In this document: positions 1-64,000 of the stretch, one piece after another
Numbering within the stretch: the stretch's first letter is position 1
Layout: each line of letters starts with the position of its first letter
Assembly (NCBI GenBank): GCA_910575005.1
Contig: CAJTCL010000022.1
Span: 1-64,000, forward strand
DNA length: 64,000 nt
Direction: 5' to 3'
Origin: Lachnospiraceae bacterium
GTDB taxonomy: Bacteria > Bacillota > Clostridia > Lachnospirales > Lachnospiraceae
Translations under genes and position numbers: made by a program
Notes under the pieces: generated by a model
The model's database searches: none
What the model saw: only the letters and a program-made list of their open reading frames with translations
Told to the model about the DNA's origin: nothing

Positions 1-26
1 CTTACATAATCTAAAAGTGCTTTCAT
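1..26 (-). CDS. 5' end of a gene running off the left edge
   Basis: Only the first eight or so codons are visible (MKALLDYV on the minus strand). The ATG is preceded by a purine-rich AAGGATGG and by an extended -10 element. The family cannot be named from so little sequence. The call rests mostly on the promoter and ribosome-binding-like sequence in front of it. Confidence 0.4.
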
Positions 27-51
27 GAACAAATCCATCCTTTTTTCTTTG

Positions 52-60
52 ATTATACCA
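52..60 (-). promoter_or_regulatory. Extended -10 promoter for the left-edge gene
   Basis: On the minus strand the sequence reads TGGTATAAT, a consensus extended -10 box, about 30 bases before the ATG at 26. No good -35 box is visible, which is usual for extended -10 promoters. Confidence 0.4.
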
Positions 61-168
61 AAAAATGGATGAAATGTTCATAATTTATTCATTCATGCGT
101 TTGTCGTGGATTTGAGTTTCCCCGTTTTTTATAATAGCCGATCTTATAGCGCCAAAAGATCTTGCTGC

Positions 169-246
169 CTTTGGCAGCATAGACAGAATGCACAAAAACC
201 ACTGTGGAAAGCTGGCTTCCCAAAATGATTTTTGTGCATTCTGTCT
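169..246. terminator. Long intergenic hairpins downstream of the SEDS gene
   Basis: Bases 181-198 and 229-246 form an 18-base perfect inverted repeat (AGACAGAATGCACAAAAA and its complement) around a 30-base loop. A second small GC hairpin (GCTGCC/GGCAGC) lies at about 169-182 and shares bases with the first. They follow the stop of the SEDS gene on the minus strand. No clear T-run follows, so a transcript-end role is probable but not proven. Confidence 0.45.
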
Positions 247-266
247 TTGTCTCAGTCCTTAAATCA

Positions 267-1445
267 TTATCTTTTTCGCTCTTTCATACCAATCCTGCGC
301 TCCACAGAAAACACAATCGCCATCTCCCCGCCCAACAAAAGAAATACTGCTGTCCCTCCATAAGAAATAAATGGCAATGGAATGCCTGTGTTGGGAAGAA
401 TTGCCAGATTGACACATACATTAAACAAAGTCTGAAGCGTCAAATGTGCTGCCACACCTAGACTTAGCATACCTCCAAATAAATCTGGTGAGGACATCAT
501 AACTCTGGAAATCTGATAAAGAAGATAACCGAAAAGATACAAAAATACTAGCGCTCCAATCATTCCTAACTCTTCACACATTACAGAAAAAATCATATCA
601 TTCTCTGCCTCTGGAATTGCTCCCAACTTCTGTATGGAAGCCCCCAGCCCTTTTCCAAATACCCCTCCTCTGCCAATCGCATATAGTCCCTGCAGTGTCT
701 GATGCCCCTGTGCCGCAGCATAACGGTCAGGATCTAACCATGCCGCAATTCTTCCGACACGGAATGGCATTTCATTTAATTCTTCAGGCGTAGGCATATT
801 GATCCAGATACTCCACACATACAAGGCTACCAAAACCAACGCCCCGACAAACACAGCAATATGTAATTTCTCTGTTCTTGTACTGATAAAGGACATCACA
901 AAACAAATCCCCAGCACTACTGCAGAACTGCTCAAATCGTTACTAAGCTCAAACAGCAGTGCCGCTGGAATTGCTCCTGCAACCCAAAGATAAAATGTTA
1001 CCTTTGCCGTCCCCAAATAACGTTTATAATAATCAACTAGAAATGCCATAAAGACAATCACACAGATTTTTACCCATTCACTGACCTGAAACTGTCCCAG
1101 CACTCCAAGTTTCACCCAACGTGTAGCTCCATTCGCAGAAACTCCCAGAGGTGTCTTTAACAAAAAAATGGAGGCCACACCGGAAAGATACAAAATCACA
1201 GCAAAAGGCTTCAGCAATCTATAATTTACATGCTGAAGCAGCAAAATACCGGCAAACCCAGCCACCATAAAACCCACTTGACGCTTCACCAGGTAAAAGG
1301 AGTCATAGTCATAATCTTTACTCATCCCACATTCATATGCAGTTGCTGAAAAAACCATCATTGCTCCATACGCACACAAAAAAATAAGCGTTGCCAGAAG
1401 CATATAATTATTTCTGACAATAATCGTTCTTTCTCTTTTGTTCAA
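267..1445 (-). CDS. SEDS-family peptidoglycan glycosyltransferase (FtsW/RodA/SpoVE type)
   Basis: A 392-residue polytopic membrane protein of the SEDS family, which polymerises lipid II into glycan strands together with a class B penicillin-binding protein. About ten hydrophobic segments are visible. Family signatures are GQFQVSEWVK near residue 117, the GRGGVFGKGLG loop at 258-268, PEAENDMIF at 278-286 containing the Asp of the usual catalytic loop, and LPFISYGGT at 357-365. The start is a TTG codon preceded by AGG at six bases; no better ATG is near. The upstream gene ends 58 bases away, so the two may be cotranscribed. Sequence alone does not separate FtsW, RodA and SpoVE; no partner PBP gene is in the window. 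Confidence 0.9.
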   Translation of the reverse strand: MNKRERTIIVRNNYMLLATLIFLCAYGAMMVFSATAYECGMSKDYDYDSFYLVKRQVGFMVAGFAGILLLQHVNYRLLKPFAVILYLSGVASIFLLKTPLGVSANGATRWVKLGVLGQFQVSEWVKICVIVFMAFLVDYYKRYLGTAKVTFYLWVAGAIPAALLFELSNDLSSSAVVLGICFVMSFISTRTEKLHIAVFVGALVLVALYVWSIWINMPTPEELNEMPFRVGRIAAWLDPDRYAAAQGHQTLQGLYAIGRGGVFGKGLGASIQKLGAIPEAENDMIFSVMCEELGMIGALVFLYLFGYLLYQISRVMMSSPDLFGGMLSLGVAAHLTLQTLFNVCVNLAILPNTGIPLPFISYGGTAVFLLLGGEMAIVFSVERRIGMKERKR

Positions 1446-1503
1446 ATCGATCCTATCCTTTCTCTGGAGTAAATTTTTCTATATCTTGTGGTATGCCGAC
1501 CAG

Positions 1504-2364
1504 CTACCATAATCCCTCTAAAGTCCCCTGCATTCCTTTCACCGAAGACCACAGTTTCTTAAGCTGTGCAATCTCCTCTTGCTCCATCATGGATTCTGGA
1601 AAAACAATTTTCTCTGGCTCTTTTCCAAAAAGAGAGGCCCGAAATCCTTCAATATATTGGTTTCCCTCTACATCTTTTCCCAATACTGCCAGCATGGGCA
1701 TTTTTTTCTTCTTGCCAATCTCAAATATGGTCTGATAACTATTAAAAGTTGTCTCAAATTGCTGGATTCCATCTTTTTCCTCTTTTCGTTCCATCCCTCT
1801 TAGCATCATCCATATCTGCCAGAGGCTCTGCCCTGACAATTCAGAGGATATATTATTCCGAAAGATTTCTTTTATATCAACCTGAAAAATTTCCTCCATT
1901 TGTTCCAGGGAAATATAATCTCCATATTCCCACTTTGGCACTAAATTTTCAATGATTGGATATTTTTCTAAAATATTTTCTTGTAAACTTTGATAAATCA
2001 TTTTTACATTGACCATAATCTGATCATCTTTGAAATACACATCGGTGATTGGCTCTTTCAAACCATCGCCATAAAGTTTTGCATAGCCGTATCCTTCTGA
2101 AATACTTCCTGAAACACTCCACGTCAGACAATCGTCTTCCTCTATCCCTAGTATCCAGGGCATTAGGGATAGAAACTGCCGCTGCTGCTCTGACAATATC
2201 TCCTTGTTTAGTGTCACTGCAACTTTGTAATCATAACTTTTTGCATGTAAGGCACTGTGCAGTGTCTCTGCAACCCGCAGTAATGGCAACATCCAAATAC
2301 TTAAAAACACCATCACCGCAATCACTAACCCAATGATACTAATCGCCACATATTTCTTTTTCAT
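1504..2364 (-). CDS. Unknown membrane-anchored extracytoplasmic protein
   Basis: A 286-residue protein with one N-terminal hydrophobic segment (about residues 6-28) acting as an uncleaved anchor or signal peptide, followed by a soluble domain with no motif I recognise. The rest is mixed charged and aromatic sequence without repeats or a cysteine cluster. The lipobox cysteine of a lipoprotein is missing. It is transcribed towards the SEDS gene 58 bases downstream, so an envelope role is a reasonable guess only. The ribosome binding site before the ATG is weak. Its upstream region holds a triple direct repeat (2405-2518). Confidence 0.75.
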   Translation of the reverse strand: MKKKYVAISIIGLVIAVMVFLSIWMLPLLRVAETLHSALHAKSYDYKVAVTLNKEILSEQQRQFLSLMPWILGIEEDDCLTWSVSGSISEGYGYAKLYGDGLKEPITDVYFKDDQIMVNVKMIYQSLQENILEKYPIIENLVPKWEYGDYISLEQMEEIFQVDIKEIFRNNISSELSGQSLWQIWMMLRGMERKEEKDGIQQFETTFNSYQTIFEIGKKKKMPMLAVLGKDVEGNQYIEGFRASLFGKEPEKIVFPESMMEQEEIAQLKKLWSSVKGMQGTLEGLW

Positions 2365-2404
2365 CTGTTATCTAATCTCTTTCCTTTCCATACCTTATGA
2401 CACA

Positions 2405-2518
2405 CCGAATGGCATATTGGGGCTCTTTGGATATCCTTATACTTACCAAATGCCATATTGGAAACTCTTTGGGTATTCCTAATATTTGCCGAATACCATA
2501 TTGAAGCCCTTTGGGTAT
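2405..2518. repeat. Three imperfect 30-base direct repeats
   Basis: Three units lie at 2405-2434, 2446-2476 and 2489-2518, with a period of 41-43 bases. Each reads roughly CCRAATRCCATATTGG, then a short variable part, then CTTTGGGTAT. They occupy the space between the serS terminator and the start of the unknown gene at 2364. They could be protein-binding sites or a non-functional intergenic repeat. Confidence 0.7.
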
Positions 2519-2523
2519 AATAT

Positions 2524-2558
2524 AAAAACCCGCATGTGATTTTTACATGCAGGTTTTC
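2524..2558 (-). terminator. Rho-independent terminator of serS
   Basis: On the minus strand AAAACC.GCATGT pairs with ACATGC.GGTTTT around a seven-base loop, and the 3' arm runs into a T-run (GGGTTTTTATA). It lies 66 bases after the serS stop codon. Confidence 0.85.
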
Positions 2559-2623
2559 TTTTGTACACCGCTCACAGACACATCCCTTGCCTGCTGCAAC
2601 AGTAAAGCAAAAAGGCAGTCAGA

Positions 2624-3913
2624 TTATTTCTCAGGCGGAACAATCTTTTCCTGCCCACCCATATAAGGCCGCAACGCTTCCGGGATTTTTACACTGCCAT
2701 CCTCACATAAATTATTCTCCAAAAATGCAATTAGCATACGTGGAGGAGCCACAACAGTGTTATTCAACGTATGTGCAAAATATTTACCGCCCTTTGCATT
2801 GACACGAATTTTCAAACGGCGCGCCTGCGCATCTCCCAAATTAGAACAGCTTCCCACCTCAAAATATTTCTGCTGCCTTGGAGACCATGCCTCCACATCA
2901 ATAGATTTCACCTTTAAGTCTGCCAGATCGCCAGAACAACATTCCAATGTACGCACTGGAACATCCAAAGAACGGAATAAATCTACTGTATTCTGCCACA
3001 ACTTTTCAAACCAGCCCATAGATTCCTCAGGCTTGCAGACAACAATCATCTCCTGCTTTTCAAACTGATGAATACGATACACACCACGCTCCTCAATGCC
3101 ATGAGCACCCTTTTCCTTGCGGAAACAGGGAGAATAGCTGGTCAAGGTCTGCGGAAGCTGATCCTCACTTAAAATGGTGTCAATAAATTTTCCAATCATG
3201 GAATGCTCACTGGTTCCAATCAAATACAGATCTTCGCCCTCAATCTTATACATCATAGCGTCCATTTCCGCAAAGCTCATCACCCCAGTGACAACATTGC
3301 TGCGAATCATAAAGGGCGGTACACAATAAGTAAAACCACGGTTTATCATAAAATCTCTGGCATAAGAGATTACGGCTGAATGCAATCTGGCAATATCTCC
3401 CATCAAATAATAGAATCCATTGCCTGCCACTTTACGGGCGCTGTCCAGATCTAATCCCTGAAAACGCTCCATAATCTCTGCATGGTAGGGAATCTCAAAA
3501 TCTGGCGTTACTGGTTCACCATACCTTTGAACCTCTACATTTTCACTGTCATCTTTTCCAATGGGCACAGAAGGATCAATAATATTTGGAATTACCATCA
3601 TAATCTTTTTAATCTTCTCTTGTAATTCCCCTTCCAGTTCTTCTAATTCCGCAAGCCTCTCGGCGCCTGCATTTACCTGCGACTTTGTGGCCTCAGCATC
3701 TTCTTTCCTGCCTTGTACCATCAGAGCGCCAATCTGCTTGGACAGCCTCTTCCTGTCAGCACGCAGTGTATCTGCCTCCTGCTGTGTTTTCCTGGCCTGG
3801 ATATCCAGATCAATTACCTCATCCACCAAAGGAAGCTTGCTATCCTGAAATTTGTCCTTAATATTTTGTTTTACCACTTCTAGATTTTCTCTTAAAAATT
3901 TTAAATCAATCAT
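2624..3913 (-). CDS. serS: Seryl-tRNA synthetase
   Basis: Cytosolic class II synthetase charging tRNA-Ser. The N-terminal coiled-coil tRNA-binding arm is visible (about residues 30-100, rich in Lys/Glu/Gln). It is followed by the catalytic domain with motif 2 around FRKEKGAHGIEERG and motif 3 around TVVAPPRMLIAFLENN. I place the start at the ATG of MIDLKFLREN (3913), the canonical N-terminus, giving 429 residues. An in-frame TTG six codons earlier overlaps the stop of a candidate leader peptide and is less likely. The gene has its own promoter and terminator, so it is a single-gene unit with a structured 5' region. Confidence 0.97.
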   Translation of the reverse strand: MIDLKFLRENLEVVKQNIKDKFQDSKLPLVDEVIDLDIQARKTQQEADTLRADRKRLSKQIGALMVQGRKEDAEATKSQVNAGAERLAELEELEGELQEKIKKIMMVIPNIIDPSVPIGKDDSENVEVQRYGEPVTPDFEIPYHAEIMERFQGLDLDSARKVAGNGFYYLMGDIARLHSAVISYARDFMINRGFTYCVPPFMIRSNVVTGVMSFAEMDAMMYKIEGEDLYLIGTSEHSMIGKFIDTILSEDQLPQTLTSYSPCFRKEKGAHGIEERGVYRIHQFEKQEMIVVCKPEESMGWFEKLWQNTVDLFRSLDVPVRTLECCSGDLADLKVKSIDVEAWSPRQQKYFEVGSCSNLGDAQARRLKIRVNAKGGKYFAHTLNNTVVAPPRMLIAFLENNLCEDGSVKIPEALRPYMGGQEKIVPPEK

Positions 3914-3926
3914 GATTTCACCAAGC

Positions 3927-3958
3927 CTCAAGCGAAAATGCTTGCATTTTCATTTGAG
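3927..3958 (-). promoter_or_regulatory. Hairpin overlapping the serS ribosome binding site
   Basis: On the minus strand CTCAA..GAAAATGC pairs with GCATTTTC..TTGAG, a 13-pair stem with one 2x2 mismatch. The 3' arm includes the leader-peptide stop codon (3930-3928) and three bases of a GAGG Shine-Dalgarno-like element for serS (3929-3926). A second hairpin, GCAAACAC/GTGTTTGC, lies just upstream (3961-3992). Translation of the leader ORF would melt both. The regulatory role is inferred. Confidence 0.5.
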
Positions 3959-4023
3959 ACGCAAACACCAAGGATGAAAGATGCGTGTTTGCAATTTCGT
4001 CCCTTCTTCTTTTTTTCTTTCAC
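3928..4023 (-). CDS. Candidate serS leader peptide (31 residues)
   Basis: A GTG-initiated ORF sits behind a perfect AGGAGG with a six-base spacer. It encodes a basic N-terminal stretch (VKEKKKKGRN) and then a mixed tail with three Ser codons (TCT, TCA, AGC), ending with TGA 14 bases before the serS ATG. It spans both leader hairpins. No T-box motif was found, so a leader peptide is the simplest way to read this unusually strong ribosome binding site. It could instead only couple translation without sensing serine. It is not a known annotated peptide as far as I can tell. Confidence 0.5.
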   Translation of the reverse strand: MKEKKKKGRNCKHASFILGVCVSNENASIFA

Positions 4024-4057
4024 CCTTATCCTCCTGACATTTTGCCTAAGTATGTCC

Positions 4058-4086
4058 ATTATATCCCAAATTTTATCCAATTACAA
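4058..4086 (-). promoter_or_regulatory. serS promoter
   Basis: On the minus strand TTGTAA (4086-4081) and a perfect TATAAT (4063-4058) are 17 bases apart. Transcription would start near 4051, leaving a leader of about 138 bases that contains the short ORF and two hairpins. Confidence 0.7.
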
Positions 4087-4177
4087 CTGCTTATCTTCTG
4101 AGTTTCCTCATTTTTTCATTGGTTTATTGGATCATGACAAATTGGAAAAACGCAAACTTATCTCAAATCATACAGCC

Positions 4178-4975
4178 CTATATCCCCAGATCTCTTCTCT
4201 GAAACCACCAGATTCCACTGCCAAATAGCACCATTGCCAAGAAAAGCAACACTAGATTTTGAATCATACAGCCTTTCCCTGCCGCAATCTCCCCAGCCGG
4301 AAGCAGTGTATAGATTGTAAAATATTTTAAGTTCTCAAGTTTTTCTCCCATATTAGAAATCATCTGCATCAAAAAGAATAACAATGGCAGTCCTGCGCCA
4401 ACGGTATAATAGTGCCTCGCCTCACTGCACACACAGGCACAGAGAAAAGAGAGTCCAGCCACAGCAATCTGCAAAAATAAGGTACTTATATTTAAAATCA
4501 GATACCGCTCCACATTAAGCTCCCCTGGAAAAAGCCACATTCCACTGAAAATTCCAGCAACTGTCACCGCTCCCATTAGAAGTACCATCCACAATACCGT
4601 CGACAATGCCTGTGTACAAATGATCTTTCTTCTGGAATTACCTGTCGCCAACAGATTGGCCATCGAACCACTGTCAATATAGCCCATGACAAGCTTCTGC
4701 ACCATGACGATAATAAAAATTAATGGAAACAACATCATGATAAAGCCATAGAGATAAATCTGCATCCACTCAATTAAACTGGAAGCAATTCCAGTCATCC
4801 CCATTGCCGCCATTACTTCTGGCATCTTCTGCTGATATTCTTCCAACATTTCTGCAAAATCAGGGTCATACATATAGACGATAATCACTGTATACATACA
4901 GATCACTGCAAATACCAACAAAAATGGCTTCATACAGGTTTTTATATCCCGTTTCAATAAGGTTATGGAAATCAT
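4178..4975 (-). CDS. ABC-2 type transporter permease
   Basis: A 265-residue membrane protein with about six hydrophobic segments: one near the N-terminus (residues 15-35), then a larger loop with acidic residues, then five more. This is the topology of ABC-2 permeases. It overlaps the ATP-binding gene by four bases (ATGA), so the two are translationally coupled and form one transporter. It is the last gene of the LytTR operon. Antimicrobial-peptide or bacteriocin export/immunity is a common role for such LytTR-linked pairs, but the substrate cannot be read from the sequence. No clear terminator follows before the serS promoter. Confidence 0.85.
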   Translation of the reverse strand: MISITLLKRDIKTCMKPFLLVFAVICMYTVIIVYMYDPDFAEMLEEYQQKMPEVMAAMGMTGIASSLIEWMQIYLYGFIMMLFPLIFIIVMVQKLVMGYIDSGSMANLLATGNSRRKIICTQALSTVLWMVLLMGAVTVAGIFSGMWLFPGELNVERYLILNISTLFLQIAVAGLSFLCACVCSEARHYYTVGAGLPLLFFLMQMISNMGEKLENLKYFTIYTLLPAGEIAAGKGCMIQNLVLLFLAMVLFGSGIWWFQRRDLGI

Positions 4976-5685
4976 TTTTCTTCCTCTCCTTCCTCTTCAT
5001 AGAAATGTAAAAACAATTCCTCCAGGTTCTGCCTCTTATCGCTTAAATTCTCCACTGCCACCAGTTTTCCCGCCCGTAAAATTGCCGTGCGGTCGCAGGT
5101 TTTTTGCACCTCTTCTAAAATATGGGAACACAAAAGAATTGTCGTTCCCTTTTTCTTTTCCTCCAAAATCAACTTCACAAACCGATTTCGCATTAATGGA
5201 TCCAACCCACTAGTAGGCTCATCTAAAATAATTGTCCGCGGCTCATGCATAAATGCATTTACAATCCCAACTTTTTGTTTCGTTCCCTTTGACATTTTAT
5301 GGATTTTGCCTCGTGGATCCAACTCAAAGCGCTCCATCAGTTCTTCCATACGTGCATACTTCTTCAACCCCTTTAAATCTGCCATAAATTTTAAAAATTG
5401 TCTTCCTGTCATATCTTCTGGAAAAGTTAATTCTCCGGCAAGATAGCCATTTCTCCTCTGGATCTGATCTGCCTGCCGAAAACAATCCATGCCAAAAATC
5501 TGACAAGAACCACTCTGAGGCCGGATAAATCCCATCAACTGGCGAATCGTCGTCGTCTTGCCTGCACCATTCGGCCCAAGATAACCGAACACCTCCCCTT
5601 CTTTTACCGTAAAGGATAGATCAAACACTCCTTTTCCATCTCCATAATCCTTTGTCACATGTTGTAATTCTATCGCATCACTCAT
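4972..5685 (-). CDS. ABC transporter ATP-binding protein
   Basis: A 237-residue nucleotide-binding subunit. Walker A is GPNGAGKTTT (about residues 38-47), the signature is MSKGTKQKVG, a variant of LSGGQ often seen in ABC-2 exporters, and Walker B with the catalytic Glu is IILDEPTSGLDP. The H-loop His is in LLCSHILEEV. It overlaps the upstream membrane gene and the downstream permease by four bases each, which fixes it in the LytTR operon. Confidence 0.92.
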   Translation of the reverse strand: MSDAIELQHVTKDYGDGKGVFDLSFTVKEGEVFGYLGPNGAGKTTTIRQLMGFIRPQSGSCQIFGMDCFRQADQIQRRNGYLAGELTFPEDMTGRQFLKFMADLKGLKKYARMEELMERFELDPRGKIHKMSKGTKQKVGIVNAFMHEPRTIILDEPTSGLDPLMRNRFVKLILEEKKKGTTILLCSHILEEVQKTCDRTAILRAGKLVAVENLSDKRQNLEELFLHFYEEEGEEEK

Positions 5686-6176
5686 TTTCTGCCTCCTTCT
5701 TTTACTAATTCCTGATGTTTCACTTTATTTTTAATGTTCTTTCTTCTGATTTCCAGCAGATGATTCATTTCTCTGGTCTCCCTCCAATAGAAATATTTTA
5801 AAAACAGCCACAACATCACATAATAGATAAACAGAATCGCATAAAACAGAATTGCAGCGCCCGATAAGGGAAATGAAAACCAATGAGACACCGACGAGGC
5901 CAGCAATGTGTAACAGATCGGAACCATACACCAGAGTGCCTCACGTACTTGATATTCCCATTTTTTATAAGGGCGCTCCTTTAAAAATAATCCTTTCTGC
6001 GTCCAGGCAATTGCATACCCCAGCATCAACTGCCAGAAAATAATAGAAAATGGAATGGTCTTTACCCCTGACAGCCACTGTATCAATCCATACACAAAGA
6101 TCATAGAACAGCCATGTACTGCCGCCATCCCCTCCACATCTGCTTCTATTTTCAAATATTTTCGCAATTTATTCAT
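5682..6176 (-). CDS. DUF3021-like four-helix membrane protein
   Basis: A 164-residue protein with four hydrophobic segments (roughly residues 23-36, 43-62, 80-98 and 105-126) and a basic C-terminal tail. Size, topology and position directly after a LytTR gene match the DUF3021 proteins. Those act in LytTR regulatory systems as membrane inhibitors of the paired DNA-binding protein. The start overlaps the LytTR stop by eight bases. The assignment rests more on context and topology than on a clear motif. Confidence 0.7.
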   Translation of the reverse strand: MNKLRKYLKIEADVEGMAAVHGCSMIFVYGLIQWLSGVKTIPFSIIFWQLMLGYAIAWTQKGLFLKERPYKKWEYQVREALWCMVPICYTLLASSVSHWFSFPLSGAAILFYAILFIYYVMLWLFLKYFYWRETREMNHLLEIRRKNIKNKVKHQELVKEGGRK

Positions 6177-6618
6177 GGCTAATCCCTCTTTTTAACATTT
6201 CCCTAAAATCCTTGGCATATCTTCTGGAAATAATCACATGTTCCTGATTATCCAGGATCGCATTGATACGATTTCCCATTTCACTCCTCACCGATATAAT
6301 ATGATCGCTATTTAACACAAAAGATTTGTTGCACCGGAAAAATCCATATTCCTGCAAAGCCTCCTCTGCCTCCGCCAAAGTAAGCATCACCTGATATTCT
6401 GCCTTCTCGGTATAGGCAAAAATCCGCTCATCCACCCGTTCAAAATAATAAATTTCCTCTGGCAGAAGTTGATAAGACATTCCATTGCGCCTGCCTATCA
6501 CAGCGACTTGTTCCCTCTGTAGATATTCTACTATCTGCTGCAGCCTGGGCGTCATTTGCCGATAGCGAATCAAAATTTCTTCTTCTCCCTCATCCACCTG
6601 TTGCAAACATATTTTCAT
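6169..6618 (-). CDS. LytTR-domain transcriptional regulator
   Basis: A stand-alone LytTR DNA-binding protein of 149 residues from the ATG at 6618, which has AGGAGG five bases upstream; longer in-frame starts would begin inside the operator repeats and are rejected. The domain fills the C-terminal two thirds and shows the family pattern: IYYFERVDERIFAYT, then FFRCNKSFVLNSDHI, then NAILDNQEHVIISRRYAK. No receiver domain is present, so control probably comes from the DUF3021-like partner. A direct repeat just upstream of its promoter suggests autoregulation of the four-gene operon. Confidence 0.9.
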   Translation of the reverse strand: MKICLQQVDEGEEEILIRYRQMTPRLQQIVEYLQREQVAVIGRRNGMSYQLLPEEIYYFERVDERIFAYTEKAEYQVMLTLAEAEEALQEYGFFRCNKSFVLNSDHIISVRSEMGNRINAILDNQEHVIISRRYAKDFREMLKRGISHE

Positions 6619-6639
6619 AACAGCCTCCTTGCTGTCATT

Positions 6640-6669
6640 AGTATAACGTTTTCTTTTTATCATGTGCAA
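6640..6669 (-). promoter_or_regulatory. Promoter of the LytTR operon
   Basis: On the minus strand TTGCAC (6669-6664) and TATACT (6645-6640) are 18 bases apart, 22 bases upstream of the LytTR ATG. The boxes lie immediately downstream of the paired direct repeats. Confidence 0.65.
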
Positions 6670-6673
6670 CCTT

Positions 6674-6710
6674 CTTTGCGCAAGCTGCACATTTTTTCGC
6701 CAAGCTGCAT
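6674..6710 (-). promoter_or_regulatory. Candidate LytTR operator (paired direct repeats)
   Basis: The nine bases CAAGCTGCA occur at 6681-6689 and again at 6701-6709, exactly 20 bases apart, with further matches in the T-rich flank. Two direct repeats about two helical turns apart, placed just upstream of the -35 box, is the known arrangement for LytTR activators. Binding is inferred. Confidence 0.6.
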
Positions 6711-6716
6711 GAAAAA

Positions 6717-6756
6717 AGAAGTATTTCCTGTTTGAATATGGATAGGAAATACTTCT
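6717..6756 (-). terminator. Second terminator between the MacB-like and LytTR operons
   Basis: A 13-base perfect stem (AGAAGTATTTCCT and its complement) with a 14-base loop is followed on the minus strand by TTTTTT. It stands just upstream of the LytTR operator and would insulate that operon from the one upstream. Confidence 0.8.
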
Positions 6757-6789
6757 AAACTATAATCTATTCAGAACCTCAATAAAAAT

Positions 6790-6834
6790 ATAAAGTCAGC
6801 CCTTTTCAAATAAATTTGAACGGTCTGACTTTAT
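6790..6834 (-). terminator. Terminator of the MacB-like operon
   Basis: ATAAAGTCAG pairs with CTGACTTTAT, with an inner TTCAAAT/ATTTGAA stem, followed on the minus strand by ATATTTTTATT. It begins 16 bases after the permease stop. Confidence 0.8.
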
Positions 6835-6850
6835 CATAATTACATATTAT

Positions 6851-8101
6851 TTACTCGTGTCTGAGAGCCTCAATGGGATCCAGATTTGCCGCCTTATAGG
6901 AAGGCAGCAGGCCGAATACTATACCAATTACCATAGAAAATACAACTGCAAGCACTGCCGCTGGAACACTGATTGCCACCAAAGTTCCCGTAACCTTGGA
7001 AATCACCTCTGCAAGAACAATTCCCACAATCACTCCTACCAGCCCGCCAAGGCTCGTGAGTACTGCCGCTTCGGTTAAAAACTGTCCCAATACCTTACCC
7101 TTGCGCGCCCCGATCGCTTTCTTAAGTCCAATCTCTTGGGTACGCTCTGTGACAGATACCAGCATAATATTCATAACACCGATACCACCAACCAACAAAG
7201 AAATCCCTGCAATCCAAATCAGCATGGTATTTGTAGACTGACCAAGCTTTTGCATATCTTCTGCTTGCTTGAGCAAATCGTCAGCCTTGTATTTCATACT
7301 CTCATCTTTTACAGAAAGACCATTGTTTAAAATAGTAGCCGCTTCCTTGCCCGCAACAGTCATATTATCAACACTGTCCAGTTTTAAAACCAACGACTGT
7401 GGCTCATCATAACTATAGAGTACTGGCCAGGCTGCATCTGGTACATACACAGCACCACTAACTTTTTCTGCATACGTATAATAATCTTCAATTGTATTGA
7501 TCACAGGTTCAAATTTAGCAGATTTTGTGACAATCCCAATTACAATAAAAGGCTGTCTTTGAATTTCCACGGTTTTTCCCACAGGATCTTCGCCTTGAAA
7601 CAAGGTTTCTGCAGAATCCTCATCCAACAATACTACTTTACGAAATTTCTTGTAATCAGATTCTGTAAATCCACGTCCCTGTTTGAGAATATAATTGCAA
7701 GTGTCAAGATAATGACGATCAATACCATAAATTCTTCCGCCCGACAATCCAGTATTCTGGTAATATACCATACCTGAAGCATATCTTGAAGTATAGAGAG
7801 ACGCCCCCTCCACGTGTTTGATATCCATCATCTGCTGTCTTGTCTCCTCAGAGATCACTGGAACCCCATCTGGAATCCCATAGTCTAACTCATAAGATTC
7901 ATCCCCTTGATAAAGCTGCACATTTACTGTATTTTCTCCAGATCCAATCAGGTTTTCTTTAATCTGTTCATTGGTTCCCTTGATTGTTGAGACGATCGCT
8001 ATAATCGCCGCAATACCAATAATAATTCCCAGCATGGTAAGAAAGGAACGCATCTTATGTGACCACAATCCCTGAAAGGACAATCTGATATTTTCTAACA
8101 T
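6851..8101 (-). CDS. MacB/FtsX-like ABC transporter permease
   Basis: A 416-residue permease with the MacB layout: an N-terminal membrane segment (about 18-42), a long extracytoplasmic domain (about 45-290), then three membrane segments near the C-terminus, ending in the common PSYKAANLDPIEALRHE tail. The first helix carries the family stretch KMRSFLTMLGIIIGIAA. Nucleotide binding is supplied by the separate ATPase three genes upstream. The gene is preceded by GGAGG five bases from the ATG. In Gram-positives such units are thought to drive export or act mechanically on envelope substrates; the substrate is unknown. Confidence 0.92.
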   Translation of the reverse strand: MLENIRLSFQGLWSHKMRSFLTMLGIIIGIAAIIAIVSTIKGTNEQIKENLIGSGENTVNVQLYQGDESYELDYGIPDGVPVISEETRQQMMDIKHVEGASLYTSRYASGMVYYQNTGLSGGRIYGIDRHYLDTCNYILKQGRGFTESDYKKFRKVVLLDEDSAETLFQGEDPVGKTVEIQRQPFIVIGIVTKSAKFEPVINTIEDYYTYAEKVSGAVYVPDAAWPVLYSYDEPQSLVLKLDSVDNMTVAGKEAATILNNGLSVKDESMKYKADDLLKQAEDMQKLGQSTNTMLIWIAGISLLVGGIGVMNIMLVSVTERTQEIGLKKAIGARKGKVLGQFLTEAAVLTSLGGLVGVIVGIVLAEVISKVTGTLVAISVPAAVLAVVFSMVIGIVFGLLPSYKAANLDPIEALRHE

Positions 8102-8129
8102 ATTTTCCTCCTATTATGTCCGTTCTGAG

Positions 8130-9767
8130 CTATTCACTCTCGTCCTTTACTTTCACGCCTTCCTTTGCTGTCTTGCCATAGGGAAAAGCAATTTTATCTT
8201 CTTGGGTCAATCCCTCTATAATCTCCATATACGAACCCCAAATTGTCTTCCCTGTCTTAACATATTGCTTTACCAGACGGTTATCCTCACCGGCCTTCAG
8301 CGTGTATTTTTTACCGTCTTCTTCACGGATATAGGCTTTTTCAAGATAAATTTTATTCTCTTGATTCTCCCCTCCTGTGGCTGTCATAGTCAAATCCACA
8401 TATTCTCCGTTACGCAGTCCTTCTGTATTTTCGATATAAGCAGTGTAAGGATAGTAAGACACATTGGGATTGCCATCCCCACCCCAGGCATTACTGTTCT
8501 CATCTGGATAAGTGGATATCTCAGTAATGGAAGCCTCTACATTCTGTCCACTCTCCCAGCAATTGACATATACTTTCTGTCCCACTTCCACCTCTCCTAG
8601 CTGTAACTCACTCAAAGATCCTTTGACATACAATCCTTCTGAACCAGCCACTGTCAGCAGCGGTGAACCATCTGTAGGAAGATTATCTTTCTCAGCGACA
8701 TTTTTGACCACACCATTTACCTCTGCTTTGATGACACCATCATTAGACATCTTCTTCATCTGTTCCAATTCCAATGCTTCCTTACGCCCCTCTAAATCAA
8801 GATCACGGATTTCTTGTTCCTTTTCCTTAATCTTCTCAGCAAGTTCTTCCGCTGTATACCCCTGAGGCGGTTCGGGTTCTGGCTCTGGCTCTGGTTCAGG
8901 CTCTGGCTCCGGTTCGGGTTCTGGCTCGGGTTCCGGCTCCTCTGGCTCCTCCGGTTCCTCTGGTTCCACAACCTGGGATCTTGTTCTCACTGACCAGCGA
9001 GAATCCGCCGCCATCTGTGGAAATCCACTGACCCCGCTAATCTCCCAGGAGCTGAGAAGCTTACCAGTAAGCACATTTCCTTTATGAATTTCCAGACTTA
9101 CATAAATTGGTTTCTTCTTATTTGCAGAAAGATTATTGATAAAATCACCGAATACATAACAATCCGGCATACAAAGATAGACATAGGGTTTTTCCTCTGT
9201 ACCCTTGCCGCTGTTCGGTCTGGAATCCTTATGAATAAAATTATAAGCGTCCCCATTTCTCTCTGGAAGCTCTGGCTCCGGCTCCGGTTCTGGTTCTGGC
9301 TCGGGTTCCGGCTCTGGTTCTGGCTCCGGTTCTGGTTCATCTGGAATATCTGGTTCTGGAGCAATCGGAGTAGTATTTTTCAGCTTTTCCAACTCACGTT
9401 TTGCTGCTTCCATCCGATTGGCATTAGAGGCTACACTCAATTCCTTCATCTCCAACTCCAGATTAGACATTGTCATATCAAAGGAAACCAAAGGATCGCC
9501 AGCTTTCACACTCTGCCCCTCTTCCACAAATATTTCCTGGAGTGTCTGATCTTCCAATGGATATACATCTTGAGAAAAATCATTGGTAAGTATACCAGAA
9601 CTACTCATCTCATTGCCGCCATAATATGCGTTTAGATTTGATACATACTGTACCTCTGCAATGAGATTATTCTGCTGATAATTCTGATAAGCTTTGATTC
9701 CGCCATAGGAGGCTGCTGCCACTATACCTAGAGAAATCACAGTTATGATAATTGCCTTTTTATTCAT
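8130..9767 (-). CDS. Membrane-fusion (HlyD/MacA-like) adaptor with two Glu-Pro tracts
   Basis: A 545-residue adaptor with an N-terminal membrane anchor (residues 5-27). The first lipoyl/barrel half ends around residue 97 (VEEGQSVKAGDPLVSFD), a coiled-coil arm covers 100-131, and the second lipoyl half starts near 343 (DGVIKAEVNGVVKNV), followed by the beta-barrel domain. Between the coiled-coil arms are two (Glu-Pro)n tracts (about 135-169 and 268-301). They bracket a globular stretch of about 100 residues that I do not recognise; it contains CMPDC at 199-203. The coding DNA of the tracts is a six-base repeat. The start overlaps the ATPase gene by eight bases. Confidence 0.9.
   Translation of the reverse strand: MNKKAIIITVISLGIVAAASYGGIKAYQNYQQNNLIAEVQYVSNLNAYYGGNEMSSSGILTNDFSQDVYPLEDQTLQEIFVEEGQSVKAGDPLVSFDMTMSNLELEMKELSVASNANRMEAAKRELEKLKNTTPIAPEPDIPDEPEPEPEPEPEPEPEPEPEPEPELPERNGDAYNFIHKDSRPNSGKGTEEKPYVYLCMPDCYVFGDFINNLSANKKKPIYVSLEIHKGNVLTGKLLSSWEISGVSGFPQMAADSRWSVRTRSQVVEPEEPEEPEEPEPEPEPEPEPEPEPEPEPEPEPPQGYTAEELAEKIKEKEQEIRDLDLEGRKEALELEQMKKMSNDGVIKAEVNGVVKNVAEKDNLPTDGSPLLTVAGSEGLYVKGSLSELQLGEVEVGQKVYVNCWESGQNVEASITEISTYPDENSNAWGGDGNPNVSYYPYTAYIENTEGLRNGEYVDLTMTATGGENQENKIYLEKAYIREEDGKKYTLKAGEDNRLVKQYVKTGKTIWGSYMEIIEGLTQEDKIAFPYGKTAKEGVKVKDESE
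8865..8966 (-). repeat. Glu-Pro-coding hexanucleotide repeat, second tract
   Basis: Degenerate six-base units of the form GAR-CCN (seen on the plus strand as GGYTCT, GGYTCC and similar) encode about 34 residues of Glu-Glu-Pro and then Glu-Pro repeats. Unit gain or loss would keep the reading frame. Confidence 0.9.
9267..9361 (-). repeat. Glu-Pro-coding hexanucleotide repeat, first tract
   Basis: The same six-base unit as in the second tract of this gene, encoding about 30 residues of Glu-Pro. The two tracts are separated by about 300 bases of non-repetitive coding sequence. Confidence 0.9.
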
Positions 9768-10452
9768 GTCCCGCCTCCTCGCTGCCTTCTTCTGTAATCA
9801 TACCATCAATGATATGTACGATTCGTTTGGCTTTTGAAGCAATATTTCTATCATGAGTAATCATCACAATTGTCACACCTTCATCATTTAGCTGCTGAAA
9901 TAATTCCATAATCTGCTGCCCTGATTTAGAGTCCAAGGCACCGGTAGGCTCATCTGCCAGCAATATCTTAGGATTATTGACCATTGCACGGGCAATTGCC
10001 ACACGTTGTTTTTGTCCGCCAGATAGCTGTGTTGGCTTAAATGTAACACGATCTCCCAGTCCCACACGTTCTAAGGCCTGTGAAGCACGTATTTTCCGTT
10101 CCTTTTTCTTAACTCCAGCGTAACTTAAGGGCAAGGCCACATTTTCCAACGCCGACTGTCTAGAAAGCAGTTGAAAGCTTTGAAACACAAAACCAATGCA
10201 CCTAAGACGCAAATCAGACATTTCCTTGTCCTTACATTTCAGTACATCTTCTCCAGCCAACTGATAGGTACCAGATGTCGGACGATCAAGACAACCAATA
10301 ATATTCATTAATGTGGTCTTACCAGAACCAGAAGGCCCCATAACTGCCACATACTCTCCTTCTTCTACCTGGAGCGAGACATCCTTCAATACTGGAACCA
10401 CCAGCTTATCCTGCTGATAATCTTTATATATATTTTGCAAATCCAATATCAT
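9760..10452 (-). CDS. MacB/LolD-type ABC transporter ATP-binding protein
   Basis: A 230-residue ATPase with Walker [14 protein letters not shown]-loop region VFQSFQLL, signature [15 protein letters not shown], Walker [14 protein letters not shown] and the H-loop VTIVMITHD. The ADEPTGALD pattern is typical of the LolD/MacB/FtsE class. It pairs with the permease at 6851-8101. It lies six bases after the first adaptor gene and overlaps the second by eight bases, so all four genes form one operon. Confidence 0.95.
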
Positions 10453-10458
10453 TGCCGC

Positions 10459-11892
10459 TTATCCCTCCGGTTCTTGTTCTGAATCCTGGCCTTCATTTGT
10501 GTCAGCTTCGTTTTCTCCATCCCCATCAGATGTGCCTTCCTCCATGAGCTCTCCATCAGATGGATCTTCCTCATCAGATGATTCTATGCTCTCCATCATA
10601 TCTGGCATTTCCGGCAATTTAGTATCCTCCATCATCCCTTCATCAAGTGGCATTTCACCGCCTTCTAAAGCTTTCCCATCTGAAGAAGCTTCTCCATCTT
10701 CTCCCTCTGGATTATATAATGGAGAACTATAATCTACTTCTTCTGCATCTGTAACGGTAGTCACACCTTCATACAGCCCTTCCATCGGAAATGCAATGGC
10801 ATCATCTTCCGAAAGCCCTGAGACAATCTGATATTCTGCCAGCTCTTCATCATATTCTCCCAGTTCTACGATCCGTTTTTCAAGCTTATTATTGTCATTT
10901 GCCGCCCAAACATAGGCCGTCTCTTCTTCCTGTATAATATAACCATCAAACAGCCAGATACCTTCTTTCTGTTCTGTCTGCCCCTGATCGAGCTCAATAA
11001 ACAAATGTTGACCCATAATCAGTCCATCTGTTGATTCCAAACTGACATAAAAAGGATATTTGGTTGCTGACTCAGAACCGCTCCCATTATTTTCATTTTC
11101 ATTGACTTCATTCTGTGTATCAATCTTGGTAATTGTTCCATTCCAGGTCTGTTCTTCATCAATACGGGAACGCAAAATCACTGGCTGTTCCTCCGACAAC
11201 ATCTGTACATTAGTCTCACTGACCGTTCCCTTCACACGAAAATCCCCCACTGCAAGGATTGTCATATAAGAATCATCTTCTCCAGACATATCATTACCAG
11301 ATTTGTTGATGGATTTTACCACACCTGCAAGTTTGCTGTTGACAACTGCATTGTCAATCGACTCCTGTTTTTTCTGAATCTCTGCCTTTTTACTCTCAAT
11401 GTTGTATTGTGTCTGCTTAATGCTGTTCTCTTTTTCCTGAATCTCTGCTGTGTATTCAAAACGGTCTGCCTCAGGCAAAGAATTTCTCTCTTTGGAAAGC
11501 TGATTGATCTGATTTTGATAATCTGTGATCTCATTCTGCATTCCTTCCAATTCCAGATTGGCCTGCGAAATCTCTGCTTTCACTTCCTCCATATCGTACT
11601 CAAATAAGGGGGTCCCTTCTTCCACCATATCTCCCTCTTGGACAAAAACTTCTTTGATCTGACGCTCTTCTTCTTTATTGACCTTCCAGCTCTCCTGCGG
11701 CTCCACAATCCCAGAATATCTATTCTGTGCTCCCGAATTGGAAGAATTCAGTGATGATACAGATTCCACATACACCTTGTCCGCACTGTTGCCGCCTGAA
11801 TCATTTCCCTTTAGTAAATACCATGCACCACCGCCTGCTGCCGCAATTAAAATGACAGCCGCAAGAGCAATGCCTACTTTCTTCTTGCTCAT
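10459..11892 (-). CDS. Membrane-fusion (HlyD/MacA-like) adaptor with acidic tail
   Basis: A 477-residue adaptor: an N-terminal anchor (residues 6-27), a lipoyl half near 80-100 (VFVQEGDMVEEGTPLFEYD), a clear coiled-coil hairpin (about 103-182) rich in Gln/Glu/Lys, the second lipoyl half (AVVNSKLAGVVKSI), and a barrel domain to about residue 370. The last 85 or so residues are a low-complexity Asp/Glu/Ser/Gly/Met tail with no basic residues to speak of. It is the first gene of the operon and is preceded by AGGAGG. A second, different adaptor occurs later in the same operon. Confidence 0.9.
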   Translation of the reverse strand: MSKKKVGIALAAVILIAAAGGGAWYLLKGNDSGGNSADKVYVESVSSLNSSNSGAQNRYSGIVEPQESWKVNKEEERQIKEVFVQEGDMVEEGTPLFEYDMEEVKAEISQANLELEGMQNEITDYQNQINQLSKERNSLPEADRFEYTAEIQEKENSIKQTQYNIESKKAEIQKKQESIDNAVVNSKLAGVVKSINKSGNDMSGEDDSYMTILAVGDFRVKGTVSETNVQMLSEEQPVILRSRIDEEQTWNGTITKIDTQNEVNENENNGSGSESATKYPFYVSLESTDGLIMGQHLFIELDQGQTEQKEGIWLFDGYIIQEEETAYVWAANDNNKLEKRIVELGEYDEELAEYQIVSGLSEDDAIAFPMEGLYEGVTTVTDAEEVDYSSPLYNPEGEDGEASSDGKALEGGEMPLDEGMMEDTKLPEMPDMMESIESSDEEDPSDGELMEEGTSDGDGENEADTNEGQDSEQEPEG

Positions 11893-11945
11893 CGTTCTCC
11901 TCCTGTTTTTATAGAAAAAGATGGTCTCCCCATCATTCCGTACCT

Positions 11946-11975
11946 ATCTTATCATAAAACCGACATTAATCACAA
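11946..11975 (-). promoter_or_regulatory. Promoter of the dual-adaptor ABC operon
   Basis: On the minus strand TTGTGA (11975-11970) and TAAGAT (11951-11946) are 18 bases apart, about 54 bases before the ATG. A 7-base inverted repeat with a 3-base centre (ATGCGAA/TTCGCAT, 12000-12016) lies just upstream and could be an operator. The remaining bases to 12240 are AT-rich and hold the chemoreceptor's upstream region; I see no gene there. Confidence 0.45.
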
Positions 11976-12246
11976 AGAATTTTATTAATTTTTTCTTAAA
12001 TGCGAAATATTCGCATCTACTAATATATTCTTACAATATTACAGTTCACTCAAATGTCATATTGTCATTCGAGTAAATTATAACTTTACAATTCATTTCC
12101 ATAACAAAATTTAACTTTCTAGTTGAAATTCACCACTATTTTTTGTACACTAGGAGTAACATCAAACTATACTTTTCAATTCAAACTGAAAATCGGTCTC
12201 TGGAATAAGGAAAGTATAATGGTATATACTTTGGAGGAAAATGATA

Positions 12247-13929
12247 ATGAAAAAATCCATCAACAAATCTACATTAATGTTTGTTTTAAACGGAGTTTCT
12301 ATCCTGTCACTTTTATTTTTAGTATTTTCGCTGTCGTCTTATGGAAAAATCAGTGGGAAGCTCAATCAAGCAAATGAAGACCGTTTTAAGCTGACTTACA
12401 ATGCCAATCGTTTCATGAACGGCTCTGCTTATCTCACTAACGAGGTGCGCGCCTTTGCTTCTACTGGAAATCAGGAACATTTCGATAATTATTGGAATGA
12501 AGTTGACAACCTGAAAAACCGTGATAAGGGAATTACTGCCATGCAAGAGATTGGCATCACGTCTGAGGAACAAAGCATGATTGATGACATGTCCGAATTG
12601 TCCAATAGCCTGGTTCCCCTGGAAGACAAAGCTATGGAAAATGTTCAGAATGGTAAACAGAAAAAAGCTCTTGACTATGTGTATGGAAAAGAATACAACT
12701 CAGCGATCACCAAAATCAACTCCCTAAAAGAACAATTTCTTACTACATTGGATGATCGTACACTGGCAGAAGTAGAGGCTCTAAGACAGCGGTCTGAATT
12801 TATTAAATTTACCATGATTGCTGCACTGGCAATTGTGGCTCTGATGCAAATCCTCAGTATGATTGTAGTTCGCTGGCAGATTCTACGTCCTGTGATTGCA
12901 GTGCGAGATCAGATGGGTGAGATTTCCCGTGGAAATCTTTCTGCTGATTTTCCCCTTAAATCTGACAGTTCTGAGACTGGAATGCTGATCGAATCGATTC
13001 ATGAAACCAAACGAGAATTAAAAAAATATATCAAAGATATTGATCAAAAATTAGCAGAAATGGCAGATGGAAATATGGATCTCTCCATTGGCAACGACTA
13101 CCGCGGCGAATTTTTACCAATTCAGAACGCTATGCGCCAGATTATTGATTCTCTGAACAATGCGCTCTCTCAGATCAACCTCACTGCCGGAAATGTCTCT
13201 GAAGAATCCAAACGGATGGCTTCTGATGCCCAGATTCTTTCCGATGGCGCTGTAGAACAGGCCTCCGCAGTCGAAGAGCTGTCATCCAGCATTCAGGAAT
13301 TATCTGGACAGGTAGACCGCACTTCCAAGGACGCAGAGACCGCTCGCAGATGTTCCACAGATGCAGCCCAGCTTCTTATGGTCAGCAATGATAAAATGGC
13401 AGATTTAACCGCTGCCATGAAAGATATCTCAAATGCTTCCCAACAGATTGGCGGCATTATCAAGACCATTGAGGATATCTCTTTCCAGACAAATATCCTT
13501 GCTTTGAATGCTGCGGTAGAAGCTGCACGTGCAGGCTCTGCTGGTAAAGGTTTTGCCATCGTCGCTGACGAGGTACAAAATCTTGCCAATAAAAGTGCCG
13601 TTTCTGCACAGCATATTACAGAATTGATTGAAAACTCCATGAAAATGATCCAGAATGGAACTGCACTCTCTATTGACACTACAGAGGCACTCGGCGATGT
13701 GGTTGTCGGTGCAAAACAGGCCACAGACTTAATTGAGCAGATTGCAGAATCCGCTATGCAGCAGTCCCAGTCTCTGCATCAGTTGACTATGGGTATGGAA
13801 CAGATTGCTGGTGTGGTTCAAACTAACGCCACCACTGCAGAGAAATCTGCTTCCTCTGCACAAGCTCTTTATCGACAGTCTGAAGAATTAAAAGTTTCTG
13901 TTCAAAGATTCCGTCTACATAGACATTAG
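12247..13929 (+). CDS. Methyl-accepting chemotaxis protein with four-helix sensor
   Basis: A transmembrane chemoreceptor of 560 residues. Membrane segment one is about residues 9-30 and segment two about 186-208. The extracytoplasmic part between them looks all-helical (4HB-like). A HAMP linker follows (about 209-262), then a long helical signalling domain with the CheA/CheW-contact hairpin tip near residues 409-450 ([17 protein letters not shown], then [15 protein letters not shown]). The ATG at 12247 is nine bases from GGAGG; an ATG two codons earlier is only three bases from it. No CheA, CheW or flagellar gene is in the window. It is on the opposite strand to nearly everything else. Confidence 0.93.
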
Positions 13930-13945
13930 AAAAATTCTTGTAAAA

Positions 13946-13989
13946 CAAAGTGCGCAAGTCCCGCATTCATGAGGGGCTTGCGCACTTTG
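13946..13989. terminator. Bidirectional terminator between chemoreceptor and mtnN
   Basis: A 13-base perfect stem (CAAAGTGCGCAAG and its complement) with an added CCC/GGG step lies between two convergent genes. On the minus strand it is followed by TTTTAC, so it best serves mtnN, but it could also stop the chemoreceptor transcript. Confidence 0.8.
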
Positions 13990-14040
13990 ACGCGTCGAGC
14001 GTAGTCTCTTTAACGACATAATTATTTATGCACAATCGCA

Positions 14041-14739
14041 TTAGATTAAGGGCAGCATATGTTCTACCAAAGCGGCGGAATGTGCTGCGGCTGCCTTCTC
14101 AAAGGTTGGATAATCCATCTCAGCACTGTCATCCGCCTTATCAGAAATCGCCCGAATTACTACAAATGGAACATGATTTAAGTATGCAGCATGTGCAATG
14201 GAAGCTCCCTCCATCTCCACACAAAATCCCTGGAAATTATCTATAATATGATCTTTGACCTGCTTGTCACTGATAAACTGGTCTCCACTTACCACTCGCC
14301 CCTGATATACCTGGATATCAGGATTCACTTCCTTACAGCAGGAAACTGCAAGATTCGCAAGATGCTCGTCTGCTGGAAATGCCAGACATCCCACCTGCGG
14401 CACTTCCCCTAAAGGATAACCAAAAATGCGCACATCCACATCATGATGAAGTGCATCGACAGAAACCACAATATCGCCAATATCAATTTCTTTTTTCAAC
14501 GACCCTGCCACACCTGTATTGATAATATGGCTTACCTCAAACAAATCACAGAGAATTTGGGTACAGAGAGCAGCATTTACCTTGCCAATGCCGCTTCTTA
14601 CAATGACAACCTCTGTTCCCTGCAGCGTTCCTTCCAAAAACTCCATAGAGGCTTTTTCCTTTTTATTGCGGATGGACATCTTACTCTTTAAGGCCTCCAC
14701 TTCCAGCTCCATTGCACCAATAATTCCTATTTTTTTCAT
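14041..14739 (-). CDS. mtnN: 5'-methylthioadenosine/S-adenosylhomocysteine nucleosidase
   Basis: Hydrolyses MTA and S-adenosylhomocysteine to adenine and the thioribose, feeding S-ribosylhomocysteine to LuxS. The start at 14739 (MKKIGIIGAMELEVEAL) is the canonical N-terminus and has AAGGAG in front; longer readings overlap luxS. Family residues are visible in GRVVSGDQF, in VEMEGASIAHAA (substrate-binding Glu), and in VIRAISDKAD, which holds the catalytic Asp. The length of 232 residues is typical. It begins 19 bases after the luxS stop, so the two AI-2 pathway enzymes are one transcription unit. Confidence 0.96.
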   Translation of the reverse strand: MKKIGIIGAMELEVEALKSKMSIRNKKEKASMEFLEGTLQGTEVVIVRSGIGKVNAALCTQILCDLFEVSHIINTGVAGSLKKEIDIGDIVVSVDALHHDVDVRIFGYPLGEVPQVGCLAFPADEHLANLAVSCCKEVNPDIQVYQGRVVSGDQFISDKQVKDHIIDNFQGFCVEMEGASIAHAAYLNHVPFVVIRAISDKADDSAEMDYPTFEKAAAAHSAALVEHMLPLI

Positions 14740-14758
14740 GGCTCCTTCCCTTTCTTCC

Positions 14759-15244
14759 CTATTCATTATCTGGATATACCAAATGTTTTTCATCAATATC
14801 ATACAGAGTCTGTGTTAAATAACGCTTGGCGAGATATTTTGCCATACCAAGATTCATATCAAGATAATTACCACAGTCTTTGGCACTTGCCCCTGGTACT
14901 TCTCCCTCAAAGTCACGGATAAACTCATATAATTTTGTAATCAGCTCCACGATATCCTGAGACTGATAATCACCTGCTAACAGCAGATAAAAACCAGTAC
15001 GACATCCCATTGGCCCAAAATAAATCGTCTTATCCCCATATTCTTTGTCGTTGCGCAGAAAAGTGGCTGCTAAATGTTCAATGGTATGAACCTCTGCTGT
15101 ATTCATTACTGGCTCATCATTGGGAGAGGTCATCCGCAGATCAAATGTAGTAATAATTTCCTCTCCCACATGATCTTTTCTAGACACATAAATCCCTGGT
15201 TCCAGCTTGATATGATCAATCGTAAAACTTGTAATTTTTTCCAT
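14759..15244 (-). CDS. luxS: S-ribosylhomocysteine lyase (AI-2 synthase)
   Basis: Cleaves S-ribosylhomocysteine to homocysteine and the AI-2 precursor DPD. The 161-residue length is typical. The metal site HTIEH (about residues 53-57), the catalytic Cys in FGPMGCRTGF and the third metal ligand in AKDCGNYLD are all present, so the enzyme looks intact. It is followed directly by mtnN, which makes its substrate, and preceded by a HAD phosphatase. Whether AI-2 serves signalling or only methyl-cycle recycling here cannot be told; no Lsr-type uptake genes are in view. Confidence 0.97.
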   Translation of the reverse strand: MEKITSFTIDHIKLEPGIYVSRKDHVGEEIITTFDLRMTSPNDEPVMNTAEVHTIEHLAATFLRNDKEYGDKTIYFGPMGCRTGFYLLLAGDYQSQDIVELITKLYEFIRDFEGEVPGASAKDCGNYLDMNLGMAKYLAKRYLTQTLYDIDEKHLVYPDNE

Positions 15245-15265
15245 TGTTTCTAGTTCTCCTTCCTT

Positions 15266-15904
15266 CTATTCCAAAAGTTTTGCCACTGCTTTTGGCAGTT
15301 CTGCCAACTCTGTGATATAAGGCACCTCTGCCTCCACTGTCCCATATCCTGTTTTGGCATGGATAAAGGGCAGTCCTGCTTCTGTGGCTGCTAGATAGTC
15401 CCCCTGGGTATCTCCAACATAAACCGCCTGCTGCAAGTGATTGCGCTCAGCCACCAGACGAATATTATAACCTTTTTCCTTGCCGGTTGCCCCAAAACTC
15501 TCAAAATCCGCAAAATAATCTCCCAGTTTATGATGCTCTAAAAATGCCTCAATATAACCCACTTGGCAGTTGCTGACAATATACAGATGATACCCCTGTT
15601 CCTTTAATCTTTGCAGAGTTGCCTCCAAGCCCTTCAAAAGTCTGCCGCCATGAAGCCGTATATATTCATTCTCCTCCTGGCAGCAGTAATCCAACAATTC
15701 ACGGCGTACCTTTAGATCATACTCTCCAAAGAGGAGATCTGCAATCTCATACATACTCTTTCCCATCACACTCTGAATCATTTCTATGGTAATTTCCTTG
15801 TCCACATCTTCACGTTTTTCCAACGCCTCCTGCCAAGAAATTGCCACCTCCCTGGAAGAATCCCACAAGGTTCCATCCAGATCAAACAAAATGCCTTTTT
15901 TCAT
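15266..15904 (-). CDS. HAD-superfamily phosphatase (phosphoglycolate-phosphatase-like)
   Basis: A 212-residue HAD hydrolase with motif I ILFDLDGTLWDS (nucleophile Asp and acid/base Asp), a helical cap (about residues 17-85), motif II around YIVSNCQ, and motif IV YVGDTQGDYLAA. It resembles the Gph/PpaX group, acting on small phosphate esters. Strong GGAGG precedes the ATG. It lies between an XRE regulator and luxS with gaps of about 12 and 21 bases, so it belongs to the same operon; a role in the methyl cycle is not shown. Confidence 0.88.
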   Translation of the reverse strand: MKKGILFDLDGTLWDSSREVAISWQEALEKREDVDKEITIEMIQSVMGKSMYEIADLLFGEYDLKVRRELLDYCCQEENEYIRLHGGRLLKGLEATLQRLKEQGYHLYIVSNCQVGYIEAFLEHHKLGDYFADFESFGATGKEKGYNIRLVAERNHLQQAVYVGDTQGDYLAATEAGLPFIHAKTGYGTVEAEVPYITELAELPKAVAKLLE

Positions 15905-15916
15905 TCCTCCTCCTTC

Positions 15917-16840
15917 TCATTTCTTCTGTCCCTGAAAAATCAAGGCCACCATTCCGCAGAACAGCCCGCCAACCGGATATGCCATCCAGGAAAAACTCCA
16001 AAATCCTGCATATCCAACTACAAAGAAGAAAACCGTCGCCAAAATCATAATACATCCACACCAGACCTCAATTTTCTGATTCACTTTACGAATCTGGTCA
16101 CTGGGATTATTTTCTTGATTGTATGCAGCAATCTCATATTTTTGCTTTCCAATTCCAGTATTTACCAGTATTCCCACACCGGCGGCCACCAAAATCAGAA
16201 AAAGGCCAGTATAAAAATCATCTGTCATGCCTTCTCTCAAAGGCAAGTCATCAATATTCATGATAAACAACAATCCAATCAATATGATGCCAATCCCTGT
16301 GGCAATCCGCATCGGAAACTTTTCTGCATACGCTTCTCGTTCCCCTTTGGTATAAAAATCTATTACAACCTGATGATTTTTCCGGTAAATGTCATGCTGC
16401 ATCCCTGTCACCACAAGCGCCAAAATTCCCACAATCATAATTGCAAAAAATGATGTATTGATCCAGACCTCTGCGATTTGAAAACCACTCAGCAGTTCAT
16501 AGAGAGAAACTCCAAAAATCAGTAACATTACTCCCAATGTAATTCCTCTGCGGAATTTATCCATATGAATATCGTAACCCTGGCTGTCCGCAATCTCCAA
16601 CTCTGCCGCATTCCTGCGCAGCAGAGTATCCATTTCACAAGAAAATAACTCACATAACTGTAAAATCTTCTCCATCTCTGGGTAGGAAGTTCCCGCCTCC
16701 CATTTGGAAACAGTCTGTCTGGACACATCAAGTCTTTCTGCAAGCTGCTCTTGTGTCATCTCCCTCTTCTTTCTGTAAAATTGTAAATTTTCTCCAAACA
16801 CATTCATCTCTTTCACCTTTGCCTTTCTTAAGCTTTCCAT
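15917..16840 (-). CDS. XRE-family regulator with membrane-spanning C-terminal domain
   Basis: A 307-residue protein. Residues about 16-70 are a Cro/CI-type helix-turn-helix (EMTQEQLAERLDVSRQTVSK). The rest holds about six hydrophobic segments, so the DNA-binding head is tethered to the membrane. The ATG at 16840 has GAGG five bases away; an internal ATG at 16807 is a weaker alternative. It is the first gene of the operon with the phosphatase, luxS and mtnN and may regulate it, which is inference from position only. Confidence 0.88.
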   Translation of the reverse strand: MESLRKAKVKEMNVFGENLQFYRKKREMTQEQLAERLDVSRQTVSKWEAGTSYPEMEKILQLCELFSCEMDTLLRRNAAELEIADSQGYDIHMDKFRRGITLGVMLLIFGVSLYELLSGFQIAEVWINTSFFAIMIVGILALVVTGMQHDIYRKNHQVVIDFYTKGEREAYAEKFPMRIATGIGIILIGLLFIMNIDDLPLREGMTDDFYTGLFLILVAAGVGILVNTGIGKQKYEIAAYNQENNPSDQIRKVNQKIEVWCGCIMILATVFFFVVGYAGFWSFSWMAYPVGGLFCGMVALIFQGQKK

Positions 16841-17015
16841 TTCTACCTCTTGCGCGCTTTTGGTGAAATCATCTTAACCTATCTTGAATGTAAAGTCTGC
16901 ATATTTTGTGTTGCTTTTGAAGATTTTGATGTAAACTTGCGGTTGCATTGCCCTATTTTAGCGGTTTCCAGCACATTTTCAAACATATATTCTACGATAG
17001 AATTTTTGTAACATT

Positions 17016-18818
17016 TTATTCAACAGAAGATTGTTCCTGCCTGTCCACAGATAAGGCCAGTTCCTCTAATTGTTTCGGATCTACCACATTAGGCGCGTCT
17101 GTCATCAGACAGGAGGCATCCTTTACCTTGGGGAACGCAATCACATCTCGAATCGATTCACACTGCATCATCAACATAACCATACGATCCAATCCATAGG
17201 CAAGTCCTGCATGGGGCGGCACTCCATATTTAAATGCATTCAATAAAAATCCAAACTGCTCATAAGCGCTCTCTTTGGTAAAGCCTAACACCTCAAGCAT
17301 CTTCTCTTGAATCTGATTCTGATGAATACGCACAGATCCCCCGCCAAGTTCTGTCCCATTGAGAACAATATCGTATGCTTTAGCGCGAACTGCCCCTGGG
17401 TCGCTGTCAATCTTATCCCAATCCTCTTCCATAGGCATGGTAAATGGATGATGCATGGCCATAAAGCGATTTTCTTCCTCCGACCACTCCAACAAAGGAA
17501 ATTCTGTCACCCACAAAAAATGATAGAGATTTTTGTCAATCAATTCCAACTGGTGTGCCAATTCTAAGCGCAGTGCCCCGAGTACATCCCAGACTATTTT
17601 ATTTTTATCTGCGGCAAATAACAGCAAATCTCCTGACTGTCCGTCCATCTTCTCCACCAGAGTTTTTAATTCCTCTTCCGACATAAATTTGGCAAACGAT
17701 GATTTGTAAGAGCCATCCTCATTGATGGAGAGATAGGCAAGCCCTTTTGCGCCATATCCTTTGGCAAACTCCACCAACTTATCAATTTTTTTGCGCGGCA
17801 TACCGCCCTGGCCCTTAACATTGATTCCACGCACAGAACCACCATTTTCCAGTGCTCCTGAAAATACGCCAAACCCACAGCCAGCAACAGTTTTTGAGAC
17901 ATTGACCAATTCCATACCAAAGCGGGTATCTGGCTTATCTGTGCCAAAGCGGTCCATTGCCTCCTGCCAGGTCATGCGCTGAATTGGTAATGATACTTCT
18001 ATGCCAATCGCCTCCTGAAATACATACTGAAGCAGCCGCTCATTGACCTCAATCACATCATCTACATCCACAAAAGACAGCTCCATATCCGCCTGTGTAA
18101 ACTCTGGCTGACGGTCTGCACGCAAATCTTCATCACGGAAACAGCGTGCTATCTGAAAATATCTATCATAACCAGAAACCATCAATAACTGTTTAAATAA
18201 CTGCGGTGACTGCGGAAGCGCATAAAAATTTCCTGGATGTACACGGCTGGGCACTAGATAATCCCTAGCTCCCTCCGGCGTTGACTTTGTAAGAATCGGA
18301 GTCTCAATCTCTAAAAACCCTTCCTGTTCCATAAATCTGCGCAACAACATCGCTACCTTGCTCTTCATCATTAAATTGCGCTGGATATCTGGTCTGCGCA
18401 GATCCAGAAAACGGTAACGCAGACGCATATCTTCCTTGGTCAGTGAGTTTTCTTCAATTGGAAATGGAGGGGTTTCAGACTCAGATAATATTCGGATATC
18501 TGTGGCAATCACTTCAATATCCCCTGTTTTTAAGTTCTCGTTGACAGCGGCTGCACGCTTCTCAACAGTTCCTGTCACCGCCACCACATATTCACTGCGC
18601 AAAGTCCCTGCCTTTGCAAATCCTTCGCTTCCTACCTTCGGTTCATCAAACACAATCTGAAGCAGTCCCGAACGGTCTCTTAGATCAATAAAGATCAAGC
18701 TTCCCAAATTTCTTCTCTTCTGCACCCAGCCCATCACGGTAATCGTCTCTCCAATATTACTGGTGGAAACTTCCGTACATCTATGGCTCCTGTGCAGTCC
18801 TTTCATTGATTCTGCCAT
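17016..18818 (-). CDS. aspS: Aspartyl-tRNA synthetase
   Basis: A bacterial-type class IIb synthetase of 600 residues. It has an N-terminal OB-fold anticodon-binding domain (about 1-105), a catalytic core with motif 2 RCFRDEDLRADRQPEFTQ, the bacterial GAD insertion (about 290-420), and motif 3 AYGLDRMVMLM near the end. The window also carries asnS, so this enzyme need not be the non-discriminating type, but sequence alone does not settle that. It follows hisS by 16 bases in a conserved clostridial synthetase pair. Confidence 0.97.
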   Translation of the reverse strand: MAESMKGLHRSHRCTEVSTSNIGETITVMGWVQKRRNLGSLIFIDLRDRSGLLQIVFDEPKVGSEGFAKAGTLRSEYVVAVTGTVEKRAAAVNENLKTGDIEVIATDIRILSESETPPFPIEENSLTKEDMRLRYRFLDLRRPDIQRNLMMKSKVAMLLRRFMEQEGFLEIETPILTKSTPEGARDYLVPSRVHPGNFYALPQSPQLFKQLLMVSGYDRYFQIARCFRDEDLRADRQPEFTQADMELSFVDVDDVIEVNERLLQYVFQEAIGIEVSLPIQRMTWQEAMDRFGTDKPDTRFGMELVNVSKTVAGCGFGVFSGALENGGSVRGINVKGQGGMPRKKIDKLVEFAKGYGAKGLAYLSINEDGSYKSSFAKFMSEEELKTLVEKMDGQSGDLLLFAADKNKIVWDVLGALRLELAHQLELIDKNLYHFLWVTEFPLLEWSEEENRFMAMHHPFTMPMEEDWDKIDSDPGAVRAKAYDIVLNGTELGGGSVRIHQNQIQEKMLEVLGFTKESAYEQFGFLLNAFKYGVPPHAGLAYGLDRMVMLMMQCESIRDVIAFPKVKDASCLMTDAPNVVDPKQLEELALSVDRQEQSSVE

Positions 18819-18834
18819 CCTTCTTCCTCCCTGT

Positions 18835-20100
18835 CTATGATTCTCTGTTAAAAAATTCCTGAAACTGCTGATAGCCTTCTGCTGCTAATTTTTCTTTCTG
18901 AAACTTTTTATTTTTGTTCATGCGTGCCACCAAAACCTGCTTTCCCTTTTGGCGTTCACTTTGCGCCTCTGCAATTACCTGTGCTAACTTATCCGCTGGA
19001 TAATTTTTTTCAATCAGATATGCAATTTTCTCAGACTGTCCTGGAATCTGGAAACCACTCTCCAAAAGCAGCAGGATAATGCGCTCAAACCCAATGGAAA
19101 ACCCGCACGCTGGCACATCCTTGCCTGTAAATTTACCAATCATCTGATCATAACGTCCGCCACCGCCGCAGCTTCCGCCAAATTCTGGCATCGCGATCTC
19201 AAATATCGTTCCCGTATAATAAGACATTCCCCTTACTAATGTAGGGTCAAATACTAAATCAAATTCTGCCGCCTTTGTGTCATTGACACAGGCTGCAATT
19301 TCTTTTAAATTGTCAGACACCTGAACATCCAGGAAATCTCCCAGCTTTTCTTTGAGATAGGCAACACCTTCTGCCACATCTTTGATTTTCTCCATATCTC
19401 GGAATAAATCCAGATACTTATCTATGGCTCCCTTCTCAAATCCATTTTTCTGCAGCTCCTCTGACACTCCCTCAATACCAATCTTGTCCATTTTATCTAA
19501 AATAATAAACACAGTATCATAGGATCCTTCCGAAAAACCACTGTAAGCAGCCATCGCTTTTAGTATTCTGCGCTCATTGATACGAATCTGAAAATTCCGA
19601 AAGCCCAGTTTGCCAAGTGTGGTGGTAGTGGCCAGAATCAATTCAATCTCCGCCAGATTACTTGGTTCCCCCAAAATATCAATATCACACTGCATAAACT
19701 GGCGGTATCTGCCCCGCTGTGGACGATCGGCACGCCAGACATTGCCCATCTGCAACGCCTTAAATGGAGATGGCAAATTGTTGGCATTATTGGAATAAAA
19801 CCGTGCCAACGGCACAGTCAAATCATAGCGCATCCCAAAATCCACCACATCAAGTTCATTTTGTGCAGTCTCCAGTTTGAGCTTCTCTCCCCGTTTTAAT
19901 ACTTTAAAAATCAATTTTTCATTTTCTCCACCCTGCTTATTGCTAAGATTTCCAATATTCTCCATACAGGGGGTCTCAATCGGTGTAAACCCAAAACTGC
20001 GGTAAGTTTCTTTGATCACATGCATTACATAATCCCGAATCTGCATTTCCTCTGGTAAAATATCTTTCATGCCATTTACAGGCTTTTTTGCCAATGCCAT
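18835..20100 (-). CDS. hisS: Histidyl-tRNA synthetase
   Basis: A class II synthetase of 421 residues. Motif 2 lies in VWRADRPQRGRYRQF. The two histidine-binding signatures are RGMSYYTGTIFE and GGGGRYD, followed by the C-terminal anticodon-binding domain (about 325-421). The start MALAKKPVNGMKDILPEE has GAGAGGAAG upstream. No T-box element is visible in the short gap before it, so it is probably read from an upstream hemZ/MBL promoter. Confidence 0.97.
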   Translation of the reverse strand: MALAKKPVNGMKDILPEEMQIRDYVMHVIKETYRSFGFTPIETPCMENIGNLSNKQGGENEKLIFKVLKRGEKLKLETAQNELDVVDFGMRYDLTVPLARFYSNNANNLPSPFKALQMGNVWRADRPQRGRYRQFMQCDIDILGEPSNLAEIELILATTTTLGKLGFRNFQIRINERRILKAMAAYSGFSEGSYDTVFIILDKMDKIGIEGVSEELQKNGFEKGAIDKYLDLFRDMEKIKDVAEGVAYLKEKLGDFLDVQVSDNLKEIAACVNDTKAAEFDLVFDPTLVRGMSYYTGTIFEIAMPEFGGSCGGGGRYDQMIGKFTGKDVPACGFSIGFERIILLLLESGFQIPGQSEKIAYLIEKNYPADKLAQVIAEAQSERQKGKQVLVARMNKNKKFQKEKLAAEGYQQFQEFFNRES

Positions 20101-20158
20101 ATCGCTTCCTCTCTTTCTGTCATTTCTAGTCCATCACAGTCAAACACTTCCTTGTGTC

Positions 20159-21727
20159 TTACTGTATATACATCCGAATCCCTTCTCGCTTGCGCTCAAT
20201 CATCTCTTCAATTCGCTCCAGATAATGTGTGATATCCTTCACATTCTCTGTCCGCTCTACACGGATGCCTCCTCCCTCTTGTGCTTCAAACACATATTTA
20301 CTGGAAGCCCCAGCTCCTAATGCGAGAATAGACTGCTTCTCCTCCATAATCAATATATTATACAGCCCTGCTTTTCCTGGTCTGGCATACCCTACATTCT
20401 CAAAATTTCCTGCCATATTTTTCTGACGGTACAGATAATATGGCATAAGTCCCAACTCTCTAGCATATCTGGCAGTCAAATCAATCGTTTCCCAATTGTT
20501 TTCCATCTCCATTCCCTGATAATCCTCAGGGAACATCTTAAGTCTTGCCGCCCGTTTGATGGCCAGAGAATGGATTGTCAAATTATCTGGCGCCAAAACT
20601 TTGATTTGTTCCATTGTGTTCTTGACATCACAAAACTTTTCCCCTGGCAGTCCCACAATCAAATCCATATTGATATTATCAAAGCCCATCTTTCTGGCAA
20701 GCTGATAACTCTCAATAGTCTGTTCCACGGTATGACGCCGCCCAATCAAATCCAATGTAGACTGGTTCATGGTCTGGGGATTTATGGAAATTCTGGTAAT
20801 TCCATAACCGCGCAGCACTTCCAGCTTATCTCTGGTAATGCTGTCCGGCCGCCCAGCTTCCACTGTATATTCCAAAAGATTTGAAAAATCAAAACTTTGT
20901 TGAAGCTTTCCCAACAGTCGCTCTAACTGTATGGACGACAATGTAGTCGGCGTTCCTCCCCCTATGTAGATTGTATTTAATTTACGATTTCTCAAAGCAT
21001 GTGCCGTAAAATCAATCTCCCGTTCCAGTGCGTCCAGATATTCATCCACTCTTTCCTCCCAAATTCCGAGCGGGGACGAGGAAAAGGAACAATAAGAACA
21101 AATACTTGGACAAAACGGAATCCCCACATAGAGGCTGTAACCTTGTTTGTAATCTATTTGCTTTAACAGCTCCAGTTCTCGTTTGGCAATCTCAACACTT
21201 AAGTCAATCTTTGGCTGTGACATAAAATAGGTGTCCGACATATAAGTTTTGATTTCGGTTTCCCTTTTTCCTTGCTCTAACATCGACATAGGTATCTTCA
21301 CTGGACGAATGCCAGTAAGTGTCCCCCAGGGAAGCTTGCACCCTGTATAATCAGAAAGCATCTGATACAAGCATCGCTTTAACTGATTTTTCGTCTCCAC
21401 ACGGTCTGAAAAATCCACTGCCACTGCTCTACGTACCTCTTCCAGATAACCGCCATCTTCATAAGCCTGCCCTGATTCCTCTGGTGGATGATACATTATC
21501 AGCTCTATGCCATTCCTCTTCTCTTCCTTATTTTTATGAGAAATCTCTCTTTCACTCTCACAAAGATAACAGACCTCCATATGGAACAATGGCACACAGT
21601 CCCGCTCCAATCCACAGATTTTTTCTCGATCTGCCGAGACCTTGACTTCCTCTGCCGCATAAAATGCCTTGACTAAGGAATGGATATCATATTCAAAATT
21701 TGCTTCACTTAGACAAATTGTTATCAT
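20159..21727 (-). CDS. hemZ: Coproporphyrinogen dehydrogenase-like radical SAM protein (HemZ)
   Basis: A 522-residue radical SAM protein of the HemN/HemZ family. The 4Fe-4S motif CPSICSYC is within GIPFCPSICSYCSF, followed by GGGTPTTLS. The roughly 150-residue N-terminal part before the radical SAM core is the HemZ-type extension. HemZ is linked to oxygen-independent coproporphyrinogen III oxidation, but many HemZ/HemN-like proteins in clostridia have other roles. No other haem gene is in the window. The position between the MBL hydrolase and hisS is conserved in this group. Confidence 0.9.
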   Translation of the reverse strand: MITICLSEANFEYDIHSLVKAFYAAEEVKVSADREKICGLERDCVPLFHMEVCYLCESEREISHKNKEEKRNGIELIMYHPPEESGQAYEDGGYLEEVRRAVAVDFSDRVETKNQLKRCLYQMLSDYTGCKLPWGTLTGIRPVKIPMSMLEQGKRETEIKTYMSDTYFMSQPKIDLSVEIAKRELELLKQIDYKQGYSLYVGIPFCPSICSYCSFSSSPLGIWEERVDEYLDALEREIDFTAHALRNRKLNTIYIGGGTPTTLSSIQLERLLGKLQQSFDFSNLLEYTVEAGRPDSITRDKLEVLRGYGITRISINPQTMNQSTLDLIGRRHTVEQTIESYQLARKMGFDNINMDLIVGLPGEKFCDVKNTMEQIKVLAPDNLTIHSLAIKRAARLKMFPEDYQGMEMENNWETIDLTARYARELGLMPYYLYRQKNMAGNFENVGYARPGKAGLYNILIMEEKQSILALGAGASSKYVFEAQEGGGIRVERTENVKDITHYLERIEEMIERKREGIRMYIQ

Positions 21728-21739
21728 TTTCTTTTCTCT

Positions 21740-22360
21740 CTATAAAAATGGATTACTGGCACGCTCCATGCCAATCGTCGTTATATCCATATGTCCTGGA
21801 TATACTTTTACCTCATCGGGAAGTACCAGCAGTTTCTTGCGAATAGAACGAATCAACTGTGACATACTCCCTCTTGGAAAATCTGTTCTTCCCACGGATT
21901 GACAGAACAAAGTATCTCCGCTGAACAGCACTTGCTCTTTTTCCAAATAATAACAGCAGCCGCCTTCTGTATGGCCAGGTGTATGAATCACCTGAATCTT
22001 TGTTCCTGCAAGTTGCAATATTTGTTCGTCTCTTAGATAGACATCTGCATGATAGACATCCTGATGTCCAATCATAGCTGATACATTCAGCCTTGGATCT
22101 TCTAGAGTCTCTTTTTCTGCCTCAAATGCATAGATTTGAATCTCAAACATCTCTGCCAGCGTTTCCGCTGCCATTGCATGATCAAAATGTCCATGCGTTA
22201 AAAGTATCGCCTGGGGTTTTAAATTCTTTTGCCGAATCTGATCTGCAAGCATCTGTGCCGAATCTCCTGGGTCTATGACCAGCAGTTCTTTGGTCTCTTC
22301 ATTAATTACAAAATAACAGTTAGTTCCTACCTGTCCTACACAATATTGCTCAATCTTCAT
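21740..22360 (-). CDS. MBL-fold metallo-hydrolase (glyoxalase II-like)
   Basis: A 206-residue metallo-beta-lactamase fold enzyme. The metal motif is THGHFDHA (HxHxDH), with further ligands in HTPGHTEGG, FSGDTLF and YPGHMD. It resembles hydroxyacylglutathione hydrolase/YcbL-type thioesterases. A standard position in clostridia is between relA and hemZ. Here relA is separated from it by a chemoreceptor on the opposite strand. The substrate is not known. Confidence 0.92.
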   Translation of the reverse strand: MKIEQYCVGQVGTNCYFVINEETKELLVIDPGDSAQMLADQIRQKNLKPQAILLTHGHFDHAMAAETLAEMFEIQIYAFEAEKETLEDPRLNVSAMIGHQDVYHADVYLRDEQILQLAGTKIQVIHTPGHTEGGCCYYLEKEQVLFSGDTLFCQSVGRTDFPRGSMSQLIRSIRKKLLVLPDEVKVYPGHMDITTIGMERASNPFL

Positions 22361-22525
22361 TCTCTATCTGTTCCTTTCTAAATTCAAAACGCCATCTGAA
22401 TATAACAGCCATTCTATTATAACTCTTACCTGAAAAAATAACCAGATATTTTTCACGCATTTCCCACAAAAATGTTGTATTTACACGATTGTTTTTCTAA
22501 TAAAAAAAACTATGCAAACTTAGTC

Positions 22526-22554
22526 TTGCAATTTGTTCAAATAATATATAATAT
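22526..22554 (+). promoter_or_regulatory. Promoter of the second chemoreceptor
   Basis: TTGCAA (22526-22531) and TAATAT (22549-22554) are 17 bases apart, a housekeeping-sigma pattern about 65 bases before the ATG. I see no flagellar-sigma (TAAA/CCGATAA) promoter. Confidence 0.5.
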
Positions 22555-22620
22555 AGATACTATCAGGTACTTTTTTCATAAGGGTGCTGAAACATTATAT
22601 TAATTTATGGAGTGAGCGAG

Positions 22621-24255
22621 ATGAAAGAGAAAAACAAAAGAGTACGCCACCTAGGGCGTAAGGTCAACGTTCTGGTATTTTGCCTGATGGTAATCAGTAT
22701 CGCTGTGATGGTTGCAGTATGTGTCTACATGTTCCGCCAGCAAACCCTGCGTATGTTGGAAAATCGGTGCGTCAATGGCACAAATATGCTTGCCTATCAA
22801 TTACAGCACTACGATCCTGAAGACAAGCAACAACTTCTGGAGGATCTGAAAGAGGAAATGCGCTGTGAATTTACCATCTTCGAGGGAGACACACGTACCT
22901 TCACCACACTCGAAGGAGACAGCAACTATGCTGTTGGCTCAAAACTATCTGAGGATCTGGCTGAGATTGTCCTCAAACAGGGAAAAACTTATATTGGCGA
23001 GGTTGAAACCCAGCACACAAAATATCTTTGCTCCTATGTGCCAATTAACAACAACAGCGGGTTGGTTTTTGCAGGAGTTTCGATGGAGACAGCTAATGGG
23101 CAAATTGATCTCACACTTTTGTATTCCTGCGCAGCTGGTGCCACACTGGTGATTATCAGTATTCTGCTGATGTCCATCTTTATCACCCGTTCTATTTCCA
23201 GGCCTCTTGGCAAGATCACAACGCTTGCCAAAACCATAGAAGCAGGAAACTTAGGCTTGAAAGAGGGCAAAGAATTGACCGTGGATATCAATTCTAATGA
23301 TGAGATTGGTGTTTTGGGCGGTGCTTTTGAAAATACCATCTTGCGCTTGCGTAACTACATAGGAGAAATTTCCAGTATTCTGGACAATATTTCTCATGGT
23401 GATTTGACCGCAAGCATCTCACAGGACTATGTTGGTGATTTTGCTTCCATTAAAGATTCTTTGGACGGCATTCTTCAGAATCTAAACAGTACTATGTCCC
23501 AAATTGCAGAAAGCTCCGATCATGTGTCAAACGGTTCTGATCAGATGTCTATGGGCGCTCAGGCTTTGAGTCAAGGCGCTGTGGAACAATCAAGTGCTGT
23601 CGATGAATTGGATGAGACGATGCAGAATGTCTCCAAGCATGTAGGAGAAACTGCGCAAAATGCACAGGAAGCAAGCGAAAACGTTGCTCGTTTAAGTGAA
23701 CAAATTTCTGAGAGCAATCAGAAGATGCAGGAAATGATCCGAGCTATGCAAGAAATCAATGACAGCTCAGACGAGATTGGAAAGATCATCAAGACGATTG
23801 AAAACATTGCACTACAGACAAATATTCTTTCCTTAAATTCCGCAGTGGAAGCTTCCCGTGCTGGTGAAGCTGGTAAAGGTTTTGCTGTAGTTGCCCAGGA
23901 AGTACGAGAGCTGGCAGGCAGAAGTTCAGAAGCATCACAATCAACTGCCGCTTTGATCGAGCGTTCCATGACTGCGGTAGAATATGGTACAAAGATTGCC
24001 AACGAAACTGCTAAACAGCTTTCTTCCGTTGTAGAAAGTGCCAACCAGATTGCTGAGACTACCAGCCAGATTGCGGATGCTTCCCAAGTTCAGGCAAAAT
24101 CTGTCTCTCAAGTTCAGGAACGGATTAGTCAGATTTCTAATGTAGTACAAACCAACTCTGCGACTGCAGAAGAAAGTGCAGCTACCAGTGAAGAACTCAG
24201 TGAACAGGCTAAGCTTCTCAAACGTCTCATTGATATGTTCCGCCTCAAAAGATAA
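22621..24255 (+). CDS. Methyl-accepting chemotaxis protein with single Cache-like sensor
   Basis: A chemoreceptor of 544 residues. The ATG at 22621 has GGAG eight bases upstream and is preferred to a GTG three codons earlier. Membrane segments are about residues 12-34 and 165-188. The domain between them has the [17 protein letters not shown] pattern of single-Cache sensors. HAMP follows (about 189-245), then the signalling domain with its tip around [17 protein letters not shown] and [15 protein letters not shown]. It interrupts the usual relA-MBL neighbourhood and is flanked by several hairpins. Confidence 0.93.
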
Positions 24256-24504
24256 TTCTAATAAATAAAATGCCAATGGCGGTTCATGGTGGTGCACAGA
24301 CGGCTTTTCAGCATTTATAAACCGTGCAAGTTCACATAGTATTTCTATATAATAGGGAAGTTCTAAGAACTTCCCTATTATTATAGAAAATCTAAATAAA
24401 ATAGGTAAGCCCACATTAACTACCCTTGCTTCGCTGGAGCAGACCTTGCACATAACATTATATATTAGACAATTTCATAGAACTCTCCTAATATATAAAA
24501 AAAT
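24256..24504. other. Gene-free stretch rich in inverted repeats
   Basis: Between the convergent chemoreceptor and relA lies a stretch of about 250 bases without a gene. It contains an AAATGC/GCATTT arm pair (about 24268-24316), a CGGTT/AACCG pair, a 14-base perfect hairpin with a single central base (24351-24379, flanked by TTTCTATA/TATAGAAA), and a TATATTAG/CTAATATA pair (about 24462-24497). The 24351-24379 hairpin may end the chemoreceptor transcript, but no T-run follows directly. Confidence 0.5.
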
Positions 24505-24570
24505 ATGCACTGCCTGGCTAATATCATATAACAGTACTGTCATATTGATAATCAGCCAGAGGCAATGCAT
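24505..24570 (-). terminator. Terminator of relA
   Basis: On the minus strand a long bulged stem (ATGCA-TGCC-TGGCT paired with its complement) begins at the relA stop codon. Its 3' arm ends in TTTTTTT. It is the strongest terminator in this part of the window. Confidence 0.85.
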
Positions 24571-26897
24571 TATCCTCTGGTTCTCTCTATATCAATCACA
24601 CTCTCCACCTGTCGTATCTTATCTATCAGGCCAACTAATTCCTCCTTCCCCCTTGTGCCAAAGGCAACAGTAATAGTTGCAATCCCCTGTTTACTGGTAC
24701 TGGAATTCACTCCACTGATATCGATCTGTCGCTCTGTAAAAACCTTGGTGATATCTACTAAAAGTCCTGTACGATTATTTCCATAAATCTTAATCTCTGC
24801 CATATAACGGCTGTTTTCACTCTCATCCATCTGCCATTCTGCATCCATCAAACGTTTTTGATCAATCTCTGACAGATTAATTACATTGATACAGTCTGTG
24901 CGGTGAATAGAAATACCTCTCCCTCTGGTGACAAATCCCACAATCTCATCTCCTGGAACCGGAGCACAGCAGCGAGAAAAACGCACCGCTACATCATCAG
25001 CCCCTTTGACGATAATTCCGCTCTTGGAACGTTTCTGCCCTATCTTATCTTTCTCATTGCTGGAAGTATTTCCTCCTCTGCCATTCTCCAGACTTTTGAG
25101 AATATCTTCATCGGTAACTGGCAATTTATGTTCCTTCTCATAATACTCCAGCATCTTATTGATGATCTGACCTTCTTTTAAACCGCCATGACCAATAGCC
25201 GCCAGAACCGACTCCCAATCCCGAAACCCATATTTACGCATAATACGGCTTTGATAAGAAAGCTGGTTTAAATCCGGCCACTGAATACTTTTTGCTTTAC
25301 AATACTGTACAAGCAATTCTTTGCCTTTAATAATGTTTTCTTCCTTAAATTCACTGCGAAACCACTGATTAATTTTATTTTTAGCCTGAGTACTTTTGAC
25401 CATATTCAGCCAGTCACGACTGGGACCTCTAGAATTTTGAGAGGTCAACACTTCAATACGGTCTCCATTCTGAATCACATAATCTATATTTACCAATTTC
25501 CCATTTACTTTGGCTCCCACCATCTTATTACCGACGGCAGAATGAATACTGTAGGCAAAATCAATCGGATTTGAACCATTGGGTAAATTCTTGACATCGC
25601 CGGAAGGTGTAAAACAAAATACCGTATCAGAAAATAAGTCCAAATCACTCTTTAGCAGACTTAAAAATTCCCGATTGTCTGAAGTATCTTTCTGCCATTC
25701 TAAAATTTGACGCAGCCAACTTAATTTTTCTTCTTCCTTATCTTTTTGTGTCACCTTGCTTCCATTTGATACCTCTTTATATTTCCAGTGAGCTGCGATT
25801 CCATATTCCGAAGTGCGATGCATTTCATAAGTACGAATCTGAATCTCAAACGGCTGCCCAGTAGGTCCAATCAGAGTTGTGTGCAGAGATTGGTACATAT
25901 TGGGTTTAGGCATGGCAATATAATCCTTAAATCTTCCTGGAATCGGCTTATACATCTCATGAATTTCCCCCAAAGCAGCATAACAATCTTTGACAGAATG
26001 TACGATAATCCGAATGGCAAACAAATCAAAAATTTGATCTAATGTCTTATCCTGATTAACCATTTTCTTATAAATACTGAAGAAATGTTTTGCGCGTCCA
26101 TCCACAGAAGCTTTAATCCCAGCCTCGTTCATATGTTTTTTAACTTCTTGCACCAATTGGGCGATATATTCCTCACGAACACTTTTTCTGAGCGCTATTT
26201 TATCCACCAGATCATAATATGCCTCTGGCTCCAAATATTTTAGAGAAAGGTCATCCAACTCTATTTTAATCTTAGAAATACCAAGACGCTGAGCGATTGG
26301 TGCGTAGATATCCATCGTCTCTCTGGCCTTCTCCTTCTGCTTCTCTGGCTTCATATATTTCAAAGTACGCATATTGTGAAGACGGTCTGCAAGTTTAATC
26401 AAAATCACACGAATATCCTTAGCCATCGCAAGGAACATCTTACGCATATTCTCGGCTTGAACCTCTTCCTTATCTGCATCATAGGGCAGCTTTCCCAGTT
26501 TTGTGACACCATCTACCAGCAGTGCCACTTCCTCACTGAACTCCTGGGCAATCTCCTCATCTGTCATCACCGTATCTTCCACCACATCATGCAAAATACC
26601 AGCTACAATTGTTTCTTTGTCTAACTCTAGTTCTGCCAAAATAATTGCCACACACAATGGATGTATAATATATGCTTCCCCTGATTTACGCATCTGCCCC
26701 TTATGTGCGTCCTCTGCAATATGATACGCTTTTTCAATTTGGGAAATATCCGTGGAAGGATGGTATCTCCTGACACTCTCAATCAACTCTTGATACAGGA
26801 TCTCTGGGCTTTCAAACTCTTTGGTTGGTTTAATATGGTCATTCTCTGTTATTATTTTCTTCTGCTCTTCCAATTGCTCTTTCTTTCTATCTTCCAT
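24570..26897 (-). CDS. relA: Bifunctional (p)ppGpp synthetase/hydrolase
   Basis: A Rel/SpoT-type stringent-response enzyme of 775 residues. The HD hydrolase domain is N-terminal (AGILHDVVEDT and LIKLADRLHNMRTL), so it can degrade (p)ppGpp. The synthetase domain follows (RAKHFFSIYKKM, FDLFAIRIIV, YQSLHTT), then TGS (about 400-460), a helical/zinc-finger part (RCCAPVPGDEIVGFVTRGRG) and a C-terminal ACT domain. All key motifs are intact. The third codon ATG (26897) has the better ribosome binding site spacing. No apt or recJ gene precedes it as in many relatives; an acetyltransferase gene does. Confidence 0.96.
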   Translation of the reverse strand: MEDRKKEQLEEQKKIITENDHIKPTKEFESPEILYQELIESVRRYHPSTDISQIEKAYHIAEDAHKGQMRKSGEAYIIHPLCVAIILAELELDKETIVAGILHDVVEDTVMTDEEIAQEFSEEVALLVDGVTKLGKLPYDADKEEVQAENMRKMFLAMAKDIRVILIKLADRLHNMRTLKYMKPEKQKEKARETMDIYAPIAQRLGISKIKIELDDLSLKYLEPEAYYDLVDKIALRKSVREEYIAQLVQEVKKHMNEAGIKASVDGRAKHFFSIYKKMVNQDKTLDQIFDLFAIRIIVHSVKDCYAALGEIHEMYKPIPGRFKDYIAMPKPNMYQSLHTTLIGPTGQPFEIQIRTYEMHRTSEYGIAAHWKYKEVSNGSKVTQKDKEEEKLSWLRQILEWQKDTSDNREFLSLLKSDLDLFSDTVFCFTPSGDVKNLPNGSNPIDFAYSIHSAVGNKMVGAKVNGKLVNIDYVIQNGDRIEVLTSQNSRGPSRDWLNMVKSTQAKNKINQWFRSEFKEENIIKGKELLVQYCKAKSIQWPDLNQLSYQSRIMRKYGFRDWESVLAAIGHGGLKEGQIINKMLEYYEKEHKLPVTDEDILKSLENGRGGNTSSNEKDKIGQKRSKSGIIVKGADDVAVRFSRCCAPVPGDEIVGFVTRGRGISIHRTDCINVINLSEIDQKRLMDAEWQMDESENSRYMAEIKIYGNNRTGLLVDITKVFTERQIDISGVNSSTSKQGIATITVAFGTRGKEELVGLIDKIRQVESVIDIERTRG

Positions 26898-26976
26898 ATG
26901 CATTTCTCCATCTCACCAGTCTCTCGTATAAAAAACATAATCTAACGTATAAACCGCTCCCACAGTTTCAGGTAAT

Positions 26977-27912
26977 CTACATTATAGATAATTTTTCCCC
27001 AAATTGCAATGATTTCGTATATCTTTGCAGATACTTTCCATGTATTTTCACTTCTTCCTGCCAGAGAAATCCTAATTTTTGTGCCAAATGTATAGAAATT
27101 TTATTCTCTTTATGAATCAAACAATGTATTTCCTCAAACTCCGTCGCTTCTGTGGCATATTGAAGAATTCCCTGGCACAATTCTGTAGCATAGCCCTGAT
27201 TTTGAAATGCTTCTCCAACCACATATCCCATCTGTAATATGATTTTTCCATGCAATTGTGAATTATCTAGCCCTGCCCTGCCAATCAGCTTGCCGGTAGA
27301 TTTCTGAATTGCCACCCACATACCATAACCATAAAACTGATACATATTCTTAATATATGCTCTGGTATATTCTTCCTCTTTTTTACGTTCCTCATACAAC
27401 CCTTCCATATATTGGGTAATTGTTTTTCCCTGATACAACTCATACAGATCATCAAGATCATCGATCGTAATTTCCCGCAGATAACATCGTTCTGTCTCAA
27501 TTACTTGCCACGGAATCCCATGTTTTCGCTGATACATCCGTTCTAAAAAGTGAAAATCCACCTCGTCAAATCCCTCCAACAACATTTGGGCTTGACGCAG
27601 CTTCTGCCCAGAAATTTTAGCATTGAGATAACCCAGGCTGGCAATATCCATTTTCTCTGCCAAGGCAAGTATCTGATCAGACGCCGCAAAAAGCAGACAT
27701 TCCTTGGGCTCAATCTGATAAAGCTGCAAGATCATCTGCAGCTTTTCTACCGAATATGCATGAAATAAATCCAGATTTATAATCTGTACTTGATAACGAT
27801 AAAGACCATCCAAAAGTTCTGTCAGACCATCCTCCATTACAAACCGTTCTGGATCTTTTTCATTAGCAATATTAAATTCCTGTAATGATAATATCAATCC
27901 ACGCAATTGCAT
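26977..27912 (-). CDS. GNAT N-acetyltransferase with HAD-like N-terminal part
   Basis: A 311-residue protein. The C-terminal part (about 135-305) is a GNAT domain of the RimJ/RimL type: ETERCYLREITIDDLDDL, then ILQMGYVVGEAFQNQGYATEL with the acetyl-CoA loop, then HKENKISIHLAQKLGF. The first 120 or so residues resemble a degenerate HAD phosphatase end (ECLLFAASDQILALAEKMD, then SLGYL) but lack the DxDxT nucleophile motif. The substrate is unknown. It has its own AAGGAG and is just upstream of relA. Confidence 0.85.
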   Translation of the reverse strand: MQLRGLILSLQEFNIANEKDPERFVMEDGLTELLDGLYRYQVQIINLDLFHAYSVEKLQMILQLYQIEPKECLLFAASDQILALAEKMDIASLGYLNAKISGQKLRQAQMLLEGFDEVDFHFLERMYQRKHGIPWQVIETERCYLREITIDDLDDLYELYQGKTITQYMEGLYEERKKEEEYTRAYIKNMYQFYGYGMWVAIQKSTGKLIGRAGLDNSQLHGKIILQMGYVVGEAFQNQGYATELCQGILQYATEATEFEEIHCLIHKENKISIHLAQKLGFLWQEEVKIHGKYLQRYTKSLQFGEKLSIM

Positions 27913-27947
27913 ATTGTTCTCCTTATCCTCATTTCTGACTTAAAAAT

Positions 27948-27985
27948 CTGGGGAATCATGCAACGTCCCTTGCACAATTCCCCAG
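27948..27985 (-). terminator. Terminator after the Rpn remnant
   Basis: CTGGGGAAT pairs with ATTCCCCAG, followed on the minus strand by ATTTTTAAG. The inner part, ATGCAACG-N4-TTGCACAATT, recurs in the hairpin at 28415-28454. Confidence 0.75.
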
Positions 27986-28034
27986 TTCACCAGATCCTTT
28001 CAAACTAAAAAATATCCCACTTTCAATACTATTA

Positions 28035-28331
28035 TTACACATTTTGACCCCCTGCAAGCTGCTCCACTTCCGCAACGTCAAGACCCGAGTATTTTGCAAT
28101 TTTATCAATTGATAATTCTCCATCCTGCAACATCCTAAGCGCTGTTTTCTTTTTGGTTTCATTTATACCCTGATTTAAAATCCTTTTTGCACTTGTTTCA
28201 ATCATTGCTCCTCTCATCATATCACCTTCCCCTGTATATGTTTCCCCGAAAATCTCATTGATGACTGGAATAATCAATTTTCGGCAGTCATTTAAGACTG
28301 TCCGAAATGCGCCGTCATATATAGTTCCCAT
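28035..28331 (-). pseudogene. Internally deleted Rpn/PD-(D/E)XK transposase-like nuclease
   Basis: A 98-residue remnant. The N-terminus (MGTIYDGAFRTVLNDC, then LIIPVINEIFGE) matches the start of the large Rpn-type nuclease/putative transposase family of Lachnospiraceae. The C-terminus (KKTALRMLQDGELSIDKIAK, then YSGLDVAEVEQLA) matches its end. The catalytic PD-(D/E)XK core that normally lies between, some 200 residues, is missing without a frameshift. The ATG at 28331 has GGGAGG nine bases upstream. It may still be expressed but cannot be a nuclease. Confidence 0.65.
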
Positions 28332-28414
28332 TTGCTGCGCCCTCCCTATTTGTAACTTCATCTTATCATCATTTCTTTGTAAATTCAAGCAGCCGCCAAC
28401 ATTTGTAAAAAAGT

Positions 28415-28454
28415 ATGGAGTAATTATGCAACGCTCATTGCACAATTACTCCAT
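28415..28454 (-). terminator. Terminator downstream of the PadR/DUF4097 cluster
   Basis: ATGGAGTAATT pairs with AATTACTCCAT and is followed on the minus strand by ACTTTTTTAC. It lies 150 bases after the PspC gene and just before the Rpn remnant. Confidence 0.75.
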
Positions 28455-28605
28455 TTTTCTTTTATCCAATATTAAACTTTCTACAATACACAGAATTAAC
28501 TGTCTTTAACTGTTTTGTAACCTATTTTTCCGTCATATTACGCTACGAATTGTCTCCCTATGCAGCTTTCTTTATAGATACTCCTATTTATCATATAAAA
28601 AACAT

Positions 28606-28788
28606 TTAATATTCTTCTGGCATAATCACTGCTGCTACCAAATAAACAATAATTCCTGTGGTGGTACAGCCTAACAGCACTGCTAAAAGACGAATTATCG
28701 TGGGATCAACGTTAAAATATTCTCCAATTCCACCACATACACCACAAATCACTCTGTTTTTCCTTGACTTAACTAATCTTTTATCCAT
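28606..28788 (-). CDS. PspC-domain small membrane protein
   Basis: A 60-residue protein that is one PspC domain: a basic start (KRLVKSRKNRVICGVCGGIG), EYFNVDPTIIRLL, and a hydrophobic segment to the C-terminus ending VAAVIMPEEY. PspC proteins sense or stabilise stressed membranes. It follows the DUF4097 gene by 24 bases and is the last gene of the PadR operon. Confidence 0.93.
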   Translation of the reverse strand: MDKRLVKSRKNRVICGVCGGIGEYFNVDPTIIRLLAVLLGCTTTGIIVYLVAAVIMPEEY

Positions 28789-28812
28789 ATTCTATCCTTC
28801 TTTCTATTATAC

Positions 28813-29796
28813 TCAATCTTCTTCACTAAAAGAAACATCCACCTGGCCTACATTGCATTTTACCTGCATCTGCTTATCGCCTGCATTCTCAATTTTACGT
28901 TTGGAACCAAGGCCGCTGAAACTATTATCCCCAATTTCAACCTCACCTACACTACATTCAACCTCATAGTTGTAATCTTGTTCTTTTCCAGCAGCCAGTA
29001 TATCTATGGAGCCAATTCCACAATCAATGTTAATCTGATCTGCTTTAATCTCTTCGGTGTCAATCTGGCCTACATTTGCCTTAAGTTCCAACTCTTTTGC
29101 CTCTATTTCCTCAAAATTAATCTGGCCTGCTCCAACATCCGCCTGACACTTTTCCAGAGCAGTCAGTTTCTTTGCCACCTCACATTCCCCTGCATCTACA
29201 CTAATATTAATCTTCTCTGCTCTTAATGGCAGATTTACATAAATATCACCTGCCCCCTGTTTCAAGGAAAGTTCTTTGATTGCTTCATTCATTTCCATCA
29301 TATAGGAAGGAATCTGAATCATGATCTTGGTACTGTCATTATTAAAACTTCTCTTGCTTCCTATCTCCTCAATTTTTAGAGTAGCACCATCTTTATATGC
29401 CTTTACCTGACGTTTATGGTCTTTCTTCCTGTATTCCACCGTAACAAAAATTTTGTTGTCATCCTCTGGATTTTCTTCCAATACTACTGTCCCATAATAG
29501 ACATCTACCTCCAACTGATCCACTCTGTCCTTGTCTTTGTCTCCCTGCCAGATAAAATCAAACCGCTCTGTGGACGAACTTTTCCAGCTCTTTCCATCAT
29601 CCTTCCAATTCATATTGTTACGGCCAATCACATAGGGAATATCTTCAAAAGGACCTATAGAAAATTCTCCCATCTCCACATCTTCCCAAAAATCACGAAA
29701 ACTAAATCCAATTCCCAGTCCAATCATACAAAATGTACTCCCCAGAACCACAAGTATCAGCGCAATTATCAATGCAACCTTTGTAAATGACTTCAT
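28813..29796 (-). CDS. DUF4097-type beta-repeat envelope protein
   Basis: A 327-residue protein from the ATG at 29796, which overlaps the DUF1700 stop by four bases. There is one N-terminal membrane segment (about residues 5-30). From about 90 on, the sequence is a run of short beta-strand repeats (LKANVGQIDTEEIKAD and INIDCGIGSIDI patterns), typical of DUF4097 adhesin-like proteins, which are predicted to form a beta-solenoid. No enzyme motif is seen. Together with PspC and PadR it suggests an envelope-stress module. Confidence 0.88.
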   Translation of the reverse strand: MKSFTKVALIIALILVVLGSTFCMIGLGIGFSFRDFWEDVEMGEFSIGPFEDIPYVIGRNNMNWKDDGKSWKSSSTERFDFIWQGDKDKDRVDQLEVDVYYGTVVLEENPEDDNKIFVTVEYRKKDHKRQVKAYKDGATLKIEEIGSKRSFNNDSTKIMIQIPSYMMEMNEAIKELSLKQGAGDIYVNLPLRAEKINISVDAGECEVAKKLTALEKCQADVGAGQINFEEIEAKELELKANVGQIDTEEIKADQINIDCGIGSIDILAAGKEQDYNYEVECSVGEVEIGDNSFSGLGSKRKIENAGDKQMQVKCNVGQVDVSFSEED

Positions 29797-30473
29797 ATCA
29801 CCCGCTCCCTTCCGCCAAATATACTTCTCCACAATCTGCCAATCACATTACAAATCCAGGGAATCGCTTTTCCACAAATCCATATACACAGCGCTGTCAT
29901 CAGAATAGCCAAGGCTAGTACTATCATCCCCGCACCTACCAGTGCAAAGCCTATCGCTGCACCACCCACTACAAACTGGCCAATTCCCACACCTACCAAA
30001 ACGCCGCCAGCAACATACAACGCAAAGGTGGCTGCCAAAATACCAATGGCTGTACCAAATACACTACCTAAAATACCTACCAGCAAACCTCCCCAGAATG
30101 GACTAGTCACAATTACAATGGCAGCGATCAATATCATATTTAAAGTACGGTTTCCGCTGTAAGTAGAACGACTCTCGCTCTGATCCTGTGATGACTTTTT
30201 TCTCAAATCTACGGTCTGTCTGTTCTCAAATCGCTGATCTTCAAAGCCATGCTCTGTAAAGGCGCCAGATCTTGGTTGTTCCATCCCCAGATCTGCCTTG
30301 ATTGTAGCCGCCACTTTTTCTGGGGATTCCAATTCCTTTAAAATCCGTTCCTCATTTTCCTCTCCTGCGTCCTCAAAATAACTTCGATAGTACGACAACG
30401 CCTCTCGTTTTTCCTCTTCTGATACATCCATCAGCAGCTTTTCTAACTGCCTCATAAACTCTTCTCTGCTCAT
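29793..30473 (-). CDS. DUF1700-family membrane protein
   Basis: A 226-residue protein. The first 60 residues are the conserved cytoplasmic helical domain of this family (FMRQLEKLLMDVSEEEKREA, then YYRSYFEDAGEENE). A charged linker and about four Gly/Ala-rich hydrophobic segments follow, to the C-terminus. It overlaps PadR and DUF4097 by four bases each. It may act as a membrane partner for the neighbouring PadR and DUF4097 proteins, which is a context-based guess. Confidence 0.9.
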   Translation of the reverse strand: MSREEFMRQLEKLLMDVSEEEKREALSYYRSYFEDAGEENEERILKELESPEKVAATIKADLGMEQPRSGAFTEHGFEDQRFENRQTVDLRKKSSQDQSESRSTYSGNRTLNMILIAAIVIVTSPFWGGLLVGILGSVFGTAIGILAATFALYVAGGVLVGVGIGQFVVGGAAIGFALVGAGMIVLALAILMTALCIWICGKAIPWICNVIGRLWRSIFGGRERVI

Positions 30474-30793
30474 GTCAGCTCTCCTCCCGAAAACAACATT
30501 GTAATTTTAGAAGAATAGTTCACCCATTCCGACTGATACAACTTTAACTGTGCAGTTCCTTTGTCTGTGATCTTATAATATCTGCGGTTTCTGCCGCCGC
30601 ATTCCATATCGTATACCTCCAGACAGTCGTCTTTCTGCAGTCGCCTGAGCACTGGGTACAAAGTAGACTCTGATACCTCAATTGCCTGTCGTACATCCTG
30701 GGTGATTTTGTAGCCATATGTGCCCTCCTTCTCTTTACACACAACCGCAAGCACGATTGCATCCAAAAGAGCTGCACCTGTATTAAATACCAT
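30470..30793 (-). CDS. PadR-family transcriptional regulator
   Basis: A 107-residue winged-helix protein with the family pattern YGYKITQDVRQ, then ESTLYPVLRRLQKDDCLEVY and RRYYKITDKG. It is of the short PadR-s2 class. AAGGAG is seven bases before the ATG. As first gene of the PadR-DUF1700-DUF4097-PspC operon it most likely represses its own promoter, where AT-rich palindromic sequence is visible. Confidence 0.95.
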   Translation of the reverse strand: MVFNTGAALLDAIVLAVVCKEKEGTYGYKITQDVRQAIEVSESTLYPVLRRLQKDDCLEVYDMECGGRNRRYYKITDKGTAQLKLYQSEWVNYSSKITMLFSGGELT

Positions 30794-30845
30794 GCCATCA
30801 CTCCTTGAAATATTATATTTTTTATATTACTATTTTATGTTTAAT

Positions 30846-30874
30846 ACTATATAATATATAATATTATTTGTCAA
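30846..30874 (-). promoter_or_regulatory. Promoter of the PadR operon
   Basis: On the minus strand a perfect TTGACA (30874-30869) and TATAGT (30851-30846) are 17 bases apart. The spacer and downstream bases are almost pure A/T with overlapping palindromes around TAATATTATATATTA, a likely place for PadR to bind. Confidence 0.75.
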
Positions 30875-30957
30875 CAATTATTTTACAAAAAATAATATTA
30901 TACAAAGAGGATCCTAATTTTCATATGTTTGCATCATACTTTCCTTTAAAATAAAAA

Positions 30958-30985
30958 ATCACCATGCAGTTTCCCACATGATGAT
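30958..30985 (-). terminator. Terminator of pdxS-pdxT
   Basis: ATCATCATG pairs with CATGGTGAT with one mismatch; the 3' arm continues into TTTTTTATTTT on the minus strand. It lies about 50 bases after the pdxT stop. Confidence 0.75.
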
Positions 30986-31036
30986 CCATAAAAATTTTCA
31001 AAAAGAATTACATCACCGCAACATTTTTTAATTACC

Positions 31037-31648
31037 TCAACAAAGACTCAAAAACAACTGATGGCATCTGTAATCTTTTGTGAGTTCTGGGTGAAAGGCC
31101 AAGCCGATTTGATTTTGATAACGAACCCCGACAATATTTTGTCCCTCTGAACCATCAGGCATTTTTGCTATTTGAGCAATGGGCTGGACCTTATCATTGT
31201 TTAAACGTTTTCCAATTGCTGCGATATAGGGTGCACGGATAAATTCTAATGGAAACAGGCGCTCCTGATCAGGGAGCCCTAGAATCCTGCCCTGTGCAGA
31301 AAAACTTCCAAGCTGCCTGCCATAAGCATTTCTGCGGATTGTGACAGGAAGTGTCCGAAACCAACACTCTGAACTGTGCTCAAGCGTCTCTGCCAGAAGA
31401 ATCAGACCTGCGCAAGTGGCCAGTACTGGAAGACCCTGCACAATTTTTTCTCTCAACTCTTCAAACATAGACAATTCTTTTAGTAACTTTCCCTGGACGG
31501 TGCTCTCCCCTCCCGGCAACACAAGCCCATCAAATTCTTGTCTTAAATCGCTGTTTTTGCGAAGCTGTACACATTCTGCCCCTAACTTTGTTAAAATTCG
31601 TTCATGTTCCACAAAAGCTCCTTGAACTGCTAACACTCCGATTCGCAT
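31037..31648 (-). CDS. pdxT: Pyridoxal 5'-phosphate synthase glutaminase subunit
   Basis: The class I glutaminase that hands ammonia to PdxS. The 203-residue length is typical. The nucleophile Cys is in LATCAGLILLA, the catalytic His-Glu pair in AFHPELTKD, and the family motif LPGGESTVQGKL is present. It starts directly after the pdxS stop (TAAATG), with its ribosome binding site inside pdxS, so the two subunits are translationally linked. Confidence 0.97.
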   Translation of the reverse strand: MRIGVLAVQGAFVEHERILTKLGAECVQLRKNSDLRQEFDGLVLPGGESTVQGKLLKELSMFEELREKIVQGLPVLATCAGLILLAETLEHSSECWFRTLPVTIRRNAYGRQLGSFSAQGRILGLPDQERLFPLEFIRAPYIAAIGKRLNNDKVQPIAQIAKMPDGSEGQNIVGVRYQNQIGLAFHPELTKDYRCHQLFLSLC

Positions 31649-32527
31649 TTATTTCCCTCTCTCAGCCATCAAAAGCTCAATTTCCTGCTCATTAATTCCC
31701 ACCATTGCTTCTCCGAGATCTTCCGACAATTCTGCAATCAGTTTTGCATCTTTATAATTTGCCACTGCCTTGACAATGGCATTGGCTCGCTTGCTGGGAT
31801 TGCCTGACTTAAAAATGCCCGAACCGACAAAAACGCCCTCCGCGCCAAGCTGCATCATCAAAGCTGCATCTGCCGGAGTTGCCACACCGCCTGCAGCAAA
31901 ATTGACCACTGGAAGTTTTCCATTTTCATGGACATATTTTACCAGCTCATAGCTTACCATCAGTTCCTTTGCCGCCTGAAATAATTGATCTTTACGCAGA
32001 GACACCAGTCTGGAAATCTCACTGTTCATGATTCGCATATGGCGGACTGCCTGCACCACATCGCCTGTTCCCGGCTCCCCCTTTGTCCGTATCATGGAAG
32101 CGCCCTCGCTAATTCTGCGCAATGCCTCTCCCAAATCCTTGGCGCCACATACAAATGGCACCTGAAAAGCTGTTTTGTCAATATGATACACATCGTCTGC
32201 CGGAGACAACACTTCACTCTCATCAATATAATCAATCTCAATCGCTTCCAAAATCTGCGCCTCTGCAAAATGTCCAATACGGCATTTGGCCATCACTGGA
32301 ATAGAGACCGCTTCTTGAATCCCTTTGATCATTTTCGGGTCGCTCATCCGCGACACACCGCCTGCGGCTCGGATGTCGGCTGGAATCCGCTCTAACGCCA
32401 TCACCGCACATGCCCCGGCATCCTCCGCGATTTTTGCCTGTTCTGGTGTGGTGACATCCATAATCACACCGCCTTTTAACATCTGCGCCAACGCTTTATT
32501 CAATTCCCATCTGTTTTCTGTGCTCAT
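31649..32527 (-). CDS. pdxS: Pyridoxal 5'-phosphate synthase lyase subunit
   Basis: Condenses ribose 5-phosphate, glyceraldehyde 3-phosphate and PdxT-derived ammonia into PLP. The length is 292 residues from the ATG at 32527, which has GGAGG five bases upstream. Conserved stretches include [32 protein letters not shown], and the phosphate loops [14 protein letters not shown] and [12 protein letters not shown]. It is the first gene of a two-gene operon. A small hairpin and palindromic sites lie upstream. No PdxR-type regulator is nearby. Confidence 0.98.
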
Positions 32528-32542
32528 CTTTTCCTCCATTCC

Positions 32543-32561
32543 TGTGCCTGTTTTTGGCACA
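32543..32561 (-). promoter_or_regulatory. Small hairpin upstream of pdxS
   Basis: TGTGCC and GGCACA pair around a seven-base loop, ending five bases before the pdxS Shine-Dalgarno sequence. It may modulate translation; no known riboswitch is recognised. Confidence 0.3.
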
Positions 32562-32609
32562 ATTTTTTCTGAGCATCAGTTTACCCCATTACAGTATCAG
32601 AGAAAATAG

Positions 32610-32681
32610 CCAGTTTTGAGATATTTTTTATGTCCAGTTCTCCCCTCTGATTTCTGAAAATACGTAACTGGATATATCCAG
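32610..32681. promoter_or_regulatory. Palindrome and CCAGTT repeats upstream of pdxS
   Basis: A perfect 14-base palindrome, CTGGATATATCCAG, is at 32668-32681. Two CCAGTT copies lie between it and pdxS (about 32610 and 32634). They are placed where an upstream regulator such as a PdxR-type protein could bind. The rest of the 32561-32840 gap holds no recognisable gene. Confidence 0.35.
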
Positions 32682-32840
32682 ATGAAACAAAACGTTTTCC
32701 ACTTGCAAACATTTATATATAAAAAATGTAACTATTCAAAATCCATATCACAGACATGCCAGCAATCTGACATAAGAGGATGATCACCCTTATAAAATGG
32801 AGTTCTGAATAATTACCAAAAAGTAATAGATTACCTGCCT

Positions 32841-34208
32841 CTATAATATCCGCAGCGCCACCACCACTTTCATAAAATTCTTGTTTTCTTTTTTCTCCAC
32901 TTCTGCGGTGATCTCACCCTCCATCTGATGAAGAAGCTGACGGCAGATATATAATCCCAGGCCGCTTCCTGGCTGTCTGGCCACATTGCTTCCTCGAAAA
33001 AAACTGTCAAAGATGTGCAATAGCTCTCTCTGCGGCAGATCACAGCCACTGTTTGTCACAGAAATCAGATACTCCTCTTCCCTGCTAACTTGAATTTCTA
33101 TAGATTCTCCATCCCCATATTTAATGGCATTTTCTACTACATTTTGAAGTACTTCCACCAAACGGTCTGGATCCGCATATACCAGACAATTGGCATAGGC
33201 GCCAATTTGAAAAGAAATCTGGTTTAATCTCATCTTTTCCTGATAATATGCACGAATTTGTTCTAGTACTTCGCCAACATAAATCTCTCTTGCCTGCACT
33301 TGAAAATCAAGAAAATCCTCGCTGGAAGCACAGACAATCTCTGAAATATATTGTTCAATCTCATCCGCCTTGTGATTGATATTTTCTGCTATCTCCTGCT
33401 TTTTTGCCTCATCCTGGTACAGATTGTGATTCAAAGCTCTGGCATAGAGCTTAATGGCACTTAAAGGGGTCTTAATGTCATGAGATAAGGACAGCAAAAG
33501 CAGCTTTTTCTCCTTTTGAAGTGCAAGTTCCCGCTGCTTTTGCTGTTCGAGATTTTCCCGCAGCAAATCCATCCCCCACAAGAATTTGCCAAAAAAATGA
33601 TTTTTTTCTTCCTGGAGTGGAATGGTAAGATTTCCTTTGGAAAGCTCATAGGGAAGGTGTGAAAGCCGATGGAACGGCAGCAAAAGCTTATGCCAGAGAT
33701 ACCACAGCAGCACCACGATACCAAGCAAAAACAGCAAGGCCTCCCCCGCCACCCAGAACAAAAGTCTCTCTTCTGAATCAGAACCATGATAAGTCACTTT
33801 ATAATAATATCTCTCTGTGGCAATCACAACATAGTTTTGGCTATGATTGTTCCAAAAATCTTCTCTATCACCTGTGTCATCCAGGTAATCTGCCCTTGCC
33901 TCTTTCTCTGTAACAGCCTGAGCTTGTGATCTTTCCGCGCTGCCTTCCTGTCTGTCTATCCAAGAAAGACCTGTAATGCCATCATAGGCAGATATCCCTG
34001 CAAATGTTTCCAACTCCTGTAAATCCTTGACTGCCCGACCATTCTCTTTCTCAAATTCTCTGATAGTATATTTCATTCGATTGAGAGAGACCTGATAGAG
34101 TTGGTCTGATTGCCGTCCCTGCCAATTCCAGGCGCACAAGCACAGAACATATGCCAATCCACCAAATAACAACAGCACTTTTACAATCAGCCAACCCATA
34201 TCTTTCAT
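32841..34208 (-). CDS. Orphan sensor histidine kinase (OmpR-partner type)
   Basis: A 455-residue membrane kinase. Membrane segments at about residues 7-27 and 149-172 flank an extracytoplasmic sensor of about 120 residues without a recognised fold; a HAMP-like linker follows. The phospho-acceptor is His243 in LSHDIKTPLSAIKLY, and the ATP-binding domain has NVVENAIKYGDGE and GSGLGLYICRQLL. No response regulator is adjacent. The nearest one (45834-46514) also lacks a kinase, and its gene lies upstream on the same strand about 11.6 kb away. Confidence 0.93.
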   Translation of the reverse strand: MKDMGWLIVKVLLLFGGLAYVLCLCAWNWQGRQSDQLYQVSLNRMKYTIREFEKENGRAVKDLQELETFAGISAYDGITGLSWIDRQEGSAERSQAQAVTEKEARADYLDDTGDREDFWNNHSQNYVVIATERYYYKVTYHGSDSEERLLFWVAGEALLFLLGIVVLLWYLWHKLLLPFHRLSHLPYELSKGNLTIPLQEEKNHFFGKFLWGMDLLRENLEQQKQRELALQKEKKLLLLSLSHDIKTPLSAIKLYARALNHNLYQDEAKKQEIAENINHKADEIEQYISEIVCASSEDFLDFQVQAREIYVGEVLEQIRAYYQEKMRLNQISFQIGAYANCLVYADPDRLVEVLQNVVENAIKYGDGESIEIQVSREEEYLISVTNSGCDLPQRELLHIFDSFFRGSNVARQPGSGLGLYICRQLLHQMEGEITAEVEKKENKNFMKVVVALRIL

Positions 34209-34218
34209 ATTTTCTCTC

Positions 34219-34281
34219 TCACTCCTCCATCAATTTCCGATTTGGTCTCACTCTGAATTTTTCTATTCTGTAATTACTCAT
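34219..34281 (-). CDS. Candidate 20-residue leaderless ORF before the kinase
   Basis: A short ORF (MSNYRIEKFRVRPNRKLMEE) starts with the ATG at 34281, which is where transcription would begin from the promoter at 34288-34316. It would therefore be translated from a leaderless mRNA. It ends 10 bases before the kinase ATG, and the only good Shine-Dalgarno sequence for the kinase (GGAGG) lies inside its last codons. It is strongly basic. It may couple translation or be chance; no homologue is known to me. Confidence 0.3.
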   Translation of the reverse strand: MSNYRIEKFRVRPNRKLMEE

Positions 34282-34287
34282 AAACGT

Positions 34288-34316
34288 ATTGTATCAGACA
34301 AAATCATTTCCCGCAA
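34288..34316 (-). promoter_or_regulatory. Promoter of the orphan kinase
   Basis: On the minus strand TTGCGG (34316-34311) and TACAAT (34293-34288), preceded by TG as an extended -10, are 17 bases apart. Predicted transcription start is at about 34281. Confidence 0.6.
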
Positions 34317-34383
34317 CTTACAGCGCTTTCTCGCTGCGTTGCAGCTAACTTTGCTCATAAACTGGCGTTCCCTTCATCAACAC

Positions 34384-34499
34384 AAATGGAGAAATTATCA
34401 TGCAAGCATGTGATTTTCTCCATTTTTGCTGATGATTGAACTGTAATAGAAACATGAGTAAAAAACAGCCGGTAAACCAACTGGCAAACCGACTGTTTT
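34384..34499. terminator. Tandem terminators after the nucleoside operon
   Basis: The first, 34461-34499, pairs AAACAG.CGGT with ACCG.CTGTTT and runs into TTTTT on the minus strand. The second, 34384-34425, pairs AAATGGAGAAA-type arms around ATGCAAGCAT and has T-runs on both sides. Together with the kinase promoter and a CAGCG/CGCTG mini-hairpin (34321-34336) they fill the gap of about 300 bases between kinase and VOC gene. Confidence 0.75.
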
Positions 34500-34515
34500 C
34501 AAATGCACCTCTTAT

Positions 34516-34977
34516 TTATTTCATCTCTGCTTTTGTTTTTGGCAGCAAACGATTGTCTTCTGATAATCTTAAAAATGGTGCATATGCCACCTCCCAGGGA
34601 TAGCCGTCTGGATCCAGAAAATATCCCGAATAACCATCACAGCCGCCCCAATCTTTCCATTGTGGTTTCTGCCACACTGTCCCGCCTGCGCGTTCTGCCA
34701 TCGCAAATAATTCATCGACTTCTTCTGCACTTGCTCCATTGATTGCCAGAGTAAAACCACAATATTCTGGCTTTAGACCTACTTTAAGTCTTGCATCATT
34801 TCCTAAAAATTCATAGGGTACTAATCCAAGCACCACATTATCTGTCAGCATATAGGTACAAATCGCTGGATCCGATTCTGGCGAGCACTCCCATCCAAGT
34901 TCCTCATAGAAAGCAATAGACTTTTCCAAATTTTGAACCCCTAAGGTAATGATTGAAATACTTTTTGCTCCTGCCAT
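34516..34977 (-). CDS. VOC-superfamily (glyoxalase/bleomycin-resistance fold) protein
   Basis: A 153-residue protein with the paired beta-alpha-beta-beta-beta pattern of the vicinal-oxygen-chelate fold: ITLGVQNLEKSIAFYEELGW in the first half, and GYSGYFLDPDGYPWEVAYAP in the second with a metal-ligand-like Glu. It follows the TrpA-like gene by 10 bases with AGGAGG, so it is the last gene of the nucleoside operon. VOC proteins include lyases, epimerases, dioxygenases and resistance proteins, so an enzymatic step in this pathway is possible but unproven. Confidence 0.88.
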   Translation of the reverse strand: MAGAKSISIITLGVQNLEKSIAFYEELGWECSPESDPAICTYMLTDNVVLGLVPYEFLGNDARLKVGLKPEYCGFTLAINGASAEEVDELFAMAERAGGTVWQKPQWKDWGGCDGYSGYFLDPDGYPWEVAYAPFLRLSEDNRLLPKTKAEMK

Positions 34978-34987
34978 ATTCTTCCTC

Positions 34988-35707
34988 CTAACACTGTGCT
35001 TTAAATTCCCGAATTTTCTCTTTCATCGCTGGAATATTTTCATGCAGTTTTAAGATTGCGCTTCCGACAAACGCTGCATCGCCCCCAGCCTCTTTTACCA
35101 GTTTTACATCTTCTGGGGCATGAACTCCCACTCCACAGTAAATCGGGCGGTCAATTCCACAATCCCTTAAATGCTCAATACAATCGTTTAAGGTTGGATA
35201 TTTTTCATTCTTTTTTTGCGTCTCATATGGTTTTGCCTGAAAATATACAAATCCATTGGACTGTTTTGCCATCTCAACCTCCGCTTCTGGCATATGGAAC
35301 TGTACATAACAGGACACTCTCAGCCCTGCTGTGATGATTTCATCTTTAATCGTATTATCTTTTAAGCCCACTAACAGAATATCCTTTAACTGATTTTCCA
35401 GACAGAACTTGATAAATTTTTTCGTACCAATTTCTTCTACCGTATTTTCATATGCCAGCACCAGAATTTTTACATCTGGCAATTGATTTTTAATTGCGAC
35501 AATAGATTCCATATACTTTTCATAATCGTCACAACACGCTAACGCTTTTTTCATTCTTTCAGATATGTAGTCACTTTCCAGAAATGGATTTCTGGACGGA
35601 AAATCTACCTCCATCATTTTACATCCCGCATCTGCATACTCCATTGCCATTTTATAACTTGCCTCGATTGTAGGATATCCATTTGATAAATAACAAATAA
35701 TCTCCAT
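34988..35707 (-). CDS. TrpA-like (tryptophan synthase alpha family) TIM-barrel protein without TrpB
   Basis: A 239-residue barrel resembling tryptophan synthase alpha. The start SNGYPTIEASYKMA, the catalytic-loop region AGCKMMEVDFPSRNP (residues 27-41) and the phosphate loop DAAFVGSAILKL match. Aligned to TrpA, Glu33 matches catalytic Glu49, and Glu44 takes the place of Asp60 with identical spacing. It therefore probably keeps acid-base chemistry on a phosphorylated substrate, such as retro-aldol cleavage. There is no trpB or other trp gene nearby. It lies between an iron alcohol dehydrogenase and a VOC gene in a nucleoside operon. Confidence 0.85.
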   Translation of the reverse strand: MEIICYLSNGYPTIEASYKMAMEYADAGCKMMEVDFPSRNPFLESDYISERMKKALACCDDYEKYMESIVAIKNQLPDVKILVLAYENTVEEIGTKKFIKFCLENQLKDILLVGLKDNTIKDEIITAGLRVSCYVQFHMPEAEVEMAKQSNGFVYFQAKPYETQKKNEKYPTLNDCIEHLRDCGIDRPIYCGVGVHAPEDVKLVKEAGGDAAFVGSAILKLHENIPAMKEKIREFKAQC

Positions 35708-35709
35708 CT

Positions 35710-36858
35710 CTATTCTCCTTTATACGCTTTCATAAACAATTGTTTCCATTCTTCCTCGTTTGGAATGATTGGATTGGTCTTTGTACATCCATCCTCCTTG
35801 GCAAGCGCTGCCATCTCATCCAGCTTTGCGACAAATTGTGCTTCCTCTGGTATGATTTCTTTGAGACAGGATGGAATATTTAATGTTTTATTTAATTCTT
35901 CCACCGCTGTATACAAATGTTGCTCCCCTACCTTCTTGGCGAAATCATCATATACTTTTTTCGCTCTTTCATCTGCTTCATTGTAACGAATGACATAGGG
36001 AAGCAGCACTGCATCTGCCAATCCATGAGAAACATGGAAAATACCGCCTAAGGTATGCGCCATAGAATGTACAATTCCAAGGGAAACATTGGTAAACGCC
36101 ATCCCTGCTACCATAGAAGCCTCGAGCATGATCTCTCTTGCCTTACTGTCAGTTCCATTCTGATAGGCTTTGGGAAGCGTTTTCATAATATCAATCGCAG
36201 CCTGTGTTGCCAGGATATCTGATAAATAATTTGCCCGATTGGACGCCAGCGCTTCCAATGCATGGGTCAGGGCATCCATACCTGTTTCTGCTGTAATTTT
36301 GGGCGGCATAGAAACGGTTACTTCTGGATCGCAGATTGCAATATCTGGCATCATTTCCATATTTCCAAGCCCATGTTTCAGTCCTTTTTCATTGTCTGAT
36401 ATTACAATCGAACGAGACACTTCACTTGCAGTTCCGCTTGTAGATGGAATACAACAGAGTCTTGCTTTTGTTCTCAATTTCGGAAATTCATTTGGTGGAA
36501 GTACATCTTCCATCGTTTTTAACTCAGGATGCTCGTAGAAAATCCACATTGCTTTTGCCGCATCCATCGCTGAACCACCGCCAAGCCCTACAATTAAATC
36601 TGGTTCAAAAGTAAGCATTTCCTGTGCTCCTCTGATCACAGTCTCAAAAGACGGATCTGGTTCTACTTTGCTGATAATCATCGTCTTGGCTCCTGTTTCC
36701 TTAAAATAGCCTTCGACTTTCGCAAGCATTCCGCTCCTCTCCATACTCTTTCCACCAACTACAATACTTACTTTCTCTGCTTTTATTGTTTTGATATACG
36801 CAAGGCATCCTTCTCCAAACATTAATTCGGAACCAGCCAGTTTCATTGGTCGCATCAT
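35710..36858 (-). CDS. Iron-dependent (group III) alcohol dehydrogenase
   Basis: A 382-residue NAD(P)-dependent enzyme. The dinucleotide loop is GLGGGSAMDAAKA, then PSTSGTASEVSRS. The metal site is within GIVHSMAHTLGGIFHVSHGLADAV. The length is typical for the family, which interconverts alcohols and aldehydes or lactaldehyde/propanediol. In this operon it could reduce an aldehyde released by sugar-phosphate cleavage and thereby regenerate NAD+. It starts 21 bases after the BtpA-like gene and is followed after two bases by the TrpA-like gene. Confidence 0.93.
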   Translation of the reverse strand: MMRPMKLAGSELMFGEGCLAYIKTIKAEKVSIVVGGKSMERSGMLAKVEGYFKETGAKTMIISKVEPDPSFETVIRGAQEMLTFEPDLIVGLGGGSAMDAAKAMWIFYEHPELKTMEDVLPPNEFPKLRTKARLCCIPSTSGTASEVSRSIVISDNEKGLKHGLGNMEMMPDIAICDPEVTVSMPPKITAETGMDALTHALEALASNRANYLSDILATQAAIDIMKTLPKAYQNGTDSKAREIMLEASMVAGMAFTNVSLGIVHSMAHTLGGIFHVSHGLADAVLLPYVIRYNEADERAKKVYDDFAKKVGEQHLYTAVEELNKTLNIPSCLKEIIPEEAQFVAKLDEMAALAKEDGCTKTNPIIPNEEEWKQLFMKAYKGE

Positions 36859-36879
36859 ATTGCTGTTCTCCCTTCTATT

Positions 36880-37671
36880 TTATATATGTAAATGATCTAA
36901 GACATTTTTTGCTAAGTCATAAGAAATTGGATTGCTGAGTACACCGCCCTCTTTCAAGCTGGAGCCGATAATTGCGCCATCCGCAATCTGCATCTGCTCT
37001 TTGATGTTCTCAGCTTTTACGCCGCTTCCCGCAAATACAGGCACTTTCACCACATTTTTTACTCGTTTAATCAGATCAATTGGCGTTTCCTCGCCAATCT
37101 GTGTCCCTGTCACAATGATTCCATCGGCGCCATTATCCACAGCTTCTTTTGCTGACTGTTCTACCGTAATGTGCGAAATCAGCATATGTGCATGTTTTAC
37201 CTGTACATCGGCAAACACTTTAATCTCTTCTTTTCCCATTGCCTTTCGATATTCCATACATTTTTTTGCACATGGATAGATCACTCCATCTGTAAAAATC
37301 ACAGTGTCTACAAATACTGGAACCCTGATAAATGATGCTCCTGTAATTGCCGCGATTGCAATATTGGCTTCACAATCATTAAATGCCGCATCAACTCCTA
37401 CCGGAATCTGCACTGCTTTTTTTACTGCCATAGTTGCGGCCGTAAGCGCTGCCATCTGCGCTTTGTTCAGCAGCGCGGAAAATGGGGTATCTCCCATATT
37501 TTCCACAATTACTGCATCCACCCCTGCCTTTTGAAGAGTTACAGCATCTTGCACAGCCTGATCTAAAATTTTCTGATAATCCCCATCAAATCCTGCGGTT
37601 GTCGGAAGCGGCAGACAATGTACCATGCCAATTACTGTTTCTGAACCAATTGAAAATACTTCTCTACTCAT
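36880..37671 (-). CDS. BtpA/SgcQ-family TIM-barrel protein
   Basis: A 263-residue barrel of the BtpA/SgcQ family: VIGMVHCLPLPTTAGFDGD near the start, DAVIVENMGDTPF, PVGVDAAFNDCEANIAIAA, and the phosphate-loop-like PVFAGSGVKAENIKE. Named members were linked to photosystem I assembly (BtpA) and a putative sugar operon (SgcQ), but the biochemical activity is not established. The ATG at 37671 overlaps the nucleoside phosphorylase stop by four bases, so tight coupling to nucleoside cleavage is likely. Confidence 0.88.
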   Translation of the reverse strand: MSREVFSIGSETVIGMVHCLPLPTTAGFDGDYQKILDQAVQDAVTLQKAGVDAVIVENMGDTPFSALLNKAQMAALTAATMAVKKAVQIPVGVDAAFNDCEANIAIAAITGASFIRVPVFVDTVIFTDGVIYPCAKKCMEYRKAMGKEEIKVFADVQVKHAHMLISHITVEQSAKEAVDNGADGIIVTGTQIGEETPIDLIKRVKNVVKVPVFAGSGVKAENIKEQMQIADGAIIGSSLKEGGVLSNPISYDLAKNVLDHLHI

Positions 37672-38429
37672 TTTTCTACCTCCATTTTTCTGTGATAATG
37701 ATAAATTCCTTCCAATGCTGCCCTGCAAAGTAAATCTTCAGCATCCATCCGCTTTTGTCCAGTCAATTTTTCCTTTAAATTTTCCAGAACTGTTACCATC
37801 GTAAGAATACAAGTCTTAACCCCCATCAGCCTTCCAAGCGTCAGCATACAGGAGGATTCCATATCAATGCCTGTTACTCCCAGTTTTTTTACCTCTTCAA
37901 ATGTCTTTGACATGTCCCTGCCCCATTCCAAAGAAAACCGAGAGTCATGCATATGGCTGTAAAATCCGTCCATTGTGCAGTTGAGGCCATTGAGATACCG
38001 TTTCCCCATCTGTGTGACAGTTTCATTCATCGCATTGAGAAGATCAATATCCGCCACTGCCGGATAGCTTAAATCGACATAGGACTGACTGGTTCCTTCC
38101 CTTCTCATGGCAGCCGCCGGAATTAAGAAATGTCCCAACATATCATCCTGCATTGACATCACTGTTCCCATTCTCACTGCAACTTCCATGCCGCTTTCAT
38201 ACATTTCCTCCATTGCTATTGCTGCCGAAGGTGCACCGATTCCGGTAGAAGTGACTGTCACATCAACTCCCTTATATGTCCCTGTATAGGTGTTAAACTC
38301 TCTCAAAAACGCCACTTTTTTCGGCTTGTCCAAATACTGTTTTACAAGATCCACTCTCCACGGATCTCCAGAAAACAATACATATTTTGCAACGGTTTCT
38401 TGATCCGCTCCCATATATAATGTGCTCAT
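37668..38429 (-). CDS. Nucleoside phosphorylase (PNP/uridine phosphorylase family)
   Basis: A 253-residue phosphorylase that splits a nucleoside with phosphate into base and (deoxy)ribose 1-phosphate. Family motifs are FSGDPWRVDLVKQ (phosphate site), TSTGIGAPSAAIAMEE, and GIDMESSCMLTLGRLMG, where the Met-Glu pair binds ribose. The start at 38429 (MSTLYMGADQ) has AAGGA upstream. Base specificity cannot be read with confidence; it looks closer to the uridine phosphorylase/hexameric PNP group. It is preceded by the PfkB kinase gene. Confidence 0.92.
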   Translation of the reverse strand: MSTLYMGADQETVAKYVLFSGDPWRVDLVKQYLDKPKKVAFLREFNTYTGTYKGVDVTVTSTGIGAPSAAIAMEEMYESGMEVAVRMGTVMSMQDDMLGHFLIPAAAMRREGTSQSYVDLSYPAVADIDLLNAMNETVTQMGKRYLNGLNCTMDGFYSHMHDSRFSLEWGRDMSKTFEEVKKLGVTGIDMESSCMLTLGRLMGVKTCILTMVTVLENLKEKLTGQKRMDAEDLLCRAALEGIYHYHRKMEVEK

Positions 38430-38467
38430 AAATTTTTTCCTTTCTTCCAATCTCCTAATAGGAAACA

Positions 38468-39406
38468 TTAATCAAATACTTTCACTTTCTCTAACAACTG
38501 TTCTTCAGTTGGTACATTGGTACAGCAGCCTTCCGCCTGAAGAATGAAAGAAGAAAGTGTTCCGCCAAGCTTACAGCATTCCTCCGGCTGATAGCCATGC
38601 AGATAACCATAAATAAATCCTGCCATATATGCGTCTCCAGAACCTGTCGCATCTGCCACATGCTCTACTTTACAGATTCCAATTTTTTCCTTGCGCACCT
38701 TCTCTCCTTCCTTGATATAACAGATGCTCCCTTCTTTCCCAAGTGTATTTACGATGATCTCCACTTCTCCGATTTTAAAAAGTTCTGTAATATCTTTCAG
38801 GGCAAACATTTTCTCAATGATCTTACGCTCCACTTCATTTGTAAAAATAATTTTACTTCCCTGCAAAAGCTGTCTTAAAAATGCTTCTGGAAAAGCGTCA
38901 AAATCATCTTTCATACCAAATACCACTGGTACCTTGTGCTTGCGGCACTTTGCAAAAAATTCCTCATTATCCTGTCTGGATGCAACTGTAATCACCCCCA
39001 GCTTCACATCCTCAAACAGTTCGTCTGCCAACGGCTGTGCATATTTTCCATCCATTGCGCCTGGATAAAAAATAGTGATATGATCATTGTTATTATCCTG
39101 AATCAGATAACATACACTAGTTGCTTCCTCTGGCAATTCTGTAATTCCATCCAATGGAACGCCGCCTTTTTCGAGAAATTTTTTAAATCCATTGCTCTCG
39201 TAATCTCCCCCAACACGAAGTACTGGCTTTGCGCACACCCCCAAGCTGCATAATGCATAAGCAATATTCACCGAACAGCCGCCATAAAAAATCTCTGCAT
39301 TTGAACGGTTCGTAACAATAGAAGTAAACCCAACTTTTGCTGGCGTATCAATTTTAATAATACGATCCATGCTCACATAACCACTTGTCAATACCTCTGT
39401 TTTCAT
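38468..39406 (-). CDS. PfkB-family sugar/nucleoside kinase
   Basis: A 312-residue ribokinase-fold enzyme. The N-terminal substrate motif GGCSVNIAYALCSLG and the C-terminal anion-hole motif DATGSGDAYMAGF with the catalytic Asp are present. Possible substrates are a nucleoside, ribose or ribose 1-phosphate; archaeal pentose-bisphosphate routes use a PfkB kinase on ribose 1-phosphate. The ATG at 39406 has GGAGG six bases before it, overlapping the stop of the hydrolase gene. Its neighbour is the phosphorylase, which would supply a sugar 1-phosphate. Confidence 0.92.
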   Translation of the reverse strand: MKTEVLTSGYVSMDRIIKIDTPAKVGFTSIVTNRSNAEIFYGGCSVNIAYALCSLGVCAKPVLRVGGDYESNGFKKFLEKGGVPLDGITELPEEATSVCYLIQDNNNDHITIFYPGAMDGKYAQPLADELFEDVKLGVITVASRQDNEEFFAKCRKHKVPVVFGMKDDFDAFPEAFLRQLLQGSKIIFTNEVERKIIEKMFALKDITELFKIGEVEIIVNTLGKEGSICYIKEGEKVRKEKIGICKVEHVADATGSGDAYMAGFIYGYLHGYQPEECCKLGGTLSSFILQAEGCCTNVPTEEQLLEKVKVFD

Positions 39407-39416
39407 TGCCTTCCTC

Positions 39417-39983
39417 CTACAACTTTCCTTCATCCAGCATGGTAAACAACGTTTCCATATCAATTACATCACCCAAATATTTGTCAATATCTGTTAAATG
39501 TACCTCATTGACTATCTCTGAGTTTGTCGCCACACATTCTTTGACCACATATGGATTGTAATCCAAATAATATGCATCTGTTACAGTGGCACGAATACAA
39601 CAGTTTGTTTTTGTACCCACAATAATGACATTTTCAACTCCATTTTCACGAAGAACTAAATCCAAATCGGTTGCAAAAAAACCACTGTAGCGCCTTTTTT
39701 GAATCACATAATCTTTCCCTTCATCCACAGGAAGCATCGGATCAATTTCCACGCCGACTGTACCTTCGATACAGTTGGGCCGCATGGCCTGCGCCTTTTT
39801 ATCTGTTTTTCCCTTTCGATTACAGTGCTGCATAAATACAATCAACACCGCTTTCTCTCTGCACCGATCAAGCACTTTTCTGATATAAGGCAAAATTTCT
39901 TTGTTCTGCGGATAATAAACCAGACCCTCAGGATCTGTGAAATCACGAACCATATCCACGATAACCAATGCTGATTTACTCAT
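39417..39983 (-). CDS. Isochorismatase-family cysteine hydrolase (nicotinamidase-like)
   Basis: A 188-residue hydrolase with the Asp-Lys-Cys triad of the family: Asp10 in ALVIVDMVRDF, Lys96 in VIQKRRYSGF, and Cys128/129 in VGTKTNCCIRATV. Family members hydrolyse nicotinamide, peroxyureidoacrylate, N-carbamoyl compounds and similar amides, so an action on the released base is plausible. It sits between the importer genes and the kinase in the same operon with a 13-base gap. Confidence 0.92.
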   Translation of the reverse strand: MSKSALVIVDMVRDFTDPEGLVYYPQNKEILPYIRKVLDRCREKAVLIVFMQHCNRKGKTDKKAQAMRPNCIEGTVGVEIDPMLPVDEGKDYVIQKRRYSGFFATDLDLVLRENGVENVIIVGTKTNCCIRATVTDAYYLDYNPYVVKECVATNSEIVNEVHLTDIDKYLGDVIDMETLFTMLDEGKL

Positions 39984-39996
39984 ATTTCACACTCCT

Positions 39997-40902
39997 TTAA
40001 ATTCCGCGGACTTTACGATTTCTATACTTGACCATGGAAACTACTGTCAGCACAACGCTCATTACCACATATGGGATCACATCAAACACTGCCGCCGCTG
40101 CCCCTGCATACAAACTTAAGTTTACAGACAGCGCTCTTGCCAGACCAAAGACAATGGCGTAAATGCTGCACGATAATGGGTCTCCTCTTCCACAGTAAAT
40201 GGCTGCAATGGCAATAAATCCTCTTCCAGCCGTCATATTATTAGTAAAAATCGTCATTCTCTCTAATGCCAGATTGATTCCTGCCAGGGAGCAGAAAAAT
40301 GCGCCCAAAAGAATTGCAAGATAGCGATATTTGTTTGTATTCAGTCCCAAGCTTTTGGCTGAATCTTCATTTTCTCCCACTACGCGGACATAGACTCCAA
40401 ATTTTGTCCTGTACATCAAAAACCAGATCACAATGACTGCCAAAAAAGAAATATATGTAATCACTGTGTGCCCGCTTAGAATATCCCCTATGAGCGGAAT
40501 ATTTTTTATGAAGGGAAGATCAATTTTAAAATCTGCCGCATTTGTGAAGTCCAATTTTATATTTGCGGAATTCATCAACTGAAGTACAAAGCCCGCAATT
40601 GCTGTAATCGACATGTTAATTGCCAGACCGATTACAATTACATTTCCCTTACAAGTGACCCCAAAAAATGCAAAGATCAAACCAATTACCATACATATCA
40701 AAATTGCAGATAGATAGCCAAGTACGATACTTCCTGTCTGAAAACTGACCAATACAGATACAAACGCCCCTGCAAGCATCATCCCTTCCAGTGCAATATT
40801 CAAAACATTGGCCTTATATGCAAAGATTCCACCCAATACACAAAGTAAAATCGGAACAGCATGATACAAACAGTCGTATAAAATTCCACCGATAAAATCC
40901 AT
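39997..40902 (-). CDS. Nucleoside ABC importer permease, second subunit
   Basis: A 301-residue branched-chain/ribose-type (BPD_transp_2) permease with eight to nine hydrophobic segments and the family stretch NIALEGMMLAGAFVSVL near residue 32. It shares one base with the end of the first permease (TAATG). Together with that permease, the double-domain ATPase and the BMP lipoprotein it forms a complete nucleoside-type importer. Confidence 0.93.
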   Translation of the reverse strand: MDFIGGILYDCLYHAVPILLCVLGGIFAYKANVLNIALEGMMLAGAFVSVLVSFQTGSIVLGYLSAILICMVIGLIFAFFGVTCKGNVIVIGLAINMSITAIAGFVLQLMNSANIKLDFTNAADFKIDLPFIKNIPLIGDILSGHTVITYISFLAVIVIWFLMYRTKFGVYVRVVGENEDSAKSLGLNTNKYRYLAILLGAFFCSLAGINLALERMTIFTNNMTAGRGFIAIAAIYCGRGDPLSCSIYAIVFGLARALSVNLSLYAGAAAAVFDVIPYVVMSVVLTVVSMVKYRNRKVRGI

Positions 40903-41984
40903 TATGCTACCTCCTCTCTGTTTTTGAGTTTCATGATTCTTTCTTTTAAACCAAAATGCTCGTCCAAAAACTGTACTGCCAAAAATAATATAATCAATCC
41001 CTGTAACACTTCTACGATTTCTTTGGGAACAGAGGTATACATATTAATATTATCCGCTCCCGTTTTCAGCGCACTATAGAAAATCGCCGCCAACAAAATT
41101 CCAATCGGATTATGACGTCCAAGCAATGCAATCAGCATTCCATCCCAGCCAAGCCCTGTTGTCCCAGAAAATCCCAGTGTATATTTGAATTTTTCACTCA
41201 TCATATGGCCTGCGCCTGCAATTCCAGCCAAACCGCCGCTGATACACATCAAAATAATAATCTTCCTTCGCACTCGCATTCCTGTAGCTTCCGCAAAATC
41301 TGGATTCTTACCGATGGCTGTAATCTCCATTCCCAGTTTTGTCTTGGTCATTACAAACGTCATCACAATCAAGATTGCAAATGCCAGAAAGAAGAACATG
41401 GTCAGCCGAGAGTTCTCAATTCCCAACCTCTGAAACATCGCGCTTTCATGAATCACTGGCGTACAGACATATCCAGAACCGGCTTCTCGGAATGGACCAG
41501 AAGACAAGTATTCCAACACTTTAATCATTGCGTAGTTCAACATCAATGTAACTACCATTTCATCTACATGAAAATATGCTCTTAAAATTGCTGGTATCAG
41601 AGCAAACAACACCCCACATATCATTCCCACCAACATACAGATCAGTTTTTCTGCAACGGAATTAGATAAATTTAAAGAAGCGCCTGTAATACCTGCAAAA
41701 AATCCTCCCAATAATAGCTGTCCTTCCACACCCATATTAAAGATATTTGCTTTAAATGTGATGGCAATTGCCAGACCTGTCAGCAATAACGGAGATGCAT
41801 AATGCAGCGTATTCAAAAATCCTTTTACTGTAAAAAGAGATTTTCCAAGCATAATCTGATAGGCTTCCAATGGATTTTCTCCGATACAAAGAATAATGAT
41901 TCCACCAATAAAAAATGCCAGTCCGATCGGAAGCAATGTATTGATGATTTTCGGTCCAATATAATTTGATTTCCTCTTTGTCAC
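40902..41984 (-). CDS. Nucleoside ABC importer permease, first subunit
   Basis: A 360-residue permease of the same superfamily as its neighbour, with the signature NMGVEGQLLLGGFFAGITG near residue 82 and about nine hydrophobic segments. It starts with GTG, eight bases after GGAGG, immediately behind the ATPase stop. The two permeases are expected to form a heterodimer. Confidence 0.93.
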   Translation of the reverse strand: MTKRKSNYIGPKIINTLLPIGLAFFIGGIIILCIGENPLEAYQIMLGKSLFTVKGFLNTLHYASPLLLTGLAIAITFKANIFNMGVEGQLLLGGFFAGITGASLNLSNSVAEKLICMLVGMICGVLFALIPAILRAYFHVDEMVVTLMLNYAMIKVLEYLSSGPFREAGSGYVCTPVIHESAMFQRLGIENSRLTMFFFLAFAILIVMTFVMTKTKLGMEITAIGKNPDFAEATGMRVRRKIIILMCISGGLAGIAGAGHMMSEKFKYTLGFSGTTGLGWDGMLIALLGRHNPIGILLAAIFYSALKTGADNINMYTSVPKEIVEVLQGLIILFLAVQFLDEHFGLKERIMKLKNREEVA

Positions 41985-41985
41985 T

Positions 41986-43509
41986 CTAACTTCCTCCTTT
42001 CTGTGCTCCCGCCATCAATAATCCGATTTCTTCTGACGTTGTCACCTGTGGATCCACCTCGCCAATGATCCCGCCTTTATACATAACTGCCACGCGATCA
42101 GAAAGGCTCATAATTTCCGATAATTCACTGGAAATCAGCAAAACTGCTTTTCCGGCATTCCGCAATGCAAGTAACTGCCTGTGAATAAATTCAATCGATC
42201 CAATATCAACACCTCTGGTCGGCTGGCAGGCAATAATCAGATCTGGATTATTTTCAAATTCTCTGGCAATGATAACTTTTTGCGCATTTCCTCCAGAAAG
42301 CTGTGAAATCAGTCCATATTTATCTGACACACGAATATCATATTTTTCTATAAATTCATCACACAACTGCTTCATTTTCTTATGTTTCAACACACCTTTA
42401 GAACAGACTCCATGTGTGTCAAAATATCCTGCAATACAATTTTCTGGAATTGACATATCCCTGCAAAGCCCTTGTGCATAGCGGTCTTCGGGAATGATTC
42501 CGATTCCAAATTTTCTTAATTTGTCAGGCCAGGCATTGGTCACATCTCTTCCATTTAAGGTAATTTTGCCCTTTGTAACTGTCATGACACCTGTCAGTAC
42601 TTTGATCAATTCACTCTGACCATTGCCTTCTACCCCTGCAATTCCCAGAACTTCTCCTTTTTTCACAGACAATGTAACATTGTGTAATATTTCCTGGTTT
42701 GCATCATTTACTGTGCAGACACCTTCCACGCGATAAGCCTCTTCTTCTTTTGGTGCAGGTCCCGCCTCATTGCAAACTGTCAACACAACATCTCTGCCCA
42801 CCATCATCTGTGCAAGTTCCGTCTCATTTGTGTCTTTGGTCTTGACATTTCCGATCACCTGGCCGCTTTTGATCACTGTCACACTGTCACTTAAATACAT
42901 CACTTCTCTTAACTTATGGGTGATCACAATAATCGTTTTGCCCTGATCACGCAAAGCCTTTAGATTTTCCATTAATTGGTCTACTTCCTGAGGTGTGAGA
43001 ACTGCCGTCGGTTCATCTAAAATCAGAATATCTACATTTCGATATAACATTTTCAGAATTTCTACCTGCTGGCAAAGTCCTACCGAAATATTCTGAATCT
43101 TTTCCATCGGATCAATCTGGAAACGATATTCCTCAATCAATTTTTTTACTTTTTCTATTTCTTGTCTTCTGTCAATCAATCCTCTTTTGGTGATCTCACT
43201 GCCAAGTAAAATATTCTCATAAACACTCAGGCTTGGAACCAATTTGAAATGTTGATGTACCATACCGATTCCATGACGGATTGCATCTGTAGGAGAATTC
43301 ATGACAATCTCTTCTCCATTTACCAAAATTTTTCCGCTGGTAGGTTTTAAAACACCATACAACATATTCATCAATGTTGATTTTCCAGCTCCATTTTCAC
43401 CAACAATACACTTGATTTCCTGTTTTTCAATCTGTAAATTGATACTATTATTTGCAATAAAATCACCGAACTTTTTTGTCAAATTTTGGGTTTCTATCAC
43501 AATACTCAT
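41986..43509 (-). CDS. Nucleoside ABC importer ATP-binding protein (double domain)
   Basis: A 507-residue protein from the ATG at 43509, with two fused nucleotide-binding domains as in RbsA/NupO-type importers. Domain one has Walker A GENGAGKSTLMN, signature ISVGLCQQVEIL and Walker B ILILDEPTAVL. Domain two has a degenerate Walker A (GVEGNGQSELIK), a good signature LSGGNAQKVIIARE, and LIIACQPTRGVDIG, where the usual DEPTRG Asp/Glu is replaced. This asymmetry is normal for the family. Confidence 0.94.
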   Translation of the reverse strand: MSIVIETQNLTKKFGDFIANNSINLQIEKQEIKCIVGENGAGKSTLMNMLYGVLKPTSGKILVNGEEIVMNSPTDAIRHGIGMVHQHFKLVPSLSVYENILLGSEITKRGLIDRRQEIEKVKKLIEEYRFQIDPMEKIQNISVGLCQQVEILKMLYRNVDILILDEPTAVLTPQEVDQLMENLKALRDQGKTIIVITHKLREVMYLSDSVTVIKSGQVIGNVKTKDTNETELAQMMVGRDVVLTVCNEAGPAPKEEEAYRVEGVCTVNDANQEILHNVTLSVKKGEVLGIAGVEGNGQSELIKVLTGVMTVTKGKITLNGRDVTNAWPDKLRKFGIGIIPEDRYAQGLCRDMSIPENCIAGYFDTHGVCSKGVLKHKKMKQLCDEFIEKYDIRVSDKYGLISQLSGGNAQKVIIAREFENNPDLIIACQPTRGVDIGSIEFIHRQLLALRNAGKAVLLISSELSEIMSLSDRVAVMYKGGIIGEVDPQVTTSEEIGLLMAGAQKGGS

Positions 43510-43537
43510 ATGCAAATCTCCTATTTTTATATAGACT

Positions 43538-43596
43538 GAGGGCGCCCCAAAGTACTTTTCATGCTTTGTCACACAATTTCTCTTGAGGCGCCCCCA
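43538..43596 (-). other. GC-rich hairpin between the lipoprotein and ATPase genes
   Basis: GGGCGCC and its complement GGCGCCC, extended by one or two pairs each side, enclose a 38-base loop. No T-run follows on the minus strand. Such a hairpin after a binding-protein gene usually protects the upstream mRNA end and lowers expression of the downstream transporter genes. Confidence 0.6.
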
Positions 43597-43648
43597 GAAT
43601 TCACTCGTATAACGAAAATTAAATCCCTGATATTTAATATTTGATGTA

Positions 43649-44827
43649 CTACTTAGTCTTAATCACTACATTCGGGCATTTTGCTTCATCAAATTCTTCA
43701 TTCAACTGCTTATTTGTCACTTTGATTTCTCCATTTGTAATCTGATCACTGATCTTCTTCACTTTTCCCTTGATCTCTTCCCAAACGGCTGTATCTTTCA
43801 CATGTTTTCCCATCTCTGCCAAATCTGTAATTCCTGTTGCTCCCGACGCAAGATTATAGGTCTGCAATCTATCCATTTCTGCAATCTTTCCATCCGCATA
43901 AGACTTTGTGATTACTTTCACAGGAACTCCTGTAATCTTTAAAACACTGGTCAAAACATGCCCTGGCTGCTGTGTATCAAGATTGGCATCTGTCTGAATG
44001 GCAATTTTTCCAAGTTCTTTTGCCTTTGCAGTAATTCCATCTCCGACTACCCCCGCATCTGCAAACACTACATTTGCACCTTCGTCAAAGAAAGTTCCTG
44101 CCACTGTACTTCCTAAAGCAGAATCCGTAAATCCTGCATCATATTTTGCATAATAATCGTATTTTACCCCATATTCTTCCGCAGCCTTGCTAATTCCCTC
44201 TATAAATCCATAAGAATAAACAAGAATACCATTTGAATTTGTTCCGCCGATAAATCCGATTCCTCTTGCAGTATCTAATGGTGTCAGCCCATAGGAGTCA
44301 TCAAATAACTTCTCCATATTTTCATTGATTTGAACCGATAAATATCCAGCAAGATAGGAAGCTTCATGTACATCAAACAAAACAGAAATGACATTCTTAT
44401 GTATCTGTTCCCCACTGTCATCTTTGTTTGGATTATCGTTGAACACTACAAACGTTGTATCAGGATATTGTGATGCAATTGGTTCTGAGCCCCCTACTCC
44501 TTTGATCAATGCATCAAAATCATATTCCAGTGAAAATATAAGATTATATCCATCGTCTGCCAGAGTTTCCAATGCCTCTGGCACACCATTGACCGGTTCA
44601 ATGATTTTATATTCACAGCCAATTTCTTCTGCCGTCTCTTTGATTCCATCACATGCTGACTGATTATATCCATTGTCATTCTGCCCCGATCCAGAACATA
44701 CCACTGCCACTTTCAGATCACTGTTTCCCTTTTTTGCATTTCCCCCTTCTTTTTCCCCACATCCCGTAAAAATGAGTACACTTAATAAAACAAGTGCCAT
44801 CGCAATTGCGCTTGTCCTTTTTTTCAT
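43649..44827 (-). CDS. BMP-family substrate-binding lipoprotein
   Basis: A 392-residue PnrA/BMP-type solute-binding protein, the extracellular receptor of the nucleoside importer. The signal peptide is followed by the lipobox LIFTGC with lipidated Cys23. Mature sequence shows AVVCSGSGQNDNGYNQSACDG, the conserved N-terminal ligand loop, and IGFIGGTNSNGIL and VFADAGVVGDG. Family ligands are purine and pyrimidine nucleosides. It is the second gene after GntR and is separated from the ATPase gene by the stabilising hairpin. Confidence 0.94.
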   Translation of the reverse strand: MKKRTSAIAMALVLLSVLIFTGCGEKEGGNAKKGNSDLKVAVVCSGSGQNDNGYNQSACDGIKETAEEIGCEYKIIEPVNGVPEALETLADDGYNLIFSLEYDFDALIKGVGGSEPIASQYPDTTFVVFNDNPNKDDSGEQIHKNVISVLFDVHEASYLAGYLSVQINENMEKLFDDSYGLTPLDTARGIGFIGGTNSNGILVYSYGFIEGISKAAEEYGVKYDYYAKYDAGFTDSALGSTVAGTFFDEGANVVFADAGVVGDGITAKAKELGKIAIQTDANLDTQQPGHVLTSVLKITGVPVKVITKSYADGKIAEMDRLQTYNLASGATGITDLAEMGKHVKDTAVWEEIKGKVKKISDQITNGEIKVTNKQLNEEFDEAKCPNVVIKTK

Positions 44828-44856
44828 AGCTTAACTTCTCCTTTCGCGTCTGCCGG

Positions 44857-45588
44857 TTATCTTATCTGGTGAATATAAAACTTAAATTTGTCCGTCCTGT
44901 AACAGCATTTAAAATATTCAATTGCCACTTCCTTTCCATTTACAATTCCACATGTCGTACAGCAGAACTGCAGTAATGGTCTTTCTTCCTCTACATCCAG
45001 GTATTCTGCCAACTCATCATGAGCACTGATTGCCTCAATCGTGCGGGTAGCCTTTGTAATTTTCACACCATACTTATCCTCCAGGATTTTATACAATGAA
45101 ACTTGTGAAAAATCATAGAGATCAATTTCTGGAAATAATTTATACGGCAAATACGTTGTCGTATAGTTCAAAGGTTCTTCGTCAGCATAATAAATTCTTG
45201 CTAACTGAAATAATTCTTCATTCTCGTTCAAATTCAGAATATTTCTTTTTTTGACATCTGCCAGTATCACTTTTTTGCTGATCACTTTTCTCTTAGGTGT
45301 ATAACCCAATTTTTCAATATCCTGTGTACAGCTTGTAATTGAAACTAAATTATTTTGTTCTCCATCCCCCTTTACATAGGTACCTTTTCCGTGAACTCGA
45401 TACAGATACCCTTCTTTGACCAAATCATCAATGGCTTTGCGGATTGTGATCCGGCTCACATCGAATAATGCCATCAACTCTCGCTCACTTGGTATTGTTT
45501 CACTCTCCTTATATGTATTATTGTCAATCCCCTTAATAATCTCTTGCTTTACATGATAATATTTTGGAACTTTATATTCCTCTGACAC
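44857..45588 (-). CDS. GntR/HutC-family repressor of the nucleoside operon
   Basis: A 243-residue regulator. The N-terminal winged helix (about residues 8-75) contains ETIPSERELMALFDVSRITIRKAIDD, and a UTRA ligand-binding domain follows (about 90-240). A GTG start at 45588 with AGGAGG seven bases upstream is preferred to an ATG that would place the ribosome binding site inside the ORF. It heads the operon and has ATAACTGG-type sites at its promoter, so feedback control by a nucleoside or sugar phosphate is likely. Confidence 0.92.
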   Translation of the reverse strand: MSEEYKVPKYYHVKQEIIKGIDNNTYKESETIPSERELMALFDVSRITIRKAIDDLVKEGYLYRVHGKGTYVKGDGEQNNLVSITSCTQDIEKLGYTPKRKVISKKVILADVKKRNILNLNENEELFQLARIYYADEEPLNYTTTYLPYKLFPEIDLYDFSQVSLYKILEDKYGVKITKATRTIEAISAHDELAEYLDVEEERPLLQFCCTTCGIVNGKEVAIEYFKCCYRTDKFKFYIHQIR

Positions 45589-45607
45589 TTTTTTCCCTCC
45601 TTCTCCC

Positions 45608-45685
45608 ACTGGTTATATTCACTTGATAACTGGTTATGATGTCTCTTTATGCTATTATAATATTTTAATACCAGTTATTCGTCAA
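45608..45685 (-). promoter_or_regulatory. GntR promoter with three operator-like sites
   Basis: On the minus strand TTGACG (45685-45680) and TATTAT (45662-45657) are 17 bases apart. ACTGGTTAT occurs at 45608-45616 and 45629-45637; the second is part of ATAACTGGTTAT, a near-palindrome. A reversed copy, ATACCAGTTAT (45668-45678), lies between the two promoter boxes, where bound repressor would block polymerase. Confidence 0.6.
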
Positions 45686-45767
45686 TATCCGAATTTTTCA
45701 CTAATATATACTTTATTTATTGTATAATTTGCATAAAATATAAGGTATTTTTTTCCTTTTTCCCAAA

Positions 45768-45825
45768 ATAAAATAATACCACCAAACAACTGGATATGAT
45801 CAGTTGATTGGTGGTATTATTTTAT
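45768..45825 (-). terminator. Terminator after the response regulator
   Basis: A 16-base perfect outer stem (ATAAAATAATACCACC and its complement) and an inner CAACTG/CAGTTG stem are followed on the minus strand by T-rich sequence. It starts nine bases after the regulator stop, so the regulator is now the end of its operon. Confidence 0.85.
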
Positions 45826-45833
45826 GGTATCAT

Positions 45834-46514
45834 CTATTGATTTACATTTTCTCCGATATAGCGATATCCTACTCCCCAGACAGTCATAATCCGTTCTGGG
45901 TTTTTGGGATCTTTTTCAAGCTTTTCCCGCAGCCATTTGATATGCACCGTCAACGTCTGTGGTTCACTCTCACTGTCAAAACCCCAAATTTTATGAAATA
46001 GTTCCTCTTTTTTTAGAACCTTTCCCTTGTTTTCCATAAAATACAAGAGCAAATCAAATTCCTTTGTTGTCAGCACAATTTCCTGTCCTGCCTCGTACAC
46101 ACGCCGCCCAGCTTTGTCCATTTTAAGCGTTCCATCCACAATTTGATCAGAAAAATACCTGCGCTTCATAATTCCTTTTACTTTTGCCAGCAAAATATCT
46201 ATATCATATGGCTTCTCCATATAATCATCCGCCCCCAGCAGCAATCCATTTAACTTATCTTCTTTGCCGTTTTGGGCGCTCAACATGATAATCGGTGTAT
46301 TATGATGCTCACGGATCTTACTGCAAACGCCAAATCCATCCAAATCTGGGAGCAATAAATCCAAGAGAACCAATTTCGCCCCTTCCGCTTCATAGATCTC
46401 CAAAGCCTCCTCACCAGACAAGGCAAGATAGGTATCATACCCTTCCGACCTCAGAAAATCTGACAGTAACCCTCCAATTTCCTCATTGTCCTCCACCACG
46501 ATAATATCCGCCAT
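45834..46514 (-). CDS. OmpR-family response regulator without adjacent kinase
   Basis: A 226-residue regulator. The receiver domain has the acidic pair in VVEDNEE, phospho-acceptor Asp52 in VLLDLLLPDLDG and the Lys in MEKPYDIDIL. The C-terminal winged helix ends with PQTLTVHIKWLREKLE and WGVGYRYIGEN. It follows an FtsX-type ABC transporter operon (ATPase ending 131 bases upstream) and was probably cotranscribed with it. A cognate kinase normally sits next in this kind of cassette, but here a terminator and the nucleoside operon follow. Confidence 0.95.
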   Translation of the reverse strand: MADIIVVEDNEEIGGLLSDFLRSEGYDTYLALSGEEALEIYEAEGAKLVLLDLLLPDLDGFGVCSKIREHHNTPIIMLSAQNGKEDKLNGLLLGADDYMEKPYDIDILLAKVKGIMKRRYFSDQIVDGTLKMDKAGRRVYEAGQEIVLTTKEFDLLLYFMENKGKVLKKEELFHKIWGFDSESEPQTLTVHIKWLREKLEKDPKNPERIMTVWGVGYRYIGENVNQ

Positions 46515-46645
46515 ACAATCTCCTCTGCCCTCTAAACTTAATCAACTGCTCTGTCTCCCATTCAGTAATCATTTCATTTGGCTGCTATCTCATCTTTGCT
46601 TTTATTATTTTTCAAGGCAGCTTACCTTTGTCACTATATTTCTTG

Positions 46646-47446
46646 TTACCAGCCCATCTCCACCAGCCACTGATTGAGCTTGCGCTCCCGTTCCCGCAGC
46701 AGCCGCTCTATATCTGTTATCTGCCCACGATCATCTTTTTTCTGGGACAGCAAGCAGCCCAATGCTAGCTCACCTTTGATATTCCCATCTACAATATACA
46801 ATATTCTGCTGCATTTTGCAGCAACTTTCAAATCATGAGTGACCAACATAATCGTTGTTCCTTCTTGATTAAGCCGATTCAACACGCTCATCACTTCCTC
46901 TGAAGCTCCGCGATTCAAGGCTCCTGTCGGTTCATCCGCAAATAATATTTGTGGACAATTAATCAAGCTACGACAGATACAAGCTCTCTGAAGCTGTCCG
47001 CCAGAGACTTCTGTGATATCATTTGCAGCAATCTCACTGATACCTAATTTGTGCATCAATGACGTACCATATGTATCAATTTCTTTTCTGGTACGGTCTT
47101 TCTTACGAGACTGGTAGCCCGGAAGCAGAATATTATCCATTACCGTGAGATTTTTCAGCATATGCATCTGTTGGAAAATAAATCCCATCTCATTGAGACG
47201 TACTTTTGCCAGCTCTTTTTCGTTTAACTTTGTAATTTCTTTGCCCCCTAAAATTACTTGCCCTGCCGTGGGACGGTCCATGCCCGAAACACTGTAGAGA
47301 AGTGTTGATTTTCCAGAACCAGAAGGGCCCATCACCGCTATCATCTCCCCCTGTTCAATGGTAAAATTCACATTGACCAACACATTATTTTGCCTTTTAT
47401 TGATAATATAAGTCTTACATAAATCTTTCACTTGCAATGCCTGCAT
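46646..47446 (-). CDS. ABC transporter ATP-binding protein (FtsX/BceA-type)
   Basis: A 266-residue ATPase from the ATG at 47446, which has GGAGG seven bases upstream. Walker A is GPSGSGKSTLLYS, the signature VSGGQLQRACICRSL, Walker [12 protein letters not shown] and the H-loop IMLVTHD. A C-terminal extension of about 40 residues beyond the core, rich in Arg/Glu/Lys, is slightly unusual. It pairs with the large FtsX-like permease just upstream. Confidence 0.93.
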   Translation of the reverse strand: MQALQVKDLCKTYIINKRQNNVLVNVNFTIEQGEMIAVMGPSGSGKSTLLYSVSGMDRPTAGQVILGGKEITKLNEKELAKVRLNEMGFIFQQMHMLKNLTVMDNILLPGYQSRKKDRTRKEIDTYGTSLMHKLGISEIAANDITEVSGGQLQRACICRSLINCPQILFADEPTGALNRGASEEVMSVLNRLNQEGTTIMLVTHDLKVAAKCSRILYIVDGNIKGELALGCLLSQKKDDRGQITDIERLLRERERKLNQWLVEMGW

Positions 47447-47462
47447 TTTTTCTCCTCCATTC

Positions 47463-47562
47463 TTAATCCATCTCATTGATTTGCTGTTCCATATTTTTTA
47501 ATCTATTTCATTGGTTCGTTCTGTATCATCTTCCTTTACTAATCCATCTCATTGATCTGCTG
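47463..47562. repeat. Three degenerate copies of the permease gene's 3' end
   Basis: The last codons of the permease gene (QQINEMD and stop, 47539-47562) recur at 47463-47486 almost unchanged and at 47498-47523 in a more diverged form. The last copy is preceded by an ATG, making a nine-residue mini-ORF (MEQQINEMD). The pattern looks like tandem duplication of the gene end followed by decay. Confidence 0.75.
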
Positions 47563-49926
47563 CACAGAAATTTTTCTTACTTTCTGCATTGTCACCATAC
47601 AGGCGAGCACAGTCACTATAAACACTGCCAGTGGATAAATCAGATACACTTCCAGCGGATTAATCACAAAGGTAATCTCTGAAGCTCCTACCATCTGAAA
47701 AACTTTCCCCGCTGTGATCTTAGAAAAACCGCTTCCGGTAAGCGTTCCCGCCGCAATCCCCAAAAACAGCACTAGCATAATCCGCTTCGTCTGCCAGGCA
47801 ATGATCGACTGATTAGAGAAACCAATTGCTTTTAGTATTCCCATTTCTCCCTGTTCCCGTATCAGAAACATTTTTTGCATCAATACCACTACCAAGATAT
47901 TGATACAAATCACGATTACCAAAATCATAATCTTTAGAGCATCCAATTGCTCGGAAACTCCCCCTACCATATGATCAATAAACTCCTGGACACTCTGCAC
48001 CTTTACCTGCGGCATGATCTTTTTTATGCTGTCTCGTATCTGTTCAAAATCCTGATCTTGATCACCCAGACGCACCTGAATCCCAAATCCTCCTGCTGTG
48101 GCTGTGTAATCCAGTTTAGCCTGCTCTGTAAAACGAATCCCCTCCCCCATATTATTCATGCTCTGATACATGGCAGTAATCACATAAGGCTCCTCTTTGT
48201 CCCCATTCGTGATATAGATAGTATCTCCCACAGAAGCTCCGATCTTCTCCGCCACAATATGTGTCACAGCAATTTCATTTTCATAGACTGGCGCTACCCC
48301 TTCATCATAAACATAATCTTCCATACGAGTATTTAATCCCTGAAGCGAAAAAGACTGATAAGATTGGTCGCCTTTGCGGATCTTAAGACGGAAAAATACT
48401 TCTGTATAAACCTTATTTGCCAAAATCTCATGTTCTCTTAAGAGTTGCTTTGTATCTTCCAGATAATCATAAAACTTTTGTTTCTCCCCTGACAAAATCA
48501 ATTCTGAAATCTTTTCCTCATCCACAATAAAAAAATCACATTTCTGTGTGCCAAACCATTCCAAAAGCCCATCCGAGCGCAAGGTATTGATCGTATTCAC
48601 CGGCATAGCAATCAGCCACATGCCAAGCATCCCTGTCACCGCAAGCACCAAATATTTGCGCAATTCACTCACCACATCATTACATGCCAGAAAGGTTGTC
48701 GCTGATATATGACTTCCCTGCAGTCGGAACAACCCTTTCCTGTGAAACCGTTCCCCATTATTTCCCCTTCGGATCGCATCCATTGGCGTCATCTTTTTCA
48801 TCCTTCTGGTACTGTGATACCCTGACAGCGTAACCAAAACCAGAATAGCCATACTGACAGCAAATTGAAACCACAATCCAGTTCCATCCTCCTTGATTAC
48901 CAACTTTTCTGTCACCTGAGCAATCAAAATCTTGCTAAACGGAATACTGGCGGCAAATCCAAGCAGTGAACCCACTGCTGCCAGCACAAAATATTTTGTC
49001 GTGTATAATCTGCGCACTGCACAATCCTTAATGCCAATGGCTTTCATAATCCCAATTTCCTTATAATCCTCATTGACTGTAAATACAATGGTAAATTTCA
49101 ACATCACCAGGGCAATGGCAATCAGACAGATACTGACACCCAAAATTACAGCCGCAACCACCATTTCCATGATATAAGTCATCTTGATTAATGACTGATC
49201 AGCCGCAAACAATACATGAAATCCTTGATTATGATAAGATTCCTGAAATTTTTCCAGGTCATTACAACTGATGGAATAAGTTCTCCCATAGGGAAGGCCG
49301 CTCTTCTTCTGTAGTGCTTGATAATCTGCCTCACTGACCAATAGACGCTCACTTCCCATCATTTCGGAGCCTAAAAATGCATCCTTAAAACTTCCCGCTA
49401 TCGTAAAAGTTTTACGAAAACCATTCTCTGTAAATATTGTCAGCTTATCGCCTGCTTCCAGGTTATTTTCCAACATCGTCTGTCTGCCAAGATACATCTT
49501 TCCCTCCTCGATCTTGGTAAGTTCCTGGTTATCCTCTGTGAAAAATTTCTGTCCTTGCATTTGCAGACTGCTAAGAACCATAGTACTGGCCATCTCCAGA
49601 TGTTTACCAGAACGAAGCTCTGTCTGATTACTGGTCAAATATAACTGATCATTCATAGTAAATGATTTTACCTGTGCATGGTCTTTTAGAAAACTTTCAA
49701 TATTTTGGTCATTTTCTGAAAGCTCATCAAAACTCCCTCCCATTGTAAGAATTAAAAAATCTGCCAACTTTGATTGCTCCATAAATTCATCCACACCATT
49801 TTGAATGACAGAAAAATTATTGAGGCTGCTGGCTATAAATGTAGCCGATAAGAAGATAAATAATAGTAAAATCAGATTGATGGATTTTTTGCGTTTCAAG
49901 TCTTTTTTTAGTATTCTGATATTCAT
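47539..49926 (-). CDS. FtsX-like ABC transporter permease, large
   Basis: A 795-residue permease with duplicated FtsX architecture. There is one membrane segment near residues 15-38, an extracytoplasmic domain (about 40-250), three segments (about 255-360), one near 430, a second extracytoplasmic domain (about 450-660), and three segments at the C-terminus. Such permeases work with a two-component system in peptide-antibiotic sensing and resistance or in envelope maintenance. AAAGGAG precedes the ATG. Its last codons are duplicated just downstream. Confidence 0.92.
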   Translation of the reverse strand: MNIRILKKDLKRKKSINLILLLFIFLSATFIASSLNNFSVIQNGVDEFMEQSKLADFLILTMGGSFDELSENDQNIESFLKDHAQVKSFTMNDQLYLTSNQTELRSGKHLEMASTMVLSSLQMQGQKFFTEDNQELTKIEEGKMYLGRQTMLENNLEAGDKLTIFTENGFRKTFTIAGSFKDAFLGSEMMGSERLLVSEADYQALQKKSGLPYGRTYSISCNDLEKFQESYHNQGFHVLFAADQSLIKMTYIMEMVVAAVILGVSICLIAIALVMLKFTIVFTVNEDYKEIGIMKAIGIKDCAVRRLYTTKYFVLAAVGSLLGFAASIPFSKILIAQVTEKLVIKEDGTGLWFQFAVSMAILVLVTLSGYHSTRRMKKMTPMDAIRRGNNGERFHRKGLFRLQGSHISATTFLACNDVVSELRKYLVLAVTGMLGMWLIAMPVNTINTLRSDGLLEWFGTQKCDFFIVDEEKISELILSGEKQKFYDYLEDTKQLLREHEILANKVYTEVFFRLKIRKGDQSYQSFSLQGLNTRMEDYVYDEGVAPVYENEIAVTHIVAEKIGASVGDTIYITNGDKEEPYVITAMYQSMNNMGEGIRFTEQAKLDYTATAGGFGIQVRLGDQDQDFEQIRDSIKKIMPQVKVQSVQEFIDHMVGGVSEQLDALKIMILVIVICINILVVVLMQKMFLIREQGEMGILKAIGFSNQSIIAWQTKRIMLVLFLGIAAGTLTGSGFSKITAGKVFQMVGASEITFVINPLEVYLIYPLAVFIVTVLACMVTMQKVRKISVQQINEMD

Positions 49927-50025
49927 GTTCCTGCTCCTTTCTTTGTTCTGATCTCACTATATCATGGAAACTATTAATAAATCCTTAAATGCTGTGGTTA
50001 AAAACAAATTTCAACGTTTTTGTCT

Positions 50026-50053
50026 TATAGGAAATCTGAAGGAATTTCCTATA
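50026..50053. other. Hairpin upstream of the permease operon
   Basis: TATAGGAAAT and ATTTCCTATA pair around eight bases. It lies between the flavodoxin terminator and the permease promoter region, where TTTAAGGATTTATTAA (on the minus strand, about 49977-49992) could be a binding site for the response regulator. Confidence 0.35.
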
Positions 50054-50062
50054 AAACAAAAA

Positions 50063-50101
50063 ATCACCATCCTGATCTTTGCAAAGATTCAGGATGGCGA
50101 T
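50063..50101 (-). terminator. Terminator of the flavodoxin gene
   Basis: GATCGCCATCCTGAATC pairs with GATCAGGATGGTGAT on the minus strand, ending in TTTTTTG. It begins 17 bases after the stop codon. Confidence 0.88.
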
Positions 50102-50117
50102 CACTTTTCTTAGAACG

Positions 50118-50630
50118 CTACTCACATGTTTCTAATATTCTATTTACAAATGCCCTGGCATCTGACAAGTCTTGATCGTTGGGATGGAACAAAGCTTCGT
50201 CAAAATTACGCAACATCTTCTTACGGCACGCCTCCTGTCTGGGATCCTCCCAGGCAATCTCATAATTCTGCCGTACCTGCATGGGCATCTTTCCCTGACA
50301 GAGAAAGATGCCCAGATACTCACAGTCATCTGGAATCCACACATTCACCTTTTGTTCAATGCTCCTGTAATATGCCTCCCCTTTTCCCAGCCCACAGGTG
50401 CCAAACAAGGCAATTTTCTTGCCGTGCAGCTCAGACATTGCATCTATCACTGTCATCTCACAAGTGCCACGGTTGACCCAGAATCCAATAAAAAAAATCT
50501 CTGCGTCCTTTCCTCTGTATTCTTCCATGCTCTGCATATCTTTGGACATTCCAGGAAGCGCGCTGAAAATCTCAGTGGCCACTTTCTTGGTGTTGCCAGT
50601 CTTGCTGGAGTATAGTACCATATAATCCAT
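50118..50630 (-). CDS. Flavodoxin-family protein
   Basis: A 170-residue FMN-binding protein. The phosphate-binding loop is YSSKTGNTKKVA (residues 7-18), and later loops GFWVNRGTCE and FGTCGLGKGEAYY match flavodoxin-like flavin contacts. It could be an electron carrier or a small NAD(P)H-linked reductase. The ribosome binding site is weak. It is a single-gene unit with its own terminator. Confidence 0.88.
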   Translation of the reverse strand: MDYMVLYSSKTGNTKKVATEIFSALPGMSKDMQSMEEYRGKDAEIFFIGFWVNRGTCEMTVIDAMSELHGKKIALFGTCGLGKGEAYYRSIEQKVNVWIPDDCEYLGIFLCQGKMPMQVRQNYEIAWEDPRQEACRKKMLRNFDEALFHPNDQDLSDARAFVNRILETCE

Positions 50631-50766
50631 TCTTATTCACCCATTCCATCCATGTTTTCTATTACTGCAGCGGAGTAATTATATTTGACATCCTGTCACT
50701 GTTAAAGAAGGCTTCCTCATATCTAAAATCTCTTTGCATCAAAAAGCAAATTATCGTAACTGTTCA

Positions 50767-51465
50767 CTAATATCTGACATATGGCAGCCCGCCGCAGCAA
50801 AGCCCGCCCCCACCACAACAGAGATTGCATAACATATTTGCAATACACAGCTTGACACAGAACCCGCCGCTCCCCTCCATTGGGCTTCCATAGCTCTGAC
50901 GCTGGTTATAGTACCAGCTCCCGCCATTTTGAAGCTGCGCATACAATTGCTGATATTTATGGTTATTTGGTTCCATTGCCAACGCCCGCTGTGCCGATTC
51001 CATCGCTGCCACATTATTTCCAATACCAGAATTGGCGATAGCATTCAGATAATACCAGTATGCATCTTTGTCACGGATATTTCCCAACACATGCAAGGCC
51101 TCCTGAAAATGACCACTGCGGATATAATTTGCCGCTGCCCGTTTATAGGTGCTCTCTGCATCCTGTTCCTGGGTACGTCCAGACGCTCCTGTTCCAAAAC
51201 CTCCGAAAAAATCTCCAAAATCCCAGGCACTGCCTCCCTGCTGTCCATAAGAACCATAGTTCCCTGCAGCTTTATGTTCCTTTTCCTGCATAATCTGTTG
51301 ATAGGCCTGCTGAATCTCTTTAAACTTCTCTTCCGCCTGCTCCTTATGAGGATTATTGACATTGGCATCAGGATGATATTTCCGGCTTAAGACTCGATAT
51401 GCTTTTTTTATCTCCTCGTCAGCGGCATCTCTGCTCACTCCAAGCACCGCATATGGATCATACAT
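50767..51465 (-). CDS. J-domain protein with cysteine-rich tail
   Basis: A 232-residue protein. A DnaJ J-domain fills residues 1-65 with the HPD motif in YHPDAN, so it can stimulate a DnaK partner. A Gly-rich linker (about 75-100) and TPR-like helical repeats (about 105-180) follow. The last 35 residues carry seven cysteines with [11 protein letters not shown]. There is no zinc-finger domain of the classical DnaJ type. It starts two bases after the DUF5685-type gene stop, so the two are co-expressed. Confidence 0.92.
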
Positions 51466-51467
51466 AA

Positions 51468-52295
51468 CTATTTTCCTTCCCGCCTGCGTTTTACAAGCTC
51501 ATACCGACACCACACGCCAGAATAAAGAATATTCCTCAAGATCTCCGTATTTTCCACAATTGGCAGCCGCTCAAATGCCCGTGAGCACTCTGCCATCATC
51601 ATACTTAAAATGCTCTCTGCCTGTTGTTCAAAATCTGGCTGTTGGCTCATTGAGAGAAACACATTATAGTTTCCAGTCTTTTGATCTTGTTCCAGATCCT
51701 CAAAGGCGTCCATCAGATAAATAAATTTTCCCAGGAAAAATCCCATCCGCCGCAAATCTGTCTCCCATTCATCCTTGCGCCATACAAACACCTCAGCCAT
51801 AATTTTTCCAAAATACCCTGCTGCCTGATCAAGGTTAGAACTCTGTTCCCTTTCACAGCGGCGAATCTGTGCCATTTGTTCTCTGATAACCTTTTCTTTC
51901 TGTGGATATTTTGCCGCTGCCTGCTTAAATCTGCCATGTAAAGACATGGCCATTGTCCTTTTGCCAATCTTATGTTCATCTATCCAGTCATCCAGACATT
52001 TATAATAGGACAATAAAAGATTCATATCTGCGCCATAACTGGAATATGTGTTGATTCTGGTTGGATGCTTTGTAAATGGATGCGCCACACATTTTTGTAG
52101 ACTCACCTGAGTTTTCGGCTCATACAAGCTAGTGAGCAATAGAATCACAAACGTCATATCATAACTTAGCGTCAACTGTGCTGTTCTGCCATAATTTTCC
52201 TTTAAGCTCCTGCAAAGCCCACAGTAATAAGACTGATATAAATCAAACTCTTTGAATTTCATTTCTGGCTTGTTTACAATGATATATCCAAACAT
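51468..52295 (-). CDS. DUF5685-type protein with two DXXXD motifs
   Basis: A 275-residue, largely helical cytoplasmic protein. Near the N-terminus is [11 protein letters not shown] with a CxxC. Two Asp-rich motifs, D102-DWI-D106 and D196-AFE-D200, are spaced about 94 residues apart inside helices. This resembles the metal-diphosphate sites of type I isoprenoid synthases of the squalene/phytoene group, but the overall family is uncharacterised. It is cotranscribed with the J-domain gene. The assignment to DUF5685 is by recognition of the N-terminus. Confidence 0.75.
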
Positions 52296-52365
52296 AGAAT
52301 CCTTTCTGATGTATTGAAATAGAAACTCAGTATCTATCCATGCCGCCGAAAACCTTCCCCCATCG

Positions 52366-52456
52366 AAGCTTTGGCTCCCACTAAGCTAAATTCGTTTTGT
52401 TCGCCATTAACAAAGCTTTGGCTCCCACTGAGCTAAATTTGTTTTATTCACCACTT
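52366..52456. repeat. Two tandem 40-base repeats upstream of the DUF5685-type gene
   Basis: The unit AAGCTTTGGCTCCCACTRAG, continued by CTAAATTYGTTTTRTTCRCC, occurs at 52366-52405 and 52413-52452. Each unit can form an AGCTT/AAGCT hairpin. They occupy the 5' leader of the operon. Confidence 0.7.
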
Positions 52457-52538
52457 ATAGAACTGGCAGCTTCTTTGATAAAATAAGAATAGATAGTCTG
52501 ATGTTTCATTTTTATGGAAATCTGAATCGTTATCTATT

Positions 52539-52566
52539 ATTCTAATCCCTCGCCCTGGAATTGCAA
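52539..52566 (-). promoter_or_regulatory. Candidate promoter of the DUF5685/J-domain operon
   Basis: On the minus strand TTGCAA (52566-52561) and TAGAAT (52544-52539) are 16 bases apart. The leader to the ATG would be about 240 bases and contains the tandem repeat. The rest of the 52296-52658 gap shows no gene. Confidence 0.4.
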
Positions 52567-52608
52567 TAAACAAACCGGAAATATTCTATAAAAAAATTAT
52601 AAACTTGT

Positions 52609-52642
52609 TGACATATTACTCCAATGGGTAATTTAATTGTCA
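52609..52642 (-). terminator. Possible terminator of nadE
   Basis: TGACA.ATTAC.CC and GG.TAAT.TGTCA arms pair with small bulges 17 bases after the nadE stop. A run of seven T follows only some 12 bases later, so efficiency is uncertain. Confidence 0.45.
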
Positions 52643-52658
52643 GCGTAATACTCTAATC

Positions 52659-54608
52659 TCATACTTTTATATCCTCTTCCAATTCCGCAATCTGGCGCAT
52701 CCATAAATCTGCACTGGCATCGCTTGGCATACGCAGATCTCCTCTGGGAGAGATTGCCACTGTACCAACTTTGGGTCCGTCTGGCAGGCAGGAACGTTTA
52801 AATTGCTGGCTAAAAAATCTTCTAGTAAAGGTTTTCAGCCATTTCAATATAGTTTCTGGTGTATATGTTACTTTTTCTGGATGTTCCCCGCCGCAAAACG
52901 CATACACAGCAAGCCGATATATTTTCTTTGGCCCAAATCCAAAACGAAGCATATGGTACAAAAAGAAATCGTGCAGCTCATATGGACCGACAATATCCTC
53001 TGTTTTCTGAGAAATTTTACCATCTTCTGGGGGCAGAAGCTCAGGACTGACTGGTGTATCAAGAATATCTAACAAAATTTTGTTAAGCTTAGAATTCTCA
53101 CAGATATCCGCATAGTAGCGCACCAGATGACGGACCAGTGTTTTCGGCACAGAGGCATTGACCCCGTACATAGACATATGATCACCATTGTAAGTCGCCC
53201 AGCCCAAAGCCAGTTCCGACAAATCTCCTGTACCAATTACCATGCCATTTTCCTTGTTGGCAATATCCATTAAAATCTGTGTCCGCTCCCGCGCCTGTCC
53301 ATTCTCATAAGTCACATCATGAACACTCTCCGCCTGTCCAATATCAGCAAAATGAACACGCACAGCGTTTTGAATATCCACTTCCATAAAATCTGCTCCC
53401 AGACAGCGGATTAACTGTACTGCATTGTCATAGGTTCGGTCTGTGGTACCAAAGCCTGGCATTGTGACTGCTTTAATGCCTTTTCGATCAAGCCCAAGCA
53501 GATCAAACGCCCGCACTGTCACCAGCAGAGCCAGCGTGGAATCCAGCCCGCCAGAAATTCCAATCACCGCACAGCCGCAATTTGTATGTTCCAGCCTTTT
53601 TTTCAATCCCATAGACTGAATGGATAAAAGATCCTCACACCGTTTTTTGCGCTCTGCCCCCGCCTTTGGCACAAAGGGCATTGGCGCCACAAAACGTGTC
53701 AGCTCTGTCTTCTCCTTTTTTAAATGAAACGTAATTTCCCGATAGCTTCCTTCCTCTACCTGAAATGTATTCATCCGCCTACGCTGTCCGTTCAATCTCT
53801 GTATATCTATCTCTGCATACACGGACTGATTGCAAAAACGTTGTGCTTCTGCCAGCATAAGTCCATTCTCTGCAATCATATTGTGGCCAGAAAATACGAC
53901 ATCCTGTGTGGATTCCCCATCTCCGGCGCTGGCGTATACATAGCCGCAGATCAGCCGTGCTGACTGCCCTTCCACCAAATTTTTACGATAATGGTCTTTT
54001 CCGGTCACTTCATTGCTTGCAGAAAGATTTACAATCAGATTGGCGCCTGCCAGTGCATGAGAAATACTGGGCGGACTTGGCCCCCAGATATCTTCACAGA
54101 TCTCTGCACCGATCTTTAATTCTGGCATAGAATCTGGACAAAATAGCAGCTCACTTCCCATTGGAACCTGCATCCCTTCTGCAAAGATAATTTCTACTGG
54201 CTGCTGCATTCCTTCCGTAAAATGTCTGGCCTCATAAAATTCATTGTAATTGGGAATACAACACTTCGGTACCAAACCTAAGATCTTGCCATTGGCAAGC
54301 GCGGCTGCAGCATTATAGAGATTTCCTCTACTGGCAACCGGAAGCCCCACAAAAACCAGCATATTTTTTCCTGCTGTATCTTCGGCAATTTTAATTAACT
54401 CCTGCTTGGCCTGCTCCAACAATGATTCCATAAAAAATAAATCGCCGCAGGTATATCCAGTAAGACATAATTCTGGAAATACTACCACTGACGCCCGTTT
54501 TTCTTCTGCCTCCCCAATTTTTTCAATGATCCTGTCTCTATTATATGCAGGGTCGGCAACCCTGATCTTGGGAGTTACTGCCGCCACCCTGATAAACCCA
54601 TCCTTCAC
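52659..54608 (-). CDS. nadE: Glutamine-dependent NAD+ synthetase
   Basis: Last step of NAD synthesis, amidating nicotinate adenine dinucleotide. The 649-residue, two-domain form is present. The N-terminal nitrilase-type glutaminase (about 1-290) has Glu in [12 protein letters not shown], Lys in [10 protein letters not shown] and Cys in [11 protein letters not shown]. The C-terminal synthetase has the ATP loop [13 protein letters not shown]. It starts with GTG behind AAAGGAG and follows hslO by 16 bases. Confidence 0.96.
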
Positions 54609-54624
54609 TGGCTGGCTCCTTTCT

Positions 54625-55503
54625 CTATTTCAACAATTCCTTCAGTTCCTCAGGAGTAAAAATATAATGTTTGTCACAGAACTGACAATTGACCTCAATC
54701 GGCTCATTGTCATCAATCATTTCCTGAATATCCATTTTGCCAATGCTTGCAATAGCGCGGGTCACACGTTCTTTGGAACAACCGCAAAAATACTTTACTG
54801 GGATCTGTTCTGCAGCCTCAATACCAAAATCGCCTAATATCTGCTCTAACAATATTTCTGGCGTCGCTCCCTGCTCCAGCAAATCTGTGACGGAACTAAC
54901 CTTAGCCACTTTCCGTTCTAGTGCAGCGATTACAGATTCTTCGGTATTTGGCATCAATTGAATGATAAATCCTCCTGCCTGTTTTACCGTATTATCCCGA
55001 TTCATCAGCACCCCCAGACCCACTGCCGAGGGTACCTGCTCGGAAACAGCAAAATAATACGTCAAATCTTCTGCAATCTCCGAGGTTTGCAGCGCAACCT
55101 GCCCCACATAGGGCTCTTTTAAGCCCAAATCTTTGATTACACTTAAAATTCCTGGCCCCAGTGCTCCTCCTACATCCAACTTTCCCTGTGCATTGGCAGG
55201 CAATATCGCATCCGGCACCAACGGAAAACCCTTGACATTGCCCTGGCTGTCGGCAGTGACTGTAAGCCCCTGTGCCACGCCGCGGCACTTTATCTTAAGC
55301 GTTAAAAGATCCTTCTCCCCCTTCATCATCGTGCCCATCATCACCCCTCCAGTGAGCAGCCTGCCCAACGCTGCAGTGATCACTGGACTGGTATTGTGAT
55401 ATTTCCTGGCTTGTTCCACCAAATCCCTGGCAGTCACCGCAAAAGCCCGTATTTGACTGTCTGCCGCAGTTGTTCTCACCATATAGTCTTTATATTCATT
55501 CAT
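54625..55503 (-). CDS. hslO: Hsp33 redox-regulated chaperone
   Basis: A 292-residue holdase chaperone activated by oxidation. The C-terminal zinc-binding redox switch has the two pairs CGC (in YFCGCSKERV) and CQFC (in VNCQFCDKHY), which are the four expected cysteines. The N-terminal domain has RAFAVTARDLVEQA and the Gly-rich GALGPGILSV. The ATG overlaps the methyltransferase stop by four bases, so the two are coupled. Confidence 0.97.
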   Translation of the reverse strand: MNEYKDYMVRTTAADSQIRAFAVTARDLVEQARKYHNTSPVITAALGRLLTGGVMMGTMMKGEKDLLTLKIKCRGVAQGLTVTADSQGNVKGFPLVPDAILPANAQGKLDVGGALGPGILSVIKDLGLKEPYVGQVALQTSEIAEDLTYYFAVSEQVPSAVGLGVLMNRDNTVKQAGGFIIQLMPNTEESVIAALERKVAKVSSVTDLLEQGATPEILLEQILGDFGIEAAEQIPVKYFCGCSKERVTRAIASIGKMDIQEMIDDNEPIEVNCQFCDKHYIFTPEELKELLK

Positions 55504-56321
55504 ATCATATCCTGCTTTCTACTATTGTATTCTCTGCCTGCCAGCTTATCCTTTTCCCTGGCAATCACATAGATCCGTTCACTGTCAGCCCGCACTGGCG
55601 CTCTGGAAAAAGCATCATAGGCCGTTACAAATTCCAGCCCAGCCTGTACTAACAATTCTTGTACCTGTCTCAACTCATAGCCCCGTTGAAAATGGATTTC
55701 TTCATATTTGCGATATAATTCTCCGCTGTCGGGCTCCCTGACAAAAAGCGTCAGATCATATTGATTAATTTGATCTCTGTGATCATAATAATTCTCCCAG
55801 ATAAAACTGGCCTGTTTGCGATTCTCACAGAAAGTGCTCTCCCCTAAGATTTCCCTGTATTTATAGAGCGTATTCAGGTCAAAAATAAATACTCCGCCTG
55901 GGTCGAGATAATTGTTTACCAATTGAAATACCTTCCGCAGATCTTCCTCCTCCAGAATATAATTGATCGAATCACAGACACTGATCACTGCTTTCACAGT
56001 GCCATAGAGTTCAAATTCCCGCATATCCTGTAAAAGATAAAGTATATCTGCGTTTTCCTGCTCCATATCTTTTATGTCATCCACTACTCTTAGCTTTGCA
56101 ATCTGCAGCATTTCCTGGGAATTGTCCACGCCAATCATATCGTAACCCGCTTGTGCCAATAGTCTTGTCATCTTCCCTGTTCCACAGCCCAACTCTAATA
56201 CTAATCCTTCAGACACTTGATATTCTTGCAGTAAGCTCACCAAATATTTGCTCCATTCCTGATATGGCACATTGTCCATAAACAGATCATAAACCTCTGC
56301 AAATCCTGTATATGCTTCCAT
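55500..56321 (-). CDS. SAM-dependent class I methyltransferase
   Basis: A 273-residue enzyme with motif I VLELGCGTGKMTRLLA, the acidic residue at the end of strand two in MIGVDNSQEML, and motif IV-like FIFDLNTLYKYRE. The start at 56321 (MEAYTGFAEVYDLFMD) has GGAGG four bases upstream and is the family's usual N-terminus. The substrate is unknown. It lies 14 bases after the DUF1002 gene and overlaps hslO. Confidence 0.92.
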   Translation of the reverse strand: MEAYTGFAEVYDLFMDNVPYQEWSKYLVSLLQEYQVSEGLVLELGCGTGKMTRLLAQAGYDMIGVDNSQEMLQIAKLRVVDDIKDMEQENADILYLLQDMREFELYGTVKAVISVCDSINYILEEEDLRKVFQLVNNYLDPGGVFIFDLNTLYKYREILGESTFCENRKQASFIWENYYDHRDQINQYDLTLFVREPDSGELYRKYEEIHFQRGYELRQVQELLVQAGLEFVTAYDAFSRAPVRADSERIYVIAREKDKLAGREYNSRKQDMI

Positions 56322-56335
56322 AGCTCCTCCCAAGG

Positions 56336-57298
56336 TTAAGAAAACCATCCTCTAAAAAAGTTGATAATCGAACGGAAAAATTCTACAATTTTATCAAAAA
56401 AACTTTCTGTATCAATTTCCGATAACTTCTGATACAAGGCCTGTGCCTGATTTTTAATGGACTCCAGGTTCAAATCTAACTTTTCAATCTTCTGTAACAG
56501 CTCTGCAAGCTGAGCTGACTCTGCCTCTGATAAGGAAATATCAAATTCTTCACTAGCTCTATCAATCACCTCACTGATCTCTTTCTTAGAACTCAATTTA
56601 TGTTCAATTACTTCCTGCTTAAGATATGCCACTAGTTCCTCTGCTTTCTCAGCATCCCCAACTTTCTCTGCAAGATCTCCGGTCAATACCAACTCATTTA
56701 ACGCTGTGTCCATACTCTCCTCTGTGACCTTTTCACCTGTCATGTCAGAATATGCCTTCATAGCACCTACCAGTGCAGCCGTTCCAGAAATCGGAAATGG
56801 AGCCGCCACAATAATATCTGCATCAGTAATCCCAGCAGTGATCAGCGCATTTTTATACATGCCAATTGTACAATAAGAAATATTTTTTGTTGTGATATTG
56901 ATCCCATGCCCTTGATTTCGTTTTACCACAAGCACAGAGGAGAGGGAGCGTGTACCGATCTTATCGGCAGCTACATATTCTCCTAGATAACTATGTTCTT
57001 CCTCATTGGTGACGTAAATCACATCATAATCCGCAAGTTCCAAAGGGTTGATTCCCAAAAGGGACAATACTGTCTCTTGCTGCTGGGGCGTTAAATTTGC
57101 CCCCAATGCCAGGTATGGCTTATCTGCCTTGGTAATAGGTTCTGTAACTTCTCCTTCTTGACCAGACGCATCCACCGTCTCCTCAGTATTTGTTGTAATG
57201 TCTTTCCCATATTCTTCTGCAAATGTGTCTGTTGTCGATAAAACTGTCACCATACAGATCAGAAACAGCGCTGTCCATCGTTTGATATGTCTCTTCAT
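56336..57298 (-). CDS. DUF1002-family (YpuA-like) secreted protein
   Basis: A 320-residue protein from the ATG at 57298 with GGAGG five bases upstream. A signal peptide (about residues 1-28, ending near TFA) is followed by the conserved DUF1002 core (KPYLALGANLTPQQQETVLS, then GIDITTKN-like strands and APFPISGTAALVGAMKAY). The C-terminal part is helical with an amphipathic Phe/Arg-rich end (FFRSIINFFRGW). The function of the family is not known. Cotranscription with a methyltransferase is likely. Confidence 0.88.
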   Translation of the reverse strand: MKRHIKRWTALFLICMVTVLSTTDTFAEEYGKDITTNTEETVDASGQEGEVTEPITKADKPYLALGANLTPQQQETVLSLLGINPLELADYDVIYVTNEEEHSYLGEYVAADKIGTRSLSSVLVVKRNQGHGINITTKNISYCTIGMYKNALITAGITDADIIVAAPFPISGTAALVGAMKAYSDMTGEKVTEESMDTALNELVLTGDLAEKVGDAEKAEELVAYLKQEVIEHKLSSKKEISEVIDRASEEFDISLSEAESAQLAELLQKIEKLDLNLESIKNQAQALYQKLSEIDTESFFDKIVEFFRSIINFFRGWFS

Positions 57299-57328
57299 AG
57301 TCTCCTCCATTCTGTGCTGTGTTGTAAG

Positions 57329-58273
57329 TTATGATTCTGCCTCAATCAAATGATTGTGCATCCACTCATAGATATCTTGGTACACTGTCTTTCTGTCCAA
57401 TTCATTCAAAATCTCATGCCGGTCAGTAGGATATAATTTCATGCTGATATCTTTGATTCCGGCTTTTTTATAAATTTGGCAGGCCTTTTTCACCCCTGTT
57501 CCATAATTCCCTACTGGATCATCCTCACCAGACACCAGAAACAGTGGCAGATTTTTAGAAATTAATTCAATATTTTTCTTCTGATTGATGAAATGGATGG
57601 TGTCAAACAAATTATAGAATCCATTGAGAGTAAATCGAAAGGTACAACGTGGCTCTTTGTTGTAGGCATCTACAATCTGCTGGTCTTTTGTTAGCCAGGA
57701 ATTAGAAACGCCCTCGCCCTCAAATCTCCGATTATTTCCAGAAAATGCTAACTGCTGCACTAATTTGCTGCGATAAGTCCAGCCTTTTAGACAAGCGCCA
57801 AATCTGCAGACTGCTTTTGCAAATACCACTGCGGCATCTGGCTGCGTCCCAGTTCCCATAATAATGGCACCAGAAAGTCCCTCTCCATATCTGGACAAAT
57901 ATTTGCGCAGCAAGAAAGACCCCATACTATGCCCCAGCATAAAATAAGGAACCTTTGGATATTTCTTCTGTATATGTCTGCGCAGCCGATGCAGATCTTT
58001 GACCACTAAGTCACTGCCATGTGCAGGGGCAAAATATCCCCAACATCCCTGGTGTAACACAGACGCACCATGTCCTAAATGGTCATTTCCCACCACCAGA
58101 AATCCTTGCTTGGTCAGATACTCTGCAAACTCTTCATAACGTTCCACATATTCTACCATCCCATGACTGATCTGCAAAATTCCCTGAATCTCTCCCTGAT
58201 CTGGCTCCCATCGCACCGCGTGAATCTTTGTCTTTCGATCGGATGACAAAAATCCAAATTTCTTCTTGTTCAT
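57329..58273 (-). CDS. Alpha/beta hydrolase, lysophospholipase/monoacylglycerol-lipase-like
   Basis: A 314-residue serine hydrolase. The nucleophile elbow is LGHSMGSFLLR; the oxyanion region near GNDHLGHGAS and the late LFLVSGEDDPVGN (Asp) and DRHEILNE (His) complete the triad. It resembles bacterial monoglyceride lipases (serine aminopeptidase S33 group). Either the GTG at 58282 or the ATG at 58273 could be the start. No signal peptide is seen, so it is probably cytoplasmic or membrane-associated. Confidence 0.9.
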   Translation of the reverse strand: MNKKKFGFLSSDRKTKIHAVRWEPDQGEIQGILQISHGMVEYVERYEEFAEYLTKQGFLVVGNDHLGHGASVLHQGCWGYFAPAHGSDLVVKDLHRLRRHIQKKYPKVPYFMLGHSMGSFLLRKYLSRYGEGLSGAIIMGTGTQPDAAVVFAKAVCRFGACLKGWTYRSKLVQQLAFSGNNRRFEGEGVSNSWLTKDQQIVDAYNKEPRCTFRFTLNGFYNLFDTIHFINQKKNIELISKNLPLFLVSGEDDPVGNYGTGVKKACQIYKKAGIKDISMKLYPTDRHEILNELDRKTVYQDIYEWMHNHLIEAES

Positions 58274-58352
58274 AGTTTCCACATCCCTTCCTTATAAATC
58301 AGCAAATAATCCCGCCTCACTGCAAGAATGCTGTTATATTTTCATTGTCCAG

Positions 58353-60113
58353 CTAACAATAATTTTTCACAATAACTTGAATGCTTTCCCTACCATTATA
58401 TACATTGATCTCTGGATAATACACCAGAGAAATCAACATTCCACTGCCTCTTCCTGCAAGTGCCTGTTCCACAGCCTGATCACCGTATTTCTGCCGTAAA
58501 AACTCCAGAAACTGTTCTGCCTGTCCAAAATAAATGGCTGTCAATATGGTTCCTCCAGTACTTTTTACCTGTATTCTACATACATTTTGGTTTTTCCCTA
58601 AGATCCGCAGTGACAAAATCTCAAGATTACGGTCTGCAAACACTGGCTTCTCATTTGACTTTCCAAAGGGTTCCAAGATACTTAACTGCTCAATCAATTC
58701 TTTGGATATGTAATCCAGCGGCATTGGAACATCAATGACCACTTTTCCTTGTAAATCTTCATCGGTCAAAGTGGTAAGTTCATTTAACCGCTGACGGAAA
58801 ATTGTTACATTTTCTTCCGGCAGTGATAAGCCTGCCGCCATCGGATGCCCGCCATATTTTAAGAACAGCTCCTTGCATTTTGTCATTTCCTCATACATGG
58901 AATACTGTTCAATGGAACGGCCAGAACCTTTGACCCCCTCCTCAGATTTGGTCAGCACAAATACCGGACGGTGATATTGTTCGCGAATGCGTCCAGCCAC
59001 AATTCCAGCCAGGCTCTCATGACATTGAGGCAGATAGATTACCAGCACTTTATCCTTTTTAAGCTCGGTATGCTCCACCAGATCCTTGGCCTGTTGTACC
59101 CCCTGCTCTGTCATCTCCTTACGGCTTGCATTAAGGTCGTACAGATCCCCTGCATACTCTGCCGCCTGATACTCATTCTCTGCCAACAACATGTTAAGCG
59201 CACGCTTAGCCGTGTCCAGCCGTCCGCTGGCATTGAGACATGGACCAAGTACAAAGCCAATATGATAGGACTTAATACTATTGAGTGGAATTTGATTGCG
59301 AGCCGCCAATGCACGAATCCCATAATTCTTGGTCTGATGTAATGCTTTGATTCCTTCTTTGACCAGAATACGGTTTTCTCCCTGTAACTCCATGACATCC
59401 CCCACAGTAGCAAAGGCCGCATTTTCCAGATAGCTCAATGCCTCTTCTTCTGAAAATCCCAGTTCTTCATAAAGCACCTGAATCAGCTTAAAGGCCACTG
59501 CCGCACCGCAGAGGCTTTTAAACGGATAGGGACAATCTGGCTGTTTCGGGTTTACCACCGCGTCTGCAGGTGGGATTCGATAACTGCGCCCTTCCCCTTG
59601 GTCCTCATAGGGAACCTCATGATGATCTGTGATAATTACTGTCATTCCCAGTTCTTTTGCTAAGGTGATTTCTTGGAATGCCGCAATGCCATTGTCACAG
59701 GTCAGCATGGTGTCCACGCCATCCGCCAGCGCTTGATGTACCAGCCGTTCGTTGACCCCATAACCATCTGCAATTCGATCTGGGATGGCATAATCCACCT
59801 GTGCACCGCAGCGTTTCAAAGCATCAAACAAGATATAGACTGACTGCACGCCATCAATATCATAATCCCCTAAAATTCGAATCTGTTTTCCCTGTTCTAT
59901 TTTCTCTTTTAAAATCCCTGCCGCCAATTCTATATCTTTCATCATTCTGGGTTGATGGAGATCTTTTAGCGTGCCAAACAGATACCGCTCCATCGCTTCT
60001 TCTCCTATCACATCACGATTGCGGATAATCCGCGCTGTCACCTGATCAATCCCAAATTTTTCTGCAATCTTTTTAAAATCTGCTCTCTTGGCAGCCACTA
60101 CCCATTTTTCCAT
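58353..60113 (-). CDS. recJ: Single-stranded-DNA exonuclease RecJ
   Basis: A DHH-family 5'-3' exonuclease of 586 residues acting in recombination and repair. Metal-binding motifs are GDYDIDGVQSVYIL (motif I), MLTCDNGIAA, and IITDHHEVP (DHH), followed by the DHHA1 domain (KYGGHPMAAGLSLPEE) and an OB-fold end. It overlaps the truA end by 16 bases. It is shorter than E. coli RecJ but fits the compact clostridial form. Confidence 0.95.
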   Translation of the reverse strand: MEKWVVAAKRADFKKIAEKFGIDQVTARIIRNRDVIGEEAMERYLFGTLKDLHQPRMMKDIELAAGILKEKIEQGKQIRILGDYDIDGVQSVYILFDALKRCGAQVDYAIPDRIADGYGVNERLVHQALADGVDTMLTCDNGIAAFQEITLAKELGMTVIITDHHEVPYEDQGEGRSYRIPPADAVVNPKQPDCPYPFKSLCGAAVAFKLIQVLYEELGFSEEEALSYLENAAFATVGDVMELQGENRILVKEGIKALHQTKNYGIRALAARNQIPLNSIKSYHIGFVLGPCLNASGRLDTAKRALNMLLAENEYQAAEYAGDLYDLNASRKEMTEQGVQQAKDLVEHTELKKDKVLVIYLPQCHESLAGIVAGRIREQYHRPVFVLTKSEEGVKGSGRSIEQYSMYEEMTKCKELFLKYGGHPMAAGLSLPEENVTIFRQRLNELTTLTDEDLQGKVVIDVPMPLDYISKELIEQLSILEPFGKSNEKPVFADRNLEILSLRILGKNQNVCRIQVKSTGGTILTAIYFGQAEQFLEFLRQKYGDQAVEQALAGRGSGMLISLVYYPEINVYNGRESIQVIVKNYC

Positions 60114-60868
60114 TCTTCTGCCTCTCCATACTCTACCCCGCAGAGTGTCAATCCTTTCGCTGGCGCAGTAAAGCCCGCATACTCCCGAATACCGCTTTCT
60201 AAAATCCTAATCATTTCTTCGGAAGTTCGTTTTCCCTGGCCAATTTCCACTAATGTACCTGTAATAATACGTACCATATGATGCAAAAAACCATTTCCTG
60301 TAATGACAATATCAATCTCTTTTCCCTTTTGCAGCACTTCAATGCTCTCAATTGTGCGCACTGTCGATTTCTTTTTGGCAGCTCTGGCGCAAAACGCTGC
60401 AAAATCATGGGTTCCCTCTAAATACTGTGCACCCTCGCGCATTGTCTCAATATCCAAGGGTTCTGGAATTCCATACATCCATTTTCTTCCAAATACATTA
60501 GGCGCATTGCTGTTAAAAATGCGATAACAATAAGTCTTTTTGACGGCTGACAATCTGGCATGGAACCTGGCGGGCACTTCTTTCAGCTCCAGCACCCCAA
60601 TATCCTCTGGCAGATAATGATTGACATAATCCTTAATCTTTTCAGGCGGCAAATCCACAGTGAGCTGCACATTTGCTGCTTGTCCAGCGGCATGAACTCC
60701 AGCATCGGTTCTGCCAGAGCCTTGTACCTCCACGGCTCTGCCCTCCAGTGCAGAGAACACACTGTTTAATTTCCCTTGTATGGTGACATCTGTATGCTTT
60801 TGGCTCTGCCAGCCTTTATAACGAGCACCATCATATTCTATCACCATTTTATAATTCTTCTGCACCAC
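60098..60868 (-). CDS. truA: tRNA pseudouridine(38-40) synthase TruA
   Basis: Modifies uridines in the anticodon arm of several tRNAs. The catalytic Asp is in GSGRTDAGVHAAGQ, with RFHARLSAVKKTYCYRIF and FLHHMVRIITGTLVEIGQG as further family blocks. The promoter at 60894-60922 places transcription start near 60887, which rules out the longest reading. The GTG at 60868, six bases behind GAGAGG, is the best start (256 residues); an ATG at 60874 lies too close to the ribosome binding site. Confidence 0.95.
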   Translation of the reverse strand: MVQKNYKMVIEYDGARYKGWQSQKHTDVTIQGKLNSVFSALEGRAVEVQGSGRTDAGVHAAGQAANVQLTVDLPPEKIKDYVNHYLPEDIGVLELKEVPARFHARLSAVKKTYCYRIFNSNAPNVFGRKWMYGIPEPLDIETMREGAQYLEGTHDFAAFCARAAKKKSTVRTIESIEVLQKGKEIDIVITGNGFLHHMVRIITGTLVEIGQGKRTSEEMIRILESGIREYAGFTAPAKGLTLCGVEYGEAEEWKNG

Positions 60869-60893
60869 TACCATCCTCTCATTCTCTTTAAGC

Positions 60894-60922
60894 ATCATAG
60901 CAAAATATAATGACTTTTTCAA
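60894..60922 (-). promoter_or_regulatory. Promoter of the truA-recJ operon
   Basis: On the minus strand TTGAAA (60922-60917) and TATGAT (60899-60894) are 17 bases apart. It decides the truA start. A divergent promoter for the DHH gene (TGACTT and TAATAT, about 60911-60938) overlaps it. Confidence 0.7.
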
Positions 60923-60947
60923 GGAAATATGATAATATGAAGGACGA

Positions 60948-61054
60948 GCGCTGTAAAACCACCCCAAATTGGGCACTGATGCAGTGCATAGATTGGAAAT
61001 TGCAAAACTAAAACATAAAATAAATTTCGTGGTTTCCTAATTTCCTTACAGCGC
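60948..61054 (+). promoter_or_regulatory. Structured 5' leader of the DHH gene
   Basis: GCGCTGTAA.AACCAC (60948-60962) and GTGGTTT...TTACAGCGC (61029-61054) form the long-range closing stem of a leader of about 107 bases, ending 11 bases before the GGGAG ribosome binding site. A bulge of about ten bases interrupts the 3' arm, and an inner GCACTGATGCAGTGC hairpin is visible. No known riboswitch class is recognised. Confidence 0.5.
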
Positions 61055-61077
61055 ATAGACGAAGAAGGGAGCAATCT

Positions 61078-62055
61078 ATGAATCCGTTAGATTTAATTGA
61101 AATTTTAAAGAATCATACTGTATATATCCAAACGCATAATTTCCCAGATCCAGATGCTATTGCAAGCGCTTTTGGGCTGCAGCAGTTCCTTGCTTATCAT
61201 GGCATTGAAGCAACTCTTTGTTATGATGGAAAAATTGACCGGCTTAGTGCCAAGAAAATGCTGGAGACTTTTGGTATTGTCATGCATTCTAAAAATGATC
61301 TTTGGGATATGAAAGAAGATGATCTGATTGTATTGGTGGATTCCCAGAAATTAAACAGCAATGTCACAGATTTGATCGGTGATGAAGTGGCATGCATTGA
61401 TCATCATCCGATTTTCTTTTCCTATGATTACCAATATCGTGATATCCGGCCAGTCGGCTCCTGCTCGTGCATTATTGCTTCCTATTATCAAGAAACTAAT
61501 ACCCCATTATCACCTAAATGTGCGGCTGCATTGTCCTATGGCATCAAGATGGACACTGCTGACTTTACCCGCGGAGCAACTGCGCTGGACGCTGAGATGC
61601 TGGCCTTTTTGTTTCCGTTTGCGGACTGGAATCTGGTCTCAAATATGTACAGTAATACAATGGAATTTGACGATTTGCGGGCATATGGCGCTGCAATCCA
61701 GAACATTCAGCTTTTTGACCGCACTGGCTTTGCCTATATCCCTTTTAACTGCGCCCAGGCGCTGATCGCCATTATCTCAGATTTTATTTTATCTCTAGAT
61801 GTGATAGATGTCGCAGTGATTTATGCCAGACAGACAGACGGCATTCGTTTCTCTGTGCGCAGTGAACAAAAAAAAGTACATGCCGGAAATCTCATTGCCC
61901 AGGTTCTACACACTTATGGAAGCGGCGGTGGACACCCCTCTATGGCAGGCGGCATGATTCCTTCTGCAAATTTCCCTCTATTGGGTGAGGACATGCATGT
62001 CACAATCCAGAATGCATTTCTGGATGTGATTACAGAAATGGAACAGGAAAAATAA
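61078..62055 (+). CDS. DHH-family phosphoesterase (NrnA-like oligoribonuclease/pAp phosphatase)
   Basis: A 325-residue enzyme with the DHH domain motifs THNFPDPDAIASAFG (motif I), LVDSQ and CIDHHP, plus the C-terminal DHHA1 loop GSGGGHPSMAGGM. NrnA proteins degrade nanoRNAs and 3'-phosphoadenosine 5'-phosphate. All metal ligands are present. GGGAG lies six bases before the ATG. It is one of only three plus-strand genes in the window and is flanked by near-identical 14-15-base repeats (61049-61063 and 62153-62166). Confidence 0.92.
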   Translation: MNPLDLIEILKNHTVYIQTHNFPDPDAIASAFGLQQFLAYHGIEATLCYDGKIDRLSAKKMLETFGIVMHSKNDLWDMKEDDLIVLVDSQKLNSNVTDLIGDEVACIDHHPIFFSYDYQYRDIRPVGSCSCIIASYYQETNTPLSPKCAAALSYGIKMDTADFTRGATALDAEMLAFLFPFADWNLVSNMYSNTMEFDDLRAYGAAIQNIQLFDRTGFAYIPFNCAQALIAIISDFILSLDVIDVAVIYARQTDGIRFSVRSEQKKVHAGNLIAQVLHTYGSGGGHPSMAGGMIPSANFPLLGEDMHVTIQNAFLDVITEMEQEK

Positions 62056-62073
62056 TCTAACTCTTAAAAACCC

Positions 62074-62137
62074 CATGAAAATAAATATTCAGCCCCTTCA
62101 AATTATATAGAAAAAGGAATGAATATTTATCTCCATG
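62074..62137. terminator. Hairpin after the DHH gene
   Basis: ATAAATATTCA and TGAATATTTAT form the stem, with CATG/CATG beyond a short mismatch. A second structure (62153-62222: AGCCA.AGAC/GTCT.TGGCT with AAAACC/GGTTTT) follows and ends in GGGGTTTTT, so this pair probably ends the plus-strand transcript. Confidence 0.55.
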
Positions 62138-62261
62138 AGGAAATCATTCTCTCAGCCATAGACGAAAACCTTGGCAAAGACGTATGACAGCTTTGCTGGC
62201 TTGTCTGTGGCTTGGGGTTTTTGAATAGCTGCAAAAAATACTTAGATTCCATTGTTATCTA

Positions 62262-62288
62262 TATCAAAAGATGATAATGGCATCTCTT
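62262..62288 (-). terminator. Possible terminator of asnS
   Basis: AAGAGATG and CATCTTTT pair (one G-T) around seven bases just after the asnS stop, with the 3' arm forming a short T-run on the minus strand. It is weak. Confidence 0.4.
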
Positions 62289-62293
62289 ACAAA

Positions 62294-63688
62294 CTATAAT
62301 TCACAATTACCCACAGTTCTTGGGAATGGCACTACATCACGGATGTTTGTCATACCAGTCAAATACATTACACAGCGCTCAAACCCCAAGCCAAAGCCAG
62401 CATGTCTGGCAGAGCCATATTTGCGCAAATCTAAATAAAAATCATAGTCTTCCTTGTTCAGTCCCAGCTCGTCCATGCGCTGACAAAGCTTCTCATAGTC
62501 ATCCTCTCTCTGGCTGCCGCCGATAATCTCACCAATTCCTGGTACTAGGCAGTCCACCGCAGCAACTGTCTTGCTATCTGGATTTAACTTCATATAGAAT
62601 GCCTTGATTTCCTTTGGATAGTCAGTTACAAATACTGGACGTTGAAAGACCTCCTCAGTCAGATAGCGTTCATGTTCTGTCTGCAGATCAGCCCCCCATG
62701 ATACCTTATACTCAAAGTTATCATTATTCTTCTCCAAAATCTCAATTGCCTCTGTATAAGTGACATGGGCAAATTCAGAATTTGCCACATGCTTGAGACG
62801 TTCTAGCAGCCCCTTATCCACAAACTGATTAAAAAATTGCATCTCTTCCGGCGCATGCTCCAATACATAATTGATCACATATTTTAACATACTCTCCGCT
62901 AATATCATATCATCTTTCAGATCTGCAAAGGCAATCTCTGGCTCAATCATCCAAAACTCCGCTGCATGTCTGGTTGTATTGGAATTTTCTGCGCGAAAAG
63001 TAGGGCCAAACGTATAGATATTTTTAAATGCCATTGCATAAGTCTCACCATTTAACTGTCCGCTGACGGTAAGATTGGTCGGTTTGTGAAAGAAATCCTT
63101 GGAAAAATCCACAGCCCCCTCTTCATTTTTGGGCACATTGCAAAGATCAAGTGTTGTCACCTGAAACATTTCTCCAGCTCCCTCACAGTCACTTCCAGTG
63201 ATCAATGGCGTATGCACATATACAAAATCGCGTTCCTGGAAAAATTTGTGAATCGCATAGGCAATCAGGGAACGGACGCGAAATACTGCTTCAAACGTGT
63301 TGGTGCGTGGTCTTAGATGAGAAATTGTGCGCAGATATTCAAAGCTGTGGCGTTTCTTCTGTAACGGATAATCAGGGGCGGATTTTCCCTCGATCAAGAC
63401 CTCCTGCGCCTGAATCTCAAATGGCTGTTTTGCCTGGGGCGTTGCAACCAATTTCCCAGTCACAATAATGGCTGCACCTACATTTAATTTCTCGACCTCT
63501 GCAAAATTAGACAGTTCGTCATGATATACCACTTGCAGCGGCTCAAAAAAAGTACCATCATTTACCACAATAAAACCAAAATTTTTAGAGTTGCGAATAC
63601 TTCTCACCCAACCGCCAATCGTTACTTCTTTTTCCAAATACTGTTCCTGATGGTGATAAAACTCTCTGATATTTGTCAATTCTTCCAT
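62294..63688 (-). CDS. asnS: Asparaginyl-tRNA synthetase
   Basis: A class IIb synthetase of 464 residues. It has an N-terminal OB-fold ([18 protein letters not shown]), motif 2 in [19 protein letters not shown], and motif 3 in [15 protein letters not shown] followed by [15 protein letters not shown] precedes the ATG. The sequence type is AsnRS, not a second AspRS. No T-box is visible in the roughly 180-base upstream gap. Confidence 0.97.
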
Positions 63689-63870
63689 AGCTCTTCTCCT
63701 TTATTACAGTAATTTTCCTTCTAAGTAAACTGACTATCTGGCAATCAAACTATTACCAGGCAATCCGTACACCTGTGGGTTAATAATTGAACAAATTCAC
63801 TTGTCTATTTTTTGTATACTATATATTCTCGAATTGAAGATTCTGCTGTATCTTCTATTTTTTTAACCAA

Positions 63871-64000
63871 TTATTCACTTTCTTCAGAATCTGTATTCTC
63901 TGCGGATTCTGCTTTGTCTGACGCATCTGCTTTATCACCGGATTCTTCTTCGTCTGTAGATTCTCCTTGTTGATCAGAATCCTTCTGATCTTCATAGGTA
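63871..64000 (-). CDS. C-terminal end of a gene running off the right edge
   Basis: The last 42 codons are present and end in TAA at 63873-63871. The encoded tail is strongly acidic and low in complexity (Glu, Asp, Ser, Lys; for example ESTDEEESGDKADASDK). Acidic tails of this kind occur on secreted or membrane-anchored proteins such as foldases, but the family cannot be named. Confidence 0.6.
   Translation of the reverse strand, partial: TYEDQKDSDQQGESTDEEESGDKADASDKAESAENTDSEESE

What the first reader, a model, noticed from the sequence alone, without database searches (positions are those of the whole stretch)
34516..45588. Operon for an unrecognised nucleoside-derived catabolic pathway
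Twelve co-directional genes with gaps of mostly 0-20 bases encode GntR, a complete BMP-type nucleoside importer, a cysteine hydrolase, a PfkB kinase, a nucleoside phosphorylase, a BtpA/SgcQ barrel, an iron alcohol dehydrogenase, a TrpA-like barrel and a VOC protein. Known family roles suggest import, phosphorolysis to a sugar 1-phosphate, a second phosphorylation, C-C cleavage in a phosphate-binding barrel and reduction of the released aldehyde. The hydrolase could act on the base. DeoC, phosphopentomutase and RbsK-type partners of the standard route are absent. I know of no described pathway with this set. The pathway itself is inference.
Basis: partly seen in the sequence, partly recalled or inferred. 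Interest (0 to 1): 0.78.

Follow-up and report, generated by a model that had tools for sequence, protein, structure and literature searches.

The report
Conserved operon for unusual nucleoside breakdown
A gut bacterium carries a conserved set of eleven genes that most likely imports an unusual RNA building block and breaks down its sugar in a way that resembles a pathway described in salt-loving archaea; if true, this could give an enzyme role to a widespread, poorly understood protein family.

Summary
The genes are as described. All 15 loci found in one search with the TrpA-like protein (51-98% identity; Lachnospiraceae, Clostridium, Youngiibacter, Anaerobacterium, MAGs) carry the same eleven genes; VOC is in 3. 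Here the block separates a response regulator from its kinase, adjacent in 19 of 19 related loci held. The genome has TrpA, DeoB and DeoC elsewhere and no IF-2B/R15P-isomerase-family protein. BtpA proteins fall into two active-site classes: class A goes with PfkB (15/20 vs 2/32 loci) and ureide hydrolases (7/20 vs 0/32), class B with FGGY kinases (reference proteins came partly from these loci). One class A gene run has uridine-phosphorylase-like, PfkB, IF-2B and BtpA genes. Best reading: nucleoside import, phosphorolysis plus kinase to a sugar 1,5-bisphosphate, isomerisation and C-C cleavage by the two barrels, aldehyde reduction by Fe-ADH; the hydrolase acts on an amide/ureide base. The logic matches the archaeal non-carboxylating pentose bisphosphate pathway (PMC9700705), with other enzymes for isomerisation and cleavage. 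All chemistry is inference; the substrate is unknown.

The parts
44857..45588 (-). GntR/HutC-type regulator
   Evidence: in 15 of 15 loci; 43-93% pairwise identity among 11 members
43649..44827 (-). BMP/PnrA-type substrate-binding lipoprotein
   Evidence: nearest solved chains 7x0r (Lbp), BmpA, BmpD and other lipoproteins incl. TmpC 2fqw (nucleoside ligands recalled)
41986..43572 (-). ABC ATPase, two domains
40902..41984 (-). permease 1 (BPD_transp_2)
39997..40902 (-). permease 2 (BPD_transp_2)
39417..39983 (-). isochorismatase-family cysteine hydrolase
   Evidence: RutB 72 of 378 bits; Asp-Lys-Cys triad present and PncA metal motif absent by eye (motifs recalled); highest mean pairwise identity of the 11 genes, 72%
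38468..39406 (-). PfkB-family kinase
   Evidence: (best solved relative 2c49, MJ0406, 114 bits)
37668..38429 (-). uridine-phosphorylase-like nucleoside phosphorylase
   Evidence: G26, R30, R48, R91, T94 kept in 16 of 16; H8 to Y and E196 to D in 16 of 16
36880..37671 (-). BtpA/SgcQ-family barrel, active-site class A (E57, D155, K159, H160)
   Evidence: (241 of 30 bits)
35710..36858 (-). iron-type alcohol dehydrogenase, nearest the ADH domain of AdhE
   Evidence: Asp/His metal ligands invariant (ligands recalled)
34988..35707 (-). TrpA-like barrel, not TrpA
   Evidence: 91-95 bits against cut-off 102; Glu49 kept, Glu at Asp60, phosphate loops kept
34516..34977 (-). VOC-superfamily protein, optional
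   Evidence: in 3 of 15 named loci
45608..45678 (.). repeats ACTGGTTAT x2 and inverted ATAACTGGT/ACCAGTTAT, possible GntR operator
   Evidence: not tested in relatives
45768..45825 (.). 25-nt inverted repeat with 8-nt loop after the response regulator, probable terminator

Best explanation
A self-contained catabolic operon for a ribonucleoside, probably with a non-standard base, apparently inserted here as a block. Shown by sequence: the conserved unit and the enzyme families. Inferred: (1) a BMP-type ABC system imports the nucleoside; (2) the phosphorylase and the PfkB kinase, in either order (nucleoside to sugar 1-phosphate to 1,5-bisphosphate, or nucleoside to 5'-nucleotide to 1,5-bisphosphate), give ribose 1,5-bisphosphate; (3) BtpA (class A) and the TrpA-like barrel isomerise it to the ketose bisphosphate and cleave it by retro-aldol chemistry (TrpA's acid/base positions are kept) into a triose phosphate and a two-carbon aldehyde; (4) Fe-ADH reduces the aldehyde, re-oxidising NADH; (5) the cysteine hydrolase acts on an amide or ureide group of the released or ring-opened base. 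Which barrel does which half of step 3 is not settled: BtpA lies beside IF-2B-type isomerase genes in L088 and L089, which favours BtpA after isomerisation, but this genome has no IF-2B protein, so under this reading one of the two barrels must isomerise. It would be a bacterial counterpart of the archaeal non-carboxylating pentose bisphosphate pathway.
For: All eleven genes in 15 of 15 loci, enzyme order identical; among further neighbours no family is in more than 4 of the 16 loci compared. Pairwise-identity matrices of the genes correlate at 0.65-0.94 over 55 pairs from 11 members. Phosphate-binding residues of uridine phosphorylase kept in 16 of 16 (roles recalled). No IF-2B/MtnA/R15P-isomerase-family protein in the genome. 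Another co-directional run (L088) holds DeoC, two uridine-phosphorylase-like genes, ECF transporter, PfkB, IF-2B (models: ribose 1,5-bisphosphate isomerase 65 of 314 bits, methylthioribose-1-phosphate isomerase 65 of 186), BtpA, SIS and a second PfkB-like gene. Class A BtpA goes with PfkB in 15/20 against 2/32 loci and with ureide hydrolases in 7/20 against 0/32, cassette excluded (with the caveats in the full report). TrpA-like keeps Glu49 and an acid at 60 plus phosphate loops. A distant TrpA-like (32%) lies with two ADP-ribosylglycohydrolase-family genes and an Fe-ADH (L061). The Discussion of PMC9700705 names archaea with phosphorylase and R1P kinase homologues but no R15P isomerase.
Against: The kinase passes no R1P-kinase cut-off (65 of 330 bits) and its nearest solved relative is MJ0406 (a nucleoside kinase, recalled). 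The IF-2B proteins of L088 and L089 also pass no cut-off and fit the methylthioribose isomerase model equally well. No well-matching solved structure of BtpA and no paper on its enzymology in the listings seen (30 of 218 papers; 10 of 889). The distant L061 TrpA-like lacks the acid at position 60. The genome already has DeoB and DeoC, so ordinary nucleosides need no new route. No phosphatase gene is in the operon to remove the second phosphate. Fe-ADH is nearest AdhE, not the archaeal glycolaldehyde reductase (25 of 550 bits).
Confidence: 0.4

Rival explanations
1. Kinase-first ureide-riboside route: the hydrolase trims a ureide base, PfkB makes the 5-phosphate, BtpA acts like TrpF or HisA on a 1-substituted phosphoribose (Amadori-type isomerisation), and the phosphorylase serves a side substrate or the nucleotide.
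For: Class A BtpA loci carry dihydropyrimidinase (L050 498, L089 467 bits, cut-off 393), allantoinase (L092 428, cut-off 358), carbamoyltransferase AllF/G/H (L058: FdrA 529, cut-off 433), carbamoylase (L038, L041: 369 and 384 bits, cut-off 204) and SIS proteins. By eye, without a structure, H18/C19 fall at the end of beta1 and D155 in beta5, where TrpF/HisA keep their catalytic pair (recalled). His8 of uridine phosphorylase is Tyr in 16 of 16.
Against: The cassette has no SIS or ring-opening enzyme but has an aldolase-like barrel and a dehydrogenase that this route does not use. C19 is not general in class A.
Confidence: 0.2
2. Deoxyribose-type route: TrpA-like is an analogue of DeoC, giving glyceraldehyde 3-phosphate and acetaldehyde, which Fe-ADH reduces to ethanol.
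For: Fe-ADH nearest the ADH domain of AdhE; TrpA itself releases glyceraldehyde 3-phosphate (recalled); a DeoC over its cut-off adjoins class A BtpA in L058 and lies in the L088 run, and a DeoC-like ORF lies in the L044 neighbourhood.
Against: The genome has DeoB and DeoC already; a kinase is not needed; Glu198, which contacts the 2'/3'-hydroxyls in uridine phosphorylase (recalled), is kept in 16 of 16.
Confidence: 0.15
3. Plain nucleoside salvage (phosphorylase and kinase) with barrels and dehydrogenase serving other ends.
For: Each family alone is common (families).
Against: Same six enzyme genes in the same order in 15 of 15 loci, while no other neighbour family is in more than 4 of 16.
Confidence: 0.08

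Closest known systems
Non-carboxylating pentose bisphosphate pathway of halophilic archaea (PMC9700705)
   Same: Phosphorylase resembling uridine phosphorylases, sugar kinase, aldehyde reductase (only a weak sequence match to ours, 25 bits); logic phosphorolysis, second phosphorylation, cleavage, aldehyde reduction
   Different: No IF-2B-family R15P isomerase in this genome; no HAD phosphatase or FucA aldolase in the operon; BtpA and TrpA-like barrels instead; dedicated BMP importer and cysteine hydrolase
Carboxylating pentose bisphosphate pathway of Thermococcales (PMC12628685, passages only)
   Same: Nucleoside sugar through 1,5-bisphosphates
   Different: RuBisCO route; no RuBisCO in the operon
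deo route (DeoA/DeoD, DeoB, DeoC)
   Same: Phosphorolysis; retro-aldol cleavage (inferred here)
   Different: No mutase or DeoC in the operon; kinase instead; DeoB and DeoC are elsewhere in this genome
E. coli sgc operon
   Same: BtpA-family SgcQ in a putative sugar operon
   Different: SgcQ is active-site class B (S57, N155, E159), with PTS and epimerase genes

Membership tests
Non-carboxylating pentose bisphosphate pathway | Nucleoside phosphorylase of the PNP_UDP_1 family | tested here: met
   PF01048 115 bits of 25; phosphate residues kept in 16 of 16
Non-carboxylating pentose bisphosphate pathway | Ribose-1-phosphate kinase (PfkB) | tested here: inconclusive
   PfkB, but 65 of 330 bits for the halophilic model and 49 of 500 for the Thermococcales one
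Non-carboxylating pentose bisphosphate pathway | R15P isomerase of the IF-2B family | tested here: not met
   PF01008: no match in the genome (99.45% complete) at E 0.001
Non-carboxylating pentose bisphosphate pathway | RuBP phosphatase (HAD) and FucA-type aldolase | tested here: not met
   Neither family among the operon proteins scanned; the rest of the genome was not searched for them
Non-carboxylating pentose bisphosphate pathway | Glycolaldehyde reductase | tested here: inconclusive
   An Fe-ADH is present, but 25 of 550 bits for the halophilic model; substrate untested
Tryptophan synthase alpha (TrpA) | Passes TIGR00262 cut-off | tested here: not met
   91-95 bits of 102; the genome's own TrpA scores 240
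Tryptophan synthase alpha (TrpA) | Catalytic Glu49 and acid at 60 | tested here: met
   Glu in 15 of 15 at both; Glu at 60 also in 6 of 6 relatives' TrpA aligned
BtpA/SgcQ family | PF03437 and TIGR00259 cut-offs | tested here: met
   241 of 30 and 227 of 153 bits
RutB ureidoacrylate hydrolase | TIGR03614 cut-off | tested here: not met
   72 of 378 bits
Uridine phosphorylase | TIGR01718 cut-off | tested here: not met
   168 of 280 bits; Gln166 and Arg168 both kept in 4 of 16 members (L010, L012, L013, L014, gap placement uncertain)

The most novel reading that the evidence does not exclude
A bacterial non-carboxylating pentose bisphosphate pathway built on two ribulose-phosphate-type barrels of unknown function, BtpA class A and a TrpA paralogue, dedicated to ureide-type nucleosides such as dihydrouridine from RNA turnover; class A BtpA proteins in bacteria and haloarchaea would be enzymes of phosphorylated nucleoside sugars, filling the isomerase or cleavage gap noted for some archaea.
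Probability: 0.2. Interest if true: 0.78.

Novelty: new variant of a known kind. Interest (0 to 1): 0.6.

Why it matters
BtpA/SgcQ proteins occur in bacteria, cyanobacteria and archaea (control hits: E. coli, Synechococcus, Methanocaldococcus), and no paper on an assayed member appeared in the listings seen. The class A/kinase/ureide association gives a concrete, testable role. A TrpA paralogue turned into a catabolic aldolase would be a clear case of enzyme recruitment. For gut ecology it suggests that some Lachnospiraceae feed on modified nucleosides.

Tried and rejected
Nicotinamide riboside as substrate: not preferred, because the hydrolase lacks the nicotinamidase metal motif by eye (motif recalled) and scores 38 of 174 bits for the PncA-type model. 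Queuosine and pseudouridine salvage: considered from recall; no matching lyase or PsuG among the operon families. 5'-deoxynucleoside (MTA/5dAdo) shunt: does not explain the kinase; no MtnA-family protein in the genome. An early reading of mine, that the uracil-binding Gln166/Arg168 of uridine phosphorylase are lost, was alignment-dependent; realigned both are kept in 4 of 16 and position 168 is Arg in 5 and His in 11, so a uracil-like base stays possible. The idea that Lys158 of the TrpA-like barrel is a Schiff-base lysine is weakened: invariant in 15 of 15 cassette members but Leu in L061. The shift from Asp60 to Glu is not special: 6 of 6 relatives' true TrpAs have Glu too. Searches for closer phosphorylase or hydrolase relatives outside the cassette gave only 35-42% identity (matches under the set E-values in 8 and 17 of 248 other genomes). 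Literature: searches show only ranked listings (titles and abstract starts; up to 30 rows of up to 1,948 hits); no title in them describes this gene set or BtpA/SgcQ enzymology. Opened: PMC9700705 (outline, abstract, passages, Discussion) and PMC12628685 (passages).
Full report
OBSERVATION. The twelve genes are present at 34516-45588, all on the minus strand. Likely starts were refined from ribosome-binding sites and family alignments. ARAGORN finds no tRNA gene in the window. The nearest named relative is a Lachnospiraceae isolate contig (L002), 98-100% identical over the operon proteins.

CO-CONSERVATION. One scan of a genome collection with the TrpA-like protein gave 15 loci, 51-98% identical. 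All 15 have the other ten core genes; Iso-PfkB-Udp-BtpA-FeADH-TrpA-like has the same order in 15 of 15, GntR sits downstream in L003 and L004, VOC is in L002, L004 and L005 only. The sample is conditional on the TrpA-like gene, and several loci are MAGs. Among other neighbours, no family is in more than 4 of the 16 loci compared. Pairwise-identity matrices for 11 members (55 pairs) correlate between genes at 0.65-0.94, as expected of a block inherited together; shared ancestry alone also raises such values. The unit is uncommon: in 150 genomes of the family (own included) 6 have the TrpA-like protein at 72% identity or more and one a 32% relative, while 19 of 150 have some BtpA; in 249 genomes of the phylum no other genome has the phosphorylase above 42% identity. 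L004 has a fructose-6-phosphate aldolase gene (TIGR00875 315 of 246 bits) directly after TrpA-like.

INSERTION. Here the operon lies between a response regulator (45834-46514) and a histidine kinase (32841-34208). The kinase search gave 33 matches in other genomes; 19 were held as loci (L094-L112), and in 19 of 19 the regulator lies directly upstream of the kinase, alignments 12-374 bases apart; in L094, same genus, ABC, regulator, kinase and PdxS are in a row (junction sequences). The simplest reading is that the block was inserted here as a unit. Among ORFs of 80 aa or more between the flanks no mobile-element gene was recognised.

THE ENZYMES. Phosphorylase: phosphate-binding residues of E. 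coli Udp are kept in 16 of 16 members, His8 is Tyr and Glu196 is Asp in 16 of 16, Met197 and Glu198 are kept; position 166 is Gln in 6 of 16 and position 168 is Arg in 5, His in 11 (residue roles recalled). Kinase: PfkB, best solved relative MJ0406, below the cut-offs of the 22 NCBIfam models it matches. BtpA: far above family cut-offs; only weak hits among solved structures. Fe-ADH: nearest the ADH half of AdhE. TrpA-like: below the TrpA cut-off, while the genome's true TrpA is on another contig; Glu49, an acid at 60 and both phosphate loops kept. Cysteine hydrolase: isochorismatase family, weakly RutB-like. DeoB and DeoC are elsewhere in the genome, so ordinary nucleosides already have a route; a relative of dihydropyrimidinase is there too, below cut-off (219 of 393). 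No IF-2B protein is found.

BTPA CLASSES. I compared 52 loci with a BtpA gene outside the cassette: 9 plasmid records picked by hand from 30 shown of 191, 19 phylum-sample loci covering 20 of the 22 other places and 24 family-sample loci covering the 25 non-cassette places. Residue 57 splits them: Glu/Gln (class A, 20) or other (class B, 32). Within 8 kb, by BLAST to reference proteins: PfkB 15/20 vs 2/32, FGGY 0/20 vs 17/32, SIS 7/20 vs 1/32, ureide hydrolase or carbamoyltransferase 7/20 vs 0/32, BMP-type importer 3/20 vs 0/32 (Fisher p 3.6e-7, 3.5e-5, 0.0035, 0.00058, 0.052). Caveats: the references were taken from some of these same loci (five of the seven ureide-positive loci supplied one; FGGY references came from class B loci), class B neighbours were mostly not profile-searched for ureide enzymes, the classes were chosen after part of the data had been seen, and the p-values ignore shared ancestry. 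Six of the seven ureide loci are backed by a profile score over its cut-off (L038, L041, L050, L058, L089, L092); L044 rests on BLAST (59%). Five of 20 class A loci show no PfkB. Examples: L050 GntR-PfkB-SIS-BtpA-BMP importer-dihydropyrimidinase; L058 ECF-PfkB-SIS-BtpA-DeoC-SDR-AllF-AllG-M42-AllH; L089 PTS-IF-2B-BtpA-dihydropyrimidinase; L092 allantoinase-BtpA-PfkB-SIS-ECF; L088 with DeoC, two uridine-phosphorylase-like genes, PfkB, IF-2B, BtpA, SIS and a second PfkB-like gene. The IF-2B proteins fit the R15P isomerase and methylthioribose-1-phosphate isomerase models equally, below both cut-offs.

MECHANISM. Phosphorylase plus kinase lead to the same sugar 1,5-bisphosphate whichever acts first. 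A pathway of this logic is described in halophilic archaea (PMC9700705: guanosine phosphorylase, R1P kinase, R15P isomerase, RuBP phosphatase, Ru1P aldolase, glycolaldehyde reductase). Its Discussion says that ten halophiles and Pyrobaculum calidifontis have phosphorylase and R1P kinase homologues without R15P isomerase, and that more variants may exist. The cassette would be such a variant in bacteria, with BtpA and TrpA-like as isomerase and cleaving enzyme. The assignment of the two barrels is open. The base is unknown; the ureide theme of class A operons and the partly kept uracil contacts make a uracil-like or reduced pyrimidine base plausible, no more.

VERDICT. Real and strongly conserved where its TrpA-like gene occurs; no description of it appeared in the literature listings seen; the mechanism is plausible but untested.

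Noticed in passing
32841-34208 and 45834-46514: The operon splits a response regulator from its histidine kinase; in 19 of 19 related loci held they are adjacent, so the block was probably inserted here.
   Followed up: yes
L088 (whole): Co-directional run of DeoC, two uridine-phosphorylase-like genes, PfkB, a second PfkB-like gene, an IF-2B-type isomerase, BtpA and SIS with an ECF transporter: a candidate second bisphosphate pathway.
   Followed up: partly
L058:4579-16001: Oxamate carbamoyltransferase subunits AllF, AllG, AllH in one run with PfkB-SIS-BtpA-DeoC-SDR.
   Followed up: partly
L050:4659-14733: BMP-type importer operon with PfkB, SIS, BtpA and dihydropyrimidinase, no phosphorylase recognised.
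   Followed up: partly
L061:4056-10013: Distant TrpA-like protein (32%) with two ADP-ribosylglycohydrolase-family genes, Fe-ADH and a sorbose-type PTS.
   Followed up: partly
L080:6141-10228: Ribokinase-like, xylose-isomerase-like barrel, BtpA and an IMP dehydrogenase gene in one run.
   Followed up: no
L004:10740-11390: Fructose-6-phosphate aldolase gene directly after TrpA-like in one cassette.
   Followed up: partly
L035:8019-10539: Haloferax BtpA next to a PfkB kinase (best model: ATP-dependent R1P kinase, 104 of 330 bits) and a VOC gene.
   Followed up: partly
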